Below are positions 1 through 64,000 of a stretch of DNA of 64,000 bases, piece by piece; position 1 is the first letter of the stretch; each line of letters opens with the position of its first letter. Below the pieces are notes generated by a model. The model was not told the origin of the DNA, ran no database searches, and saw nothing but the letters and a program-made list of their open reading frames with translations. The position numbers and the translations under genes were made by a program. Source of the stretch: Sheuella amnicola (GTDB lineage: Bacteria > Pseudomonadota > Gammaproteobacteria > Burkholderiales > Burkholderiaceae_B); assembly GCF_010499255.1 (NCBI RefSeq), contig NZ_JAAGRN010000003.1:186001-250000 (forward strand). Reading direction: 5' to 3'.

Positions 1-893
1 CGAATGATGCGATTACTCTCGCGCATCTCGGCCACGCGAACCAGATAGCGATCGTAACAATCGCCATTAACACCTACAGCAATATCAAACTGAAGCTGGT
101 CATAAACTTCATACGGTTGGTTCTTGCGTAAATCCCAAGCCACACCCGAACCACGCAACATCGGCCCGGTAAAGCCCAAAGCCTTTGCACGATCTGGATC
201 GACCACTCCGATACCGACCAGGCGCTGCTTCCAGATACGGTTATCAGTCAGCAGGGTTTCGTATTCATCGACTGCGGCAGGAAAGCGATTAGTGAAATCC
301 TCGATGAAATCGAGCATCGAACCCGAACGCGCATCGTTCATTGCCTTGAGTTCTTTAGCCGAACGATACTGACTGGATTTACCGTATTGGGGCATCGCAT
401 CGGGAAGATCACGATAAACGCCACCGGGTCTATAGTAGGCAGCATGCAAGCGCGCACCGGATACCGCTTCATAGCAGTCCATCAAATCTTCACGGTCGCG
501 AAAAGCGTAAAGAAAAATCGCCATCGCACCAACGTCCAGACCATGGGTACCGATCTGCAACAAGTGATTCAGCAGACGGGTAATCTCATCGAACATGACC
601 CGAATATATTGGGCACGAACCGGAGGAGTCACACCCATCAGTTTTTCGATGGCCATGACATACGCATGCTCATTACACATCATCGACACATAGTCGAGAC
701 GATCCATATAGGGCAATGCCTGAAGGTATGTGCGATGCTCGGCGAGCTTTTCGGTGCCACGGTGTAGAAGACCGATATGCGGGTCTGCTCGCTGAATGAC
801 TTCGCCATCAAGCTCGAGCACAAGTCGCAACACGCCGTGTGCGGCCGGATGCTGAGGACCAAAGTTCAGGGTGTAGTTTTTAATTTCAGCCAT
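1..893 (-). CDS. nuoD: NADH-quinone oxidoreductase subunit D (partial)
   Basis: This is the N-terminal part of the 49-kDa subunit of complex I, in the peripheral arm that carries electrons to ubiquinone. The reading frame starts with ATG at 893 and runs off the left edge of the window, so about 297 of the usual roughly 417 residues are present. The translated start ([20 protein letters not shown]) and the later [10 protein letters not shown] segment are diagnostic of the family. Only two bases separate it from nuoC, so it is translated as part of the nuoABCD operon. The C-terminal part cannot be judged. Confidence 0.97.
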
Positions 894-895
894 GA

Positions 896-1516
896 TTAGC
901 GCCCGATTCCGTAACCATCTTCACGAATTACTCGCGGTATGTTTTCACGTGGGTCAATGGTGACGGGCTGGTAAACCACCCGCCCTTGCTCTGGGTCGTA
1001 ACGCATTTCTACGTTGCCATAAACGGGAAAATCTTTGCGGAATGGATGACCGATAAAGCCGTAGTCAGTCAAAATACGGCGCAAATCAGGATGACCTTCA
1101 AAAACGATTCCGAACAAATCGAATGCTTCACGCTCAAACCAGTTCACGCTTGGCCACACGTTAACCAAAGAGTCCACAACGGGAAAATCTGAATTAGCGG
1201 CAAAGGTGCGAACGCGCATGCGTGCATTGTGAGTCAATGACAACAGATGTGCGACTACAGCGAAACGGCCGGATGGAACGACAGCTGATTGAGATGCCTC
1301 TCCAACCTTGCCGACACCGTAAGTCGAAAAATCAACACCACACAAATCGATGCATGACTCAAAGCGCAGTGATGGCTCGTCACGCAATCTCAAACAGGTT
1401 GATTCCCATACGTCAGCAGATACTTCGAGAGTAATCTCGTCGTATGCGACAGTAATGCGTGCCTGCTCACCGAGCAGTGCGACTAGTTGTTGATGCAGGT
1501 TATCTAGCCTGGACAT
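896..1516 (-). CDS. nuoC: NADH-quinone oxidoreductase subunit C
   Basis: This is the 30-kDa subunit of complex I, 206 residues, a peripheral-arm protein that packs against NuoD near the quinone site. The signature of the 30-kDa family is visible in the second half: [20 protein letters not shown], followed by RRILTDYGF and GHPFRKDFP. The length is normal for a stand-alone beta-proteobacterial NuoC, not fused to NuoD as in enterobacteria. It lies between nuoB (29 bases upstream) and nuoD (2 bases downstream) on the same strand. Confidence 0.97.
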
Positions 1517-1545
1517 GTCTTACGCCTGATTAATGAATTCAATGA

Positions 1546-2022
1546 TTAACGTGCAATCGTGTTGGTCTGACGAATCTTATTTTGCATTTGCAAAAGACCA
1601 TAAACGAGCGCTTCGGCAGTCGGTGGACATCCTGGCACATACACATCAACCGGCACAATCCGATCGCAGCCACGCACCACTGAATACGAGTAGTGATAAT
1701 AGCCACCACCATTTGCGCAAGAACCCATGGAAACAACCCAACGCGGCTCAGGCATCTGGTCATAAACCTTGCGCAGAGCAGGTGCCATCTTGTTGCACAG
1801 CGTGCCTGCAACAATCATCAGATCGGACTGACGAGGACTTGGTCTGAAAATAATGCCGAACTGGTCCAAGTCGTAACGCGCTGCGCCCGCGTGCATCATT
1901 TCAACCGCGCAACAAGCTAGACCGAATGTCATGGGCCACATCGAACCGGTTTTAGCCCAGTTGATGAATTTATCAGCGCTGGTTGTGATGAAACCTTGTT
2001 TGAGAATGCCGTCAATTGCCAT
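1546..2022 (-). CDS. nuoB: NADH-quinone oxidoreductase subunit B
   Basis: This 20-kDa subunit of complex I holds the terminal [4Fe-4S] cluster N2 next to the quinone site. With the start at 2022 ([11 protein letters not shown]) the protein has 158 residues, the usual length. The frame could open 11 codons earlier at 2055, but that start would overlap the end of nuoA and adds residues the family lacks. The cluster ligands are visible in [19 protein letters not shown] and PGCPPTAEA. It sits 23 bases after nuoA in the operon. Confidence 0.96.
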
Positions 2023-2045
2023 AAGTTTATGTGGGCGTGAGTGGG

Positions 2046-2405
2046 TTATTCCCAATCAAGCGCGCCTTTCTTCCATTCGTAGATGAAACCGACAGTAAGT
2101 ACAACCAAAAAAATCATCACTGTCACAAAACCAACCAACCCCACGGCATTATTCGCAATAGCCCAAGGGAACAAAAATGCGATCTCAAGATCGAACAGAA
2201 TGAAGAGGATGGCGACGAGGTAGTAACGGACGTCGAACATCATGCGGGCATCGCCAAAGGCCTCAAAGCCGCACTCATATGGGGAGAGTTTTTGCGCATC
2301 GGGTTTATTCGGACCAATCAACGAACCGGCCGCCAGCAAGGCGAAACCGATCAGCGTCCCCACCGCGATAAACAGCAAAACGGGAAAATATTGTTGTAGA
2401 TTCAT
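2046..2405 (-). CDS. nuoA: NADH-quinone oxidoreductase subunit A
   Basis: This small membrane subunit of complex I has 119 residues when started at 2405 ([16 protein letters not shown]), which is the normal family length and start. An alternative opening at 2438 would add 11 polar residues before the first helix. Three transmembrane segments are expected, and the conserved loop [20 protein letters not shown] lies between helices 1 and 2. It is the first gene of the nuo operon. A GAGAGA stretch upstream of 2405 may serve as the ribosome binding site. Confidence 0.95.
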
Positions 2406-2594
2406 TTGCTTGTTTCTCTCTACATCAAGCTGTTGCACAAACTTTTAGATTGTAGCACTCGGACTAGGGTTTCTACTTTAGAAACACTTGTTATTTACAT
2501 CAAAAAGTTTTTTATTTTTGAATTTCAAGTTCACTGAAATCGAACACAAGAAAAAATCTCAATTGCAAATTTCAACATTGACTGAACACCAAAC

Positions 2595-2624
2595 AAAACG
2601 GGCCACCCGAAGGTGACCCGTTTT
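2595..2624 (-). terminator. Rho-independent terminator of the porin gene
   Basis: Arms AAAACGGGCCACC and GGTGACCCGTTTT pair with a single mismatch around a four-base loop. The minus strand continues through a T-rich run formed by the left arm. It lies 41 bases beyond the porin stop codon and separates porin transcription from the nuo promoter region (2439-2594). Confidence 0.8.
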
Positions 2625-2665
2625 TGCAAATTAACCGAAGTTAACTTGTTGCTCTAATCGCGAGA

Positions 2666-3847
2666 TTAGAACTGGTGACGCATACCCAGACCAACAACGG
2701 TCGAGGACAAGCCGTCGATAGTTGCGTAGTTCTGAGCGTACGAAACGTAGGCGTACATGTTGGTACGCTTGGTGAAAGCGTAGGTGTAGCCCAGGTTGTA
2801 CGTATTCATGTTAGCTGCATTGTATGCATCTTGCATGTTGCCGTTCGGACGAGCCATGCCCCACGATGCCAGAACGTTGCCAGCCGAACCAACTGGAATC
2901 GTTGCGCCGATCAGGTAGGAGTTAACACCCCAGTTCGAATCAAACAACAAACCGCCGTTGCCACCGAAAACCTTGTTGTTAACAACACCGGAAGCGTCGA
3001 TGCTTGCACCGCTGTTACCCTGCGAGTTTTGACCAGCCATCCAGCCGCCACGGGTCTGACCGTAAGCTGCAGACAGTTTCACGACTTTGAAGTCGTAGCT
3101 ACCGCCCAAGTTCCATTCTGAAGGCGAAGCTTCTGGTGAGCCACCAACAATGCCAGTTGCGCCGTAGAGTTTGTCGTACGAAGCAGCCACATAGATCGGG
3201 CCGTTAGCGTACTTGGCACCCAAGCTGACCTGACGTGTGTTGTTGGTAGTTGCGTAGTTGTAGCCCGAACCGCTGGTCACGTTAGCACCGTTGTTGAGGT
3301 ACAGAGCGTCGTAACCGGTTGCGAACGAGTATGCAACACCAGCCTGGAAGCCAGACATGTTAGGTGTCTGATATTTCAGAGCGTTGGACATACGGTACGT
3401 GTTGGTCGAACCCATCACGGCACCGATGTTAGCTTGCGCAAAACCTTGAGCAAACGGATCGATTGCGCCAAAGTAGTCAGTTGCGAAGTTCAACTGACGA
3501 CCCATGCGAGCATAACCCCAAGCGTCGTTCTCGACACCGAACCAAGCCTGACGACCGAATTCACGGCCCGACTGACCGAGCGTACCGTTACCGAGGTCGA
3601 AACCGTTTTCGAGTTGGAAGGTCAGGCGATTGCCGCTGCCCAGATCTTCAACGCCGCGCAGGCCCCAACGGTTACCCGACTGGGTGCCGTAAGCAACACC
3701 GAAGTTGCTCAGAGTGTTGTCGCTGTACTTGAGTTGCTTGTATGCAACGCCGGCATCCAGAATACCGTACAGAGTTACAGATGATTGTGCCGAAGCGGCA
3801 CCAGCAAAGCCGGCTAACAGGGCGGCAGCGAGCAGAGTCTTTTTCAT
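2666..3847 (-). CDS. Gram-negative trimeric porin
   Basis: This is a general diffusion porin of the outer membrane, 393 residues, of the family common in Burkholderia and Bordetella. It has a signal peptide (MKKTLLAAALLAGFAGAASA, cleavage before QSSVTLYGILDAGV), alternating beta-strand patterns throughout, and the C-terminal aromatic signature ending in RHQF that directs assembly by the Bam complex. A Gly/Asn-rich stretch around residues 270-300 is likely an extracellular loop. It is a single gene with its own terminator downstream and a 378-base leader region upstream. Substrate specificity cannot be told from the sequence. Confidence 0.95.
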   Translation of the reverse strand: MKKTLLAAALLAGFAGAASAQSSVTLYGILDAGVAYKQLKYSDNTLSNFGVAYGTQSGNRWGLRGVEDLGSGNRLTFQLENGFDLGNGTLGQSGREFGRQAWFGVENDAWGYARMGRQLNFATDYFGAIDPFAQGFAQANIGAVMGSTNTYRMSNALKYQTPNMSGFQAGVAYSFATGYDALYLNNGANVTSGSGYNYATTNNTRQVSLGAKYANGPIYVAASYDKLYGATGIVGGSPEASPSEWNLGGSYDFKVVKLSAAYGQTRGGWMAGQNSQGNSGASIDASGVVNNKVFGGNGGLLFDSNWGVNSYLIGATIPVGSAGNVLASWGMARPNGNMQDAYNAANMNTYNLGYTYAFTKRTNMYAYVSYAQNYATIDGLSSTVVGLGMRHQF

Positions 3848-4225
3848 TTAAGAAATCTCCAATGTTTGAGTGACAAGAGCAACAAACAGATTATTTGTCT
3901 GCCGCCCCCCTAACTCCGCTAAGGGAAGTTGACGCTATTGCATCAAAAATACGGAGCCGTGGCTATGAATCTCGACATAAATGAGTCACAGAGGGCATCA
4001 TTTGTTGGGTTACCGCAACAAATGATGCTTTTTCCCAACAATCGATAAGGGTTTACCCTTTGTTTTAAGTTTCCCCATTTTTCATGAAAACAACGCAACG
4101 CACCGCTCTAAATCCGCGCTTCGCTGTTACCATTTGTTCACCAATAAACGAGTTTTCCAGTCTGAGTCTGATTTCTCAATCTTCTCAATCGGAACCAGAC
4201 GGCTCAATCAATATCGGACATTTTG
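3848..4225. promoter_or_regulatory. Intergenic region between porin and thioesterase
   Basis: About 378 bases lie between the divergent starts of the porin (3847) and the thioesterase (4226). The region should hold the promoters of both. The clearest structure is the inverted repeat at 3995-4028, entered separately. I see no RNA gene. A short open frame at 4084-4251 has no recognisable features. Confidence 0.5.
3995..4033 (+). repeat. Perfect 13-base inverted repeat in the porin leader
   Basis: The arms GCATCATTTGTTG (3995-4007) and CAACAAATGATGC (4016-4028) are perfect reverse complements around an 8-base spacer, and the plus strand continues with TTTTT. As RNA on the plus strand it resembles a weak terminator or attenuator in front of the thioesterase gene. 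As DNA it could be an operator for porin control, about 150 bases upstream of the porin start. The sequence does not decide between these. Confidence 0.6.
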
Positions 4226-4678
4226 ATGCGCACATCCAATACCGCAACAATTGAACGTAATTCAATGATTTCATTGGATGATTTTATTAACCTGCTGGAT
4301 GCGCACCACCCTTTTGCCAAACTACTCGGCATTCAAATACGAGAAATCGGATTTGGCACTGCAACGCTAGCGTTGCCGCCGAATCCGGACTTTCAGCGCT
4401 TGGGTGGGATCGTTGCCGGTCCAATGCTTATGGGAATGGCCGATCTTGCCATGTATGCCGCCGTGGTGGGAGCGACAGGCAACACCGAGGCCGTCACATC
4501 CAGCCTGACGATGAACTTTTTGCGCAAAAGCCCACCCGGAGTGGTCATTGCTCACGCAAAAGTGCTCAAAACTGGACGACTTTGTGCCGGAGAAGTCACC
4601 TTGACGTCCGAAGGTAGTACGGCCCCCCTGGCTCACAGCATCAGCACCTGGTCGCTGCCTTCGAACAAGGCGAAGTAA
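4226..4678 (+). CDS. PaaI-family (hotdog) thioesterase
   Basis: This is a hotdog-fold acyl-CoA thioesterase-like protein of the PaaI/YigI type, predicted to be cytoplasmic. The family core is visible as GGIVAGPMLMGMADLAMYAA and the following SSLTMNFLRKSPPGVVIAHAKVLK. The start is uncertain. ATG at 4226 gives 150 residues, ATG at 4265 (MISLDDFINLLDAHHPF) gives 137, and neither has a strong Shine-Dalgarno; the shorter form is nearer the usual length. It ends base-to-base against the asparaginase stop on the other strand. The acyl substrate is not evident. Confidence 0.8.
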   Translation: MRTSNTATIERNSMISLDDFINLLDAHHPFAKLLGIQIREIGFGTATLALPPNPDFQRLGGIVAGPMLMGMADLAMYAAVVGATGNTEAVTSSLTMNFLRKSPPGVVIAHAKVLKTGRLCAGEVTLTSEGSTAPLAHSISTWSLPSNKAK

Positions 4679-5689
4679 TTAATACTCGTTAAAAATCCGC
4701 TGTAAAACTTCTCTGTCATTAGTTTTTAACAACGCCAGGCGCAGCAATATTCTGGCTTTTTGGGGGTTCAGCGACTGTGCGGCAACGGTACCGTGGCTCT
4801 TGTCATTGATTGACACGCCAACCCTGCCCTGGCCGACTCGCGTTGAGCGAACAAATGCGATCCCTGCTGCCGCAGCAAGTTCGGCCGCCGCAATGGCTAC
4901 GTCAGACATACTTCCATTACCGGTACCGGCAAGGACAATACCCCGAGCACCTGACGCAATCGACGCTTGATACAAATGAAGTCCAGCGCCTTGATGCTCG
5001 TAAATAATGTCTACGGCAGGCAAATTCTTGACAGAAGGACTCAGATGCAACTCGCTCTGTGCAGTATGACGCTGTACAGGGGCGGCGTCATATCCAACAG
5101 TCACGCCTGAAACCGTTCCCAAGCACCCTTGCTCGGTTAAGTTGAAGGTATCGACAAAAGTTGTATTGTGTTTACTGACGTGTCTGGCCGAAACCATCCT
5201 GTCGTTCATAACCACCATCACGCCTTTACCCACAGAGTCAGGATGTACCGCCACGGAAACGGCATGAAAAAGATTCAGAGGCCCATCCGCACTCAAGGCC
5301 GTTGCCGGGCGCATTGCCCCAACCAAAACGACAGGCTTGTCGCTATTGACGACAAGGTTTAGAAAATATGCAGTTTCTTCCAACGTATCCGTGCCATGGG
5401 TAATGACAACTGCCCTGACATCCGGATCAGCCAGTCCGACATTGACCCGATGAGCAAGCTTGAGAAGCACCTCATCGCCGATCAGAAAACTTTTGATATT
5501 GGCAATTTGCTCGAAATCGAACCTTGCCAGCTGCTTTAGCTCAGGCACAGCCTGAATCAACGCATCGACACTCGTCCCGACACTGTAATCGCTGAGCTGA
5601 GTCGCCACCGAACCTGAAGCAGCAATCGTGCCACCGGTTCCAAGAACGAGCACTTTAGGCAAAGATAAATTTGAGGATGGTCTTGTCAT
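4679..5689 (-). CDS. L-asparaginase
   Basis: This enzyme hydrolyses L-asparagine to aspartate and ammonia; it has 336 residues. Both active-site threonine regions of the family are present: VLGTGGTIAA near residue 15 and VITHGTDTLEET near residue 95. No clear signal peptide precedes the first motif, so a cytoplasmic location is likely although the fold is that of type II enzymes. It follows the aminotransferase at 5724 by 34 bases on the same strand. The two gene products together would convert asparagine to aspartate and then to oxaloacetate. Confidence 0.9.
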   Translation of the reverse strand: MTRPSSNLSLPKVLVLGTGGTIAASGSVATQLSDYSVGTSVDALIQAVPELKQLARFDFEQIANIKSFLIGDEVLLKLAHRVNVGLADPDVRAVVITHGTDTLEETAYFLNLVVNSDKPVVLVGAMRPATALSADGPLNLFHAVSVAVHPDSVGKGVMVVMNDRMVSARHVSKHNTTFVDTFNLTEQGCLGTVSGVTVGYDAAPVQRHTAQSELHLSPSVKNLPAVDIIYEHQGAGLHLYQASIASGARGIVLAGTGNGSMSDVAIAAAELAAAAGIAFVRSTRVGQGRVGVSINDKSHGTVAAQSLNPQKARILLRLALLKTNDREVLQRIFNEY

Positions 5690-5723
5690 GAGTTTTTCTT
5701 TAGGGTCCCGAACAACTGCTCTG

Positions 5724-6929
5724 TTAGCCGACTAGTTTTTCAACCGCGCGTTTGAGTCTGACACACGCCTCGTCGAGCACGTCCATCGATGTCGCGAAAG
5801 AAAATCTGAAGAATGGAGAAATACCGTATGCGGCACCCTGTACGCCTGCCAGCATCTCGGATTCCAACAGATACAAAACAAAATCCTCATCGGTTTTAAG
5901 AATTTGACCGGAGGCAGTTTTCATACCCATCACGCCCGCGCACGAGGGAAACACATAGAACGCCCCCTCGGGTGAATGACAGCTGATGCCTTTGATCGCA
6001 TTCAATTTACTCACTACAGCATCACGTCTGGCCTGAAATATCGAGATACGCTCAGCAATAAAGTCCTGGGTACCGGTTAAGGCTTCGATGGCGGCTGCTT
6101 GGCTGATCGACGAGGGATTCGAGGTACTTTGCGACTGCATCTTCGTCATGGCCTTGATCAATTCTTCAGGTCCGGCACAATAACCGATACGCCAACCAGT
6201 CATGGCATAAGCCTTGGATACGCCATTGATGGTCAAAGTGCGGTTTTTTAGTTCGGGAGCGATCTGAGCCATCGTGCAAAACTCTCGACCGTCGAATAAA
6301 ACATGCTCATAAATATCGTCCGTCATCACCCAAACTTGGGGGTGACGAACCAGCACGTCCGCCAGTGCACGCAACTCCAGCCGAGAATAAACTGCTCCAC
6401 TGGGGTTGTTGGGAGAGTTCAAGATTAACCAGCGTGTATGAGGTGTGATCGCACGCTCAAGGTCTTCGGGTTGTAGCTTGAAACCCTTTTCAGGAGGACA
6501 TGTAACCGCAACTGGCGTGCCCCCGGCCATCGTAACCATTTCGGGATAGGAGACGTAATAAGGTGCGGCCACAATGACCTCGACGCCTTTTTGCACCGTT
6601 GCCATGATCGCATTAAAAATCGCCTGTTTACTGCCTGAACTGGCCATGACTTCGGCAACAGAATACTCGAGTTGATTTTCGCGCAAGAATTTCGTGCGAA
6701 TCGCGCCCTTCATCTCGGCCGTACCACCAATGTCGGTATATTTTGTTTTGGATTGCGCCATAGCCCGGATCGCAGCCTCCACCACATTGGGAGGCGTATC
6801 AAAATCCGGCTCACCCGAAGTTAACCCCACGACATCGTGCCCTGCCGCCTTCAATGCTCTGGTCTTTTGGGTCGCCATTGAGCTTGGCGAGGGCTTGATT
6901 CGATTCATGCGGTCAGCAATAAAGGACAT
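5724..6929 (-). CDS. Class I pyridoxal-phosphate aminotransferase (aspartate type)
   Basis: This fold-type I aminotransferase has 401 residues when started at 6929 (MSFIADRMNRIKPSPS), where GGAG lies eight bases upstream. The frame opens at a TTG seven codons earlier, which is less likely. Family motifs are TSGEPDFDTPPNV near the N-terminus, SPNNPSGAVY in the middle, and the cofactor lysine in NGVSKAYAMTGWRIGY. The overall pattern is that of subgroup I-gamma aspartate/prephenate/aromatic aminotransferases, so the amino donor is not fixed. It is probably co-transcribed with the asparaginase. Confidence 0.92.
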   Translation of the reverse strand: MSFIADRMNRIKPSPSSMATQKTRALKAAGHDVVGLTSGEPDFDTPPNVVEAAIRAMAQSKTKYTDIGGTAEMKGAIRTKFLRENQLEYSVAEVMASSGSKQAIFNAIMATVQKGVEVIVAAPYYVSYPEMVTMAGGTPVAVTCPPEKGFKLQPEDLERAITPHTRWLILNSPNNPSGAVYSRLELRALADVLVRHPQVWVMTDDIYEHVLFDGREFCTMAQIAPELKNRTLTINGVSKAYAMTGWRIGYCAGPEELIKAMTKMQSQSTSNPSSISQAAAIEALTGTQDFIAERISIFQARRDAVVSKLNAIKGISCHSPEGAFYVFPSCAGVMGMKTASGQILKTDEDFVLYLLESEMLAGVQGAAYGISPFFRFSFATSMDVLDEACVRLKRAVEKLVG

Positions 6930-7044
6930 TTTGTCTCCGTGCGATTGCAATCAAAAAGTTAGGTGCCGCGGTAAAGGTATGCGCGGTAAAGGTATAAATA
7001 ATTTGCAATATTAATATTGAATACGACTCAAAACGAAAGGCAAC

Positions 7045-7077
7045 AAAAAACCCGCTCTTCAACTTGGAAGGCGGGTT
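7045..7077 (-). terminator. Terminator after tRNA-Leu(GAG)
   Basis: AACCCGC and GCGGGTT form a perfect outer stem. CTTC and GAAG form an inner stem separated from it by one bulged base, and six A residues at 7045-7050 give a T-tract on the minus strand. It lies 19 bases beyond the 3' end of tRNA-Leu and would end the tpiA-secG-tRNA transcript. Confidence 0.85.
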
Positions 7078-7095
7078 CATTGAGGTACTGCTTTA

Positions 7096-7180
7096 TGGTG
7101 CCGACGGCGAGACTCGAACTCGCACAGCTTTCGCCACTACCCCCTCAAGATAGCGTGTCTACCAATTTCACCACGTCGGC
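7096..7180 (-). tRNA. tRNA-Leu (GAG)
   Basis: This is an 85-base class II tRNA with encoded CCA. The acceptor arms GCCGACG and CGTCGGC pair, the D-loop has AAATTGGTAGA, and the T-arm carries GTTCGAGTC. The anticodon stem-loop CTATC-TTGAGGG-GGTAG places GAG in the anticodon position, reading CUC/CUU leucine codons. It lies downstream of secG and in front of a strong terminator. Confidence 0.95.
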
Positions 7181-7253
7181 GCAAAACACATCGCAGTAAG
7201 CCAGCGATTATAGCACGACAGTACAAACCAAGTCATGCTGATCAATACGATGA

Positions 7254-7721
7254 TTACTTGGTTGCTGGCACGCCGGAGGAAGGTGCGGGCACAGGTGCCG
7301 ATGGAACGGCCGCTGGTGCGCCAGGTACGGCTGGAACAGCATTGGTGGCACCCGGAACGGCAGATGATCCGGAAGCCGAACCAGCTGGTGCGGAACCCGG
7401 CACCAACGACCCTGAAGGCGCAGGAGCAGCAGGCTGAGTTTGCGTAAAGTTTGACATGAGTCCAGTATCCTGACCACCTGCGCCACGGTTTGCCACATAA
7501 GCCAGACCGATGGTCGAAATAAAGAATACGACAGCAGCCCACTTTGTCGCGCGCGACATGAAGTTAGCCGCACCGGTTGCGCCAAAAAGACTACCGGCCG
7601 AACCACTACCGAAAGACGAACCCATATCCGCCCCCTTACCCTGCTGCAGTAAAACCAGGGAGATAATGGTGAGCGAAGAGATGATCTGCACAACAAGCAG
7701 AAGCGTAAACATCAAAGACAT
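7254..7721 (-). CDS. secG: Preprotein translocase subunit SecG
   Basis: This is the accessory membrane subunit of the SecYEG translocon, which aids insertion of preproteins by SecA. The N-terminal 80 residues hold two transmembrane helices (about 3-23 and 58-77) and the conserved loop LLQQGKGADMGSSFGSGSAG. The remaining 75 residues form a tail rich in Ala, Pro, Ser and Gly, typical of beta-proteobacterial SecG, making it longer (155 residues) than the roughly 110 of E. coli. It lies 27 bases downstream of tpiA and upstream of tRNA-Leu. Confidence 0.95.
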   Translation of the reverse strand: MSLMFTLLLVVQIISSLTIISLVLLQQGKGADMGSSFGSGSAGSLFGATGAANFMSRATKWAAVVFFISTIGLAYVANRGAGGQDTGLMSNFTQTQPAAPAPSGSLVPGSAPAGSASGSSAVPGATNAVPAVPGAPAAVPSAPVPAPSSGVPATK

Positions 7722-7748
7722 CGAAATTACTCCAAAACGAATTCAGAT

Positions 7749-8513
7749 TTATGCCTGATCACCGCAAGCGGCAATCGAAAGAAACTCATCGGCGATCAGC
7801 GCAGCCCCGCCCACCAATGCCCCATCAATATCAGGCATAGAAAACAAACTGGCTGCATTTGCCGCCTTGACGCTACCGCCATACAAAATCTGGATATTGC
7901 CTGCGCCAATCGCAGACAAGGCAGCACGAATCGCTGCGTGCACTTCTTGTGCTTGCTCCGGGGTTGCAGTCCTGCCGGTGCCGATTGCCCAAACAGGTTC
8001 ATACGCGACAACTAACTGATTGACCGAATCGGCGCCTAATGCCAAAACCGGCGCCAGCTGACGCTGAATGACGGCAACCGCCTGACCGGCATCGCGCTCA
8101 GCGAGCGACTCGCCCACACAAACGACAGGGGTCAAACCGACAGCAAGCGCTGCACGAGCTTTGTCAGCAACAAGCTGATCCGATTCCGCATGCATCGAAC
8201 GCCGCTCGGAATGTCCGACTAGCGTCCAGCGGCATCCAAAATCCTTAAGCATCGCACCGCTGACTTCGCCTGTATAAGCACCGTGTGAATGAACGCTTAT
8301 ATCCTGAGCCCCCCAAGTGACAGAAGATCCTTTGAGCGCATCTTGCGCTTGAGCTAGATAAGGAAATGGTACGCAAACGGCCATAGCCGCATTTTTAGAT
8401 GCGTAGGGGCGCAAAGCGGCAAGCAATTTTGCATTGTCTGCAAGGGTGCCATGCATCTTCCAGTTACCCATCACCAGGCACTGACGCTTGCTGTTATTGG
8501 ATGCTGTTGTCAT
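7749..8513 (-). CDS. tpiA: Triosephosphate isomerase
   Basis: This glycolytic enzyme interconverts glyceraldehyde 3-phosphate and dihydroxyacetone phosphate; it has 254 residues. The catalytic lysine is in GNWKMHG near residue 18, the histidine in LVGHSERR, the glutamate in VAYEPVWAIGTG, and the phosphate-binding loop is ILYGGSVKAANA. All key residues are intact. It heads the tpiA-secG-tRNA-Leu unit. A small palindrome, ACGATTGAAATCGT, lies at 8521-8534, just upstream of the start. Confidence 0.97.
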   Translation of the reverse strand: MTTASNNSKRQCLVMGNWKMHGTLADNAKLLAALRPYASKNAAMAVCVPFPYLAQAQDALKGSSVTWGAQDISVHSHGAYTGEVSGAMLKDFGCRWTLVGHSERRSMHAESDQLVADKARAALAVGLTPVVCVGESLAERDAGQAVAVIQRQLAPVLALGADSVNQLVVAYEPVWAIGTGRTATPEQAQEVHAAIRAALSAIGAGNIQILYGGSVKAANAASLFSMPDIDGALVGGAALIADEFLSIAACGDQA

Positions 8514-8681
8514 ATAGTCGACGATTGAAATCGTTTCGCTTCAGTTCAGATTAACCATACATTGTAACTTGTTACGACAAAAATGACGCCAGACTGCCGC
8601 ACCTAGCCCCTAACGGCGCAAATATTTTTTTTGCAAATGGTTTATGATTCAGTCCTTCGCGAAATGATCTGCCTATTTCCG

Positions 8682-8771
8682 GGAAGCGTGGCCGAGTGGT
8701 TTAAGGCACCGGTCTTGAAAACCGGCGAGGGTTCACGCCCTCCGTGAGTTCGAATCTCACCGCTTCCGCCA
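8682..8771 (+). tRNA. tRNA-Ser (UGA)
   Basis: This is a 90-base class II tRNA with encoded CCA. Acceptor arms GGAAGCG and CGCTTCC pair, the variable arm is long, and the T-arm has GTTCGAATC. The anticodon arm CCGGT-CTTGAAA-ACCGG presents TGA. It stands alone on the plus strand between tpiA and a Bug-family gene. Confidence 0.96.
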
Positions 8772-8885
8772 CCTCTCAGCCACTTTGCTGACTTTCAATT
8801 TCAATGACGTCCAAGCCTTGCCAACTCTTCGAGTCGGTCATTCAGGTCGGATCAGAAGTTTCGCCCGACAAAATTACTTTGACGC

Positions 8886-9860
8886 TTACTGACTCCCTTT
8901 GATGCCTGCCTCGGTAATAATCTTGCCGAACAAGTCATAATCGACTTTGTATCGCTTTGCCATATCCTCTGATGTTCCCCCCATCACGCTATAGCCGCTA
9001 GTTTGTAATTTTTTAACAACTTCCGGATCGGACAAAGTCTTAGTCAATGCGGAGTGTAGTGTTGCAATCACGGCTGGTGACGTTTTACCGGCCGTCATCA
9101 AACCCCACCAGATCGTCTGATTGATGTCCTTGAAGCCGCTTTCGACAAACGTCGGCACATCAGGTAGCGCAGGTGAGCGTTCGCTGGCGACAACGGCCAA
9201 CGCACGCACCTTACCGGACTGGATATGAGGTAACAGGGTCGCAACCGATCCGGTATACAGATCGATACGCTGACTCACCAGATCGGTATATGCAAGTGCC
9301 CAGCCTCGATATGGAATATGCGAGAGATTCACGTTGCCAGTCTTTCGCCACAGATGTCCGATCAAATCACCCGAACCTCCAGCCCCCGGGATACCAAGCG
9401 TCAACTTTCCGGGTGCCGCCCGGGCAGCCTGTACAACGTCCTGAAGCGTCTTGAAAGGGGAATCGGGAGCGACAACAAATACGCTTGGCGAAGATGCAAC
9501 CAGTCCCACCGGTGCAAAGTCTTTAAAGGTGTCGTAAGTCAGTTTGTCATACAACCATGGGTTCAGCACGATATTGTCGGTCTGCGCCATCACAAGCGTA
9601 TAACCATCAGGCTTGGCGCGCGCAGTCGCATCAAGTGCCAGATTGCCGCCTGCCCCCGGCTTGTTTTCGACAACAATCTTCCAGCCGGTCTTATCAGCCA
9701 TGCCACCTGCAATCAGACGGGACAAGGTGTCTGTGCCGCCACCTGGAGGAAAGGGCGAAATAATCGTGATTGGTTTGGATGGAAAATCCTGTGCGCTCAC
9801 AACGCATGAACCGAGTGCCAGTAGCATCGTGAGTGCCAATCGCTTAAGCTTTAAGAACAT
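8886..9860 (-). CDS. Bug-family tripartite tricarboxylate transporter binding protein
   Basis: This periplasmic solute-binding protein of the Bug (TctC-like) family has 324 residues when started at 9860 (MFLKLKRLALTMLLALG); upstream in-frame starts at 9878 and 9956 would only lengthen the signal peptide. Cleavage is expected after VSAQ. The family's ligand-pocket motif appears as ITIISPFPPGGGTDTLSRL, followed by VVENKPGAGGN. No TctA/TctB membrane genes are nearby, the usual situation for the expanded Bug paralogues of this group. It is divergent from the M20 peptidase gene. Confidence 0.92.
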   Translation of the reverse strand: MFLKLKRLALTMLLALGSCVVSAQDFPSKPITIISPFPPGGGTDTLSRLIAGGMADKTGWKIVVENKPGAGGNLALDATARAKPDGYTLVMAQTDNIVLNPWLYDKLTYDTFKDFAPVGLVASSPSVFVVAPDSPFKTLQDVVQAARAAPGKLTLGIPGAGGSGDLIGHLWRKTGNVNLSHIPYRGWALAYTDLVSQRIDLYTGSVATLLPHIQSGKVRALAVVASERSPALPDVPTFVESGFKDINQTIWWGLMTAGKTSPAVIATLHSALTKTLSDPEVVKKLQTSGYSVMGGTSEDMAKRYKVDYDLFGKIITEAGIKGSQ

Positions 9861-9979
9861 AGTGCGCCGTCCGTGCATCGTTGTTAAATATTTAGGCGTA
9901 TTAATAACACAAATGTCCGAAATTCCCGCTGAATCGGTTATGGTGTCCGGACTCATATCAACCTATTATTCGAATCAAC

Positions 9980-11125
9980 ATGACAAATTCACTGAGTGCC
10001 ATCGCCCTTGCGCAACAACTCGCAGACGAACTCAGCGTGTGGATCCAATGCGAATCTCCTTCCAACTTCCCTGAAGGCATTCATCGCATGGCCGAGTTAG
10101 CCGCCAAACAAGCGCGCGACTCAGGACTCACCGTCAATCTCACTCGCATCGGCAAGAATAATGAATTACCGCTGCTCGTCGTCACCAACCGTGCAACAGG
10201 CGACGCCCGCCCTGGAATTCTGGTGCTAGCGCATCTGGATACGGTGCACCCCGTGGGCACACTCAAAGACAATCCATGTCGAATCGAAGATGACAAACTT
10301 TATGGCCCGGGCAGTTACGACATGAAAGGTGGGGCCATGCTCGCGCTTAAAGCCTTGGGTGAACTATCAAAACCCGGCGCGACAAAACTGCCTATCGATT
10401 TTGTCATGGTGCCTGACGAAGAAGTTGGTAGTCATGCTTCACGCCCGTATATCGAAGACTTCGCGAAACGATCTATCTACACTCTGGTCGCGGAACCTGC
10501 CCGCCCCAATGGCGGCAAGTGCGTGACTGCCCGCAAAGGCACCGGCATGGTTCATCTATGCGTCAAGGGTCGCCCATCGCATGCCGGCCTCCAACACGAA
10601 AAAGGCCGTAGCGCCATTCGCGAAATGGCGCATCAAATTCTGAAACTCGAAGCCATGACCGATTACGACAGAGGCATCACTGTAAGTGTCGGCACGATTA
10701 GTGGCGGCACTGTCACGAATACAGTCCCTGCTCATTGTGAAGTCATGGTTGACTTCCGGATCCCGGATATGCCTGCGGGAGAAGAAGTGCTGGCCCGCAT
10801 GCAGGCACTTTCACCAGTTGGGCCGGACGTATCGCTCGAAATCGATGTCGAGTTAAATCGCCCTCCTATGGTCAAAACACCCGAATCGACCAGGCTGGTC
10901 GAAAAACTCAAAGGTTGCGCATCCCAAGCTGGGTTTCAACTGGAAGATGCTCCCATGACTGGCGGTGGTTCAGATGCAAACTTCACCGCAGCGTTAGGCA
11001 TACCTTCAGTTGACGGTCTAGGGGCGGAAGGCGATGGTGCACACACCCTCAATGAATATGTATTCGTATCGGCGTTGCCTCGTCGCCTGCAATTCTGGCG
11101 CAACATTCTAGCGACGCTCGAATAA
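9980..11125 (+). CDS. M20 family metallopeptidase (glutamate carboxypeptidase-like)
   Basis: This zinc-dependent exopeptidase or amidohydrolase of the M20 family has 381 residues. Metal-site motifs are in order: LVLAHLDTVHPVGT near residue 80, GSYDMKGG near 114, VPDEEVGS near 144 for the catalytic glutamate pair, and a C-terminal GAEGDGAHTLNEY supplying the last histidine. The dimerisation domain lies between. The resemblance is to carboxypeptidase G2-type enzymes that release C-terminal glutamate, but the substrate is not proven. No signal peptide is apparent. It is transcribed away from the Bug gene, from a shared 119-base region. Confidence 0.9.
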   Translation: MTNSLSAIALAQQLADELSVWIQCESPSNFPEGIHRMAELAAKQARDSGLTVNLTRIGKNNELPLLVVTNRATGDARPGILVLAHLDTVHPVGTLKDNPCRIEDDKLYGPGSYDMKGGAMLALKALGELSKPGATKLPIDFVMVPDEEVGSHASRPYIEDFAKRSIYTLVAEPARPNGGKCVTARKGTGMVHLCVKGRPSHAGLQHEKGRSAIREMAHQILKLEAMTDYDRGITVSVGTISGGTVTNTVPAHCEVMVDFRIPDMPAGEEVLARMQALSPVGPDVSLEIDVELNRPPMVKTPESTRLVEKLKGCASQAGFQLEDAPMTGGGSDANFTAALGIPSVDGLGAEGDGAHTLNEYVFVSALPRRLQFWRNILATLE

Positions 11126-11151
11126 CGTTTATAAATTAAATAAACAATCTT

Positions 11152-11195
11152 CGGCTCCCTGCCTACGCTTGATTTTCAAATGAAGCAAGGAGCCG
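11152..11195. terminator. Probable bidirectional terminator
   Basis: CGGCTCC (11152-11158) and GGAGCCG (11189-11195) are perfect reverse complements around a 30-base loop, between two converging genes (M20 peptidase and alpha-hydroxy-acid dehydrogenase). The plus strand then reads CTTTACT, a weak T-tract. The long loop makes this moderate evidence only. Confidence 0.5.
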
Positions 11196-11207
11196 CTTTA
11201 CTAAGGC

Positions 11208-12323
11208 TTAATAAAACGCCTTGTCATCTAAGGACAAGTGCGGAAAGGCGCTTAAAACATGGCTTGGCCCTGAATACGCCTGCTCTTTCAGATAGCTGCG
11301 ATTCAATTCAGACAACTTGCAGACACCCAGAAGCCCCATGCACGATCGCATTTCGGCCTCCAACAACTCAAGCATTCTGACTACACCATCCACCCCCGCA
11401 GCCGCAAGGCCGTAACATTGCATTCGCCCTAAGCCGACCATATTCGCCCCCATGGCGATCGCCTTGACAATGTCGGAGCCGCGATTAAATCCACCATCCA
11501 CGATAATCGTAGCGCGACCTTTAACCACGTCAACAACTTCAGGCAACACTTCCATGGAACCCCGATCGTGATCAAGCTGGCGACCGCCATGATTCGATAC
11601 GTAAATCATATCCACGCCATGATCCAGCGCAATTACGGCATCCTCAGCCGTAGCGATCCCTTTGAGAATCAGGGGTACTTTTAGACGCGACTTGAGACGA
11701 TCGACATCTTTCCAAGTTAGCTTGGGCTGATTTTCACGACCCGGCACCACGCTTCTACGAATATTGCGTTGAGCGATATCACGTTCGCGACGACTGTAAT
11801 AAGCACTATCGACTGTCAGGCAAAAGGCTGCGCATCCGGCGGCAACAGTTCGGTCGGCAATATCATCGACCCATGCCGGATCACCATGAACATACAACTG
11901 GAACAGACGCAACGCATCGGGCACAGCTTGAGCGACTGCGTCGTAGCGCACCTCACAAACCGAACTCAACATGTGCGCGACGCCAAATTGGAGTGCGGCT
12001 CGAGCTGCGGCAATTGCAGAGTCAGGCGCAAAAAGCTCCAAACTCCCAACTGGTGCCAGCAATACTGGCAACCTCAATTGGCGTCCGAGAAATTCAGTAC
12101 TGATATCGATATTGCTGACATCTCGCAAAACCCTAGGCTTGAATGCCAGCGTATCGATTGAAGCACGGTTGCGCTGCACTGTCGTTTCAGTTTCGGTTCC
12201 GCCGACAATGTAGTCCCAATTGTCATGATTCAATCGCTGCCGAGCCTTTTGCACGATTTCGTGCAAAGTTAAAAAGGGTGATGTAGCTGCAGCCGGCGCG
12301 GTCGTTGTCTTGTTTTGGTTCAT
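11208..12323 (-). CDS. FMN-dependent alpha-hydroxy-acid dehydrogenase
   Basis: This flavoenzyme is of the L-lactate dehydrogenase / glycolate oxidase / mandelate dehydrogenase family; it has 371 residues. The family signature with the catalytic histidine is intact as SNHGGRQLDH, and flavin phosphate contacts are in IIVDGGFNRGSD and GANMVGLGR. The N-terminal region WDYIVGGTETETTVQRNR fits. The substrate cannot be fixed; lactate, glycolate or another 2-hydroxy acid is possible. It follows the oxaloacetate-decarboxylase-like gene by 10 bases and is probably co-transcribed with it. Confidence 0.9.
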   Translation of the reverse strand: MNQNKTTTAPAAATSPFLTLHEIVQKARQRLNHDNWDYIVGGTETETTVQRNRASIDTLAFKPRVLRDVSNIDISTEFLGRQLRLPVLLAPVGSLELFAPDSAIAAARAALQFGVAHMLSSVCEVRYDAVAQAVPDALRLFQLYVHGDPAWVDDIADRTVAAGCAAFCLTVDSAYYSRRERDIAQRNIRRSVVPGRENQPKLTWKDVDRLKSRLKVPLILKGIATAEDAVIALDHGVDMIYVSNHGGRQLDHDRGSMEVLPEVVDVVKGRATIIVDGGFNRGSDIVKAIAMGANMVGLGRMQCYGLAAAGVDGVVRMLELLEAEMRSCMGLLGVCKLSELNRSYLKEQAYSGPSHVLSAFPHLSLDDKAFY

Positions 12324-12333
12324 TATCGGTTAT

Positions 12334-13209
12334 TCACTCAAGATACTGTTTTGCCTGGGCATCATACTCTTCGTTATTCAACACCATTCTCATGGTCGCT
12401 TCAGACGCTTTGTTTTTCAACTGACTGGGCTTACCTCCAGCAACGATTGCTTGCATGGCATCATGCAGTGCCTGCACCGCGACGGCAAAAGTCTGATGCC
12501 CCCACATCCAGATTTTGACGCCCCGGCTTTCCAGATACTCCAAATCGTACAGACTCTCATCCGAGCCGGCGACTATGATGGGCAAGCTGACAACTTTAGC
12601 GATTTCGTCAAGCTCTTCCCTCTTTTTTAAATAAGGTACAAACAGCGCATCCACGCCTGTTTTTTCATATGCCTGCAAACGCTTTCCTGCATCACGCGCA
12701 TCCGTAACAGCGAATGCGTTTGTGCGCGCAAGTATCAGCATATTGCCATTGGGTCCTCTGGCCTGAACTGCTGCCTGCATTTTTTTGACGCCCTCTTCAA
12801 GAGAGACCAACGACTGCCCTCTTTGACCATAAGGGCGTGGCAGAACAGAATCTTCAATGCATGTGCCCGATACGCCCGCGGCTTGCAATTCGCTGATGGT
12901 ACGCATGACATTCATCGCATTGCCATAGCCATGATCCGCATCCACAAGCAGATTTACACAATCGGTTCTACAAATACGTCTGGCCTGTTCAACCAATTCA
13001 GTTGCCGTCAACAAAACGATATCTGGAGCGCCTAATACAGTATGGGATGCAACCGAGCCGCCCAGAACACCTACTTCGCTTCCCAGGTTTTTAGCCAACC
13101 TTGCTGAAATCGGGTCATAAACCGAACTTGCGATCAAACATCCTGGGGCAGCGAGGATCTCTCGCAAAGATCTGCGCGCGACTTGTTGGCCATTCGAACT
13201 GTTTGTCAT
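12334..13209 (-). CDS. Isocitrate lyase/PEP mutase superfamily, oxaloacetate decarboxylase-like
   Basis: This TIM-barrel enzyme has 291 residues when started at 13209 (MTNSSNGQQVARRS), with AGAGAAAAG just upstream; the open frame extends 35 codons further without support. The block LVDADHGYGNAMNVMRTISE followed by CIEDSVLPRPYG closely resembles Pseudomonas PA4872, an oxaloacetate decarboxylase. The isocitrate lyase signature KKCGH is absent. Predicted reaction: oxaloacetate to pyruvate plus CO2, acting with the adjacent hydroxy-acid dehydrogenase on small organic acids. That pathway link is inference. Confidence 0.85.
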   Translation of the reverse strand: MTNSSNGQQVARRSLREILAAPGCLIASSVYDPISARLAKNLGSEVGVLGGSVASHTVLGAPDIVLLTATELVEQARRICRTDCVNLLVDADHGYGNAMNVMRTISELQAAGVSGTCIEDSVLPRPYGQRGQSLVSLEEGVKKMQAAVQARGPNGNMLILARTNAFAVTDARDAGKRLQAYEKTGVDALFVPYLKKREELDEIAKVVSLPIIVAGSDESLYDLEYLESRGVKIWMWGHQTFAVAVQALHDAMQAIVAGGKPSQLKNKASEATMRMVLNNEEYDAQAKQYLE

Positions 13210-13360
13210 CTTTTCTCTGCCTTTTAACCTTTTAGTTGAATCATCTTGTTGCGAGAATCTTGATACATATTTACTAGCAATGCTAGGTACAGGCAAGATA
13301 TCAGTCCAAACCAACTCCCATTACAATGCTTATTGAATTATTTATCTCTCGGGACGATTC

Positions 13361-13558
13361 ATGTCTTTTCTTCGGTTTATTTCGATTCTGATTGTTACCG
13401 TTACGACAGCCGGATGCGCGTGCACAGACAAAGTGTGCATGGCGCCAGATGGTTCACCCGGATTGTGGAGCGATGTTGCAATCCTGCCGGACATGACGAA
13501 TTCGCCCGAGCTTAAGCGAACGCCAGACGGCTTCGATCCCCCGTTTAACTACTACTGA
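13361..13558 (+). CDS. Small lipoprotein with three clustered cysteines
   Basis: This 65-residue protein has a short signal sequence (MSFLRFISILIVTVT) and a lipobox-like TAGC giving lipidated Cys19. Two further cysteines follow at 21 and 26. The rest is acidic and proline-rich and ends in DPPFNYY. GGGA precedes the ATG. I do not recognise the family. It reads in the same direction as the flavin operon but is separated from it by a small hairpin and a separate promoter, so it is a neighbour rather than a proven member. It may be anchored in the outer or inner membrane. Confidence 0.65.
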   Translation: MSFLRFISILIVTVTTAGCACTDKVCMAPDGSPGLWSDVAILPDMTNSPELKRTPDGFDPPFNYY

Positions 13559-13568
13559 TACTTTGCAT

Positions 13569-13587
13569 AGCGATTGATTTAATCGCT
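13569..13587 (+). repeat. Small inverted repeat after the lipoprotein gene
   Basis: AGCGATT and AATCGCT are perfect arms around a five-base loop, 11 bases beyond the lipoprotein stop. It could be a weak terminator or part of the regulatory region of the following operon; no strong T-tract follows. Confidence 0.4.
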
Positions 13588-13590
13588 TAT

Positions 13591-13619
13591 TTGACTTATT
13601 GAATACGAATCATTATCAT
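13591..13619 (+). promoter_or_regulatory. Sigma-70 promoter overlapped by a Fur-box-like sequence
   Basis: TTGACT at 13591-13596 and TATCAT at 13614-13619 match the -35 and -10 hexamers at five of six bases each, with an ideal 17-base spacer. The 19 bases at 13599-13617 match the classical Fur consensus at 13 positions, including an unbroken run of ten (AATCATTATC). A Fur dimer bound here would cover the -10 element. It lies 34 bases upstream of the start at 13653 and has GGAAAG as a possible ribosome binding site downstream. Confidence 0.65.
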
Positions 13620-13652
13620 TTGCTTTTGCATTAAAACGGAAAGCAAACTCGT

Positions 13653-14543
13653 ATGAAACTACGCGCAAAACTTGGAGCTTTACTTTTTGGGGGGTGCCTT
13701 CCATTCTCCGCCATGTCGGGTGAAGGTGTTTTCGGATGGCTGTACACCCTTGATCTTCAGCCTAAAGGTGCCATAGAGCTCGAGCAAAAGATTGACTACA
13801 CAACTGGACACGCAACTGGTAGCTATAACTTGTGGAAAAGCAAAACCGGCATCGAGTACGGGTTAACAAACGACATCCAGGTCACAGGTTATCTGGATGC
13901 CTATTCGGTCAATGCAAAACAAAACTATCATCAGTGCGATGACATCTCCCCCTGCACTGCCGGGTTTGGCGTACCGGGCTCGGCCAATGGTTTGAATTCC
14001 TATTCCAAGACAGCGGTCAATGGCGGTTCGGCCGAAGTAATCTGGCGCATCACCAATCCAGTCACTTCTCCGGTCGGTGTTGGTCTGTATTTCGAACCAT
14101 CAATCGGCAGTCTCTCGGAGTCGTTTGAGATGAGGCTTTTGTTGCAATCCAACTTTCTTGATGATCGACTCATCCTGGCGGCAAACTTTATTGCAGAAAC
14201 TGAGAAATTCAAATTCGATCCCGCCGAGACGATTTACGAATCTTCTTTCGATATTCGTTATGGAGCATCTTACCGGTTCGCACCGAATTGGTCCGCAGGC
14301 GTAGAGGGCAGATTTCATAACGACTTTGAAGGAAGCTGGTACGGCAAACAAATCCAGCGGGCGAACTTTATCGGCCCCAACCTTCACTATGGCGGTAAAG
14401 ACTGGTGGTTTACGGCGGCATGGCTTTATCAACTTGGTGGTCAATGCTGGGCTCCCGGCGATGCCGAATGCTCAAACGGTCGCGTCTGGGACAGCCACGG
14501 CAACAATCAATTCATGTTTAAAGTAGGGATGCCGTTGCAATGA
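13653..14543 (+). CDS. Putative outer-membrane beta-barrel protein of the flavin operon
   Basis: This 296-residue protein has an N-terminal signal peptide (to about residue 22, FSAMSGEG) and then alternating hydrophobic/aromatic segments typical of outer-membrane beta-strands, for example GIEYGLTNDIQVTGYLDAY and FDIRYGASYRFAPNWSAGVE. I think it resembles the uncharacterised family labelled DUF6662, from memory. Four cysteines are present, in QCDDISPC and near the C-terminus. It overlaps the next gene by four bases (ATGA), so translation is coupled. A role as a porin-like partner of the periplasmic flavoprotein is inference. Confidence 0.7.
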   Translation: MKLRAKLGALLFGGCLPFSAMSGEGVFGWLYTLDLQPKGAIELEQKIDYTTGHATGSYNLWKSKTGIEYGLTNDIQVTGYLDAYSVNAKQNYHQCDDISPCTAGFGVPGSANGLNSYSKTAVNGGSAEVIWRITNPVTSPVGVGLYFEPSIGSLSESFEMRLLLQSNFLDDRLILAANFIAETEKFKFDPAETIYESSFDIRYGASYRFAPNWSAGVEGRFHNDFEGSWYGKQIQRANFIGPNLHYGGKDWWFTAAWLYQLGGQCWAPGDAECSNGRVWDSHGNNQFMFKVGMPLQ

Positions 14544-15100
14544 AACTCCAGTTCAAATGGATGCCATTACTCGGCACCGCCGCCTTTGCTCTGAGTCCTG
14601 CATCGGCTATCTACGCCGCACCGGCAAAAATATATGTCTCAGTGCAACAAGCTCAGCAACTCATGTACGGAACGAGCCATTTTGCCCACCACCCCATCAT
14701 CCTGACAAAGGATATGCAAAGGGAAATGCGCTCTGCTTCATCGGTGAGCCACCCTTTCGACGGATCCCGTATCTGGAAAACAGATTCCGGAAAATGGTTC
14801 GTCGTGGATGAAGTCGTCGGCAAACATGAAATGATTACTTATGCGCTTGGCCTAAGCGCCGAGGGGGTCGTAGAGCATGTCGAAATACTCGAATACAGGG
14901 AGTCATACGGTTATGAAGTTGCCCACACAGCGTGGCGCAATCAGTTCATTGGCAAAACATCCCAGTCTACGATCAAACTGAATCAGGACATCGAAAATGT
15001 ATCGGGAGCAACGCTATCAGCCAAGCACCTGACCGATGGAATCAAGCGCGTGCTTGTCATGTTCGATCTCTCACTTAAACGAGGACAACATGGATCTTGA
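14540..15100 (+). CDS. Exported FMN-binding domain protein
   Basis: This 186-residue protein has a signal peptide (cleavage near AIYA-AP, residue 26) and a C-terminal FMN-binding domain of the RnfG/NqrC/NosR type. The flavinylation motif is SGATLS at residues 155-160, where Thr158 would carry covalently bound FMN through a phosphoester. It is a single-domain periplasmic electron carrier in prediction. It overlaps the outer-membrane gene before it and the ApbE gene after it, and the adjacent ApbE is the enzyme expected to attach its cofactor. Confidence 0.85.
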   Translation: MKLQFKWMPLLGTAAFALSPASAIYAAPAKIYVSVQQAQQLMYGTSHFAHHPIILTKDMQREMRSASSVSHPFDGSRIWKTDSGKWFVVDEVVGKHEMITYALGLSAEGVVEHVEILEYRESYGYEVAHTAWRNQFIGKTSQSTIKLNQDIENVSGATLSAKHLTDGIKRVLVMFDLSLKRGQHGS

Positions 15101-15845
15101 AAGGCGTTGCCGCCCCCTATTGGGCACTTATGTCGAAATCGGCGTGGACAAGCATGTCGAAGCGATCGAATCCGCTTTCGCATCGATCGAAAAGGTGCAA
15201 AAACTGATGTCTTTTCATCAACATGACAGCGATTTAAGCCGAATCAACCAATCGAGCTCCGGACAATCTCTTCAAGTGGATCCATGGACTTGGTCCGTTT
15301 TGAAACGAGCCATCGAGATGTATCACAACACGCGGGGGGCTTTTGATTGTGCAATTCAGGGAGACTTGTCTGACATTCACCTATGCAAACACAACATCGT
15401 TCGTATAGATGACTCGGTATTGCTTGATCTTGGCGGGATTGCAAAAGGATTCGCAGTCGATCAGGCGATCGAAACATTGCAACTATCTGGTGTCGATCAA
15501 GCGATTGTGAACGCAGGGGGAGACCTACGGGTCTACGGTGACGATCCAAGACTGATTACCGTGCGAGATCCGAATCGACCATCCGGCGTGATTCCCGCCG
15601 GATATCTTACCTGCGGCTCAATCGCTACATCCGCCCCCTACTTTTCCTATCAGCAAAATGCATCAAATGAAACATGTGCACTCATGAACCCGTTTACCAG
15701 ATTGTCCATTTGCGACCTGAAAAGCTATTCCGTCATTGCGCCTAACTGCATGGATGCAGATGCACTCACTAAAGCGCTTGCTGTCCACCAAAATCCAGAT
15801 GCCGATTACTTCAAAATATACAAGGCGCACGCGTTATTGCAATGA
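15090..15845 (+). CDS. apbE: FAD:protein FMN transferase (ApbE)
   Basis: ApbE transfers FMN from FAD to a threonine in FMN-binding domains. The start at 15090 (MDLERRCRPLLGTYVEI) has GAGG upstream and gives 251 residues; an earlier in-frame ATG at 15036 adds nothing family-like. Motifs seen: DLGGIAKGFAVD, VNAGGDLRVYG, and the Mg-binding end NCMDADALTKAL. Unlike most bacterial ApbE proteins it shows no signal peptide or lipobox, which is odd because its expected target is exported. It overlaps the flavoprotein gene by 11 bases and the next gene by four. Confidence 0.88.
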   Translation: MDLERRCRPLLGTYVEIGVDKHVEAIESAFASIEKVQKLMSFHQHDSDLSRINQSSSGQSLQVDPWTWSVLKRAIEMYHNTRGAFDCAIQGDLSDIHLCKHNIVRIDDSVLLDLGGIAKGFAVDQAIETLQLSGVDQAIVNAGGDLRVYGDDPRLITVRDPNRPSGVIPAGYLTCGSIATSAPYFSYQQNASNETCALMNPFTRLSICDLKSYSVIAPNCMDADALTKALAVHQNPDADYFKIYKAHALLQ

Positions 15846-16285
15846 GTACAAAAATCCGCCCACAACCGGGTCGAATGTTGAAATGGCATCGACAAATCAG
15901 CTATTGGGTTATTGGCTTGTGTTGCTTAAGTGGTGTTGGTTGGTTTGCGCTTCAAGTGGCGACGGATCAAATGCCGGCTCAACTTAAACCCTGGTGGCTG
16001 GCACATGGCGTGACCGGTTTGACAGCCCTTGTGATCCTTGGCGCGGCCTTGCCTCAACATGTCATCGTGACTTGGCGTAACGGACGAAATCGATTCGCCG
16101 GGGCATGTTGCCTTCTTTGCTTAGCCATCCTTGCAATGACTGCGATGATGCTCTTTTATGCCCCCGAAACATTCAGATCCACGTCGTTCTGGCTGCACAG
16201 TGCTGCAGGATTATTATTGTGCCTGATGTTCCCATTACATGTAATTAAAGGGAAAATCTCTAAACAAGCAGCGCTACGGCCTTGA
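15842..16285 (+). CDS. Four-helix membrane protein with paired histidines (possible b-type cytochrome)
   Basis: This 147-residue protein has four predicted membrane helices at about 19-40, 52-76, 84-107 and 115-137. Histidines sit in pairs on helix 2 (His55, His73) and helix 4 (His119, His133), with His16 before helix 1. That arrangement is like di-haem b-type cytochromes that take electrons from quinol, but haem binding is inference. The start overlaps the apbE stop (ATGA). The end overlaps the modC gene on the opposite strand by 26 bases. I do not recognise a named family with certainty. Confidence 0.7.
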   Translation: MSTKIRPQPGRMLKWHRQISYWVIGLCCLSGVGWFALQVATDQMPAQLKPWWLAHGVTGLTALVILGAALPQHVIVTWRNGRNRFAGACCLLCLAILAMTAMMLFYAPETFRSTSFWLHSAAGLLLCLMFPLHVIKGKISKQAALRP

Positions 16286-17324
16286 TTTGAGCCCAAACAG
16301 TTTGTCCGGCGAGAAGGTTCAATCTTCTCGTGGATGCTTGCGAAATGCGTGCCAGTAATTTTTGATCAAAGTGATCCCCGGCGCCCAACTCGACCAGCAC
16401 TTGGCCATTCAACGTTTCGCGCAACGACAAAATCCTGGTCTGCAATATGTTCAGCACACTACTATCGGTATGATGACTTAAAGCAATGCTGACATCGCGC
16501 GCTTGAAGTCGTACTCTCACCACTTCACCGCAGCATTGTTGCGCGCCTTGTCCAAACAAAACCCCCAGAGGACTTTGCAACGTCAACATCCCCGTCGCAT
16601 CCCGAGCAACGACGGTGGCCGGCACAACAATTCCAGCATCATCCCTAAGCGCCAGTGGCACATCCGGACGATTAATCACTTCGAAAGCATTTCCGGCGTG
16701 TCGAACCTGCCCCGCACGCATTAGCACCAGATAATCGGCCAGGCGCGACATTTCATCGACCGCGTGGGTAACATAAATCATCGGAATCGATGTGAGTTGT
16801 TTCAACTGCTCCAAGTAGCGCAGGATTTCGGAACGCCTGGCCGCATCCAGGGCGGCCAATGGCTCGTCAAACAACAACACGTCAGGTTGCGTCAGCAAGG
16901 CCCGGCCAAGTGCAATACGTTGCCGTTCGCCACCTGACAGTTGTGAAATTTTGCGATTAAATAATGGTGCCAAATCCAGTTGTGCAACGCAATCGTCGAA
17001 TTGAGATTGACTACCCGCTGCGCGTCTCCAGCCAAAACGCAAATTATCCTGAACGGATAAATGGGGCAACAAGCCGGCGTGCTGAAACACAAAACCGACC
17101 CTGCGCTGATGTGGAGGGACAAACAAATCATCTTTTTGCCAGCATTGTCCATTCATCATGACTATGCCGCGCACATCCGGCTCCAACCCTGCGATCGCCC
17201 GCAAAATCGTAGTTTTGCCACCCCCTGAGGGTCCGAATATGACCGTGGTCCCTTTCGAAGGAAGCTCAAGTGCGATATTTAGCCTGAAGTCAGCACGATC
17301 AAGTTTGAGGGCAAGGTTGATCAT
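16260..17324 (-). CDS. modC: Molybdate ABC transporter ATP-binding protein
   Basis: This is the ATPase of the ModABC molybdate importer, 354 residues. Walker A is FGPSGGGKTT near residue 33, the ABC signature is LSGGERQRIALGRALL, and Walker B is VLLFDEPLAALD. The last 120 residues form a TOBE/Mop-like domain typical of ModC. It overlaps modB by four bases and runs head-on into the end of the flavin operon with a 26-base overlap. Confidence 0.95.
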   Translation of the reverse strand: MINLALKLDRADFRLNIALELPSKGTTVIFGPSGGGKTTILRAIAGLEPDVRGIVMMNGQCWQKDDLFVPPHQRRVGFVFQHAGLLPHLSVQDNLRFGWRRAAGSQSQFDDCVAQLDLAPLFNRKISQLSGGERQRIALGRALLTQPDVLLFDEPLAALDAARRSEILRYLEQLKQLTSIPMIYVTHAVDEMSRLADYLVLMRAGQVRHAGNAFEVINRPDVPLALRDDAGIVVPATVVARDATGMLTLQSPLGVLFGQGAQQCCGEVVRVRLQARDVSIALSHHTDSSVLNILQTRILSLRETLNGQVLVELGAGDHFDQKLLARISQASTRRLNLLAGQTVWAQIKAVALLV

Positions 17325-18004
17325 GACATCCTCGTTGTCTGATGACGCCCATTAGCGTAGAGATGCATCACCAGCAAAACCATAAAGGAAAAAGCCAATA
17401 AACCCGCAGCAATCCAATGCGCATCCTGATAGGCCATACCCTCTACTTTGTCGTACAACAGAACTGATAGCACGCGCGTCTGACCTTCGATATTGCCGCC
17501 GACCATCAAAATCACGCCGAACTCTCCAACCGTGTGGGCGAACCCCATCACCGTTGCAGTCAAAAAGGCCGGCCGACACATCGGAACAACGACATGCATG
17601 AAACGATCGAATGGTCCTGCCCTTAAAGTCGAGGCCACATCAAGCACCACCGGATCAAGCGAAGCGAATCCCGCTTGAAGCGGTTGCACAACGAATGGCA
17701 ATGAATAGATCACCGATGCAAACAGCAATCCGGAAAATGTAAATGCTAACGAGCCGATACCCAAGAAGTCTGTTAGTTTGCCTATCGGTCCGTCAGGCCC
17801 CATCATGACCAGAAAATAAAACCCGAGAACAGTGGGTGGTAGCACCATGGGCAAAGCCACCAACGCAGACAGCGGTGTTTTAAAAACAGAGCGAGTTCGC
17901 GCCAACCACCAGGCAAGAGGCGTACCGAGCAAAAGCAAAATCAGCGTGGTCAGGCTTGCCAATTTAAGAGTGACAAACAGCGCTGGCCAAAGGAAGCTCA
18001 ACAT
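17321..18004 (-). CDS. modB: Molybdate ABC transporter permease
   Basis: This 227-residue inner-membrane permease of the molybdate importer has about five to six helices. The conserved LPMVLPPTVLGFYFL segment after helix 1 and the coupling-loop block around FMHVVVPMCRPAFLTATVMGFAHTVGEFG are typical of ModB. It lies between modA and modC on the minus strand. Confidence 0.95.
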   Translation of the reverse strand: MLSFLWPALFVTLKLASLTTLILLLLGTPLAWWLARTRSVFKTPLSALVALPMVLPPTVLGFYFLVMMGPDGPIGKLTDFLGIGSLAFTFSGLLFASVIYSLPFVVQPLQAGFASLDPVVLDVASTLRAGPFDRFMHVVVPMCRPAFLTATVMGFAHTVGEFGVILMVGGNIEGQTRVLSVLLYDKVEGMAYQDAHWIAAGLLAFSFMVLLVMHLYANGRHQTTRMS

Positions 18005-18034
18005 ATATGATTAACCGTTCCTGATCGCAACGAC

Positions 18035-18802
18035 TTAATCATAGCCGTGTGACACGATAATCCGACGCGCATCTTCACTTTTCAGATAGCGCATGAAAGC
18101 CATTGCTGCCGGGTTGGCTTCACCCTTTTTGAGAATAACTGCTGCCTGGATAATAGGGGTGTGCCACTCCTGAGGAATGATCCAGCCATTAAATGCTCTC
18201 TTTTGAGTCTGCCTTGCCTCCAGAACCATGGACTGAGGTAAAAATCCCGCTTGCGCGTTGCCACTAAAAACGAACTGGGCAGCTTGTCCAATGTTTTCGG
18301 CCATCACTATTCTATTTTCAGCCATTTGTCTCAATCCCAGATGCTCAAGGGTCTGAATCGCAGCTTTTCCGTAAGGCGCCAGTTCCGGGTTGGCAATGGC
18401 CAATTTTTTGAATTGCAGATGGCGCAATATGTGTTCGGGCGAGAGGCTATCCTGCTGGTTGATCGTTACGAAAACCAGTCGACCTCTCGCATAGTCATAG
18501 AGAGTCGATTCAACCGCCAAACCATCCCGAATTAGTCGCTCCGGTGTCTGGCGGTCAGCCGAAAGCAACACATCAAAAGGCGCCCCTTGAGTAATCTGTG
18601 CATAGAATTTGCCGGTCGACGCAGTGCTAATTGAGACCTGGTAGCCGGAAATTTCGGAAAAATGACGAACTAGTTCTTTTGCACTATTAGCAAAGTTGCT
18701 GGCAACGGCCAAACTCAATGAATTCGCATGGGCGAGCGTCGAAAAACTAAAAATAATCAATAAAATCAAATGATTAATTATTTTTTTCTTAATCCAAATC
18801 AT
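18035..18802 (-). CDS. modA: Molybdate ABC transporter substrate-binding protein
   Basis: This periplasmic molybdate-binding protein has 255 residues. A signal peptide with an unusually Ile-rich core ends at about THAHA/NSLSLAVASNF. The family features AVASNFANSAKEL, STGKFYAQITQGAPFDVLLS and the C-terminal region are present. It is the first gene of modABC and is divergent from moaA across 140 bases. An imperfect hairpin, TTACCC with GGGTAA, lies at 18842-18866 in that gap; I see no clear ModE site. Confidence 0.93.
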   Translation of the reverse strand: MIWIKKKIINHLILLIIFSFSTLAHANSLSLAVASNFANSAKELVRHFSEISGYQVSISTASTGKFYAQITQGAPFDVLLSADRQTPERLIRDGLAVESTLYDYARGRLVFVTINQQDSLSPEHILRHLQFKKLAIANPELAPYGKAAIQTLEHLGLRQMAENRIVMAENIGQAAQFVFSGNAQAGFLPQSMVLEARQTQKRAFNGWIIPQEWHTPIIQAAVILKKGEANPAAMAFMRYLKSEDARRIIVSHGYD

Positions 18803-18942
18803 CTCGAAAAGCCTATTAAGAAGAACTATTCGTCCAATGACTTACCCATAACCACCCAAGGGGTAACACCTGACGAAAAATTAAAACAGGATTAAAGTGA
18901 TTCTAGTGGTTAAAAGTATTCAAACGATGCACAATTGACCTT

Positions 18943-19935
18943 ATGAGCTTATCTCGATCGCCCTTAACAGACCGCTTCGGCAGAAGCATCGAATATCTGA
19001 GATTGTCGGTTACCGACCGTTGCGATATGAAGTGCACTTATTGTCTGCCGAAAAGCTTCAAGGGCTACCAGGAGCCGGCCGACTGGCTGACTTTTGATGA
19101 AATAGAGCGTGTTGTCGGGGCCTTTGCACGATTGGGTACTTCGCGGGTGCGCCTGACCGGCGGTGAACCTCTTTTGCGTCGCCACCTCCCTCAGCTCGCC
19201 AGCAGGATTAGTGCATTGCCCGGGATTCGTGATCTGTCACTATCGACGAACGGCACGCAGCTGCCAAAATATGCCGAATCCCTGCGCGCCGCCGGCGTGA
19301 CGCGCCTGAATATCAGCCTTGACAGCTTGACACGCGAATGCGTGACACAAATCACCGGTCGCGACACGCTTGATGACGTCATGGCGGGACTGGATGCTGC
19401 GCAAGCGGCCGGATTTGATCCCATCAAGCTAAACATGGTCGTCATGCCTGGTGTCAATGACCATGAAGTCGAATCCATGACCGAGTTTTGTATTAATCGC
19501 GGATTCATCCTGCGCATGATCGAAACCATGCCAATGGGCAGCACAGGCTTAGCGTCCGGATTCACTCCGCTAGGCCCGATTCTGGACAAACTGCGCGACC
19601 GATTCGACTTGATACCTGAGATCAAGGAAATGGGTGGTGGTCCGGCTAGGTATTGGCGTACCCGTGACGGGCGCGGCCAAATTGGTCTAATAACGCCAAT
19701 CAGTCAACATTTCTGCGCAACGTGCAATCGTGTCCGATTGTCGGTGGATGGCACTCTTTATCTTTGTCTGGGCCAAGAAGAAAAGGTAGAGTTGCGACCA
19801 CTGCTGCGCGCTGGGATTTCCGATTCAGATCTTGAGCAAGTCATTCGCGAAGGAATCGAGCTCAAACCTGAACGTCACGAGTTCAGGGAAGCTCCGACCA
19901 AGATCATCCGTTTTATGTCCCAGACCGGCGGCTAA
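18943..19935 (+). CDS. moaA: GTP 3',8-cyclase MoaA
   Basis: This radical-SAM enzyme carries out the first step of molybdenum cofactor synthesis, cyclising GTP for later conversion to cyclic pyranopterin monophosphate. The N-terminal [4Fe-4S] motif is C27-x3-C31-x2-C34 (CDMKCTYC). The C-terminal cluster cysteines are in CATCNRVRLS and YLCLG, and the chain ends in the functional Gly-Gly. It has 330 residues, a normal length. It leads the moaA-moeA-moaD-moaE-mobA-moaC run and is divergent from the molybdate importer. Confidence 0.96.
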   Translation: MSLSRSPLTDRFGRSIEYLRLSVTDRCDMKCTYCLPKSFKGYQEPADWLTFDEIERVVGAFARLGTSRVRLTGGEPLLRRHLPQLASRISALPGIRDLSLSTNGTQLPKYAESLRAAGVTRLNISLDSLTRECVTQITGRDTLDDVMAGLDAAQAAGFDPIKLNMVVMPGVNDHEVESMTEFCINRGFILRMIETMPMGSTGLASGFTPLGPILDKLRDRFDLIPEIKEMGGGPARYWRTRDGRGQIGLITPISQHFCATCNRVRLSVDGTLYLCLGQEEKVELRPLLRAGISDSDLEQVIREGIELKPERHEFREAPTKIIRFMSQTGG

Positions 19936-20017
19936 TCTCCATCGACTATATTCCTGATAGCCTGCCATGCCGAATCAGGCAAAATAGCGTTTTGAATTTA
20001 ACTGACTTGTTTCACCC

Positions 20018-21241
20018 ATGAAACCCAAAGCCAACCTGCTTGACTTCGAAAGCGCACGCGAACGATTACTGGAATTTGCTGCATTTCCTGAACAAACCGA
20101 AAGCGTCGGATTACTTGAGGCGCAAGGTCGCGTGCTTGCACAAGACATCACCTCGCCTATCAATGTTCCCGGTTTTGATAACTCGGCCATGGATGGATAT
20201 GCATTGCATATATCGGACGTGAACGCTCAACCTGAATCTTTTGATGTGGTGCAGCGCATCGCTGCAGGTCAAACAGGTACGGCGCTTGCACCAGATACAG
20301 CGGCTCGTATCTTTACTGGTGCACCTATTCCCGATGGTTGCAATGTCGTTGTGCCCCAAGAATTAACAAGCGAAGAAAACGGATCGGTCAAATTACTAAA
20401 ACCCGTATCGTTGCACCAACACATCCGGCGCAAGGGCGAGGACATCGCCGAAAAAAGCATTGTGCTCACCGATGGGCAGAGACTCGGCCCTCAACACCTC
20501 GCGATGTTGGCATCAATCGGCGTCGGTAAAGTATCAGTCTATCAACGCCTGAAAATCGGAATCTTCTTTACCGGAGACGAGTTAACCGAACCTGGCACGC
20601 CTTTGGCACCTGGTGCCATATACAACAGCAATCGCTATGCAATCAGCGCGCTATTAAAGCAACTAGGCTGCAACACACGGGATTACGGGATCATCCGGGA
20701 CTCTGCCGATGCGACGCGTGAAGCGCTAGCACTTGCAGCCAAGGAAAACGACATCGTCATCACATGTGGTGGCGTATCGGTTGGCGAAGAAGATCACGTC
20801 AAAGCTGCAGTTCAATCCCTAGGACGCCTAGACCTTTGGCAAATATCAATGAAGCCCGGCAAACCTCTTGCCTATGGCAAGATCGGCGTAACGGATTTTA
20901 TCGGCCTGCCTGGCAACCCTGTCAGTTCATTTGTTACCTTCCTGCTCATGGCACGCCCCTTCATACTGAAACGCATGGGTGTCAAAGACCACGGCATGCG
21001 TTATATGACGGCTCGCGCAGGATTCGAGTGGCCTCGTCCGGACAAGCGTCGCGAATTCTTGCGCGTTCGTCTCGAACGCGATGCGAACGAGCAAAATATA
21101 TTGCGCTTGTGGCCAAATCAGGGATCAGGCGTAATGAGCAGTCTGGCGTGGGCCGATGGGCTCGTGGACCTTGCGGCCGACACACCAATCAAGGCCGGCG
21201 ACAAAGTGCGCTATCTTTCATTATCGGATTTGTTGAACTAG
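20018..21241 (+). CDS. moeA: Molybdopterin molybdotransferase MoeA
   Basis: This enzyme inserts molybdate into adenylylated molybdopterin; it has 407 residues. Conserved features include PGFDNSAMDGYAL near residue 50, the MPT-binding GGVSVGEEDHVK near 255, and the GKPLAYG / GLPGNPVSSFV block near 285-300. Domain order and length match E. coli MoeA. It starts 82 bases after moaA on the same strand. Confidence 0.95.
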   Translation: MKPKANLLDFESARERLLEFAAFPEQTESVGLLEAQGRVLAQDITSPINVPGFDNSAMDGYALHISDVNAQPESFDVVQRIAAGQTGTALAPDTAARIFTGAPIPDGCNVVVPQELTSEENGSVKLLKPVSLHQHIRRKGEDIAEKSIVLTDGQRLGPQHLAMLASIGVGKVSVYQRLKIGIFFTGDELTEPGTPLAPGAIYNSNRYAISALLKQLGCNTRDYGIIRDSADATREALALAAKENDIVITCGGVSVGEEDHVKAAVQSLGRLDLWQISMKPGKPLAYGKIGVTDFIGLPGNPVSSFVTFLLMARPFILKRMGVKDHGMRYMTARAGFEWPRPDKRREFLRVRLERDANEQNILRLWPNQGSGVMSSLAWADGLVDLAADTPIKAGDKVRYLSLSDLLN

Positions 21242-21274
21242 ACGCCGAATCAATAACAGGACAAACAGCCGATC

Positions 21275-21535
21275 ATGCAACTCAAGGTTCTTTATTTTGC
21301 CCAATTGCGCGAACGTTTCGGTATATCCGAAGAGTTGATCGATGCGCCCGAGGCCGTGATACGCGTGCGCGATCTGATCGATCTGCTCGCCTCGCGCGGA
21401 GGGGTTTGGAATGAAACATTTGCAGTGGGCGCAGGTGCTTTCAGAGTAGCCATGAATCAAGACATGGTTCAAATGGATACCCCTCTGCAAAATCACGCTG
21501 AGGTGGCGATTTTTAGACCCGTGACCGGAGGCTGA
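21275..21535 (+). CDS. moaD: Molybdopterin synthase sulfur carrier subunit MoaD
   Basis: This 86-residue ubiquitin-like sulfur carrier ends in the essential Gly-Gly (PVTGG), which becomes a thiocarboxylate donating sulfur for the dithiolene of molybdopterin. It is immediately followed by moaE; the moaD stop and the moaE ATG touch without a gap, so the two synthase subunits are made together. Confidence 0.94.
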   Translation: MQLKVLYFAQLRERFGISEELIDAPEAVIRVRDLIDLLASRGGVWNETFAVGAGAFRVAMNQDMVQMDTPLQNHAEVAIFRPVTGG

Positions 21536-22030
21536 ATGGTCAGGAACGAGCAACCTTCCGGCGCTTGCGCACGTTTGTCCATAGCGGTTCAGACCGAGGA
21601 TTTTTCATTACAAACCGAACATGCGAACCTAGTTTCAGGCGATCGCAGCATTGGGGCTGTAGTCGCCTTCATTGGCATGGTGCGCGATCTGAATTTGGCC
21701 GATGATGTTGTTGCGCTCGAGCTGGAACACTATCCCGGAATGACCGAAAAAACTTTGCATAACATCGCACAACAAGCGGCAAAGCGTTGGTCTCTTCAGG
21801 CAGCCCGCATCGTTCATCGTGTCGGAAAAATGTACCCCGGGGATCAAATCGTGATGGTTTTGACGGCAAGCGCTCATCGACAAGATGCCTATGAAGCGAA
21901 TGCCTTCATTATGGATTTTCTCAAAACCGAAGCACCCTTCTGGAAAAAGGAATGGACGCCCGATGGTCCCAGATGGGTAGAAGCACGCAGCTCGGATGAT
22001 GCTGCGGCTGCAAAATGGAGTCATGCATGA
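21536..22030 (+). CDS. moaE: Molybdopterin synthase catalytic subunit MoaE
   Basis: This large subunit of molybdopterin synthase has 164 residues. Conserved parts are GAVVAFIGMVRD, LELEHYPGMTEK, HRVGKMYPGDQIV and FLKTEAPFWKKE with the active-site lysine region. The N-terminal 15 residues before the family core are not conserved, so a later start is possible. The stop overlaps the mobA start by four bases (ATGA). Confidence 0.94.
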   Translation: MVRNEQPSGACARLSIAVQTEDFSLQTEHANLVSGDRSIGAVVAFIGMVRDLNLADDVVALELEHYPGMTEKTLHNIAQQAAKRWSLQAARIVHRVGKMYPGDQIVMVLTASAHRQDAYEANAFIMDFLKTEAPFWKKEWTPDGPRWVEARSSDDAAAAKWSHA

Positions 22031-22614
22031 GTGCCTTTGATGCACTAATACTGGCGGGCGGACGTGGTCAACGCCTAGCAGGCAAAGACAAAGGCTGGAT
22101 CATGTGGGATGGCTTGCCTTTGATCGAACATGTTTTGGCTCGATTACATTTACAAGATAAAAAGCCTGAACGGATTCTGATTAGCGCAAATCGTAATCTG
22201 GACGCCTACAAACAGACCGGCTATCTGGTTGTATCAGACGAACGACCGGACTTCCCCGGCCCACTTGCCGGAATTGAGGCCGGTCTTTTACGCTGTAAAC
22301 GAAATCGCTTATTGGTTGTTCCATGCGACACGCCATTAATACCAACCGATTTACACGAAAGACTCGACCAGGCGATGAATGATCAACCGAATGCAAAAGC
22401 AGCCTATGCAACAACATCCGATGGGCCGGAGCCCCTATGTTGCCTGCTTGATCCATTAATAGGCGCATCGTTATCCCATTTTTTAAGTCGTGGTCATGGA
22501 TCCGTTATATCCTGGCTTGAAGATATCAAAGCTGTAGCCGTCGAGTTTTCAGACCCCGATGCCTTTAGAAATTTCAATACTCCAGAAATCTTCGATAGCA
22601 AGCGATCAACATGA
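22027..22614 (+). CDS. mobA: Molybdenum cofactor guanylyltransferase MobA
   Basis: This enzyme attaches GMP to the molybdenum cofactor, giving the guanine-dinucleotide form used by DMSO-reductase-family enzymes. The start at 22027 ([20 protein letters not shown]) couples to the moaE stop and gives 195 residues; an in-frame opening at 22015 is inside moaE. The nucleotide-binding [27 protein letters not shown] and VPCDTPL motifs are present. Its presence implies MGD-type molybdoenzymes elsewhere in the genome. Confidence 0.93.
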
Positions 22615-23093
22615 ACCAGGACCTGACCCATTTTGACGCAGCCGGACAGGCTCACATGGTTGATGTCTCTGCCAAGGCCGAAACACACAGGAAAGCAATT
22701 GCGCAAGGCAAAATCATAATGTTGCCCGCAACCTTCGCCAAACTGGCTGCCGGCGAGGCAAGCAAGGGAGATGTGTTGGGGATTGCGCGGCTGGCAGGCA
22801 TTATGGCTGCCAAGCAAACCGGATCATTGATCCCGTTATGTCACCCCATTCCATTGACGCGCGTCACGGTTGATTTCGAGCAGCATCCGGAGTCCAGTTC
22901 GGTCACGTGCACAACATGCTCCGAAACCGTCGGTAGAACCGGTGTCGAAATGGAAGCCCTCACAGCTGCCAGTGTGGCTTTACTGACGATTTATGACATG
23001 TTGAAAGCGATCGATCGGGGCATGGTGATTGATGGCGTCAGGCTGATCGAAAAATTAGGCGGCAAGTCAGGGCACTGGGTTGCGCACAAGTAA
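22611..23093 (+). CDS. moaC: Cyclic pyranopterin monophosphate synthase MoaC
   Basis: This is the second enzyme of molybdenum cofactor synthesis, making cPMP from the MoaA product; it has 160 residues. Family motifs are [16 protein letters not shown] at the N-terminus, [12 protein letters not shown] in the middle with the catalytic histidine, and [20 protein letters not shown]. It overlaps mobA by four bases and ends the operon. No moaB/mogA gene is present in this window. Confidence 0.95.
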
Positions 23094-23131
23094 GAGTTAG
23101 CCTTTTTCGATACTTACCTCACGCCCTTCAA

Positions 23132-26100
23132 TCAAAACTGAATCCTGACACCCACATTCACGGCACCGAGCGTCTGGCCACTGCGCGCTTCGCCAGACAA
23201 TCCGGCAAATGCATACGCATGATCAGAAATTTTGGCAGTGCCATACAAGCCAGCCTGCACAAAGGTTGATCCTGCATTCGGCGTACTGATGTTGGTACCC
23301 ATCCCTGCGATGGATGCATTCAAGTTCGGATTTAACACACCTGATGTATCTGCACCGACAGCTACATAAGCTCTATACGTGTATTTTTCAGTCATGGGAT
23401 CATTGGCTTTCGAACCTACCGCCACGCCCAGCATCCCTCGCACACCATCTCCTGTGTAGCGATCGACACTTAACGCTGAAGCCGCATCGCCCTCTTGGAC
23501 ACCTGACTGTGAAACGATCTGCCACGTCACCCGAGCAAATGGCGTGACACGAAAATCGTTCACATCAATTGGACGACTCAACCCTAGGCTGACAAGAGCA
23601 TCATTTCCTGAAACCGTTTTGTTTCTGAAACCGTTGCTCAAACCAGTGATATCCCCGCGAGATAAATCACTTGAGTTCAAGGCAAAGCTTGCCATAGCAT
23701 CCACTACATAATCATCCAGCGGCATCTTGCCATAGGCAAAGACTGAGCCTTGCTGGATGGTGCCCGAACCAAAAGTGGGATTGAGCGAGGTGCTGGAGAG
23801 CGCAATACCGCCACCGACTCTCATACCCTTTGCGACATAAAAGTCTGAACCGAACACTAGTTGATAAAGGTTACTGTTCCAGCCACCCGAATAACTGTCA
23901 CTGCTGCGATTACCTTTCTGATAAGCAAGATCACCCCAGATGTTGCCATTCATCAGCGATTTGTATTCAGTATTGGGCTCGACGCTTGGATTGCTGCTAA
24001 CGGTTGAGGGCGCTAAACCCCCAGATAACGCCACATTGCTTGATGTCATCAGGGCTGAATTGCCAACTGGTGTCATAGCATTGGGTACGCCAAGACCCAT
24101 CGTATCGCCCAGACGTGTCAACACGGCTTGCTGTACACGCTGTGTAGTTTGTGCGATCACGGCAACAGCTGCGGAATAGACCTCACCCGCAAGACTTTGA
24201 GCATAGGCAACCAGACTGCCCGCATTTTGCGTAGAACCTGCATAAAGTAATTGATCCTGCGCATTGGTCGATACACCTGCCTGAGTGGCAACGACCATTC
24301 TGTCCAACGCCGCGCCGATCGACTGAGCATTCTTGTTGCCCGAGTTCACAGCGATTGTCGTTGCATAGGACTTCGGAATCACGGCTAGATCAAGGCTGTT
24401 GGTGCCGTCCATGTTATAGAAAGGCAGAAACTGGATATCAGAAGTCAGTTCTGCAGGTTGCGTGACCGTCGAAAATTTACCCGAAATACCACCATCAGCC
24501 GTCACCATACGAAACCGATCACCTAGAACAGGCGTGTATGGCGTACTGCCATAGCCAGGTTCAACCTCGTTAAACAGATTCGACAAGGCGGGAGTCAGTG
24601 TTGAACCAGAGTTGATGATGAACTGGCCACCTGTAATATTCAGATACGAATAATATCCAGTGGCTCCAACCGGGGATGAGACGCTGGATTGCATCGTGCC
24701 TGCAATATCCTGCTGGTACACAGAACCTGTCGTCATGGTGACGTTTGCACTTGCGCCAATATAGCCAGGTGAGTTACCGGGCTTGAATAAACCCGCTACC
24801 GTCACGGGGCCTGAGATGCTGCCCGTACCCATCAGTTGTGCGCCCGGTGCAACATAAACCTCACCCGAACCCAATGTCCCACCAAGTAAAGAAAGGGTTC
24901 CAGACTCTACGGTCGTACCGCCCGTGTAAGTGTTCGCACCTGATATAACGGTCATGCCAGTACCGTTGAAGGTCACTTTGCCGGGTCCAGACAATGTACC
25001 GGAAAGCTGTGCAGCACCACTTGTTGGTGCAGAAATGGCTCCCCCTTCACTTAAAATCGATAGGGACTGACTTGAACGTTCACCTTTTGTCAGAACGATC
25101 GTGCCACCAGCAAGTACGGGGTTGACTGTCACTCCGATACTGCTCATTCCTACAGTGGTACCGTTAGTGACATTAGTGACCGCAGATGTAGTACTGGAAT
25201 TATTTGTGCCATCACCTGTGGCAGGGCCACCAGTCACTACCAAGTTCCATCTTGTACCGGATACGTTGACTAGTGACCAGTTGTAGTCACCATATGTACC
25301 AGATGTACTACCTACAAGATTGATTGATGGTACTCCAGTTAAAACTGATGAGTAGGTGCCTGCGGTCAATATTGATGCTGCCACACCAGTCACCCCACCC
25401 GAGTAGATGCCAAAAGACATCGTTGACGATGGAGTTGAGGCTGACAGTTGCCCGTACTGTGTGGGAGACTTCACAATGATGTTATAGCTGGTTGGTAGTT
25501 TTCCGTAGTAAGTCAATGCTGTTGTCGAAGCACTTGAACTGTTGCCACCTTGACCATTATTAAACGTACTGATCGTTCCTACGGTTCCTGACGCTGGATT
25601 TGCATAAACACCAAACCCACTGGTGCTACTGATCGCCCCAGCGTTCGTAAAATTTGTGATGATTGTATTACTTGAACCGCCAATCTTGATGCCTGAGTTA
25701 CCCGCACCACCTCCACTCACCGTACCCGTATTGATAAAGTTGGTGACGTTACCCGAGTAATTGTATATGGCGTGAAAATTAGTACTTGAAAGCGTACCGC
25801 TGTTATTGAGTGTAGTGAGGCCTGTGCTTCTGGTGCGTATTGGATTGCCTGTACTCGTATCCCTAATCGTTCCAGTATTAGTGATACTCCTCACAGTATT
25901 GCTCAAGTTGGTATAGATACCAAAGCTACCCGTAGTCGAGATTGTTCCGTTGTTTGTGACTGTTGATCCAGATCCGGAAAGCGTTACCGCCGTTGTTCCC
26001 GAGCTTGGTTGAAGTGTAATGTCAGTATTAATGGTTACTGCACAGTTCGAGGTGGCACCATCGTTAATGGCTGTCGAACTGTTGCTAGAAACTGTGATGG

Positions 26101-26185
26101 GACAAGATGCTCCAACTGCTGCTGCGAAACTAGAATACACACTTAGAGATGCTGCTGACAAAATAATTCTTAGATTTAACTTCAA
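23132..26185 (-). CDS. Autotransporter (type Va secretion) outer-membrane protein
   Basis: This large surface protein of 1017 residues has a signal peptide (cleavage near AAAVGA), then a Ser/Thr/Asn/Gly-rich passenger. A C-terminal beta-barrel of about 260 residues ends in the assembly signature VGVRIQF. The first 300 residues contain repeated NxGT(I/V) steps of a beta-helix. An autotransporter-associated strand motif occurs near residues 400-440 (GANTYTGGTTVESGTLSL). The frame opens with TTG and lacks a clear Shine-Dalgarno; no ATG lies near the N-terminus. Function of the passenger (adhesin, enzyme) is unknown. Confidence 0.9.
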   Translation of the reverse strand: MKLNLRIILSAASLSVYSSFAAAVGASCPITVSSNSSTAINDGATSNCAVTINTDITLQPSSGTTAVTLSGSGSTVTNNGTISTTGSFGIYTNLSNTVRSITNTGTIRDTSTGNPIRTRSTGLTTLNNSGTLSSTNFHAIYNYSGNVTNFINTGTVSGGGAGNSGIKIGGSSNTIITNFTNAGAISSTSGFGVYANPASGTVGTISTFNNGQGGNSSSASTTALTYYGKLPTSYNIIVKSPTQYGQLSASTPSSTMSFGIYSGGVTGVAASILTAGTYSSVLTGVPSINLVGSTSGTYGDYNWSLVNVSGTRWNLVVTGGPATGDGTNNSSTTSAVTNVTNGTTVGMSSIGVTVNPVLAGGTIVLTKGERSSQSLSILSEGGAISAPTSGAAQLSGTLSGPGKVTFNGTGMTVISGANTYTGGTTVESGTLSLLGGTLGSGEVYVAPGAQLMGTGSISGPVTVAGLFKPGNSPGYIGASANVTMTTGSVYQQDIAGTMQSSVSSPVGATGYYSYLNITGGQFIINSGSTLTPALSNLFNEVEPGYGSTPYTPVLGDRFRMVTADGGISGKFSTVTQPAELTSDIQFLPFYNMDGTNSLDLAVIPKSYATTIAVNSGNKNAQSIGAALDRMVVATQAGVSTNAQDQLLYAGSTQNAGSLVAYAQSLAGEVYSAAVAVIAQTTQRVQQAVLTRLGDTMGLGVPNAMTPVGNSALMTSSNVALSGGLAPSTVSSNPSVEPNTEYKSLMNGNIWGDLAYQKGNRSSDSYSGGWNSNLYQLVFGSDFYVAKGMRVGGGIALSSTSLNPTFGSGTIQQGSVFAYGKMPLDDYVVDAMASFALNSSDLSRGDITGLSNGFRNKTVSGNDALVSLGLSRPIDVNDFRVTPFARVTWQIVSQSGVQEGDAASALSVDRYTGDGVRGMLGVAVGSKANDPMTEKYTYRAYVAVGADTSGVLNPNLNASIAGMGTNISTPNAGSTFVQAGLYGTAKISDHAYAFAGLSGEARSGQTLGAVNVGVRIQF

Positions 26186-26499
26186 TTTGATTCAAATACG
26201 CTTAGTAGATTTGTGTTGATTTATATTTATTTATGACCATTAAAATGAACATAACTTTATCAGCCATAAGGCGTACAACGATAGTTGTTTAGCGTACTTC
26301 TTTTTGATTTTGGTGGATTAATTTCGAATTGTTTAAATGACACAACACGTTAAGAGCAATAACTCACGCCCAATTTTTTAGCTCGCATAAATAAGCCACT
26401 TGAAAAGATAGGATGACGAGACTTTCCACAGCGTTAGGATCAGCATTTAAAAGACTGGAAAGCGTAATATCACGAATTTCCGGATCTAGATAAATACCA
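26186..26499. promoter_or_regulatory. AT-rich intergenic region before autotransporter and MHS transporter
   Basis: These 314 bases separate the divergent autotransporter and MHS-type transporter genes and should hold both promoters. The part next to the autotransporter is strongly AT-rich. The only structure I see is a short inverted repeat, ACAAC-gata-GTTGT, near 26274-26287. No RNA gene is evident. Confidence 0.4.
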
Positions 26500-27768
26500 A
26501 TGTCACAGCTTACGCACCGCGACGTCAAAACATTAGGGCTATCCGCTTTAGGTGGTGTGCTCGAGTTCTATGACTTTATTATTTTTGTATTTTTTACAAA
26601 AATAATCGCTCAATTGTTCTTTCCTCCGGACATACCCGATTGGTTGCGTCAACTGGAGACATACGCGATCTTTGCTGCGGGCTATCTTGCTCGGCCACTT
26701 GGCGGAATCATCATGGCGCACTTCGGTGACATGATGGGGCGAAAGAAAATGTTCACACTCAGCATTTTTCTGATGGCGATACCAACACTTGCGATCGGAC
26801 TCATGCCTACTTATGCGACCATAGGAATTTGGGCACCTATTTTCATGTTGCTATGCCGAATTATGCAAGGCGCAGCGATTGGTGGCGAAGCCCCGGGAGC
26901 ATGGGTGTTTGTGGCTGAACATGTTGCTCCACGCCACATCAGCTTTGCTTGCGCCTTGTTGACATCCGGATTAACAGGCGGAATTTTATTGGGAGCTGTC
27001 GTTGCCGCTGCGGTAAACGCATCCTTTCAACCAAATGAATTGCTTGATTACGGCTGGAGACTTCCTTTTATCCTTGGTGGGATTTTTGGGATGATTTCAG
27101 TTTGGCTACGACGCTGGTTGCACGAAACGCCCGTTTTTCAAGAGTTGCAATCAAAAAGAGCGATTTCGGAAGAAATCCCTCTGAAGACAGTCCTAAAATC
27201 TCACCGATCTGCTGTGATTTTGACAATGTTATTAACGTGGCAGTTGTCAGCGGCTATCGTCACCATGATTCTGATGACACCGGCTTTGCTTCAGTCATTA
27301 CATGTCACGGATGCAAAGCTCGCACTTGAGGCAAATATCATAGCCACCCTCACATTGACGATCGGATGCGTATTTTTTGGTGCTCTAGCCGGTAAGTTCG
27401 GGGCGGGGCGTCTATTATTTATTGGCTCATTGGGTTTAGCCGTTACTTCAATTTATTTTTATCGACAAATATTGGTTTCAACCGAGCAGATCTTTATTCT
27501 CTACGGTCTGTGCGGATTTTTTGTTGGCGTGATCGGTACCATTCCCGCAGTGTGTGTCATGGCATTTCCGGCAAGCATACGTTTTACCGGATTATCGTTT
27601 TCCTACAATATCGCCTATGCAGTTTTCGGTGGCTTGACACCGGTCCTTGTTAGCTTGTTGTTACCGTTTAATCACATGGCGCCCGCTTATTATGTTGCTG
27701 CCCTAAGCGTGCTAGGTATGCTCGTAGCTTTACACTTGCTGAGTAATCGAGTCAGGGCGAGTGTTTAG
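26500..27768 (+). CDS. MFS transporter, metabolite:H+ symporter (MHS) family
   Basis: This 422-residue inner-membrane permease has about twelve helices. The MHS/ProP/KgtP style is visible: GGVLEFYDFIIFVFFTKII at the first helix, ARPLGGIIMAHFGDMMGRKK in the loop between helices 2 and 3, and RIMQGAAIGGEAPGAWVFVAE at helix 4. The likely substrate is an organic acid or amino acid taken up with protons, but it is not determined. Its last 17 bases overlap the end of the GGDEF/EAL gene on the opposite strand. Confidence 0.9.
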   Translation: MSQLTHRDVKTLGLSALGGVLEFYDFIIFVFFTKIIAQLFFPPDIPDWLRQLETYAIFAAGYLARPLGGIIMAHFGDMMGRKKMFTLSIFLMAIPTLAIGLMPTYATIGIWAPIFMLLCRIMQGAAIGGEAPGAWVFVAEHVAPRHISFACALLTSGLTGGILLGAVVAAAVNASFQPNELLDYGWRLPFILGGIFGMISVWLRRWLHETPVFQELQSKRAISEEIPLKTVLKSHRSAVILTMLLTWQLSAAIVTMILMTPALLQSLHVTDAKLALEANIIATLTLTIGCVFFGALAGKFGAGRLLFIGSLGLAVTSIYFYRQILVSTEQIFILYGLCGFFVGVIGTIPAVCVMAFPASIRFTGLSFSYNIAYAVFGGLTPVLVSLLLPFNHMAPAYYVAALSVLGMLVALHLLSNRVRASV

Positions 27769-30562
27769 CTGCAAGATAACCTTCCAGTTCATCGATTGGT
27801 AACGGACGACTGAAAAGATATCCCTGATACAACACGCATCCTAATGCGAACAAGGCATTACGCTGCGCTTGTGTTTCAACACCTTCTGCAATCACGCTAA
27901 AACCAAGCGTCTTACCTAGTTCAATCACTGTTCTGGCGATTGCTTCATCATTACGATCTACCAAAATATCACGGATAAAACTTTGATCGATTTTCAGTTG
28001 ATCCAGAGGCATACGCTTCAGATAGGATAATGATGAAAATCCGGTTCCAAAGTCATCCAGTGAAAACTGGACACCGATCCCTTTTAACAACTTCATTTTT
28101 TCAATCACACTTTCGGCTTGATTGATCAAAACGCTTTCGGTGATTTCAAGTTTTAGGTTATGCGGCTTAGCACCCGTCCGATGAATAGTATCCATAACCA
28201 TCGGTACAAAATCCACTTGATTGAACTGGCTGGCACTTACATTGACGGCAATGGTCAAATGAGCGCGTGAAGGGATAGAACTCCATTGGACCAACTGTAG
28301 ACAGGCCTCTTCCAACGCCCAAATCCCAATCGGCAATATCAACCCTGTTTCTTCGGCCAATAAGATGAAATCGGCAGGCGGAACCATTCCATACTGAGGA
28401 CTTGACCAACGTATGAGGGATTCTAAGCCAACGATTTGGCCAAACTCATCAACCTGAGGCTGATAATGAAGAATAAATTGATTGTTACGCAAGGCCTCAC
28501 GTAAATTGGACTCCATTGTCGCGCGGGCACTCACCTCCAATTGCATTCTACGATCATAAAAACGATAAGTATTTCGCCCGGCCGATTTAGCCTGATACAT
28601 AGCAAGTTCGGCTCTATTCAGCGCTTCGGAAGCTCGTTCATCCTGATTTCCAAACAGCGTAATACCTAAACTACAAGTAGTGAAATGTTCCAGTCCGCTC
28701 AAATAATAGGGTTGAGATAAAACAGTTAGGACTTTATCGCCTATCGATTGCGCCTGCGTAGTCGCCAACTCTTGCTCACCACTTAAATGTTGAAGCAAAA
28801 TCAGGAACTTATCGCCCCCAATTCTCATCGCAATATCATCAACACCTACAACTTCTTTGATACGTCTAGCAACTTTTTTAAGAAGCAGATCACCCTTGTC
28901 ATGTCCAAAGCTTTCGTTAAGCGACTTGAAATTATCTAAATCTATATAAACAAGAGCACATAATTCATTTTTCGCAACACTATCGGAAACTGACAGCTTA
29001 AACTGCCTATCAAAAAATTTACGGTTAGGCAAACCGGTCATGGTGTCGGTATACGAAAGCTCTTGTATTTCGATCAAGGCGGCTTTGCGCATGGATATAT
29101 CATGCGTCACTGCAAGCAGACACAGCTCACCGTTCAATTCGATCGTATTGCCAGAAACGATTGCAGGTATGAGTCTTCCATTTTTCTCGATAAATGTAGT
29201 TTCGAAACTTTCACAACGACCGGTCAAACGTAATTGCTCCATGAAGGATGTGCGGTCTTTTAGGTCGTGCCAGATGCCCAGTTTTATGGAAGGAATACCG
29301 ACAACCTCATCTCGTGTCCACCCGAATAATTTGGTAAATCCATCATTGACGTCAAGATAGCAGCCGTCCGAAAGCCTGGTGATGGTCACTGCATCAGGAC
29401 TCGTACGAAACGCAACGCGGTGAAGCTCGGTACTTTCCTGCAAAAGCTTTTGCCTGTTTGCCAGGTCAGCAAGCAAACCATTAAAAGCTTCGATCAACTG
29501 TCCAATTTCATCGTCTCGACCATAACTCAACTTCAACTCAGTCTGATTAACATCTCGAGACATGGCAAGCCGAGCAGCTACGCGCTGCAAAGGGGCCAAT
29601 TGGCGCCCTAGGACCCACCAGGTTAAACAGCCAGCTATCAACGTAAATAAAAAAGCTGCCAGAAGTATATTGCGCTCCAAATTACGTATTGGTGCAAATG
29701 CAATACGCGAGGGCAGTACGATAGCCGCATACCAACCAGCAACAGGAATGGATTTAACAGAAGCCAGCACCTCTTCATTAAGAGGATTAGTGAAAACCAT
29801 TGTGCCTTCGAACCCACGGATAAATCGATCCAAGGGGACATTGACACCTTCCGGCGGCAACAACTCCATCGTTCTATTTTCTTCAGACGCCTGAACAATC
29901 AATCGATTTCTGGTGTCTACGATTAAGAACCGCTCATCTTTGTTTAGATATGTCTTGTGTAACGCGATCAGTGCGTTTGACTCCGACAAATTCACAATGC
30001 TGGCCAAAACCCCAATTACTTTTTTGTCAGAATCAAAAATCGGAACGCCAAGTCCCAAAATAGGGGTATTTAATCTGCGACCAATAACCGGTCGCCCAAC
30101 AAAAGGTTTACCCGAACTGAAAACCTGACGAATATAATCCCGGTCTTCATAGCTGACGCCTACCCTGCCTGCACTACTCGGAACCGAGGCAATCGCTACG
30201 CCATTCATATCCACAACGAATGCCCCGGCATTGAATCGATCCTGCAATAAAGGCTGACGCTCCAGACTGACTTGAAGCGCGTTACCATCTGTCATCATTT
30301 CCGGACGAATGTTTACTGCAACACGGTTAAGCGCATGCAACGCGTTTTCGATTTCGTGATTGACTTCAGCCGCCAGCACCGATGCTGTCAAGTACTGTTG
30401 ATTGCCAAGCAGGTCATGGATATCACGTTTCAGCGTGCGATCGGCATACAAAACCAGTGACCATATGCTGGTCAAAAAGATAACCAACGTGAGCAAAGTT
30501 ACCCGAGTCTTAAGGGAATGCTTTTGCCGCCAGTTAAATTTCGAAAGAGTCTGCTGTGTCAA
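27752..30562 (-). CDS. Membrane sensor with PAS, degenerate GGDEF and intact EAL domains
   Basis: This 936-residue c-di-GMP protein has, in order, a transmembrane helix near 20-40, a periplasmic dCache sensor (about 45-290), a second helix, HAMP (about 320-375), PAS (about 390-500), GGDEF (about 505-660) and EAL (about 680-925). The GGDEF signature reads GGDKF, so cyclase activity is doubtful. The EAL catalytic set looks complete (ESLIRW, LEITES, DDFGTG, KIDQSFI, EGVET), so phosphodiesterase activity is expected. Translation must start at a TTG without a clear Shine-Dalgarno. A 19-base palindrome lies upstream. Confidence 0.92.
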   Translation of the reverse strand: MTQQTLSKFNWRQKHSLKTRVTLLTLVIFLTSIWSLVLYADRTLKRDIHDLLGNQQYLTASVLAAEVNHEIENALHALNRVAVNIRPEMMTDGNALQVSLERQPLLQDRFNAGAFVVDMNGVAIASVPSSAGRVGVSYEDRDYIRQVFSSGKPFVGRPVIGRRLNTPILGLGVPIFDSDKKVIGVLASIVNLSESNALIALHKTYLNKDERFLIVDTRNRLIVQASEENRTMELLPPEGVNVPLDRFIRGFEGTMVFTNPLNEEVLASVKSIPVAGWYAAIVLPSRIAFAPIRNLERNILLAAFLFTLIAGCLTWWVLGRQLAPLQRVAARLAMSRDVNQTELKLSYGRDDEIGQLIEAFNGLLADLANRQKLLQESTELHRVAFRTSPDAVTITRLSDGCYLDVNDGFTKLFGWTRDEVVGIPSIKLGIWHDLKDRTSFMEQLRLTGRCESFETTFIEKNGRLIPAIVSGNTIELNGELCLLAVTHDISMRKAALIEIQELSYTDTMTGLPNRKFFDRQFKLSVSDSVAKNELCALVYIDLDNFKSLNESFGHDKGDLLLKKVARRIKEVVGVDDIAMRIGGDKFLILLQHLSGEQELATTQAQSIGDKVLTVLSQPYYLSGLEHFTTCSLGITLFGNQDERASEALNRAELAMYQAKSAGRNTYRFYDRRMQLEVSARATMESNLREALRNNQFILHYQPQVDEFGQIVGLESLIRWSSPQYGMVPPADFILLAEETGLILPIGIWALEEACLQLVQWSSIPSRAHLTIAVNVSASQFNQVDFVPMVMDTIHRTGAKPHNLKLEITESVLINQAESVIEKMKLLKGIGVQFSLDDFGTGFSSLSYLKRMPLDQLKIDQSFIRDILVDRNDEAIARTVIELGKTLGFSVIAEGVETQAQRNALFALGCVLYQGYLFSRPLPIDELEGYLAAKHSP

Positions 30563-30631
30563 AGTATTTTCTAAGTATGAACGTGGCTAAACAACGTTTA
30601 TTTGATGATGATAGCCCTGTTTTACTCAGAA

Positions 30632-30650
30632 CATAACTTTCAAAGTTATG
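30632..30650. repeat. Perfect 19-base palindrome upstream of the GGDEF/EAL gene
   Basis: CATAACTTT, one central base, then AAAGTTATG: nine perfectly paired bases on each side. A further half-site, CATAACT, occurs at 30678-30684. The palindrome is 70 bases from the start of the GGDEF/EAL gene and lies between it and hemN. The single-base centre favours a protein operator over an RNA hairpin. Confidence 0.6.
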
Positions 30651-30719
30651 AAACACGCAATGTTACGTTTTTACAAACATAACTCCTAAACGATCAACAC
30701 AAAAATACTATTTTTTTGC

Positions 30720-32117
30720 TCAAATCACTTTGGAATATTTGGCGTGCGTTTTGGCATTGCGTAGATACTGATCAAAACGCATCGCAACGATTCTTGCTAA
30801 AAAACGACCTCTAGGCGTGATCCGGATAACGTCTGAATCAATAACAACAAGCCCATCTGATTGCAATTCGTTTAACTGCGTCAAATCCTCGGCAAAATAC
30901 TGCTGAAAATCAATATCCCATTTCGATTCGAAAGATTTGACATCCACTTCCGACTGACAAAGCAGATCATGAATCACCGAACGGCGAATGTTGTCATCGC
31001 GTGTCGAGACCAAACCTTTGATCAATGGCAGTTTGCCCTGATCAAGGTCCTCATAATAAGCATCCAGCTCTTTTTGATTCTGAGCATAAACATCTCCTAC
31101 TCGACTGATCGCAGACACGCCAAGCGCGACCAGGTCGCAATCGGCTTGGGTCGAGTAGCCCTGGAAATTACGCTGCAAAGTTCCTTGATCCAAAGCTTGC
31201 GCCAACTCGTCCTCAGGCAATGCGAAATGATCCATTCCGACGTATACATAGCCGGCATTCAGTAGAGTCGTGACAGCAAGCTTCAGCATGGCAAGCTTCT
31301 CTGCAGGCAAAGGAATATCGGCTGATTCGATGCGACGCTGTGGCATAAACCGCTCGGGCAAATGCGCATAACTATATAGCGCGATCCTATCGGGCCGCCA
31401 CGCCAACACTGTAGTCAATGTCGCACGCATTGTTTCAACGGACTGCAAGGGCAAACCATAGATCAAGTCGAGATTGATCGACTTAAATCCCAAGGCCCTT
31501 CCTTGCTCTAGGACAGCCTGTGTCATTTCAGGCGGTTGAATGCGATTAACCGCACGTTGAACGGCTGGATCAAGATCCTGCACTCCAATGCTCATTCTAT
31601 TAAAGCCGTAAGAGGCTAACAGGGATAGCGCGCCGTTATTCAGTCTGCGAGGATCAACTTCAACCGAGCATTCCGCGTTTTCGGAAAAATCGAAATTGGC
31701 GTGAAGCATCTTCAGTAGACGCTCCATTTGCTGATTTGTCAGAAATGTTGGTGTCCCGCCCCCAAGATGCAATTGACTCACTTGAGGCTGTATATCGAAT
31801 TGCGCACAAACCAATGCGATCTCTTTCTCGAGATAATCAAGATACTGGTCAGCACGACCTCTATCCTTGGTCGCAATCTTGTTGCAACCGCAGTAATAAC
31901 AAACCGTGTCGCAAAAAGGCAAATGCACATAAAGGGATAAGGGTTGACTCTCACGATCTCGTTGACGCAACTGCAAGGCTTCTACATATTGCTTTGCAAT
32001 CGAGCCCGTTGTGAAACGATCCGCCGTCGGATACGAGGTGTATCGGGGACCACTGCCATCGTGCTTCACGATCAATGCCGTATCGAACTCGACCGGACTT
32101 AATTGAGATAAATGCAT
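30720..32117 (-). CDS. hemN: Oxygen-independent coproporphyrinogen III oxidase HemN
   Basis: This radical-SAM enzyme performs the anaerobic decarboxylation of coproporphyrinogen III to protoporphyrinogen IX in haem synthesis; it has 465 residues. The iron-sulfur motif is in HLPFCDTVCYYCGCNKI near residue 70, followed by LHLGGGTPTFL. The N-terminal GPRYTSYPTADRF is specific for true HemN rather than HemW. The C-terminal HemN domain ends in GRFLARIVAMRFDQYL. It follows the nitronate-monooxygenase gene by 13 bases and is probably co-transcribed with it. I see no proper FNR box upstream. Confidence 0.95.
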   Translation of the reverse strand: MHLSQLSPVEFDTALIVKHDGSGPRYTSYPTADRFTTGSIAKQYVEALQLRQRDRESQPLSLYVHLPFCDTVCYYCGCNKIATKDRGRADQYLDYLEKEIALVCAQFDIQPQVSQLHLGGGTPTFLTNQQMERLLKMLHANFDFSENAECSVEVDPRRLNNGALSLLASYGFNRMSIGVQDLDPAVQRAVNRIQPPEMTQAVLEQGRALGFKSINLDLIYGLPLQSVETMRATLTTVLAWRPDRIALYSYAHLPERFMPQRRIESADIPLPAEKLAMLKLAVTTLLNAGYVYVGMDHFALPEDELAQALDQGTLQRNFQGYSTQADCDLVALGVSAISRVGDVYAQNQKELDAYYEDLDQGKLPLIKGLVSTRDDNIRRSVIHDLLCQSEVDVKSFESKWDIDFQQYFAEDLTQLNELQSDGLVVIDSDVIRITPRGRFLARIVAMRFDQYLRNAKTHAKYSKVI

Positions 32118-32130
32118 ACTGCGTCTTCCA

Positions 32131-33384
32131 TCAAACTGTCTGCGCAGAAGCGCGACCCAACCCCAGCGGCATAAAGCCGTGCAACAGGTACTCGATCAGC
32201 TCATTGACCGGACGCATCACCTGACCGAATGGTAAAGACCCGGCGCCCCTGAAGAAAAGGCCTTTGCCAATATCACCTTTTAGCGCGGAAACCAGCTTTG
32301 TATCAATGCAAAATTGCCCGATCCGACTGATGCCATCTCGCAAGCCGCATTGGGTCAAACAATCGGCACGTTGGGCGCAACGCCTGGGATCAGCCTTAGC
32401 GCATGCCTGCATTTGAACTTCATGCTTACGATACTGATTCAACCAGTTAGTTGCAACGGCACGAGCAGGCAATCCGGCTACGCTTACAAACTCTGTCAAA
32501 GCTTTCGGATCGGCCTGCATCAAAACACGCTTAAATTCCTGATGCGCATCGCCCTCGGTACTGACTGCAAAAGCCGTACCCAGCTGAACGCCGCTCGCAC
32601 CCGATCCAAGCCAATGACGCACTTTTTCATGACTATCGATACCGCCCGCTACTATCAAAGGTGGCGCGTCGGCTCCAAGTTCCAATTCATCGAATAATGC
32701 GTGACATTCCGAAAGTACGGTTTCGAAGTCGAATCGGGTTGCATGAAGATCATCGACTTTTGCGGCACCAAGATGGCCACCTGCATATCCCGGATGCTCG
32801 ATGATGATCGCAGCAGGAAGATGGCCTTTTTTAAGCCATTTTTTAAGCAAGATGGCAACGCCACGAGATTCTGAAAGAATGGGAACCAATGCCATTTTCG
32901 GAAAATCGGCAACCATCTCGGGCAAGTCCGTGGGTAATCCTGCCCCCATCACCAGTACATCAGCACCGCTCTCACAAGTTTGCCTCACCAGTTCAGGATG
33001 CTGCCTTACAGCTTTCATGACATTTACCGCGATCAAACCACGACCTTCAGATAAAGTACGAGCGGCTTTGATTTCACGATCCAATGCGATCAGGTTGACC
33101 TTGTCGATCAACTCGCGATCCCTGCAACGATCGGTTTGTTCCATCAAGTCGGGGTGATGGTGTCTTAAATCGATGCTTGCGATCGTGCCCATTGCGTTTT
33201 CGCGAGCAACTGTACCGGCAAGCGAATGCGCAGAGACGCCTACACCCATGCCGCCCTGGACAATCGGAAGAATCTTCTTTCCCGCCAGGGATAGTGGCTT
33301 AAACCAGGACGCAGACTGGAGCTGATTTTTAAGTGCTTGATTAAAAAATGAATTTTCTAAATTATTGAATAATGAATCAATCAT
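32131..33384 (-). CDS. Nitronate monooxygenase / FabK-like flavoprotein
   Basis: This 417-residue TIM-barrel FMN enzyme is of the nitronate monooxygenase / enoyl-reductase-like family. Typical parts are IVQGGMGVGVSAHSLAGTVA, IIEHPGYAGGHLG, PLIVAGGIDSHEKVRHWL and GASGVQLGTAF. A cysteine-containing C-terminal region (CAKADPRRCAQRADCLTQC) extends it beyond the usual length of about 320-360 residues. The reaction is uncertain; annotation as nitronate monooxygenase is by family. It precedes hemN by 13 bases. Confidence 0.85.
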   Translation of the reverse strand: MIDSLFNNLENSFFNQALKNQLQSASWFKPLSLAGKKILPIVQGGMGVGVSAHSLAGTVARENAMGTIASIDLRHHHPDLMEQTDRCRDRELIDKVNLIALDREIKAARTLSEGRGLIAVNVMKAVRQHPELVRQTCESGADVLVMGAGLPTDLPEMVADFPKMALVPILSESRGVAILLKKWLKKGHLPAAIIIEHPGYAGGHLGAAKVDDLHATRFDFETVLSECHALFDELELGADAPPLIVAGGIDSHEKVRHWLGSGASGVQLGTAFAVSTEGDAHQEFKRVLMQADPKALTEFVSVAGLPARAVATNWLNQYRKHEVQMQACAKADPRRCAQRADCLTQCGLRDGISRIGQFCIDTKLVSALKGDIGKGLFFRGAGSLPFGQVMRPVNELIEYLLHGFMPLGLGRASAQTV

Positions 33385-33470
33385 GTGAACTTTCCTTGCG
33401 ATGCGATAAATTAAGGCCTAACTCGCTTGGAAAGCACCGATCATCTGATGTTTAGTTGATCCATCACAAA

Positions 33471-33484
33471 CTTTTGATCAAAAG
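33471..33484. repeat. 14-base perfect palindrome
   Basis: CTTTTGATCAAAAG reads identically on both strands, 11 bases beyond the iclR stop and 87 bases upstream of the nitronate-monooxygenase start. It could be an operator for the latter gene. The core TTGATCAA has no four-base spacer, so it is not a standard FNR site. Confidence 0.45.
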
Positions 33485-33494
33485 CCCGACTAAA

Positions 33495-34346
33495 TTACTC
33501 AATTTTTGATGCGTTGTTCGCTGCAAAATTCTTAGTGGGCTTACGTATCGTCGTATCAAAAGGATTGATTTGAGTGCTGAGCGATTTTGCCTCGCGTTTA
33601 AGCAACTCCACAACCGTAGGCAATCGGTCCGCGTTCAATCTCCCGGACAACGTTCCTACGCTTAATGCAGCTACAGGCCGACCGGTGCTGTCAAAAATCG
33701 GCACGGCCACACCCGCCATCCCCTCGATCAAGCCATTATTCTGGGCAGAATAGCCCTGTTTTCGGACTTGATCGATTGCAGTGCGCAGATACACCTCATC
33801 AAAGGTGCCCAGTTCTCTTAATCGTGGAAGATTCATGCGAATTATTTCTTCTCGTTCAATTTCCGGTAAAAATGCCAGAATCGCAACGCTGCCTTGCCCT
33901 ACTCCCAAAACGACACGACCACCAATATCACCGGTAAATGATCGAATTGGAAGAGGTCCCTCGCAACGATCAAGACAAATTGCGTCCAGACCGCTTCGCA
34001 CCAGCAAAAAAATCGTATCGCCCAAACTGATGCTGAGTCGAATCAAAACAGGTCGACATAAATCCCGCAAATTCGATGGATGTGCAGCCCGCGCGGCGAG
34101 CGAAAAAAACTCGAGACTCAAACGGTAATGCTTGGTTGACTCATCCTGCTCCACCACTTGTTGCTCAATCAATGCCTGAAGCATTCGGTGAACTGTGCCT
34201 TGAGTTAACGCGGCCAGTTTTGCAATCTGCGTGACGCGCATGCCTTGCGACGGACCATCAGCCAATATCCTGATCAGGCTGAAAGCACGTTGGATCACAC
34301 TTTTACCGGATCCTTCAGATATAGCTTCAGAATTTTTGTTGCTCAT
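33495..34346 (-). CDS. IclR-family transcriptional regulator
   Basis: This 283-residue regulator has an N-terminal winged helix (about 20-80, RVTQIAKLAALTQGTVHRML) and a C-terminal effector-binding domain (about 95-265). That domain contains SLGDTIFLLVRSGLDAICLD and the VAVPIFDSTGRPVAALSVG segment. It is divergent from the ABC-transporter/dehydrogenase operon that starts at 34510, so it most likely controls that operon. Two 13-base direct repeats 30 bases apart sit in the 163-base gap. Confidence 0.93.
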   Translation of the reverse strand: MSNKNSEAISEGSGKSVIQRAFSLIRILADGPSQGMRVTQIAKLAALTQGTVHRMLQALIEQQVVEQDESTKHYRLSLEFFSLAARAAHPSNLRDLCRPVLIRLSISLGDTIFLLVRSGLDAICLDRCEGPLPIRSFTGDIGGRVVLGVGQGSVAILAFLPEIEREEIIRMNLPRLRELGTFDEVYLRTAIDQVRKQGYSAQNNGLIEGMAGVAVPIFDSTGRPVAALSVGTLSGRLNADRLPTVVELLKREAKSLSTQINPFDTTIRKPTKNFAANNASKIE

Positions 34347-34401
34347 TATTGTTTTATTTTGAAATAAAAAAGTAAATTAATATCAATTAATTTTATTCAA
34401 T

Positions 34402-34444
34402 GGAATATATCAAAAATTAATATCACTGAGCGGAATACTGCAAA
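34402..34444. promoter_or_regulatory. Paired direct repeats in the iclR/ABC operon gap
   Basis: GGAATATATCAAA (34402-34414) and GGAATACTGCAAA (34432-34444) agree at 10 of 13 positions and start exactly 30 bases apart, close to three helical turns. They lie between the divergent IclR regulator and the ABC transporter operon and are candidate IclR operators. The GGAA core resembles known IclR sites, but this is inference. Confidence 0.5.
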
Positions 34445-34509
34445 CCAATTTGATTGACCCCTTAAATTTTCTGGTGCAAGATCATTCGGAATGCATACGG
34501 GAGTTCTTC

Positions 34510-35574
34510 ATGTCGTTTCTGTCACTCGCTCATGTTTCAAAGCTTTATGGCAAAAACTACGCCGTTGAGGATTTGTCTCTTGATGTGCAGAAAGGCGAAT
34601 TCGTAACTCTTTTGGGGCCTTCCGGCTGCGGCAAGACCACGACTTTGCAAATGATTGCCGGCTTTGCCGAAGTGACGAGCGGGTCAATTTCACTTGATGG
34701 ACGTGACATCACTCATGCCAAGCCTAATGATCGGGGACTGGGCGTTGTATTTCAAAGTTATGCGCTGTTTCCTCACATGACCGTTCATGAGAACGTGAGT
34801 TTTGGTCTGGAAATGCGCAAGACTCCGAAAGCCGAACGATTGGACCGAATCAAAACAGCGCTGGGACTGGTTCATCTGGAGGCGTACGCCGACCGTTATC
34901 CTAGGGAATTATCCGGGGGACAGCGCCAACGTGTCGCGCTTGCGCGAGCGCTCGTGATCGAACCGCAAATCCTTCTGCTTGATGAACCCTTGTCCAATCT
35001 GGATGCGAAACTGCGCGAGGAAATGCAATTCGAGTTGCGCAGGATTCAACGCAAAATCGGAACCACTACGATCATGGTGACGCACGACCAATCCGAAGCC
35101 ATGTCCATCAGTGATCGGGTTGTTGTGATGCAGGCGGGCAAAATCACTCAAATCGATCATCCGCACAAACTCTATGAACATCCTCGCTCAACATTCATTT
35201 CCACTTTCGTCGGCAAGGCTAATTTGCTCAAAGGATTGATTAATAAAACAGGAGCAGCCGGACATGTCGACATTAAAAAAATTGTTATTGAAGTCGCGAA
35301 TCTTGCTGGAGAAAATGGGCAAAGTATTTGTCTGAGTCTTCGACCCGAAAAAATCACGATCAAGCCATCCGGCCAAGGTCGGGTTGATGGCGTGGTTTCT
35401 GTCAGATACTTTTTGGGTGATCGCTGGATCTATTATTTCAACACTGCGCTAGGCGAATTAATTGTCGTTACACCTAATTCGAATCAGGATCAATTGATCG
35501 AAAACTCGCGCTGCGGTCTCTGGTGGGAGCCCGACTCACTTAAAGTCGTCACAGAGCAGGATGCAATGCAATGA
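34510..35574 (+). CDS. ABC transporter ATP-binding protein (spermidine/putrescine type)
   Basis: This PotA-like ATPase has 354 residues when started at 34510 (MSFLSLAHVSKLYGKNYAVE), preceded by GGGAG; the frame opens 20 codons earlier without support. Walker A is LLGPSGCGKTTTLQ, the signature is [15 protein letters not shown], and Walker B is ILLLDEPLSNLD. A C-terminal TOBE domain follows. It is the first gene of the operon and its stop overlaps the first permease start (ATGA). Confidence 0.93.
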   Translation: MSFLSLAHVSKLYGKNYAVEDLSLDVQKGEFVTLLGPSGCGKTTTLQMIAGFAEVTSGSISLDGRDITHAKPNDRGLGVVFQSYALFPHMTVHENVSFGLEMRKTPKAERLDRIKTALGLVHLEAYADRYPRELSGGQRQRVALARALVIEPQILLLDEPLSNLDAKLREEMQFELRRIQRKIGTTTIMVTHDQSEAMSISDRVVVMQAGKITQIDHPHKLYEHPRSTFISTFVGKANLLKGLINKTGAAGHVDIKKIVIEVANLAGENGQSICLSLRPEKITIKPSGQGRVDGVVSVRYFLGDRWIYYFNTALGELIVVTPNSNQDQLIENSRCGLWWEPDSLKVVTEQDAMQ

Positions 35575-36425
35575 TCAGGACGAACAACTTCCGTCCCTGG
35601 CTAATGTCCACTCCCGGCATCCTGGTGTTTGCCGGACTACTGATCATTCCGCTCATTTTGACCGCAACACTGTCATTTAGCGTGTTCGATCATGCGACAG
35701 GCGTAAAAAACGAATTCACGCTCGAGCATTATCTTACCGTTCTCACCGACCCCTACTATCACGGAATTTTCTGGCGAACAGTTTGGATTTCAGCGCTGAC
35801 CGCATTCATCTGCATGTTGATTGGTGTACCGGAGGCATACATACTGAGCCGCATGCGCACACCATGGCGAACAATTTTTCTTCTGATATTGTTGGCCCCA
35901 CTTCTGGTATCGGTCGTTGTCAGATCCTTTGGCTGGAGTATTTTGCTTGGCCCCAAAAGTGTTGTGCATGACATCTTGCATGCTATCGGTGTAGGCAGCG
36001 TCAAAATCCTCTATACGGAAACGGCTGTCATTATCGCCTTAGTGCACGTGATGCTACCCTTTATGGTCATCCCGGTCTGGACCTCCCTGCAAAAACTGGA
36101 TCCTGATGTGCAGAATGCGGCTCTATCGCTGTCGGCATCGCCACTGACCACCATGCGACGCATTATCCTGCCTCAAATCACGCCAGGAATTTTATCCGGC
36201 ACGCTGATCGTTTTCGGACTAAGCGCAAGCTCATTCGTGATACCGGGTTTACTTGGCGGAAGACGATTAAAGATGGTGGCAACCATTGTTTACGACGAAT
36301 ACTTGCATGAATTGAACTGGCCTCTGGGCGCAACAGTCGCACTGATACTGCTAGCGGTCAATTTATTGATTATGGTGACCTACAACCGATTGCTAGAAGG
36401 TCGCTATAAAAAGGCACTGGGTTGA
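35571..36425 (+). CDS. ABC transporter permease (PotB-like)
   Basis: This 284-residue inner-membrane permease has about six helices: the first near residues 13-35, then a periplasmic loop and the binding-protein-dependent transport domain. The coupling (EAA-like) region lies around NAALSLSASPLTTMRRIILP. It pairs with the second permease four bases downstream. The closest type is the spermidine/putrescine or 2-aminoethylphosphonate importer family. Confidence 0.92.
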   Translation: MIRTNNFRPWLMSTPGILVFAGLLIIPLILTATLSFSVFDHATGVKNEFTLEHYLTVLTDPYYHGIFWRTVWISALTAFICMLIGVPEAYILSRMRTPWRTIFLLILLAPLLVSVVVRSFGWSILLGPKSVVHDILHAIGVGSVKILYTETAVIIALVHVMLPFMVIPVWTSLQKLDPDVQNAALSLSASPLTTMRRIILPQITPGILSGTLIVFGLSASSFVIPGLLGGRRLKMVATIVYDEYLHELNWPLGATVALILLAVNLLIMVTYNRLLEGRYKKALG

Positions 36426-36429
36426 TGCA

Positions 36430-37224
36430 ATGAAAAACAATGGACCCCTCGCCCTTGCTTTCAATGCGCTCGTTGTATTGTTCGTCCTCGCTCCGCTGAT
36501 TGTTGTATGCCTTGTGGCTTTCACGCCCGGCATCAGCTTGAGCGTGCCTACATCGTCATTTTCGATTCGCTGGTTCAAGGCTGTATTCGCGCACTCTGAT
36601 CTGATGCAATCATTTAGGAACAGTTTGTGGCTGGGATTCTTTTCCGCAAGCATTGCCACGCTGATCGCCGTCCCCGGGGGCCTGGCAATCACGCGCTTTA
36701 ACTTCAAGGGCCGGGATTGGCTCAATGGATTGTTTTTATCTCCATTGATGATTCCTCACCTTGTTCTGGGAGTGGCATTGCTGCGTTTGTTTTCGCTCAT
36801 CGGTGCGACAGGCAGTTTCATCTGGCTTGTTTTTGCCCATGTATTGGTGATCACTCCTTATGTTCTGCGGCTTGTGATCGCGGCTACAGTCGGCTTCGAC
36901 CAATCATGCGAACAGGCCGCCAAATCATTAGGCGCAAGCAATTTCACGACTTTCAGACGAATCACATTACCGATGATCTTACCCGGCATCACCGGCGGAT
37001 GGTTGCTCGCCTTCATCAACAGCTTTGATGAAGTCACCATGTCCATATTCGTCACGGCGCCATCAACCGTCACTCTCCCCGTTCGGATGTATATGTATGC
37101 CACCGAGTCTATCGACCCACTGATGGCAGCAGCATCGGCTTTGATCGTGTGCTTTACCCTTGTCGTCATGGTGGTGATTGATCGGCTATACGGTCTGGAC
37201 AAAATATTGGTGGGTGGAAAGTGA
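36430..37224 (+). CDS. ABC transporter permease (PotC-like)
   Basis: This 264-residue second membrane subunit of the same importer has about six helices. The coupling loop is visible as EQAAKSLGASNFTTFRRITL near residues 155-174. Its stop codon overlaps the GTG start of the ferredoxin-like subunit, tying transporter and dehydrogenase translation together. Confidence 0.92.
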   Translation: MKNNGPLALAFNALVVLFVLAPLIVVCLVAFTPGISLSVPTSSFSIRWFKAVFAHSDLMQSFRNSLWLGFFSASIATLIAVPGGLAITRFNFKGRDWLNGLFLSPLMIPHLVLGVALLRLFSLIGATGSFIWLVFAHVLVITPYVLRLVIAATVGFDQSCEQAAKSLGASNFTTFRRITLPMILPGITGGWLLAFINSFDEVTMSIFVTAPSTVTLPVRMYMYATESIDPLMAAASALIVCFTLVVMVVIDRLYGLDKILVGGK

Positions 37225-37541
37225 ACTCTTCAAGCATCCCTTCTTTGCAATCTCCCATGTTCAAACGCCTGAAGGAAACAGGTCGCGAGCCGATTGCGTT
37301 CAAATTGAACGGCCACTTCGTGCAAGCCCTCAAGGGCGATACGGTATTAACTGCGATTCTTACCAATCAAGGGTTTCTCAGGCATAGTGATCATCAAAAC
37401 CAGCCTCGGGCAGGATTCTGTCTGATGGGTGCATGCCAAGACTGCTGGGTCACCCTCGAGTCCGGCGAACGTGTGCGCGCCTGCACCACCGCCATCGAGC
37501 CGAATATGCATATCGTGACCAACTTCGGATATCCCCGATGA
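37221..37541 (+). CDS. (2Fe-2S)-binding subunit of a heterotrimeric dehydrogenase
   Basis: This 106-residue ferredoxin-like protein is of the HcnA / opine-oxidase small-subunit type. Cysteines at 67, 72, 75 and 88 form the plant-type [2Fe-2S] pattern C-x4-C-x2-C-x12-C. The start is a GTG overlapping the previous stop (GTGA); an ATG at 37257 is an alternative nearer the usual length. It is followed, with a four-base overlap, by the FAD/NAD-type subunit. It presumably passes electrons between the two flavoprotein subunits and the respiratory chain. Confidence 0.88.
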   Translation: MNSSSIPSLQSPMFKRLKETGREPIAFKLNGHFVQALKGDTVLTAILTNQGFLRHSDHQNQPRAGFCLMGACQDCWVTLESGERVRACTTAIEPNMHIVTNFGYPR

Positions 37542-38959
37542 GCAATGCAAGTAAATTCGACATGATCAAACCTGTCATCGTCGGCGCAGGGCCTGCTGGC
37601 ATACGCGCTGCGCAAACATTGGTTAGTCACGGTCTACGCCCGACCGTGCTGGATGAGTCACCTTCATGGGGGGGGCAGATCTACCGACAACCTTCCGTCC
37701 ACTTTAAGCGCACCAAAAAAGGGTTGTACGGTTTTGAAGCCGGCCGTGCGGATTCAGTTCATCAAGCAATGGCCGAAATACTCGACCGTGTGGACTATCA
37801 CCCTGACACACTGGTTTGGAACGCTCAGGACAATCAACTTGACACCCTTAGCAGTGGAAAAACATCCGTATCAAGTTATAGCCACCTGATTCTTGCCACG
37901 GGCGCAACTGACAGGGTTCTGCCGTTCGAGGGCTGGACGCTTCCAGGCGTATATTCCCTAGGCGCGGCACAAATCGCACTAAAAGCTCAAGGCAATTCAA
38001 TTGGCGATCGCGTGGTCTTAATGGGCACGGGGCCTTTGCTGTATCTGGTCGCGTATCAATATGTCCGTGCGGGAGCAAACGTTGTTGCCGTGCTTGATAC
38101 CTCCAAACGCAAGAGTCAAGTCGCCGCAACCGGCTCCATGCTCTCATTACCAAGCGTTCTGCTTAAGGGCGTTTACTACATTGCATGGTTGCGCGCACAT
38201 GGCGTGCCTCTGTTTGAAGGAATCAACCCCATTCGCGCATCCGGCCATGAAAGAGTAACCGGAATCGTCTGGGAAGATGATCGGGGCAATCACGAGATTT
38301 CTTGCGATGCGATTGGATTCGGGTATGCATTACGGTCCGAAACTCAGTTGGCCGACATTCTAGGCTGTCGTTTTTCATTCGATAGACTTCAGCGCGCCCA
38401 TCTCCCCGAGCGGGATGAGTGCGGAAGATCGAGTATCGACGGGGTGTATCTGGCTGGTGACGGCGCCGGCATCATGGGTGCCGATGCGGCTGAAAAAGCC
38501 GGAGAACTCGTCGCATTGACCTTGATCTCAGACGCTCAACCTAGCTTAATACATGAAAAAGACCGCACGAGAATGAAAGAATTGCAGTCAGAACTAAGCA
38601 GGATCAAACGATTCCGTCTTGGACTGGAGCAAGCCTTTCCGTTTCCGCAAAACTGGGCTAATCAAACTCCCGATGATCTCATCATATGTCGTTGCGAAGA
38701 AATCTCCGCGGGTCAAATCAGACAGGCCGTTCAAGTGAACGGAGCAATCGAAATCAATCGTGTCAAAGCGCTCACTCGCGTCGGCATGGGACGATGTCAA
38801 TCGCGCATGTGTGCCGCAGCGGCAGCCGAAATCATCGCTGACTGTGCCGGAATCGATATCAGTGAAGTCGGCAGATTGAGAGGGCAACCACCAATTAAAC
38901 CGATCCCCTTTGTCACCGAACAGCAAACGGGCGAAACGCAGATTCGAGACAAGCAATGA
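37538..38959 (+). CDS. FAD-dependent dehydrogenase subunit (HcnB/OoxA-like)
   Basis: This 473-residue flavoprotein has an N-terminal FAD site (KPVIVGAGPAGIRAAQTL) and a second nucleotide site (RVVLMGTGPLLYLVAYQYV). Near the C-terminus a BFD-like [2Fe-2S] cysteine set reads ICRCEE plus GRCQSRMC. These match subunit A of octopine/nopaline-type oxidases and HcnB of hydrogen cyanide synthase. The start at 37538 overlaps the stop of the small subunit (ATGA); the open frame extends 35 codons upstream inside that gene. Confidence 0.9.
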   Translation: MSNASKFDMIKPVIVGAGPAGIRAAQTLVSHGLRPTVLDESPSWGGQIYRQPSVHFKRTKKGLYGFEAGRADSVHQAMAEILDRVDYHPDTLVWNAQDNQLDTLSSGKTSVSSYSHLILATGATDRVLPFEGWTLPGVYSLGAAQIALKAQGNSIGDRVVLMGTGPLLYLVAYQYVRAGANVVAVLDTSKRKSQVAATGSMLSLPSVLLKGVYYIAWLRAHGVPLFEGINPIRASGHERVTGIVWEDDRGNHEISCDAIGFGYALRSETQLADILGCRFSFDRLQRAHLPERDECGRSSIDGVYLAGDGAGIMGADAAEKAGELVALTLISDAQPSLIHEKDRTRMKELQSELSRIKRFRLGLEQAFPFPQNWANQTPDDLIICRCEEISAGQIRQAVQVNGAIEINRVKALTRVGMGRCQSRMCAAAAAEIIADCAGIDISEVGRLRGQPPIKPIPFVTEQQTGETQIRDKQ

Positions 38960-40077
38960 CGCAACACGCACAGACAACAGAGGTGGTCATTGTAGGCGGA
39001 GGTATTGTCGGTAGCGCAGCCGCACTCGCTCTTCGCAAAATGAATATCGCAGTCACCCTGCTAGAACGCGATTTATGCGGATCACATTCAAGTGGTGTGA
39101 ACTACGGCGGCGTGCGTCGCCAAGGAAGAACCATCGCTCAACTCCCGCTTGCAGCCCGTTCGCACGAGATCTGGGGGCGATTGAAAAACTTGATAGGCAT
39201 TGATGGCGAATATATTCGTTCGGGCCACCTGAAACTTGCACGTAGCGAATCCGATCTTGCATCGCTTGAAAACTACCGAAACAATACGCATGGGTTCGGC
39301 ATGGATCTGCGCATGCTGGGTGCAGCGGAATTACGCAAACAGTACCCTTGGCTAGGTGTTCGCGCAGTGGGCGGCTCGTTATGCCCCGAGGATGGTCATG
39401 CCAATCCCCGACTGGTTTCACCGGCATTTGCTGCTGCAGCCGCACAAGCCGGCGCAATCATTCATGAGCGCACTTGCGTAGAAGAAATTCAGCACGATGG
39501 TGAGCGATTTCATGTGCTAACAAACAATGGGCTTGAGATTAAATCCCGGTTTCTATTGAATTGTGCGGGTGCATGGGCGGTCAATATCGCGAAGCAATTC
39601 GGTGAATCCGTACCGATGCAATCCATACATCCTGTCATGGTAGTCACCGAACCGCTGCCTGCTTTTATGAACTTGAGTCTGGGAGTCGAGGGCGGCGGGG
39701 TCTATGCGCGCCAAGCCCCCAGCGGTAATTGTGTCATCGGCGGTTCAAGGGGATATGCGCTGGATGACAAGCGGGCTCGGCCCAGCCGTGCTGCGATTGA
39801 TCTGGTTCTGCAGCAAACCGTCGAGTTGCTCCCATCATTACGACATGCGCACATTATTCGCTCCTGGAGTGGTACAGAGGGTGACTTACCGGACCGTCAG
39901 CCGGTTATTGGTTTGAGTCGAACGACACAAGGACTTATTCATGCTTTTGGTTTCGCGGGCGCAGGGTTTCAGACCGGGCCTGCTGTAGGAGAAGTACTCG
40001 CAGAACTCGTGCGCGATGGCAAAAGCACCACGCCGATCGATGCGTTTGGCATTGAGCGTTACACGCAACACCTATGA
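38956..40077 (+). CDS. FAD-dependent amino-acid/opine dehydrogenase subunit (HcnC/OoxB-like)
   Basis: This 373-residue DAO-fold flavoenzyme is probably the substrate-oxidising subunit of the heterotrimer. The FAD-binding N-terminus is VVIVGGGIVGSAAALALRK, and the C-terminal FAD loop is IHAFGFAGAGFQTGPAVGE. The family covers glycine, sarcosine, D-amino acid, D-hydroxyproline and opine oxidising enzymes. The substrate here would be a secondary or D-amine imported by the adjacent transporter. Overlaps the preceding gene by four bases. Confidence 0.9.
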   Translation: MTQHAQTTEVVIVGGGIVGSAAALALRKMNIAVTLLERDLCGSHSSGVNYGGVRRQGRTIAQLPLAARSHEIWGRLKNLIGIDGEYIRSGHLKLARSESDLASLENYRNNTHGFGMDLRMLGAAELRKQYPWLGVRAVGGSLCPEDGHANPRLVSPAFAAAAAQAGAIIHERTCVEEIQHDGERFHVLTNNGLEIKSRFLLNCAGAWAVNIAKQFGESVPMQSIHPVMVVTEPLPAFMNLSLGVEGGGVYARQAPSGNCVIGGSRGYALDDKRARPSRAAIDLVLQQTVELLPSLRHAHIIRSWSGTEGDLPDRQPVIGLSRTTQGLIHAFGFAGAGFQTGPAVGEVLAELVRDGKSTTPIDAFGIERYTQHL

Positions 40078-40134
40078 CCGCAGCACAATAAACTTTCCAT
40101 CAAGTAACCGTACGCCCCAATAAAGGAGTCATTC

Positions 40135-41223
40135 ATGAAAAACAGCGATAAAAGAATTAAATCCGCACATACGATTATTAAACAGTCCGCCCTTGTACTG
40201 GCGATCGCCTGCGCCGGGGCTTGGTCAACTCCATCCATGGCGCAAAGCAAAACCCTTTACATTGGGATGAATGGCGGAATCATGGAAAAAACCTGGGTCG
40301 AACATGTCTTTCCCGCGTTCGAGAAAGAAAACAATGTGAAAGTTGTCGTTGTGCCGGGTACTTCGTCAGACATTTTGGCCAAAGCGCAAGCAAACAAAGA
40401 CAAACCGCAAATGCATGTCATGTTTTTGGATGACGGCGTCATGGTTCGCGCAATCGGCATGGGGCTGTGCGAAAAAATGCAGCCAAGTGCGAATCTCAAC
40501 GAAATCTATCCCGCGGCTCGCTTTAAGGATGACATGGCGGCCGGCGTCACAATGGGGATGACTGGTATTTCGTACAACAAGAAAATGTTTGCCGAAAAAG
40601 GCTGGGCACCTCCCACCTCATGGATGGATTTAGCTGATCCGAAATATAAGGGCAAGGTTTTATTTCAATCCATGCCATCCTCTTCATTTGGTCTTCATGG
40701 CTTTTTGATGTTTAACCGTATTCAAGGCGGAAATGAAAAGAATGTGGATCCCGGCTTCAAAGCTTGGCCAAGCAAAATCGGCCCGAACGTGCTGGAATAC
40801 ATTCCCAGTTCGGCCAAAGTATCCGAGATGATGCAAAACGGTGAAATCGCGCTTGCCCCCCTGACCCCGACCTCTGTCGCGGTTTTGCAGGACAAAGGTG
40901 TTCAGATCGAATACGCTCAGCCCAAAGAGGGATCGGTGGTTCTGATGGTGGCCGAATGCGTCATCGCTAAAAACAGCGAACCTGAACTATCGCAAAAACT
41001 CGCTGCGTACCTGCTCTCGGCAAAAGCGCAAGAAGCTGGATTGCAATACGGCAGCCAGATCCCATCCAATCCCAAATCCCAGGCTGTTGGTGATATCGCC
41101 CAGTCTCGACTTAAAAAGTTCGTTTCCTATATGGAAAACGCCGTCACAGTCGACTGGGATGCCATCAATGCAAACAGACCAAGCTGGAATCAGCGCTGGA
41201 ACAGATCAATCGAATCCAAATAG
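40135..41223 (+). CDS. ABC transporter substrate-binding protein (PotD-like)
   Basis: This periplasmic binding protein has 362 residues, with a signal peptide cleaved near SMAQ (residue 37) and the two-lobe fold of family 1/8 polyamine or iron binding proteins. Its ribosome binding site is a strong AAAGGAG. It is the solute receptor for the importer encoded upstream, although separated from the transporter genes by the three dehydrogenase subunits. The ligand is not recognisable from the sequence. Confidence 0.9.
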   Translation: MKNSDKRIKSAHTIIKQSALVLAIACAGAWSTPSMAQSKTLYIGMNGGIMEKTWVEHVFPAFEKENNVKVVVVPGTSSDILAKAQANKDKPQMHVMFLDDGVMVRAIGMGLCEKMQPSANLNEIYPAARFKDDMAAGVTMGMTGISYNKKMFAEKGWAPPTSWMDLADPKYKGKVLFQSMPSSSFGLHGFLMFNRIQGGNEKNVDPGFKAWPSKIGPNVLEYIPSSAKVSEMMQNGEIALAPLTPTSVAVLQDKGVQIEYAQPKEGSVVLMVAECVIAKNSEPELSQKLAAYLLSAKAQEAGLQYGSQIPSNPKSQAVGDIAQSRLKKFVSYMENAVTVDWDAINANRPSWNQRWNRSIESK

Positions 41224-41237
41224 GACGGAGTAAAGAA

Positions 41238-42749
41238 ATGACGCACGCAAGCACGATTCAGAAGATTTTCAAGGACATTGGGGTCGACTATCGCGATAGC
41301 ACCGATAGCAACGCCCTTGCCGTCCATACCCCGATCGATGGATCGTTGCTTGGTCGCGTCAAATGCACCAATCAATCCGAGGTCGCAGCCGCCATTGCAC
41401 GAGCACATTTGCGTGCCCAATCCTGGCGAAACGAACCCGCACCAAGACGCGGAGCCGCAATCCGTGCATTTGGCGAAATCGTGCGCCAGCATAAATCCTC
41501 TCTGGCGCAGTTGATCACTCTCGAAGCCGGAAAAATCACACAGGAAAGTTTGGGTGAAGTTCAGGAAGTCATTGATATTTGCGAATTCGCACTCGGCCTA
41601 TCCCGCCAACTCTACGGCCTGACGATTGCCAGTGAACGTGCAGACCATAAATTGCTCGAAACCTGGCATCCGCTCGGCGTGGTTGGTATCGTATCGGCCT
41701 TTAATTTTCCGATGGCGGTTTTTGCCTGGAATGCTGCACTGGCGATGGTCTGCGGCAATACACTGGTCTGGAAACCATCGGAGAAAACACCACTCACGGC
41801 AATGGCCTTGAATGGCCTGTTGCTGAAGGCTTGCGCCAGCGAAGGTTTCGAGCCCCTCGGGATGAGTGAGTTACTAATAGGCGATCGTGAAGTGGGAGCC
41901 ACCATGGTTGCCCATCCTAACGTCAAGCTTGTAAGTGCAACAGGATCAACCGCAATGGGGCGCGAGGTTGGTATTGCCTGCGCTTCACACTTTAAGCGTT
42001 CTCTGCTTGAGTTAGGCGGCAACAATAGCGCGATCGTGACACCTACGGCAAATCTTGACCTTGTTGTCAGGGGTGTGGTTTTTTCAGCGGCGGGAACCGC
42101 CGGGCAACGTTGCACAACGCTACGTAGATTGTTCGTCCATCGCTCGATTTACTCGAAACTTGTTCCCGCTCTTGTGCGTGCTTACGCAGGTCTTCCAATC
42201 GGGGACCCTCGCGATCCAGGAACGTTAGTCGGACCGCTGATAGACGAACGATCGTTCGCAGCCATGCAAACTGCGCTTGAACAAGTCAAGCAATCGGGAG
42301 CAACCGTTCATTTCGGAGCAAGGGAAATCGTGCTAGGCGAATCAAGCTTTTATGTGCGTCCATCCATCGTGGAGATGCCTGAACAATCGGGTCCGATGCT
42401 GAAGGAAACCTTCGCACCCATTCTTTATGTCACTCCATACGATGATTTTGAGCAGGCGATCGAGATGAACAATGAGGCGAGCCATGGCTTGTCTTCGGCT
42501 GTGTTCACTCAGGACTTGCGGGAGGCTGAAATATTTACGTCGGCCCGAGGTTCTGATTGTGGCATTGCCAACGTCAATATTGGCACAAGCGGTGCCGAGA
42601 TCGGTGGTGCATTCGGAGGGGAAAAAGAAACGGGCGGAGGTCGCGAATCTGGCTCGGACGCCTGGAAAGCCTATATGCGCCGCGCAACGAATACGATCAA
42701 TTATGGATCATCACTGCCGCTTGCACAGGGAATCAAGTTCGAAATCTGA
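41238..42749 (+). CDS. amaB: ALDH7-family aldehyde dehydrogenase (piperideine-6-carboxylate / aminoadipate semialdehyde)
   Basis: This NAD-dependent dehydrogenase of 503 residues closely resembles human ALDH7A1 and bacterial AmaB, which oxidise alpha-aminoadipate semialdehyde (in equilibrium with piperideine-6-carboxylate) to aminoadipate. The nucleophile is in TAGQRCTTLRRLFVH near residue 290-305 and the glutamate in LLELGGNN. The C-terminal run EIGGAFGGEKETGGGRESGS, then the LPLAQGIKFE ending, is family-specific. GGAG precedes the start. Lysine/pipecolate catabolism is the usual role. Confidence 0.9.
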   Translation: MTHASTIQKIFKDIGVDYRDSTDSNALAVHTPIDGSLLGRVKCTNQSEVAAAIARAHLRAQSWRNEPAPRRGAAIRAFGEIVRQHKSSLAQLITLEAGKITQESLGEVQEVIDICEFALGLSRQLYGLTIASERADHKLLETWHPLGVVGIVSAFNFPMAVFAWNAALAMVCGNTLVWKPSEKTPLTAMALNGLLLKACASEGFEPLGMSELLIGDREVGATMVAHPNVKLVSATGSTAMGREVGIACASHFKRSLLELGGNNSAIVTPTANLDLVVRGVVFSAAGTAGQRCTTLRRLFVHRSIYSKLVPALVRAYAGLPIGDPRDPGTLVGPLIDERSFAAMQTALEQVKQSGATVHFGAREIVLGESSFYVRPSIVEMPEQSGPMLKETFAPILYVTPYDDFEQAIEMNNEASHGLSSAVFTQDLREAEIFTSARGSDCGIANVNIGTSGAEIGGAFGGEKETGGGRESGSDAWKAYMRRATNTINYGSSLPLAQGIKFEI

Positions 42750-42834
42750 TGGTGCCTCGAGCCGGAATCGAACCGGCACGCCCTTAGGCTGCAGATTTTA
42801 AGTCTGCTATGTCTACCAATTTCATCATCGAGGC
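42750..42834 (-). tRNA. tRNA-Leu (UAA)
   Basis: This is an 85-base class II tRNA with encoded CCA. Acceptor arms GCCTCGA and TCGAGGC pair, the D-loop has AAATTGGTAGA, and the anticodon arm GCAGA-CTTAAAA-TCTGC displays TAA. The CCA end lies directly against the stop codon of the converging ALDH7 gene, with no base between. Confidence 0.95.
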
Positions 42835-42838
42835 AAAA

Positions 42839-42881
42839 CAACAGGCAGCATTGTACAGAATCTGCCCGTTGTTCGCTTTTT
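42839..42881 (+). terminator. Rho-independent terminator after the ALDH7 operon
   Basis: CAAC-a-GGCAG (42839-42848) pairs with CTGCC-c-GTTG (42862-42871), one mismatch in ten, and the plus strand then reads TTCGCTTTTT. It would stop transcripts that pass through the ALDH7 gene and antisense across tRNA-Leu. Its T-tract overlaps the stop codon of the converging Rap1a-like gene. Confidence 0.7.
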
Positions 42882-43248
42882 ATCCCTTACAAGGGAAACG
42901 AACCGGCAGGAATTTCAACACGGTTGAGGCGGCATAATCCTTGTCATACTGAGGATTTGCACGCGTCCATCTGATGAATTCGGCCAGAACCTCGGAGCGC
43001 GTCACCCCAATGCCCTCTTTGGGAATACAAATGGTCTGGGGAGTTTTAGGGTCGCGTGTCACGACGTGCCCCTGGTAAACCCCTTCGCCATAGCCGAAAC
43101 AGAAGGTTTGAGCCAACTCGTCTGCCGGATCCTGACATAGCGCCACGAATTTTTCCGTTGACACATCGGCCAATGGCAAAGTTTGTGCGCCAGCGTGCAT
43201 GGCCGGCAAAAACGCAAGGGCAGTCATTGCAATGTATTTCTGAATCAT
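42880..43248 (-). CDS. Rap1a/Tai-family secreted protein
   Basis: This 122-residue exported protein has a signal peptide to about residue 21 (MHAGAQ). Four cysteines follow the Rap1a/Tai immunity-protein pattern: ALCQDP, TFCFGYGEGV, TICIPKEG and a terminal RFPCKG. In Serratia such proteins neutralise type VI secretion amidase effectors, but many homologues have no effector next to them, as here. It lies 17 bases downstream of the DUF3300 gene and is probably co-transcribed with it. The actual role is unknown. Confidence 0.75.
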   Translation of the reverse strand: MIQKYIAMTALAFLPAMHAGAQTLPLADVSTEKFVALCQDPADELAQTFCFGYGEGVYQGHVVTRDPKTPQTICIPKEGIGVTRSEVLAEFIRWTRANPQYDKDYAASTVLKFLPVRFPCKG

Positions 43249-43265
43249 GTTGTTTCCTTTAACCC

Positions 43266-44522
43266 TTAGCGCCTAAATCCACCAAAATGTCCGCCACCGA
43301 AGCCGCCGCGACCGCCACCAAAGTTACGCTCGCCGCCACCAAAGCTACGGCTGCCTCGATCCTGGCTCCAATCGCTACGCCCCTCGCTGCGCAACTGATT
43401 TTCTTGTGATGCTTCACGCGCCATGTTGGGACTTGCTTTGTCTTGCGACCAATCGCTTCTACCCTGCTGCCTTAACTGGCCTGCTTGCTGTTTTTCTTGG
43501 GCTGAAGCATGGCTATTGAAGGTGTTTTGCGCATTTTCACGGGCCTGTTGAGCACGTTGCCTGTCTTCGGGGGTTGCGTTATTGCGCCAGTCATTCATCG
43601 CGCGCTGCTGACGTTCGATGTTGTTGCGATCAATTCCGCTCTGGTTGCCAAACCTTTGGTTCAATGCAGTGCTTCCATAACTGACGCCGTCACGGTGCGC
43701 AGGGTTGTGTGTCCAATCGCTTGTGTTACCCAGACGCTCTGAGGACCAATTGCTTGCATTGTTGAAGTTGCGATTAAAGTTGTTGAACGTATTGTTGTTA
43801 ACCGTAATCGACCCGCTTCCCCAGTGAGGTGTGGACCAAAGCGCGGCACCAACCGCCATTCCCAAACCGAAAGTCATCAACCCCCAAGCTGGGTTATAAG
43901 CCGGATAAGGTGGATAGGCGGGGTATGGCCAAGCACCGTAAACCACTGTCGGGTTATAGGCTGGTACATACACGACCTGTGGATTGGAAGGAGCGATAAT
44001 GATTTCGGATTGCGGATTGGTTGTCACCTGTATCTGCTGGTTCGACTGCAAGTTGCCGGCCTGCTTAGCCTTGGCACGCAAGACCTGGATAGCTTGCATC
44101 ACATCCTTAGGCTGGGCAAGATAGGCATTGCCAAGTTGCTGTGTCCAGTCAAGCTTGTTGCCGAGCATATTCAGGGCGTCGGGAAACGATATCAGCGATT
44201 TAACGCTGTTATCCCACGTTTGATTTTTAAGGGCATCTTGCAGCTGAGTGTCCGACAAACGATTATTGCCACGCAACCAGTTGGCGGCCTCTGCTACTTC
44301 AAGCGGATAGGTCGATGCCATAAGCATCTGCGACAAAAGCGAGTCCGGATACAAAGCAATCGGCGAGACCAGCGACTGTAATTGCGGCGCTGACAGATTG
44401 CCGGATTGTTGAGCGGATTGCGCATGAGCGACTGAACTAGGGTTCAACCCGGTCAGTTCGCCTCCAACACCAATGGTCAGGGCCAATGCCGCCGACGCTG
44501 CAGACAAGACAAATTTACGCAT
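43266..44522 (-). CDS. DUF3300 domain protein (exported)
   Basis: This 418-residue protein has a signal peptide (cleavage near AHAQ, residue 35) and then the DUF3300 domain (about 45-210) with LVSPIALYPDSLLSQMLMAS, TYPLEVAEAANWL and PQVVYVPAYNPTVVYGAWPY. A Tyr/Pro-rich segment and a possible hydrophobic helix follow near residue 215-235. An Asn-rich stretch and a Gln/Arg-rich region come next, with a Gly-rich tail ending in GGFRR. Function of the family is not established; envelope location is likely. Confidence 0.88.
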   Translation of the reverse strand: MRKFVLSAASAALALTIGVGGELTGLNPSSVAHAQSAQQSGNLSAPQLQSLVSPIALYPDSLLSQMLMASTYPLEVAEAANWLRGNNRLSDTQLQDALKNQTWDNSVKSLISFPDALNMLGNKLDWTQQLGNAYLAQPKDVMQAIQVLRAKAKQAGNLQSNQQIQVTTNPQSEIIIAPSNPQVVYVPAYNPTVVYGAWPYPAYPPYPAYNPAWGLMTFGLGMAVGAALWSTPHWGSGSITVNNNTFNNFNRNFNNASNWSSERLGNTSDWTHNPAHRDGVSYGSTALNQRFGNQSGIDRNNIERQQRAMNDWRNNATPEDRQRAQQARENAQNTFNSHASAQEKQQAGQLRQQGRSDWSQDKASPNMAREASQENQLRSEGRSDWSQDRGSRSFGGGERNFGGGRGGFGGGHFGGFRR

Positions 44523-44609
44523 GAATATCCTTCAATGCTCAAAAGTGGGTTTTGGTAGGCGCATCATAATGCAAGCATGAGCAACATGAAAGTTACCAAA
44601 TAGACATGT

Positions 44610-44637
44610 AAAAAAGGGGAACTTTTCCAGTTCACCC
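44610..44637 (-). terminator. Terminator overlapping the serine hydrolase stop codon
   Basis: On the minus strand GGG-t-GAACT pairs with AGTTC-CCC around a short loop, followed by six T residues. The stop codon of the serine hydrolase (44632-44634) is inside the first arm. It separates this gene from DUF3300. Confidence 0.7.
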
Positions 44638-45690
44638 TTTGGTAATCGCCTGGAATACTTTGCCGAAAAATTGATCCGCAAAGGCCGAGTTCAACCAGCG
44701 CACGATGACGACCATGCGATTTTCGGGTTCAATCCATGTAAATGAGCTACCTGCCCCGACTCCGAAATAGCTCGATTCAGGCACCGAAGGAAATACTTTG
44801 CGATCATGGTTCAACCAGACCAAATATCCGTAATAGGGAGCCAAGGCGCAAGGTTTTTGCATCCGCTTGATCCAATCTGCCGACAAAACCCGTTTGCCGT
44901 CTCTTGCAACCCCTTCATCAAGAAGCATTTGTCCGACCAGTGCCTGATCTTCACTGCTGATGGACATTCCACCACCCCAGTGTGACCCTCCGGGCACGGA
45001 CTGCACGCGACGACCGGCAATCTCCACCCATGCATCGTCGTAGCCAACCCAATTCCAGTCCTCGGATGCACCAATTGGGCGCATGATAGCCTCACGAAAT
45101 ACTTCGGGTAACGGTCGCTGAAATAGATGCAACAACGCCAGGGACAATTGATTGATACGAACGTCGTTATATTCCCAGTATGTGCCGGGAGCTTGCAGGG
45201 GCCGGGCATCACCTTTCTTACCATTGGGCTTATCGCCAAATGTCACGGCACGATAACGGTCAGCCTGATCGGAAATGCCGAATAATGTTCCCTCCCACTC
45301 GCTGGTTTGTTGCAGCAAATGCTCCCAGGTAATCAAAGCATTATTGCCTTGGTCAAAACCAATTCCCTTCAGTGTTTTGCCGATGGGTTCATTCAGGTTT
45401 TTAATCAATCCGCGATCAAAGGCCACGCCCGCGAGCAGCGCCAAATACATTTTGGCAACACTAAACGTCAGATCCGCGCGTTTGGGTTCGCCCCATGACA
45501 TGACCGTTTTTCCATCGACCAGAATCGTGCCGGAAACCGGACCACGGGAATGCACTGGACCATAGAGTCGATTCCATGGTGGTGGATCATTCTGATGCAC
45601 TCCCCAGACTGGACCATTGCAGTCACGATCCCAAACCGTTTCATGCTCGATTGCAAACTGCACTGCTTGCTGCAAAGCAACATTCGACAT
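44632..45690 (-). CDS. Beta-lactamase-fold serine hydrolase
   Basis: This 352-residue class C-type hydrolase has the nucleophile motif SVAK (in LTFSVAKMYLAL, near residue 78) and the YxN motif in YWEYNDVRIN near residue 172. No signal peptide is visible, so it is likely cytoplasmic. The family includes esterases and D-aminopeptidases as well as beta-lactamases. Its divergent position opposite a peptide ABC transporter suggests it acts on imported peptides or amides, which is inference. Confidence 0.85.
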   Translation of the reverse strand: MSNVALQQAVQFAIEHETVWDRDCNGPVWGVHQNDPPPWNRLYGPVHSRGPVSGTILVDGKTVMSWGEPKRADLTFSVAKMYLALLAGVAFDRGLIKNLNEPIGKTLKGIGFDQGNNALITWEHLLQQTSEWEGTLFGISDQADRYRAVTFGDKPNGKKGDARPLQAPGTYWEYNDVRINQLSLALLHLFQRPLPEVFREAIMRPIGASEDWNWVGYDDAWVEIAGRRVQSVPGGSHWGGGMSISSEDQALVGQMLLDEGVARDGKRVLSADWIKRMQKPCALAPYYGYLVWLNHDRKVFPSVPESSYFGVGAGSSFTWIEPENRMVVIVRWLNSAFADQFFGKVFQAITKG

Positions 45691-45859
45691 ATCACGCCTC
45701 TTTTAAACTGGTGAAAACCCATGGTTGTTGATACATAGCCTAAGATATACCATGTAGGCACTCTGTGAGCGACAGGTTTATGAAACATCTGGCATGCAAC
45801 TTGCTTGAGTGTTCATTATGTAGCTCAATCAATTTGTACCAGGACTTTAAAGGACTCTT

Positions 45860-47416
45860 ATGAAGCGGAATGTTTCTACAGCGGCATCGGTCTTGCCCCT
45901 CAACAAGGCCAAGCTTGCACTATCGGCGTGCCTGCTTGCCGCCTGCACGCTCAGCCCATTTGCTCACGCAGGTAAAGCCAACAATACATTAGGCATGGCC
46001 TACGATCAGGCCCCGGAAAACATTGACCCCTACTTTAACAACGTTAGAATCGGCGTCATCATCGCCAACAACGTCTGGGATACGCTTGTCTACCGAGACC
46101 CTCGCACTGGTGGATACTCGGGGCAGCTGGCAAAAAGCTGGAAACAGGTCGACGACCGCACCCTCGAGTTCGATCTGCGTGAGGGAGTCAAATTCCATAA
46201 TGGTGAAGATTTTGATGCCGATTCGGTGGTCTACACTCTCAACTTCGTGGCCGATCCAAAAAATAAAGCTACAACCCAATCTAATGTGCGCTGGATCGAT
46301 AAAGTCGAAAAAATCGACAAATACAAAGTCCGCATCATCAGCAAAGAACCTTTTCCGGCAGCTATCGACTATCTATCCACCACGCTTGCAATCCATCCCG
46401 CCAAGTACTATCAGGAAGTCGGTCCTGCAGGCATGAACGCCAAGCCGGTAGGCACGGGTCCGTACAAAATCATTGAACATGTGCCCGGCAAATCAGTCAC
46501 GCTTGAACGCAATGCAAACTACTTCAAAGACTCTCCAAAGTCCCAGCCAACCATTAACAAGGTGAGAATCCGCTTCTTGCCCGATCGTCAGACCCAAATG
46601 GCGGAAGTCATGTCCGGTGGCGAAGACTTCATTATGCATGTACCTAAGGATCAGGCCGAAAAGCTGAAAGGACTGCCGCATTTGCAGGTCCAATCCGGCA
46701 ATACGATGCGTATTGTGTTCTTGTCCCTGAATTCGCTTGATAACACCCCTGCTCCCGAACTCAAGGACGTTCGCGTTCGTAAAGCCATCGCTCATGCAAT
46801 CGACCGTGAAGCCATGCTCAAGAACATTGTGGGTGGCGGAGAAATCATCAATACCATTTGCACGCCTGGACAGGTTGGCTGCACTAGCGAAGGCGCGACC
46901 GTTTACAAATACGACCCGGCCCTGTCGAAAAAACTTTTGGCAGAGGCCGGATTTCCGAACGGTCTATCGCTCGACTTCAATAGTTATCGCGAACGCAATC
47001 AAGCCGAAGCGATGATCAACTATCTACAGGCAGTCGGCATCAAGGCTAAGCTGAATTTCATGCAATATGCAGCCATGCGTGATCTGGCCAGATCGGGCAA
47101 GGTATCTGTTGCCCATCAAACCTGGGGATCAAACCTGATCAACGATACCTCTGCATCTACACCGGTTTATTTTGGTGGAGGCGGCGATGATTTGACTAAA
47201 GATCCCGAGGTCATCAAATTGCTCGACAAGGGGGATCACACCATCGATCCCAAAGAGCGCAAGGAAATTTACGGAAAAGCCTTGGCGCTTATTTCCGAAA
47301 AGGCCTATGCCGTTCCACTTTGGACGCTGCCTGTCTATTACGTTGCGAACAAGGATGTGAAATTTACGCCTTATCACGACGAACTCGTCAGATTCTGGGA
47401 AATGGGCTGGAAATAA
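45860..47416 (+). CDS. Peptide/nickel-type ABC transporter substrate-binding protein
   Basis: This 518-residue family 5 periplasmic binding protein (DppA/OppA type) has a signal peptide to about residue 38 (FAHAGK). Typical parts are SWKQVDDRTLEFDLREGVKF and the following FHNGEDFDADSVVYTL. The ligand is not predictable; peptides, glutathione or opines are known for the family. Strong AAAGGA ribosome binding site. First gene of a five-gene transporter operon. Confidence 0.92.
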   Translation: MKRNVSTAASVLPLNKAKLALSACLLAACTLSPFAHAGKANNTLGMAYDQAPENIDPYFNNVRIGVIIANNVWDTLVYRDPRTGGYSGQLAKSWKQVDDRTLEFDLREGVKFHNGEDFDADSVVYTLNFVADPKNKATTQSNVRWIDKVEKIDKYKVRIISKEPFPAAIDYLSTTLAIHPAKYYQEVGPAGMNAKPVGTGPYKIIEHVPGKSVTLERNANYFKDSPKSQPTINKVRIRFLPDRQTQMAEVMSGGEDFIMHVPKDQAEKLKGLPHLQVQSGNTMRIVFLSLNSLDNTPAPELKDVRVRKAIAHAIDREAMLKNIVGGGEIINTICTPGQVGCTSEGATVYKYDPALSKKLLAEAGFPNGLSLDFNSYRERNQAEAMINYLQAVGIKAKLNFMQYAAMRDLARSGKVSVAHQTWGSNLINDTSASTPVYFGGGGDDLTKDPEVIKLLDKGDHTIDPKERKEIYGKALALISEKAYAVPLWTLPVYYVANKDVKFTPYHDELVRFWEMGWK

Positions 47417-47419
47417 TCG

Positions 47420-48337
47420 ATGCTTGGTTATATATCCAGGCGACTGGGCCTGGCGGTTTTGGTTGCGCTCACGGTTTCAATTCTTGCGTACATGATGCTT
47501 CACCTGACAGGCGACCCGGCCCTCGCCTTGGCCGGTGAAGGGGCCAGTCAGGCTGACATCGACTTGATTCGTCAGACCTATGGCCTGGATAGGCCACTCG
47601 TCGTTCAATACGGTGATTGGCTGTGGCAGTTATTGCGCGGCGATCTTGGCACATCGGTTTATTTCAAAACCGCAGTGGGCCCATTAATCATGAGCAAGCT
47701 CGAAACGACCATGCTACTTGCTGTGTGCTCACTGATCGTGGCGCTTGTCATTTCGATCCCTCTGGGCGTCCTAGCGGCCATTTACAAAAATAGCTGGATA
47801 GACCGGGTCTGCCTGGCGATCGCAGTGTTTGGTCAGGCTTTGCCGAATTTTTTCTTTGCCTTGATCCTGATTATGCTGTTTTCCATCACCTGGCGGATGT
47901 TGCCTGTTTCCGGTAGTGGCACTTGGCAGCATCTGGTGATGCCATCCATCGCGCTTGGCTATTATGCCGCCCCTGCTTTCATGCGACTGATCCGGGCCGG
48001 CATGATCGAAGTGCTGGGTGCGGATTACATCCGCACCGCACGGGCCAAGGGCTTGCCTCCCGGCGTTGTGATTTTTAAACATGCATTGCGTAATGCGATC
48101 GTTCCTGTCGTTGCGTTAGCAGCAGTGCAATTGGGCTTTTTGCTCGGAGGCTCGGTTGTCATCGAGACGATTTTTGCCTTAGACGGGCTTGGATACCTGG
48201 CGTACCAAAGCATTACCTTTAAAGACTATCCCGTCACTCAAATCATCGTATTGCTTCTTTCGGTGATTTATATCTTGCTGACATTGGCATCCGACATCGC
48301 CAATGCCTGGCTTGACCCAAGAATCCGAGTCGTCTGA
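47420..48337 (+). CDS. Peptide-type ABC transporter permease (DppB-like)
   Basis: This 305-residue inner-membrane permease has six helices. The N-terminal MLGYISRRLGLAVLVALTVS and the coupling block DYIRTARAKGLPPGVVIFKH are standard for DppB/OppB. It starts three bases after the binding-protein stop and its own stop overlaps the next start by one base (TGATG). Confidence 0.93.
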   Translation: MLGYISRRLGLAVLVALTVSILAYMMLHLTGDPALALAGEGASQADIDLIRQTYGLDRPLVVQYGDWLWQLLRGDLGTSVYFKTAVGPLIMSKLETTMLLAVCSLIVALVISIPLGVLAAIYKNSWIDRVCLAIAVFGQALPNFFFALILIMLFSITWRMLPVSGSGTWQHLVMPSIALGYYAAPAFMRLIRAGMIEVLGADYIRTARAKGLPPGVVIFKHALRNAIVPVVALAAVQLGFLLGGSVVIETIFALDGLGYLAYQSITFKDYPVTQIIVLLLSVIYILLTLASDIANAWLDPRIRVV

Positions 48338-49164
48338 TGCTGAAAAATAAAGCGCTATCTATTGGCGGTGGATTGCTGTTGCTGATCATCATGATCGCGA
48401 TTTTCGCTCCGCTGCTTGCGCCGTTTGATCCTTATGTGCAAGATTTGTCCAACCGCACAGCGCCACCCTTTTGGTACGAAAACGGATCATGGCTTCACCC
48501 TCTTGGTACGGATCAACTCGGCCGTGATTACCTGTCGCGTTTGATGTATGGCGCCCGCATTTCACTACTGATTGGACTCAGTGTCGCCGTTATTTCGGGA
48601 TTGATCGGCACGACCATGGGGATGCTTGCCGGCTATTTTGGCGGTCGCGTCGACATGCTGGTGTCCTTTCTGGTGACCACGCGCCTGTCTATGCCTGTGA
48701 TTTTGGTGGCACTGGCCACCGTAGCGATTGTCGGTGGCTCATTATGGGTCGTGATCCTGGTGCTAGGGCTCTTGAAATGGGATCGCTTCGCGGTTGTCAT
48801 GCGTAGCGCCACCCAGCAAGTGCGTGCGATGGAATATGTCTCGGCAGCTCAGTCCGCTGGCGCATCCACATCACGAATCCTGCTAACCGAAGTTCTGCCC
48901 AATGTCATGCCCCAACTGATTGTGATCGCCACACTTGAAGCGGCCAGTGCGATTCTGCTTGAGGCGGCACTATCGTTTCTGGGATTGGGGGTCCAGCCCC
49001 CACTGCCATCCTGGGGACTCATGATCTCTGAAGCCAAGTCCTATATGTTCTTTTCATTCTGGTTGATTGCAATTCCCGGGTCGGCTTTGGCGCTTTTGAT
49101 CTTTGCGATCAATCTGGCCGGTGATGGCTTGCATCATCTTTTCACACCGCAAGAGAGAGCATGA
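48337..49164 (+). CDS. Peptide-type ABC transporter permease (DppC-like)
   Basis: This 275-residue permease has the N-terminal OppC-type helix, then the HPLGTDQLGRDYLSRLMYGARIS motif that marks DppC/OppC proteins (given here by its parts HPLGTDQLGRD and YLSRLMYGAR). The coupling loop is YVSAAQSAGASTSRILLTEV. It overlaps the ATPase gene by four bases. Confidence 0.93.
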   Translation: MLKNKALSIGGGLLLLIIMIAIFAPLLAPFDPYVQDLSNRTAPPFWYENGSWLHPLGTDQLGRDYLSRLMYGARISLLIGLSVAVISGLIGTTMGMLAGYFGGRVDMLVSFLVTTRLSMPVILVALATVAIVGGSLWVVILVLGLLKWDRFAVVMRSATQQVRAMEYVSAAQSAGASTSRILLTEVLPNVMPQLIVIATLEAASAILLEAALSFLGLGVQPPLPSWGLMISEAKSYMFFSFWLIAIPGSALALLIFAINLAGDGLHHLFTPQERA

Positions 49165-50150
49165 TCATGCAAGATCGCGAAATTGTGCTCGAGGTTCAAG
49201 ACCTTAAAGTCGACATCCAAACCGGGCGCGGCACGTTGCATGCCGTGCGCGATGTGTCTTTTGAAGTCAAGCGCGGGGAAACGCTTTGCATTGTCGGCGA
49301 ATCCGGCTGCGGCAAATCCATGACATCGCTATCAATAATGGGGCTGTTGCCCAAGGTTGCGAAAAGGAGCACGAGCGCGCTGAAGTTTCTGGGGGAAGAG
49401 CTCGGAGCGGCAAGCTCGGCTCGCCTAAACAGCCTTCGCGGCAACAAGATGGCGATGATCTTTCAGGAACCGATGACTGCGCTGAATCCCGCTTACACGA
49501 TCGGTGATCAGTTAACCGAGCACTATCGTCATCATAAAAAAGCCTCCAAAGCCGAAGCGATCGCGCGTGCGACCGAACTACTCGAAAAAGTCGGCATCGC
49601 CTCGGCGGCTCAACGATTGGGACAATACCCTCATCAATTATCCGGTGGACTGCGCCAACGCGTGATGATCGCAATGGCGTTGATGTGCGGGCCTGATCTG
49701 CTGATTGCAGACGAGCCCAGTACTGCCTTGGATGTAACGATTCAAGCTCAAATCCTGCGCCTGTTAGCCGACCTGCAAAAAGAGCTTGGCATTGCCATGG
49801 TACTGATCACGCACGATCTTGGCGTAGTGGCCCGCATCGCCGATCGCGTTGCCGTGATGTACGCCGGACAAGTTGTTGAAGAAGGCAGTGCCGCCAACAT
49901 ATTCTCAAAACCCCGTCATCCTTATACACAAGGGTTGCTGAACTGTATCCCAGTTCCCGGACGCACCGAACCCGGCGGGCAACTCGGTACGATTCCGGGT
50001 GTTGTGCCCTCTCTGATCGGTCAGATTAAAGGGTGCGCGTTTCGCGATCGTTGTCGTTATACGCAATCCAATTGCGAAAAAGATATTCCTGTTCATCATG
50101 CCGGCAATCATCAATGGCGTTGCGTGATGACAAGCGAGGTTGCAGCATGA
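49161..50150 (+). CDS. Peptide-type ABC transporter ATP-binding protein (DppD-like)
   Basis: This 329-residue ATPase has Walker [16 protein letters not shown], signature [15 protein letters not shown] and Walker [13 protein letters not shown]. The C-terminal oligopeptide-transporter domain has cysteines ([16 protein letters not shown]) that may bind an iron-sulfur cluster, as in other DppD proteins. Starts in a four-base overlap with DppC. Confidence 0.93.
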
Positions 50151-51094
50151 CCGCATTGATTCAAACCGTCGACTTGCACCGAACCTTCACGGTGAATGCC
50201 GGCATTTTTAAAGCTCGTCAAACCCTGCACGCGGTCAATGGCATTAACTTATCCGTTGATCGAGGCGATGTGATGGGCATTGTCGGCGAATCCGGTTGCG
50301 GAAAATCGACACTTGCGCGCATGTTGCTCGGACTAACTCCGCCAAGCCAGGGGAAAATCCTGATTGATGGGCAGGAAGTCGGCAAAATGGACAGACGGGA
50401 GTTGGCCAGGCGGGTGCAGCCCGTATTTCAGGATCCATACTCCTCATTGAACCCTCGTCGCAACATCGCTTCGATCGTCGCGTTTCCCCTGGATGTGCAT
50501 GGCATCGGAAGCCCGCAAGATCGTAGAAACAAGGCAATCGAAATGCTGGAGCGTGTTGGACTGCCGGCACGTTACGCGGACAATACCCCGGGTCAACTCT
50601 CCGGTGGCCAGCGCCAACGCGTTGCGATCGCAAGAGCATTGGTCATGAACCCGGAACTGGTGATCTGCGATGAGCCTACTTCCGCGCTAGATGTTTCGGT
50701 TCAGGCTCAGATCCTGAATTTACTGATGGACTTACGCAGGGACTTTAACCTGACGTATGTTTTCATCAGCCACAATCTGGCGGTGGTTGAGCATATCGCG
50801 ACACAACTTGCCGTCATGTATCTTGGACGCGTGGTCGAACTCGGACCAACCGCAAACATCTTTAAACAACCTCGCCACCCTTATACGCAGGCATTACTCG
50901 CATCAGTTCTCACCCCTGAGCCTGGCCTTGGCATTCCGGATATGGGACTGGGTTTATCATTTCCCGATCCTTTGCACCCTCCGTCTGGCTGCACGTTTCA
51001 TCCCCGGTGCAAACAAAAAATGGAGCAGTGCTCCAAAATGAATCCGCAACTCAAGAAAGATGGATCAGGCGAAGTGGCCTGTCACCTTTACTAA
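50147..51094 (+). CDS. Peptide-type ABC transporter ATP-binding protein (DppF-like)
   Basis: This second ATPase has 315 residues from the start at 50147 ([16 protein letters not shown]), which overlaps the DppD stop (ATGA); the open frame runs 38 codons further upstream inside dppD. Walker A is [14 protein letters not shown], signature [15 protein letters not shown], Walker [13 protein letters not shown]. It ends the five-gene operon. No clear terminator was seen before the converging methyltransferase. Confidence 0.93.
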
Positions 51095-51167
51095 CGAGTA
51101 ATACAACCTGTGTAATTTGCACCGCGTCAACTCAATCGATGCGACAAGTGGCATACCAATACGATGT

Positions 51168-51800
51168 TTAGGCAACCTCGTATTCGAACGCCCAGAAATA
51201 CTGCCATGTTCTATATGCAGGGTGCGCACCTAACCCATCGATACTCTCGATGAGTTCGTACTCGGTCGGAAAATTCTTTAAAACACTATGCAGGGAACCG
51301 TCAGCAAGCGTTCTATGCTGATAAGTGTTGCCTTCATCATCCGATTCGGTCAGTGGCGTGCTACTACCCTGAACATAGGAATTATCGAGAAAAATAACCT
51401 TTGCGCCCTTTTGCAGTACACGATTCAATCCGATCAAAAATTCGCGTCGACGCGATTTTGGAACATGCGAGAACCAAAATCCGGCAAAAGAAGCATCAAA
51501 CAACGGATCAGGCATGGGAATCTCGTAGGCATCCCCGATCAACCACTGCACATGTTTTTCAGACACACGGTTTCGTGCGACTTCAAAGGTTTCCGCAGAG
51601 GAATCTAGCGCAACCAGGCTTGCTGCAACAGGCGCGATGAATTGGGTCCAATAGCCTGTGCCGGCAGCAATCTCCAAAACATGTTTACCGATATAGTTCT
51701 GTGGCAGCCATGTTTCGATTAGTCTTAGATCGGCCTGACGCTCGGGCTTGCTGTATATCTTGTCATATTCTTTGGCACGTGCCGCATAATATTCTTTCAT
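51168..51800 (-). CDS. Class I SAM-dependent methyltransferase
   Basis: This 210-residue cytoplasmic protein has the Rossmann-type SAM site VLEIAAGTGYWTQF near residue 40 and an acidic second strand VALDSSAETFEVA. The later motif is WLIGDAYEIPMPDPLFDASF. The methyl acceptor is unknown. It follows gltL by 30 bases on the same strand, but there is no obvious functional tie. Confidence 0.85.
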   Translation of the reverse strand: MKEYYAARAKEYDKIYSKPERQADLRLIETWLPQNYIGKHVLEIAAGTGYWTQFIAPVAASLVALDSSAETFEVARNRVSEKHVQWLIGDAYEIPMPDPLFDASFAGFWFSHVPKSRRREFLIGLNRVLQKGAKVIFLDNSYVQGSSTPLTESDDEGNTYQHRTLADGSLHSVLKNFPTEYELIESIDGLGAHPAYRTWQYFWAFEYEVA

Positions 51801-51830
51801 ATCGCAGACCTATGAGTGTCTTTTATCCAA

Positions 51831-52571
51831 TCAGTGTTGCAGGATTTTGGACAAGAACTGGATCGCACGATCGCTCTTCGGTTGATTGAAGAATTGATCT
51901 TTTGTCGCATCTTCGACAATTTCGCCCTGGTCCATAAACACGACCCGATGGGCGACCTTCCGTGCAAAACCCATCTCATGCGTCACCACCATCATCGTCA
52001 TGCCTTCTTTGGCCAGCTCGACCATGACATCAAGCACTTCGCCCACCATTTCGGGGTCTAGAGCGGATGTCGGCTCATCAAACAACATCACGACAGGGTC
52101 CATGCTTAGTGCCCGGGCGATCGCCACGCGCTGTTGCTGACCTCCGGATAACTGCCCCGGATGTTTATCCTTGTGCGCAGTCAACCCGACACGATCAAGC
52201 ATTTTAAGGCCGCGTGCGATCGATTCGTCCTTATTGCGGCCTAATACTTTAATCTGAGCCAACGTGAGATTTTCTGTCACAGTTAGGTGCGGAAACAACT
52301 CAAAGTGCTGAAACACCATACCCACTTTGCTGCGCAATTTAGGCAGATTGGTCTTAGGATCATGCAATGCAACACCATTCACCGTCAATTTGCCCTGTTG
52401 AAAAGGCTCCAGCGCATTGACACATTTAATCAACGTGGATTTACCCGATCCTGAAGGACCGCAAACGACAACGACCTCACCGCGATTCACATGGGTCGAG
52501 CAGTTTTTCAGTACGTTGAAGCTGCCGTACCACTTCGACAAGTCTTCGATTTGGATCATTTTTTCAGTCAT
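51831..52571 (-). CDS. gltL: Glutamate/aspartate ABC transporter ATP-binding protein
   Basis: This 246-residue ATPase of the polar amino acid type has Walker [16 protein letters not shown], signature [15 protein letters not shown] and Walker [16 protein letters not shown]. The start may be ATG at 52571 or the ATG four codons later; neither has a strong ribosome binding site. It is the last gene of gltIJKL. Confidence 0.92.
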
Positions 52572-52592
52572 GTGAGTTCCGCAATAAATAAT

Positions 52593-53282
52593 TCAGGCAA
52601 CCGCCATGCGGCGCTGCAATTTTTTAACTAGATAAGACGCCGCAAACGAGATGATGAAATAAACTAGCGCTGCAAATATGTACATTTCGACCAAGCGACC
52701 ATCTCGTTGAGCAACCTTGCTTGCCGCCCCCAGAAAATCGGTGATCGACAAGACGTAAACAAGCGAAGTATCCTGGAACAATACGATGGTTTGAGTCAGC
52801 AACAACGGCGTCATCGCCCTAAAAGCCTGAGGCAGCACCACATAGCCCATAACCTGCGGATATCGCATTCCCAATGCCTGCGCAGCGGCAACCTGCCCTT
52901 TAGGTACAGCCTGAATCCCCGCACGCATGATTTCGGCAAAATAGGCCGCCTCGAACAAAGAAAAAGTGATCAATGCCGACATGAACGCCCCGACAGTCAT
53001 CGGGCGCTCCGTTCCCATCAGCCATTGTCCGATATAAGGCAACAGAAAATAGAACCAGAAAATCACCAGAACCAGAGGTAGGGATCGGACCAGGTTCACA
53101 TAAGCAGTGCCGACTTTTTCCAGAATCATGATGCCTGACAAGCGCATCAATGCAATCGTTGTTCCGAGCAAAATACCGAATAACGTCGACATGGCAGTCA
53201 ACGTTAAAGTAAACGTCATTCCTTCCTTGAATAGATAAGGCCAGGTTCGCGCGATGACATCAAAATCAAAATCACTAAACAT
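52593..53282 (-). CDS. gltK: Glutamate/aspartate ABC transporter permease
   Basis: This 229-residue inner-membrane permease of the HisM/GltK type has helices near 20-45, 60-85, 95-115 and 190-215. The conserved loop is GIQAVPKGQVAAAQALGMRY. It follows gltJ by nine bases. Confidence 0.92.
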   Translation of the reverse strand: MFSDFDFDVIARTWPYLFKEGMTFTLTLTAMSTLFGILLGTTIALMRLSGIMILEKVGTAYVNLVRSLPLVLVIFWFYFLLPYIGQWLMGTERPMTVGAFMSALITFSLFEAAYFAEIMRAGIQAVPKGQVAAAQALGMRYPQVMGYVVLPQAFRAMTPLLLTQTIVLFQDTSLVYVLSITDFLGAASKVAQRDGRLVEMYIFAALVYFIISFAASYLVKKLQRRMAVA

Positions 53283-53291
53283 TCGCGTCTC

Positions 53292-54041
53292 CTAGTGAAC
53301 AGCCGCATTTGCGGATGCGCCGAGATAGCCGGGGACGGCGACAGCCTTTTCAAGTCTACGCATCGCAAATGTCACTACGATATTGGTTACCAGGTATAAC
53401 ACTGTCGCAACCGTAAACGCCTCGAAAACCTGAAACGAAAACTCCTGCATCGATCTCGCGCGCGCGGTCAACTCCATCAAACCAATCGTCAAGGCAACGG
53501 ACGAATTCTTGATTGTATTGAGCAACTCTGAAGTCAATGGCGGCAAAATAATGCGAAATACGTTAGGCAGCAATACATACCGGTACGACTGCGCTGTCGT
53601 CATGCCCAAAGCGGTACTAGCCATCATCTGTCCCTTGGGCAAGGCGAACACACCTGCTTTAACCTGCTCGGCCACACGAGCTGACATAAACAATCCCAAA
53701 CCGACCACAGACGTATAAAACGCAGCGTTGGGCAACTGCTTAAGCCAATTGCCAAAATTTTGCGGAACCAGTTCGGGCAACACGAAGAACCAGAGAAACA
53801 ACTGTACCAATAAGGGAATGTTACGGAACAACTCTACGTAAGCATCGCCCAGTATCCGGCCGATCTTGCCGGGCAATGTGCGCAACACACCGATCAGCAC
53901 ACCGAAAATCAGCGCGATAATCCATGCGGCTAGGGCTGTCTTCAACGTCCAGACCAGCCCTGACAGCAACATATCAAGATAAGTGCCCGTTCCATCTGGT
54001 GCATCCTGAAACAGAATGCCCCAATTCCAGTTGTAATTCAT
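53292..54041 (-). CDS. gltJ: Glutamate/aspartate ABC transporter permease
   Basis: This 249-residue permease has the polar amino acid transporter loop GVFALPKGQMMASTALGMTT. The N-terminus YNWNWGILFQDAPDGTGTYL is characteristic of GltJ. It starts 74 bases after the gltI stop, with an intercistronic hairpin between. Confidence 0.92.
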   Translation of the reverse strand: MNYNWNWGILFQDAPDGTGTYLDMLLSGLVWTLKTALAAWIIALIFGVLIGVLRTLPGKIGRILGDAYVELFRNIPLLVQLFLWFFVLPELVPQNFGNWLKQLPNAAFYTSVVGLGLFMSARVAEQVKAGVFALPKGQMMASTALGMTTAQSYRYVLLPNVFRIILPPLTSELLNTIKNSSVALTIGLMELTARARSMQEFSFQVFEAFTVATVLYLVTNIVVTFAMRRLEKAVAVPGYLGASANAAVH

Positions 54042-54064
54042 ATTTGCTTCTCGATAAAAACTAA

Positions 54065-54099
54065 GCGCTGCCAGACCTGGACTTCAGTCTTGACAGCGC
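54065..54099 (-). promoter_or_regulatory. Intercistronic hairpin between gltI and gltJ
   Basis: GCGCTG (54065-54070) and CAGCGC (54094-54099) pair perfectly. AGAC (54073-54076) and GTCT (54087-54090) extend the helix after a small internal loop. Such structures between a binding-protein gene and its permeases usually protect or end the upstream message, so that the binding protein is made in excess. No T-tract follows. Confidence 0.6.
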
Positions 54100-54115
54100 C
54101 CTTGGTACTAAAGGA

Positions 54116-55030
54116 TCAATACGAAGCGGGATCAGGATTATTGGTCGGATTCGCCAATGCTTTCTTGAGTTCAGCCGTCATCGGTTGATTCAGGTTAACA
54201 CCCTTGGGTGGAATCGGCTTTTCAAACCACTTGGAATACAGTGTCTGCATCTCGGCCGATTTGTATAACTTAGCCGCGGCGGCATCGACAACTTTCTTGA
54301 ACTGCGGATCATCGCGACGCATCATGAAACCATAAGGCTCTGGTTTTGAGAAAGCATCGGAAGAAATCACATAGTCTTTAGGCGCTTTCGAATTGGCAAC
54401 CAGACCGGCCAGCAAAATATCATCCATCACGAAAGCGGCAGCGCGACCTGTTTCGACCATCAGGAAGCCTTCGGAATGATCCTTGGCGGTCAAGATGTTC
54501 ATATCAAGATTTTGTTCTTTATTGGCTTCGATCAACAACTTCAGGTTAGTTGTACCGGCTGTGGAGACAACGGTCTTGCCTTTTAAGCCTTTGATATCCT
54601 TGATGCCGGATGCGGTCTTTGAAACGTAGCGGCTCGCGGTCAGGTAATACGTGGGGCCGAAATCAACCTGCTTCTGACGCTCGGCATTATTGGTGGTTGA
54701 GCCGCACTCGAGATCAACCGTGCCGTTGGCGATCAACGGGATACGCGTAGCCGAAGTGACAGGATTCTGTTTGACCTCCAGCTTTGGCAGCTTCAGTTCG
54801 CGCTTGATTTCCTCGACGACGAACAGGCAAATGTCGAAAGCGTAGCCAACAACCTGTTGTTTATCGTCGTTATAAGAAAAAGGGATCGATGCATCGCGTG
54901 TACCAATGGTGATCGAACCGGTTTCCTTGATCTTTTTAAGCGTACCGGTAAGATCCTGAGCCATCACAGAACCACCCAGCACCAAACCAGCCAACGTCGC
55001 CAAACCATATTTCAGGTATTTGCTTTGCAT
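54116..55030 (-). CDS. gltI: Glutamate/aspartate ABC transporter substrate-binding protein
   Basis: This 304-residue periplasmic binding protein has a signal peptide ending at VMAQ (residue 25). The family 3 fold shows GSITIGTRDASIPFSYND, the pocket TLLECGSTTNN-like stretch (VDLECGSTTNNAERQKQVDF) and two lobes joined near KTVVSTAGTTNLK. GGAG precedes the start. It leads the gltIJKL operon. Confidence 0.93.
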   Translation of the reverse strand: MQSKYLKYGLATLAGLVLGGSVMAQDLTGTLKKIKETGSITIGTRDASIPFSYNDDKQQVVGYAFDICLFVVEEIKRELKLPKLEVKQNPVTSATRIPLIANGTVDLECGSTTNNAERQKQVDFGPTYYLTASRYVSKTASGIKDIKGLKGKTVVSTAGTTNLKLLIEANKEQNLDMNILTAKDHSEGFLMVETGRAAAFVMDDILLAGLVANSKAPKDYVISSDAFSKPEPYGFMMRRDDPQFKKVVDAAAAKLYKSAEMQTLYSKWFEKPIPPKGVNLNQPMTAELKKALANPTNNPDPASY

Positions 55031-55124
55031 AAAGACTCCTTGAATTCAAAAGAATTACGTGTAAGAGTAGACATTTTGCATCGCAAAAATTTTTTTAGCT
55101 AGTCCCCCCAAGGGTAATACCCGA

Positions 55125-56081
55125 TTAGTCCTTCATTTTGCTGACAAACGGCTTTAGCCAGTCACGGATCGCATCCAGGGATTGCGTCCACTGCACTCCG
55201 GGCATGAAGGCCAGAACGGCGGCATCGTTTTTGACCGATTTGATGAATACCGGATCTTCCAGTGTGTCTTTAATCGCATTTTGCAGCTTAATGGCGATAT
55301 CGTCGGGCAACGCCTTGGGAGCGGCGATACCTCGCTCGGATGTCACAAATACTTTGTACCCCAACTCGGCTGCGGTTGGAACAGGTCCCAAATCATCAAA
55401 TCGTTTGTTGCTCAGAACAGCAATCGCCTGAACTGAATCGTTTTTGGCGGCCAAATATTCGCCAACACTTAAAAACGCATAATCGACATGCCCACCCATT
55501 AAAGCTGAGCGAAACTCACCCGCACCCTTATAGGCAATGTCCGTACCCTTGAAGTCGGCGACTTGTTCTAACCCAAGTAACGACAAATGACCGCTGGTGC
55601 CTCGACCACTATTGGCGAAGGAAAGTGAACCGGGGTTCTTTTTCAACTGAGCAATGATGTCCGGCAGTGTCGTAAACTTCGCATCCTTTCTGGACATCAA
55701 TACGCTCGGATCGTCTACGACGCGCGCAATGATGCGAAAGTCGCTGACTTGATACGTTGTCGGTTTATGCATCGGAGAGAACACGAATCCGGGCACATTA
55801 ATGAAACCAATGGTGTAACCATCCGGTTTCGAGCGAGCGAGATACGTGGCGGAAATTTCACCACTTGCCCCGGGCTTGTTGACCACAACGATTCTGGCAC
55901 GGCCACCCAGTTTTTTTTCCATGAATGGCGCCATGGCGCGAGCCATCAAGTCGGTCCCACCGCCAGGTGCAAATCCGACCACCATCTCGATAGTCTGGTC
56001 ATCGGGCCAGGCCGCCATTGCAGGTGCAACGAACGACAGACCAAGGGCCACAGCAAAAGATTTCTTGAATTTATTGAACAT
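55125..56081 (-). CDS. Bug-family tripartite tricarboxylate transporter binding protein
   Basis: This second Bug/TctC-like periplasmic binding protein in the window has 318 residues and a signal peptide ending near AMAAW (residue 24). Pocket motifs are MVVGFAPGGGTDLMARAMAP and VVVNKPGASGEISATYLA. No TctAB membrane partner is nearby. It lies 94 bases upstream of gltI on the same strand, so read-through is possible. The ligand is unknown, likely a carboxylate. Confidence 0.92.
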   Translation of the reverse strand: MFNKFKKSFAVALGLSFVAPAMAAWPDDQTIEMVVGFAPGGGTDLMARAMAPFMEKKLGGRARIVVVNKPGASGEISATYLARSKPDGYTIGFINVPGFVFSPMHKPTTYQVSDFRIIARVVDDPSVLMSRKDAKFTTLPDIIAQLKKNPGSLSFANSGRGTSGHLSLLGLEQVADFKGTDIAYKGAGEFRSALMGGHVDYAFLSVGEYLAAKNDSVQAIAVLSNKRFDDLGPVPTAAELGYKVFVTSERGIAAPKALPDDIAIKLQNAIKDTLEDPVFIKSVKNDAAVLAFMPGVQWTQSLDAIRDWLKPFVSKMKD

Positions 56082-56181
56082 TGTTTGTCTCGACCGGATA
56101 TGAATTAGAGTTTTCTGAATGATACGGGCGAAACACTGCCTTTGTCACACAAAAGTCATCTGACAACAGGCCGACTGTTCA

Positions 56182-56646
56182 TCAGCGAGGAATAGGTAGT
56201 GCCGTCTTGTATCGAACCTGCTTAAGTGCGAAGCTGGAGCGGATTTTCTCGATTCCCGGAATCGGTGTGAGTTGCTCGAGAATAAATTTCTCAAGCGCCG
56301 CAATGTCCGTCACCTGGACACGAATCAGATAGTCACTGTCGCCAGTCATCAGATAGCATTCCATGACCTCGTCATGCTCACCAATCCGTTGCTCGAAGTG
56401 AGCAAGCGCCTCCTTGCTCTGGCTTTTAAGACTGATGCTAATAAACACATTTAGCCCCAATCCCAATGCTTTCGCGCTGGCAATCGCTACATAGCGATCA
56501 ATCACCCCCGCGGCTTCCAAGGCCCGCACCCTCGCCAGACAGGGAGAGGGGCTGAGGTGCACTCGCCTGGCCAACTCGACATTGGAGAGCGCCCCATCCT
56601 GCTGAAGCTCTTCAAGAATCTTTAAATCAATCAGATCAAGGTTCAT
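56182..56646 (-). CDS. Lrp/AsnC-family transcriptional regulator
   Basis: This 154-residue regulator has an N-terminal helix-turn-helix (LDLIDLKILEELQQDGALSN, then VELARRVHLSPSPCLARV) and a C-terminal RAM ligand-binding domain with MECYLMTGDSDYLIRVQVTD. It is divergent from the AceE-type gene at 56779 across 132 bases and so probably controls it. The arrangement resembles mdeR/mdeB of Pseudomonas, where an Lrp-type regulator governs a 2-oxobutyrate dehydrogenase E1 gene. Confidence 0.93.
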   Translation of the reverse strand: MNLDLIDLKILEELQQDGALSNVELARRVHLSPSPCLARVRALEAAGVIDRYVAIASAKALGLGLNVFISISLKSQSKEALAHFEQRIGEHDEVMECYLMTGDSDYLIRVQVTDIAALEKFILEQLTPIPGIEKIRSSFALKQVRYKTALPIPR

Positions 56647-56652
56647 TATTCT

Positions 56653-56693
56653 TTGAATTAAATGAAAATCGATATTTTATGCTTTAAATTCAA
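56653..56693. promoter_or_regulatory. Inverted repeat, candidate Lrp-type operator
   Basis: TTGAATT (56653-56659) and AATTCAA (56687-56693) are perfect reverse complements around an AT-rich spacer containing ATCGAT. It lies directly upstream of the Lrp-type regulator and 86 bases from the E1 gene start, a place where an autoregulated Lrp protein would bind. Binding is inference. Confidence 0.45.
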
Positions 56694-56778
56694 TTTTTAT
56701 ATTGTTTTTCAGCACCTCATGCTGGTCGCACATCATTAGAATTCAAGACTTAACCATCATCTAATAAATCTTGCCGAT

Positions 56779-59415
56779 ATGAACGCATCCATTGATCCAC
56801 GCCTGAGCAGCTGGTTCGTCACTTCAAACGATACCGATACCGAAGAAACAGCTGAATGGCGTCAAGCCTTCATGACGGTGCTCGCCAATGAGGGGCCTGA
56901 ACGGGCGCGTTTTTTGCTTGATGAATTAGTTCGTACCGCCCGTACAAGCAAAATCGGATGGCAACCTGAATTAAGCACTCCTTACGTCAACACGATTCCG
57001 GCCGATCAACAGCCAACGTTCGCGGGTGACCTTGCAATCGAAGAGCGACTTGCATCGATCATGCGTTGGAATGCCCTAGCCATGGTAGTGCGCGCCAATC
57101 AGGCCTATGGCGAGCTAGGGGGACACATTGCCAGCTATGCTAGTGCCGCTGATCTGTTTGAAACCGGGTTCAACCATTTCTTTCAGGCGCGCCGCGGAAC
57201 CGGCCCCGGTCAGCACAGGGGAGACCTTGTGTTTTTCCAGCCCCACAGTGCGCCGGGCGTGTACGCCCGAGCATTTCTTGAAGGACGACTGACCGAACAG
57301 GATTTACTGCACTATCGCCAGGAAATCACCGCAATCGAATCCGGCGCTCAAGGCTTGTCTAGTTACCCTCACCCCTGGCTCATGCCTGATTTCTGGCAGT
57401 TTCCGACAGGATCAATGGGAATCGGTCCGATCAGCTCAATCTATCATGCGCGCTTCATGCGCTATCTAACTCATCGCAATCTGCTTGATTGCTCCAACCG
57501 CAAAGTCTGGGGCGTATTTGGCGATGGCGAAATGGATGAACCGGAATCCATGAGTGCTCTCACCCTGGCTGCGCGCGAAGGTCTGGACAACCTGGTGTGG
57601 GTTGTCAATTGCAACCTGCAGCGACTAGATGGTCCTGTGCGCGGAAATGGCCGCATCATTGACGAACTTGAAAAACTTTTCACCGGCGCCGGCTGGAATG
57701 TCATCAAGTTAATCTGGGGCAGTGATTGGGACGGGTTGTTTGCTCGGGACCTGACAGGTGCATTGACGCGCGCGTTCGCAAACACCGTCGATGGACAAAT
57801 GCAGACTTTCGCGGCAAAGGATGGTCGCTTTAACCGCGATAATTTTTTTGGTCAAAATGAAGAGCTGGCTCGCCTGGCACAAGGCATGACCGACGAACAA
57901 ATCGATCACCTCAAGCGTGGCGGTCACGATTTGGTCAAGATATATGCTGCTTATGCTGCTGCGGCAGCACATAAGGGTCAGCCCACTGTCATTCTGGCTC
58001 ACACCAAAAAGGGATATGGCATGGGTAGTGCCGGTCAAGGCAAAATGACTACACACAGCCAGAAAAAATTCGATGAAACCGATCTGATCGAGTTTCGCAA
58101 TCGATTTAATTTGCCTCTTAGCGATCAGGAAGCCACTTCACTCAGTTTTTACAAACCCGGCCCCGATAGCGCCGAAATCAAGTACCTCATGGCGCATCGT
58201 CAGGCTTTGGGAGGCTTCTTGCCCAAAAGGGAAATCGAGTGCGAAAAAATCGATGCTCCGCCGCTTAGTCAATATGGCGGATTTGCTTTAAATGCCGATG
58301 GCAAAGACATGAGCACGACGATGGCATTCGTACGCATGCTTGGAAACCTGCTGAAGGATGCAACACTTGGACCAAGAATTGTTCCGATTGTTGCGGATGA
58401 AGCCCGCACGTTCGGCATGGCGAATTTATTCAAGCAAGTTGGAATCTACTCCAGCGTTGGACAGCGTTACGCGCCTGAAGACATCGGATCAGTTTTGAGC
58501 TATCGCGAAGCCCTGGATGGCCAGATCCTTGAAGAAGGCATCTCCGAAGCCGGCGCCATCGCCAGCTGGACAGCGGCGGCAACCAGCTACAGTGTGCATG
58601 GTCTTGCCATGCTGCCTTTTTATATTTACTACTCGATGTTCGGATTCCAGCGCATCGGCGATCAGATCTGGGCAGCGGCTGACCAAAGGCCTCGCGGATT
58701 CTTACTGGGCGCCACGTCCGGACGCACCACTCTGGGTGGTGAGGGATTGCAGCATCAGGATGGATCCAGCCATCTTCACGCCGCCACAATTCCCAATTGC
58801 AAAGCATACGATCCCGCATTTGCCGGCGAAATGGCTGTCATCGTCGATCAGGGCATTCGGGAAATGATGATCGAACAAAAAGACGTTTTTTACTACGTCA
58901 CACTGATGAACGAAAGCTATGCGCAACCATCATTACCCGAGGGTGTGCGTGAGGACATCATTCGCGGGTGTTATTTATTTAAACAATTCGAAGTTGATAA
59001 ACCAAGTGGATCGGTCACGTTATTAGGTTCTGGCGCTATCCTGACAGAGGTCATTCATGCTGCCGAAAAGCTTGTCGAGCAAGGCATTCGCGTCAGCGTG
59101 TACAGCGTAACCAGCTGGTCCGAAATCGCTCGCAATGGTCAAGCATGCGAAACAGCCTTGTTGAATGGATCGACGCAATCCGAAATCCCATTTATTTACC
59201 AACAACTCGAAAAGAGCAAAGGTCCAATTATCGCGGCAACAGACTATGTACGTGCCTTGCCCGAGTCAGTCAGGGCGTACATCCCGTCCAATCGACGCTA
59301 TATGACACTGGGCACGGATGGGTTTGGGCGAAGCGACACACGTGCGGCATTGCGGGCATTCTTTGGTGTCAATGCAGACACCATCGTCAAAGCTGCGCAG
59401 CTGGCACTAAAATAG
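56779..59415 (+). CDS. Homodimeric 2-oxoacid dehydrogenase E1 component (AceE-like)
   Basis: This 878-residue ThDP enzyme is of the pyruvate dehydrogenase E1 (AceE) type. The ThDP-binding motif GDGEMDEPES lies near residue 250 and ends in NCNLQRLDGPV. The substrate-channel histidines appear in RGTGPGQHRGDLVFFQPHSA near 145. The C-terminal domain has SYAQPSLPEG. No E2 or E3 gene is next to it and an Lrp-type regulator is divergent, unlike a housekeeping aceEF operon. It may be the main E1 or a 2-oxobutyrate-specific paralogue (MdeB type). The ribosome binding site is weak. Confidence 0.9.
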   Translation: MNASIDPRLSSWFVTSNDTDTEETAEWRQAFMTVLANEGPERARFLLDELVRTARTSKIGWQPELSTPYVNTIPADQQPTFAGDLAIEERLASIMRWNALAMVVRANQAYGELGGHIASYASAADLFETGFNHFFQARRGTGPGQHRGDLVFFQPHSAPGVYARAFLEGRLTEQDLLHYRQEITAIESGAQGLSSYPHPWLMPDFWQFPTGSMGIGPISSIYHARFMRYLTHRNLLDCSNRKVWGVFGDGEMDEPESMSALTLAAREGLDNLVWVVNCNLQRLDGPVRGNGRIIDELEKLFTGAGWNVIKLIWGSDWDGLFARDLTGALTRAFANTVDGQMQTFAAKDGRFNRDNFFGQNEELARLAQGMTDEQIDHLKRGGHDLVKIYAAYAAAAAHKGQPTVILAHTKKGYGMGSAGQGKMTTHSQKKFDETDLIEFRNRFNLPLSDQEATSLSFYKPGPDSAEIKYLMAHRQALGGFLPKREIECEKIDAPPLSQYGGFALNADGKDMSTTMAFVRMLGNLLKDATLGPRIVPIVADEARTFGMANLFKQVGIYSSVGQRYAPEDIGSVLSYREALDGQILEEGISEAGAIASWTAAATSYSVHGLAMLPFYIYYSMFGFQRIGDQIWAAADQRPRGFLLGATSGRTTLGGEGLQHQDGSSHLHAATIPNCKAYDPAFAGEMAVIVDQGIREMMIEQKDVFYYVTLMNESYAQPSLPEGVREDIIRGCYLFKQFEVDKPSGSVTLLGSGAILTEVIHAAEKLVEQGIRVSVYSVTSWSEIARNGQACETALLNGSTQSEIPFIYQQLEKSKGPIIAATDYVRALPESVRAYIPSNRRYMTLGTDGFGRSDTRAALRAFFGVNADTIVKAAQLALK

Positions 59416-59419
59416 GCCG

Positions 59420-60091
59420 ATGGATGACTCGAAGATTGCACAATCCCGGGATGACCCCCGTCACCCGCAGAACCCAAGCAACTCAACCACACCATTGACC
59501 TCCCAAATGGGGGGTCTGGTGCTGGACGCTTGTGTCATGATGTCCGGGCTACTGAGGCCATTGTTGTTAAATCTTGCATCCATTGGTTTGTTTGTACCGC
59601 TGTGGAATGACAAAATCGGACAAGAATGGATGCGCAATGCCTCGCGCCTATGGCCGATAGGCAGGGAACTGCTGGAAGCGGAATGGCAAAAAATGCAAGA
59701 CTCGTTTCCGGCCGCCAATATGGGCGATGTCAAATCATTTGAGGACAGTTTGCGTCATACGGACCGCAAAGACAAACACGTGGCTGCAACAGGGATTGCA
59801 GCTGTTCACCGAGGCATCTCGGGTCCGATTAACATCCTGACCTGGAATATCAAGGACTTTAGTCGCTCGGAATTAAGAAAACAGCAATTGGGCCTGATGG
59901 ATCCTGACCGTTTACTCACGCAATGGTGGCTTAACCATGGTTCTGAGATCAAAGATCAAATCGAGAGAACTATCCATGAACTGATTTCCAGTGGACGTCG
60001 CCAGCCGGAACCCGTCATCGATTTGCTCAAGCGTGATCGACTTTTCAGACTGGCTGCCTCCTATGACCGCTCAGTGCTCGCCTCGATGTGA
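59420..60091 (+). CDS. PIN-domain protein
   Basis: This 223-residue protein has a PIN-type nuclease core from about residue 32: VLDACVMMSGLLRPLL with Asp36, an acidic residue in GQEW (Glu69), RKDKHVAAT with Asp118, and WNIKDF with Asp146. These could form the Mg site of an RNase. The first 29 residues are low-complexity, and ATG at 59507 is a plausible start. It begins four bases after the E1 stop and overlaps the converging threonine ammonia-lyase by 21 bases. No antitoxin gene is adjacent. Confidence 0.75.
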   Translation: MDDSKIAQSRDDPRHPQNPSNSTTPLTSQMGGLVLDACVMMSGLLRPLLLNLASIGLFVPLWNDKIGQEWMRNASRLWPIGRELLEAEWQKMQDSFPAANMGDVKSFEDSLRHTDRKDKHVAATGIAAVHRGISGPINILTWNIKDFSRSELRKQQLGLMDPDRLLTQWWLNHGSEIKDQIERTIHELISSGRRQPEPVIDLLKRDRLFRLAASYDRSVLASM

Positions 60092-61288
60092 TTCAAAACC
60101 TGCCTTTCTCAACATTTGAAGAATTTCTTCGACATGTTGGTGGCCTCGTGTCTGCAGTACAAGATCAACCTCGACATCCTGTGCCGGCAATGATGTAAAG
60201 GCACGCTGATGATGCACTTGAGTGATGTTTGCGCCCGCATCAGCGACAAGTTGAGTCATTTGTGACAACGCTCCCGGCAAATCCCGAATACTGACTCTGA
60301 TTCGAGCCAAACGACCTGCTCTAACCATTCCACGCTCGATGAGCCCACCCAACATCAGCGGATCGATATTGCCACCACACAATACGATACCGACTTTTTT
60401 GCCCTCAAATCGAAAATCATCCGCGGCTTGAGCATGCAGCAAAGCTGCAAGCCCTGCCGCTCCGGCGCCTTCTACAACCGACTTTTCAATTTCAAGCAAC
60501 ATTACTATCGCATGCTCGATATCATGCTCGGATACGAGAACAATGTCATCAACCTTGTCCTTAATGATCTCAAGCGTTTTGACGCCTGGAGTTTTGACGG
60601 CAATCCCCTCGGCGATCGTTCGTGTCAATCCTTTAACCTTCTGACCTCTAATCGCTGCAGCCATATGTGGGAAGGCCTCAGTCTGAACACCGATCACTTT
60701 AATATCGGGACGCAAGGCTTTTGCCGCCGTTGCTATCCCGGATATCAACCCTCCGCCTCCAATCGGTACGACCAACATATCCAAATCAGGATTATCCGCA
60801 AGCATTTCAAGACCAATCGTGCCCTGCCCTGCAATGATTGCATCATCGTCATAAGGATGAATCAACGTCAGCCCCCGAGCCTCGACAAGCTCAAGCGCAC
60901 GCGCTCGAGCATCATCGAAGGTTTCTCCGTGAAGCACAACCTCGGCGCCTAGTCTTTTGGTATTGGCAACTTTGACAGTTGGAGTGAATTTAGGCATCAC
61001 GATGACAGCAGGAATTTTCATCCTTTGCGCATGGTAAGCCACGCCTTGCGCATGATTACCGGCCGACATCGTAATCACGCCGCGGCTGCGTTGCTCCGGC
61101 GTGAGCGCCCTCATCCGGTTAAAAGCACCACGCTCTTTGAATGACGCGGTGAATTGAAGGTTTTCGAATTTCAGCCATATTTCCGATCCCAAAATTTCAG
61201 ACAGCGTGCGCGAATGCGTAAATGGCGTACGCACAATTTGCCCGACTAAAGCCGATTGTGCATTCTGGATATCGGAAAGTTGAATCAT
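60071..61288 (-). CDS. Threonine ammonia-lyase with C-terminal ACT domain
   Basis: This PLP enzyme converts threonine to 2-oxobutyrate and ammonia; it has 405 residues. The cofactor lysine is in ASFKERGAFN near residue 50, the PLP phosphate loop is PIGGGGLISG near 180, and the last 75 residues form one ACT domain (RIRVSIRDLPGALSQMTQLV). This length and single ACT domain match the TdcB-like, catabolic-style or short biosynthetic group rather than long IlvA. It lies next to the E1 gene that could use its product. Confidence 0.93.
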   Translation of the reverse strand: MIQLSDIQNAQSALVGQIVRTPFTHSRTLSEILGSEIWLKFENLQFTASFKERGAFNRMRALTPEQRSRGVITMSAGNHAQGVAYHAQRMKIPAVIVMPKFTPTVKVANTKRLGAEVVLHGETFDDARARALELVEARGLTLIHPYDDDAIIAGQGTIGLEMLADNPDLDMLVVPIGGGGLISGIATAAKALRPDIKVIGVQTEAFPHMAAAIRGQKVKGLTRTIAEGIAVKTPGVKTLEIIKDKVDDIVLVSEHDIEHAIVMLLEIEKSVVEGAGAAGLAALLHAQAADDFRFEGKKVGIVLCGGNIDPLMLGGLIERGMVRAGRLARIRVSIRDLPGALSQMTQLVADAGANITQVHHQRAFTSLPAQDVEVDLVLQTRGHQHVEEILQMLRKAGFESHRGEH

Positions 61289-61381
61289 TGTCCTGAAAAC
61301 CTTGGCAAACGCAGTTAGGCCACTTTAACTGCTCGCTCTTTAGGAGTAAACATCTGCTATTGAAACAATCGAAACAGACGT

Positions 61382-61414
61382 AAAAAAGCCCGCAGGGCTT
61401 AAGCCGTGCGGGCT
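61382..61414 (-). terminator. Rho-independent terminator of pnp
   Basis: AGCCCGCA (61387-61394) and TGCGGGCT (61407-61414) are perfect arms around a 12-base loop, followed on the minus strand by six T residues. It lies 19 bases beyond the pnp stop. Confidence 0.9.
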
Positions 61415-61432
61415 GATTTAGAGCAAACCGAA

Positions 61433-63598
61433 TTACTGTTGTGGCGCTTCGGTCGCAGGAGCTTGTTCAGCGGATGCCGCTTGCTCGCCCTGCTGTTCAA
61501 TGCCACCAATTGCCTTGACAGACAACCGCAGACGACCTTTGTCATCGGCTTCGATCACTTTAACGCGAACGTTTTGACCGACTTTCAGCACGTCATTGAT
61601 GTTGGCGATACGGTAGTTAGCAATCTCAGAGATGTGAAGCAACCCATCACGACCGGGCAAGACCTGAACGATTGCACCAAAATCAAGCAGACGCAAAACG
61701 CTACCCTCATAAACCTGGCCAACTTCAACATCAGCGGTTAATTCGGTGATACGGCGCTGCGCTTCGTGTGCGCGGTCCAGATCGGCGCTAGAAATGGTGA
61801 TCGTACCGTCATCGCCGATATCGATCTGCGTACCGGTTTCTTCGGTCAGCGCACGAATTGTTGCGCCGCCCTTGCCGATCACATCACGGATTTTCTCGGG
61901 ATTGATCTTCATCGAAATCATGCGTGGGGCGAAAGCAGACAAAACGCCGGTCGAGCCCTGAATGGCTTCACGCATTTTGGACAAGATATGCAGACGACCG
62001 TCGCGCGCTTGCGCCAAAGCAACTTGCATGATTTCTTTGGTGATACCCTGGATTTTGATATCCATCTGCAAAGCAGTAATACCGTTTTCAGTACCAGCCA
62101 CTTTGAAGTCCATATCGCCCAGATGATCCTCGTCGCCAAGAATATCGGTCAGAACGGCGAATTTACCGCCATCCAGAATCAGGCCCATTGCTACACCGGC
62201 CACGTGATCCTTGACCGGCACACCTGCATCCATCATCGCCAGCGAGCCACCGCAAACCGAGGCCATGGAAGATGACCCGTTGGATTCGGTGATTTCGGAA
62301 ACCAATCGAATCGTGTACTGGAAATCAGCTGCTTCAGGAAGCAGTGGAACGAGTGCACGCTTAGCCAAACGTCCATGACCGATTTCACGGCGCTTGGGCG
62401 TACCGACACGGCCGGTTTCACCGGTCGCAAAAGGAGGCATGTTGTAGTGCATCAGGAAACGATCACGGTACTCGCCCATCAACGCATCAATAACCTGTTC
62501 GTTTTGTTTTGTGCCGAGGGTTGCGATCACCAATGCCTGAGTTTCACCACGGGTGAACAGTGCGCTGCCATGAACACGTGGCAATACGCCCAGACGGATA
62601 TTGATCGGACGAACCGTGCGGGTGTCGCGACCGTCGATGCGAGGTTCGCCCGACAGAATCTGGCTACGAACGATGCGGGCTTCAAGGTCGAACAAAATGT
62701 TGTCAACAGTGACGCTATCAGGTGCAGAAACGCCCTGGGCAGCTGCCTGCTCTGCCAGTTTGGCATGAACATCGGCATAGACCTGACGCAATTGCGTGGT
62801 GCGCTCTTGCTTCTGGCGGGTTTGATAAGCGGCATTCAAGGCATCTTGGGCGGCTGCCGTAACGGAAGCGATAAGCGCTTCGTTTTTAGGAGCGGGTGCC
62901 CAATCCCAATCTGGCTTACCGGCTTGTGCAACCAACTCGTTGATCGCATTGATGACGGCTTGCATTTGATTATGGCCATACACGACACCACCAAGCATGA
63001 CTTCTTCGGACAATTGCTGGGCTTCGGATTCAACCATCAACACTGCTGTTGCCGTACCAGCCACAACCAGATCCATCTGCGAAGACTTCAATTGTGTTAC
63101 GGTCGGGTTGACCAGGTATTGGCCATCGATATAACCGACGCGCGCGGCGCCAATCGGTCCATTGAAAGGAATGCCCGACACGGCGAGCGCAGCCGAAGCG
63201 CCAATCATGGCGGGGATATCGGGATCGATTTCCGGATTGCACGAAAGCACGTGGACGATGACCTGAACTTCGTTGTAGAAGCCTTCAGGAAACAGCGGGC
63301 GTAACGGACGATCGATCAGACGCGAAGTCAGCGTTTCTTTTTCGCTTGGCTTACCTTCGCGCTTGAAGAACCCGCCGGGAATCTTGCCGGCTGCATAGGT
63401 CTTTTCTATGTAATCCACAGTCAGGGGAAAGAAATCCTGACCTGCTTTTGCGTCTTTTTTAGCAACGACCGTTGCCAGAACGACGGTGTCTTCGATGGTG
63501 ACGAGAACGGCACCAGAAGACTGGCGAGCGATCTCGCCAGTTTCGAGCAACACAGTGTGCTGCCCGTACTGAAATGACTTGGTCACTTTATTGAACAT
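61433..63598 (-). CDS. pnp: Polyribonucleotide nucleotidyltransferase
   Basis: PNPase is a trimeric 3'-5' phosphorolytic exoribonuclease and degradosome partner; here it has 721 residues. Two RNase PH-like domains (about 1-220 and 310-545) are followed by a KH domain ([20 protein letters not shown] near 560-620) and an S1 domain ([20 protein letters not shown] near 625-690). An Ala/Gln/Glu-rich tail ends the chain. The catalytic region [16 protein letters not shown] is intact. It follows rpsO by 109 bases containing a long hairpin. Confidence 0.97.
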
Positions 63599-63620
63599 GA
63601 CAATTTATTCCTTACAAATG

Positions 63621-63663
63621 AAAAACCGTGGAATGTGCGGCGAACGCCGCGACAACCACGGTT
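63621..63663 (-). terminator. rpsO-pnp attenuator / RNase III-type hairpin
   Basis: The outer arms AACCGTGG (63624-63631) and CCACGGTT (63656-63663) and the inner arms GCGGCG (63637-63642) and CGCCGC (63645-63650) are all perfect, separated by a symmetric five-base internal loop. Five A residues at 63621-63625 give T residues on the minus strand. In E. coli the same gap holds the rpsO terminator and the RNase III site for PNPase autocontrol. A smaller GGGG/CCCC hairpin lies at 63671-63684. Confidence 0.8.
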
Positions 63664-63707
63664 GCTTCACGGGGAGACTGCCCCCTGGATTCCGATCAAG
63701 GAAAATA

Positions 63708-63977
63708 TCACTTACGCAGACCGAGTTTTTCGATCAGAGCACGATAGGAATCTGGGTTGCGGCCCTTGAGGTAATCGAGCAGCTTACGACGACGGCTGAC
63801 CATACGCAGGAGACCACGACGCGAGTGGTGATCTTTCATATGGGTTTTGAAGTGCTCTGTCAGCTCGTTGATGCGAGCAGTCAGCAATGCAACTTGTACT
63901 TCGGGTGAACCGGTATCGCCTTGAGCGCGCTGGAATTGCGCAACGATGTCGGATTTATTGATATCAGCTACAGACAT
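63708..63977 (-). CDS. rpsO: 30S ribosomal protein S15
   Basis: This 89-residue primary rRNA-binding protein of the small-subunit platform contacts 16S helices 20-22. The family block [20 protein letters not shown], followed by [19 protein letters not shown], is intact, and the length is the usual 89. GAGG precedes the ATG at 63977. It is the first gene of the rpsO-pnp pair; its promoter is beyond or at the right edge of the window. Confidence 0.97.
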
Positions 63978-64000
63978 TTTATGACCTCAGATAACAAGCG

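Follow-up and report, generated by a model that had tools for sequence, protein, structure and literature searches.

In the window, which is the whole 64,000-nucleotide stretch of Sheuella amnicola DNA that was analysed, four genes form one conserved operon that probably encodes a Fur-repressed assimilatory ferric-iron reductase feeding FeoB, with the reaction itself being one that we infer. The gene order and its conservation, the common Fur box, the conserved threonine and histidine residues and the predicted folds were computed, and iron reduction and assimilation are supported as the likeliest use of the operon. The preliminary description had proposed an iron-repressed chain moving electrons outward. 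Its operon, its Fur box, its cytochrome-b-like and flavin-acceptor proteins and its suggestion of ferric reduction stood, but the crossing of the outer membrane did not.

The genes lie on the plus strand as open reading frames spanning 13653–16285 and encode, in order, a DUF6662 outer-membrane protein (13653–14543, 296 aa), an FMN_bind protein (14540–15100, 186 aa), an ApbE-family FAD:protein FMN transferase (15090–15845, 251 aa) and a four-helix membrane protein (15842–16285). They overlap by 4, 11 and 4 bp, which bears out the tight overlaps described earlier. Conservation of the gene order, proposed as a check, was then examined in Beta-, Gamma- and Alphaproteobacteria, where the complete set was together in 78 of the 94 loci examined and the FMN_bind and apbE genes occurred together in 92/94; treating the four genes as a single operon is thus supported. 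Within the genus the operon was carried by 2 of 32 genomes, window counted. A recent insertion at this site was considered and not upheld: modABC genes occur in members of the genus, but a clean empty site was sought there and not found. No similarity to plasmids was seen at the DNA level, and the plasmid comparison at the protein level yielded 8 records. Related gene sets adjoin CCP_MauG, PQQ, SoxYZ and copper-oxidase genes. The gene neighbourhood was rejected as general proof of an iron function (10/143 neighbouring ORFs scanned, one TonB-receptor-like).

Upstream of the operon, the near-consensus sigma-70-like promoter claimed earlier was present (TTGACT-17 bp-TATCAT, 13591–13619, plus strand, 10/12 matches). 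The region held 6 promoter-like sites against 4.6 (sd 1.9) in shuffled sequences, which is no excess, so the promoter by itself is little proof. The Fur box AATACGAATCATTATCATT (13602–13620, plus strand) overlaps the promoter spacer and the -10 element and matches 13 of 19 positions, as had been stated. When the 200 bp upstream were shuffled 2000 times, 5.6% of the shuffles scored as well, and the match is weak when taken alone; the box is strong because it is conserved in relatives and because an identical 19-mer stands before an FbpA-type gene. Fur-like sites, with a threshold in relatives of at least 13/19, were found in 51 of the 61 non-redundant upstream regions when the proposed check on conservation was run (window included), against a background of 9.3% in shuffled sequences and 7.6% in the upstream regions of 353 other genes from these loci. 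The sequence GAATNATTATCATT was found exactly twice in the organism's own genome, at the operon and at the FbpA-type gene, before which the 19-mer at 13602–13620 recurs letter for letter and whose product is similar to iron-binding proteins of solved structure (best E 2.4e-140). When one mismatch was allowed, six further sites appeared, one of them directly upstream of feoA-feoB; the reversed pattern, used as a control, had 0 occurrences in the same genome. In the genome (98.65% complete), one Fur-family protein and one TonB Plug protein were found, the latter nearest to BtuB. The operon is thus apparently a candidate member of the Fur regulon, with a putative binding site at its promoter that is common to iron genes.

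In genome G192, the operon set follows a run of imelysin-DHOR-imelysin-DUF1513 genes on the same strand, and a 13/19 Fur-like site lies ahead of the first gene of this run; imelysins have been described as likely iron-uptake proteins (PMC3143127). This linkage and the box common to fbpA and feoAB point to uptake, and both weigh against the alternative that the operon provides an iron-sparing flavoprotein carrier to a periplasmic acceptor such as peroxide, oxidised thiols or copper, with the barrel used otherwise. Iron-sparing flavin use was raised in a survey from 2021 (PMC8238504), and the CCP_MauG, PQQ, SoxYZ and copper-oxidase neighbours of related sets also count in its favour, but the putative cytochrome would itself require two haems. 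We consider this alternative unlikely.

The four-helix protein gave only sub-cut-off Pfam matches, including Ni_hydr_CYTB and Ferric_reduct, and its model had a pLDDT of 91. The paired histidines noted earlier were confirmed as His55 and His73 on helix 2 and His119 and His133 on helix 4; the first three were present in 78/78 aligned sequences and H133 in 99%. The protein is therefore a probable dihaem cytochrome b, in which these residues would bind the haems. Like the DUF4405/FezC cytochromes (Huang et al. 2024, PMC11334425), it has four conserved membrane histidines and a gene adjoining apbE, but it has four helices, whereas DUF4405 is given as six-helix in that paper. DUF4405 (PF14358) matched 18/30 four-helix members at E 0.1 or better, with a best value of 8e-6, and the protein in the window had no match at E 0.1.

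The FMN_bind protein scored 37.3 bits against a cut-off of 22 for FMN_bind (PF04205) in Pfam and carries the flavinylation motif DIENVSGAT158LS, in which the SGATLS of the preliminary description was found as S155-G-A-T158-L-S. T158 was unchanged in 80/80 aligned sequences. The motif has the expected GA[ST] ending, and the spacing from Asp150 to S155-G-A-T is longer than in the D-x-x-[ST] motif of a review (PMC12052999). The N-terminus is signal-like, but its mean hydropathy over 12 residues reaches only 1.5, below the threshold of 1.8, and since 62 of 78 relatives pass this threshold, the case for export draws partly on them; the protein looks exported. It is supported as a candidate flavin acceptor that would carry covalent FMN on Thr158. 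A profile search with FMN_bind matched RnfG chains, and the protein shares the FMN_bind domain and the flavinylation motif with the RnfG/NqrC subunits, but there are no Rnf/Nqr genes in the operon. Flavin supply via Rnf/Nqr was rejected, as the genome yielded one FMN_bind gene, one ApbE gene and no second copy of either.

The product of the third gene matched ApbE (PF02424) at 154.8 bits against a cut-off of 25.6, and neither a signal peptide nor a lipobox was seen, although one or the other is usual, if not universal, in this family. Its motif in the window is ADALTK, with Lys228 in place of the Thr of ADxxxT, which we take to be a metal ligand. Lys was found at this position in 81/81 parsed operon loci (88 given, one duplicate contig) and Thr in 24/24 parsed controls, which came from the 30 best-scoring ApbE loci of the phylum and therefore lean canonical, with shorter ApbEs left out (in four loci with such enzymes, L122, L123, L124 and L126, the motif was not parsable). 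The N-termini of 19/24 controls were signal-like (6/30 not parsed), a set that supersedes an earlier, cruder control with 13/20 (10/30 not parsed); the thresholds differ, namely a 12-residue mean hydropathy of 1.8 for the operon class and a 10-residue mean of 2.0 for the controls. We took the catalytic triad from the review (PMC12052999) and mapped the residues onto the operon ApbE ourselves. The catalytic Ser181 was present in 79/80 aligned sequences and Asp224 in 79/80, the remaining one being a gap. The position of the catalytic His, mapped where the alignment has many gaps, is Ala197 in the window and His in 32/80. The earlier description of this protein as the ApbE enzyme that attaches FMN is thus backed by the family domain and the retained Ser and Asp, and qualified by the absent signal peptide and the altered catalytic residues.

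Because the signal peptide is absent, Lys replaces Thr and the His is often missing, the sequences suggest that flavin is attached before export or that the chemistry is altered in this ApbE clade. The same features would also suit an ApbE homologue with a different FAD-linked function, such as FAD hydrolysis, in which case the FMN_bind protein would hold its flavin loosely or be served by another enzyme. We regard this as rather improbable, given that it is the sole ApbE gene found in the genome, that its gene so constantly accompanies that of the FMN_bind protein, that Ser181 and Asp224 are retained and that the full flavinylation motif is kept with an invariant Thr158. A cytoplasmic ApbE without a signal peptide is known from Klebsiella (PMC12052999), but its target is a soluble fumarate reductase, whereas the substrate in the operon looks exported. 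A more detailed version of pre-export flavinylation, which we put forward as tentative and somewhat doubtful, is that the ADxLTK clade, with a dispensable His and no export signal, flavinylates the unfolded preprotein in the cytoplasm, that Sec then exports it with FMN attached, and that this takes place within a recurrent module of barrel, flavoprotein and dihaem cytochrome b that is a siderophore-independent iron reductase here.

The product of the first gene scored 46.1 bits against a cut-off of 27 for DUF6662 (PF20367) in Pfam, and 31/31 scanned members matched the profile at E 0.01 or better. It has a signal-like N-terminus and 12 strands in a predicted barrel, in agreement with the barrel-like outer-membrane protein proposed earlier. 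The predicted barrel is similar to small channels and to protein translocators, with matches to FapF, COG4313, autotransporter domains and KdgM. Neither the barrel profile nor the cytochrome profile yielded a useful match when searched against PDB sequences. Porin-like or DUF6662 genes repeatedly precede FMN_bind genes, and an outer-membrane protein gene lies ahead of FMN_bind in most loci examined, an arrangement that would favour the export of electrons to the surface, with the barrel as a conduit to an extracellular or outer-membrane acceptor. In porin-cytochrome conduits of the MtrAB type, a multihaem protein or another redox protein runs through a wide barrel. In contrast, the operon barrel has only 12 predicted strands, for which reason it was rejected as an electron conduit; no CXXCH motif was found in any of the four operon proteins, no redox motif was found in the barrel, and no member of the set would span it. 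Surface export is thus very improbable, and the claim that electrons reach the cell surface is not supported.

In the preferred reading, ferric-iron reduction for assimilation, low iron would release Fur from the box at 13602–13620 and the four genes would be expressed together. The ApbE-family protein would transfer FMN from FAD to its substrate before export, most likely in the cytoplasm as it lacks a signal peptide. Electrons, probably derived from quinol, would pass through the four-helix protein, whose two bis-His haems b would span the inner membrane, to FMN on Thr158 of the periplasmic FMN_bind protein. The reduced flavin would then reduce ferric iron that is either held by FbpA or has come in as small ferric complexes by way of the DUF6662 barrel. 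FeoAB, the genes for which also bear a box of this kind, would import the ferrous product.

The operon resembles the PepSY-like flavinylation clusters (Meheust et al. 2021, PMC8238504) in combining ApbE, an exported flavinylation substrate and a cytochrome-like membrane protein. These clusters are Fur-repressed in Shewanella and Caulobacter, iron reduction has been proposed for them, and DUF2271 and DUF4198 are frequent members (PMC8238504). The operon differs in having a four-helix protein for PepSY (no PepSY membrane protein is among the four ORFs), an FMN_bind substrate, a DUF6662 barrel and a signal-less ApbE. In Caulobacter CC_3059-3063 (PMC3751524), apbE is likewise among iron-responsive and Fur-regulated genes, but its companions in that list are a transporter, DUF2271, DUF4198 and a sulfite reductase flavoprotein (haem), and DUF6662 is not named in the paper's account of these genes. 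The pairing of porin-like or DUF6662 genes with FMN_bind is absent by term from the main text of two flavinylation surveys. No paper on DUF6662 was found, nor any combining PepSY, an FMN-binding protein and a porin, and none describing this operon was found by title or abstract opening among the papers listed in a search that mostly excluded subscription journals.

These results provide a defined four-gene ferric-reductase candidate for bacteria that seemingly lack siderophore receptors, as here with a single BtuB-like TonB receptor, and they give DUF6662 a functional context. The flavin transferase lacks a signal although its substrate is seemingly exported, and this conserved mismatch is relevant to the way in which covalent flavoproteins are assembled. 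If pre-export flavinylation is true, it would spare the cell from supplying FAD to the periplasm and would represent a new order of events in covalent flavoprotein assembly.

Four forward-strand ORFs make up the operon, namely a DUF6662 outer-membrane barrel gene (13653-14543), an FMN_bind gene (14540-15100) and an ApbE gene (15090-15845), all above the Pfam cut-off, followed by a cytochrome-like ORF (15842-16285) with weak Pfam matches, including one to prokaryotic cytochrome b561. They had been described as tightly overlapping, and the coordinates bore this out, with neighbours sharing 4, 11 and 4 bp. An NCBIfam scan of the operon ORFs gave sub-cut-off matches alone. The whole genome (36 contigs, 98.65% complete) held a single FMN_bind gene and a single ApbE gene, both in the operon; two PF02424 matches were halves of one ApbE gene. 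The FMN_bind signal peptide (14540-14620) carried W7 near its N-terminus, conserved in 97% of 80 sequences and unusual for a signal peptide. Between a methylisocitrate-lyase-like gene and the operon, a 65-aa ORF (13361-13558, forward strand), lipoprotein-like by eye at its N-terminus and with no family above the Pfam cut-off, was followed by a terminator-like hairpin (13569-13587). Molybdate transporter genes (16260-18802, reverse strand) converged on the operon and were also found in the genus members searched; modC was over the NCBIfam cut-off, and modA and modB were read by eye.

Upstream of the operon, a promoter match, TTGACT-17-TATCAT (13591-13619), overlapped the Fur box (13602-13620, forward strand). 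The preliminary description had reported a match at 13 of 19 positions, and this match to the Fur consensus was present. Taken alone, a score this high also arose in 5.6% of 2000 shuffled versions of the upstream 200 bp. The 78 upstream regions of the operon and its relatives came down to 61 once similar ones were collapsed. A score of at least 13 was reached by 51 of these 61, compared to 9.3% of shuffles and 7.6% of the 353 upstreams that belong to other genes within the same loci. At a score of at least 14, the corresponding values were 38 of 61, 1.9% and 1.1%. Across the 3.18-Mb genome, the Fur-box pattern GAATNATTATCATT had two exact copies and a further six at one mismatch, and the reversed pattern had none. 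The second exact site, with the same 19 bases as 13602-13620, directly preceded a gene whose product matched solved ferric-binding proteins (best E 2.4e-140). One of the one-mismatch sites directly preceded feoA-feoB; the other five lay in or beside genes with no iron role seen, three proteins at two of these loci being scanned with Pfam. The genome encoded one Fur-family protein. Together with the relatives' upstreams and the exact copy before the ferric-binding gene, this backs the Fur box, and both it and the operon composition are well supported.

A contig scan seeded with the FMN_bind protein gave 101 loci, and the best 80 were mostly from Polynucleobacter and unclassified betaproteobacteria, but also from Duganella, Pseudacidovorax, Polaromonas, Acinetobacter and others, with the gene order visible by BLAST. 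Because of this seeding, the presence of FMN_bind is uninformative, and the presence of the other three genes is the evidence. A profile survey covered 94 loci (the 80, L127, L128, L161-L167 and five plasmid loci), using profiles built from alignments that contain the relatives themselves. All four genes lay close together on the same strand in 78 of the 94; 10 had FMN_bind-ApbE-cytochrome, four lacked the cytochrome alone and two had only the barrel and FMN_bind. Some genomes supplied two loci, and a few loci had identical FMN_bind ends. Within the best 80, 73 held the full set, and in L013 the barrel gene was split into two pieces. Five of the remaining seven reached a contig end; in L085 the barrel gene ran on the other strand, which left L086 as a true exception. 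A record titled as a Beijerinckiaceae MAG (L070) held a four-gene copy with 51% FMN_bind identity, reflecting misbinning or transfer. Among closer kin the distribution is patchy. With the window genome counted, the genus had the operon in 2 of 32 genomes, the second on a contig identical to L007, and the family had it in 3 of 151; in two of these three, a porin-like gene stood where the DUF6662 barrel would be.

The ApbE protein was unusual. Only nine residues preceded its LLGT, and the longest possible ORF start added no strongly hydrophobic stretch. An ApbE match was found in 78 of the 80 loci, and 66 of the 72 that could be parsed had at most 12 residues before LLGT; by the measure used, none of the six longer N-termini contained a hydrophobic segment. 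In contrast, 19 of 24 parsed controls, drawn from the phylum's 30 top-scoring ApbE loci, were signal-like. At one position, Lys was found in 81 of 81 parsed loci (from 88 given, one a duplicate contig) and Thr in 24 of 24 parsed controls. Seven further relatives read ADALTK (L127, L128, L237, L238, L239, L240) or ADAMTK (L241). With the catalytic triad taken from an ApbE review (PMC12052999), Ser181 and Asp224 were retained in an alignment of 80 sequences; the catalytic His position was His in 32 of them and Ala in the window ApbE. This protein also lacked the loop after FDCAIQ (15345-15390), which most relatives displayed keep and L069 lacks. The same review describes an early study in which the periplasmic location of ApbE was essential, cytoplasmic ApbEs, of which one in Klebsiella targets a soluble fumarate reductase, and a minimal flavinylation motif of seven residues (PMC12052999). 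Given so short a motif, an unfolded substrate is conceivable. In L122, an ApbE that looked signal-less adjoined an Nqr/Rnf-like gene and a gene whose product carries a flavinylation motif. A conserved, signal-less ApbE with an altered active site and an apparently exported partner stands out as the most interesting loose end.

In a class-level search, the FMN_bind profile matched in 96 of 369 genomes, eight of them strongly (E 2.0e-52 or better, own genome counted) and the others at 1.9e-19 or weaker. A different, porin-like gene adjoined FMN_bind in 22 of 30 loci retrieved (L129-L158). When ten porin-type loci were taken with wider flanks, nine had, in this order, a porin-like gene, FMN_bind and an ORF of 238-277 aa; in the tenth, L175, the porin-like gene was visible only as L142. 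Of these ORFs after FMN_bind, the two scanned were PepSY_TM. The arrangement of porin-like gene, FMN_bind and membrane-protein-sized ORF was seen in many genomes of the class (L169-L178, L137-L157). Among nine porin upstreams scanned, six matched the Fur consensus at 13 or 14 of 19 positions, two of these Fur-like sites lying inside the called ORF start. L162 carried both barrel types in tandem, its porin exceeding the Porin_O_P cut-off; the L239 porin scored under the cut-off for BBP2. In L238 and L240, FMN_bind was preceded by long ORFs that had no family match. Across the two types of loci there is thus a recurrent association of three products, an outer-membrane protein, a flavoprotein and a cytochrome-like membrane protein, of which the first comes in at least two kinds. 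Neither "porin" nor "imelysin" was used in the main text of the two flavinylation surveys.

The neighbouring genes bear on an iron role. In a related set in genome G192, the genes followed imelysin, DHOR, imelysin and DUF1513 genes on a shared strand, and a 13-of-19 Fur-like site preceded the first imelysin gene. At this locus, the place of the cytochrome was taken by a 150-aa membrane-like ORF (L125:3669-4121) that had no Pfam match and was not identified as related to the window cytochrome. The window genome had one TonB Plug protein, closest to BtuB, its gene adjoining a putative metH-like ORF. In two genomes of the same family (L127 and L128), FMN_bind-ApbE-cytochrome followed a coiled-coil porin-like gene together with a CCP_MauG gene. 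PQQ genes lay nearby in L127 and SoxYZ genes in L128; perhaps the same core serves another substrate there. L239 had a cytochrome c peroxidase gene, and L238 copper-oxidase and ferritin-like genes. A convincing Fur site was absent in five loci (L127, L128, L162, L163 and L164), two of which had a DUF6662 barrel. These neighbours and the five loci disfavour a purely iron role. The window operon itself resembles the Fur-controlled PepSY/flavinylation clusters in kind, although it is assembled from different parts. Its best reading is an assimilatory ferric reductase in the envelope that is repressed by iron and whose reaction we infer.
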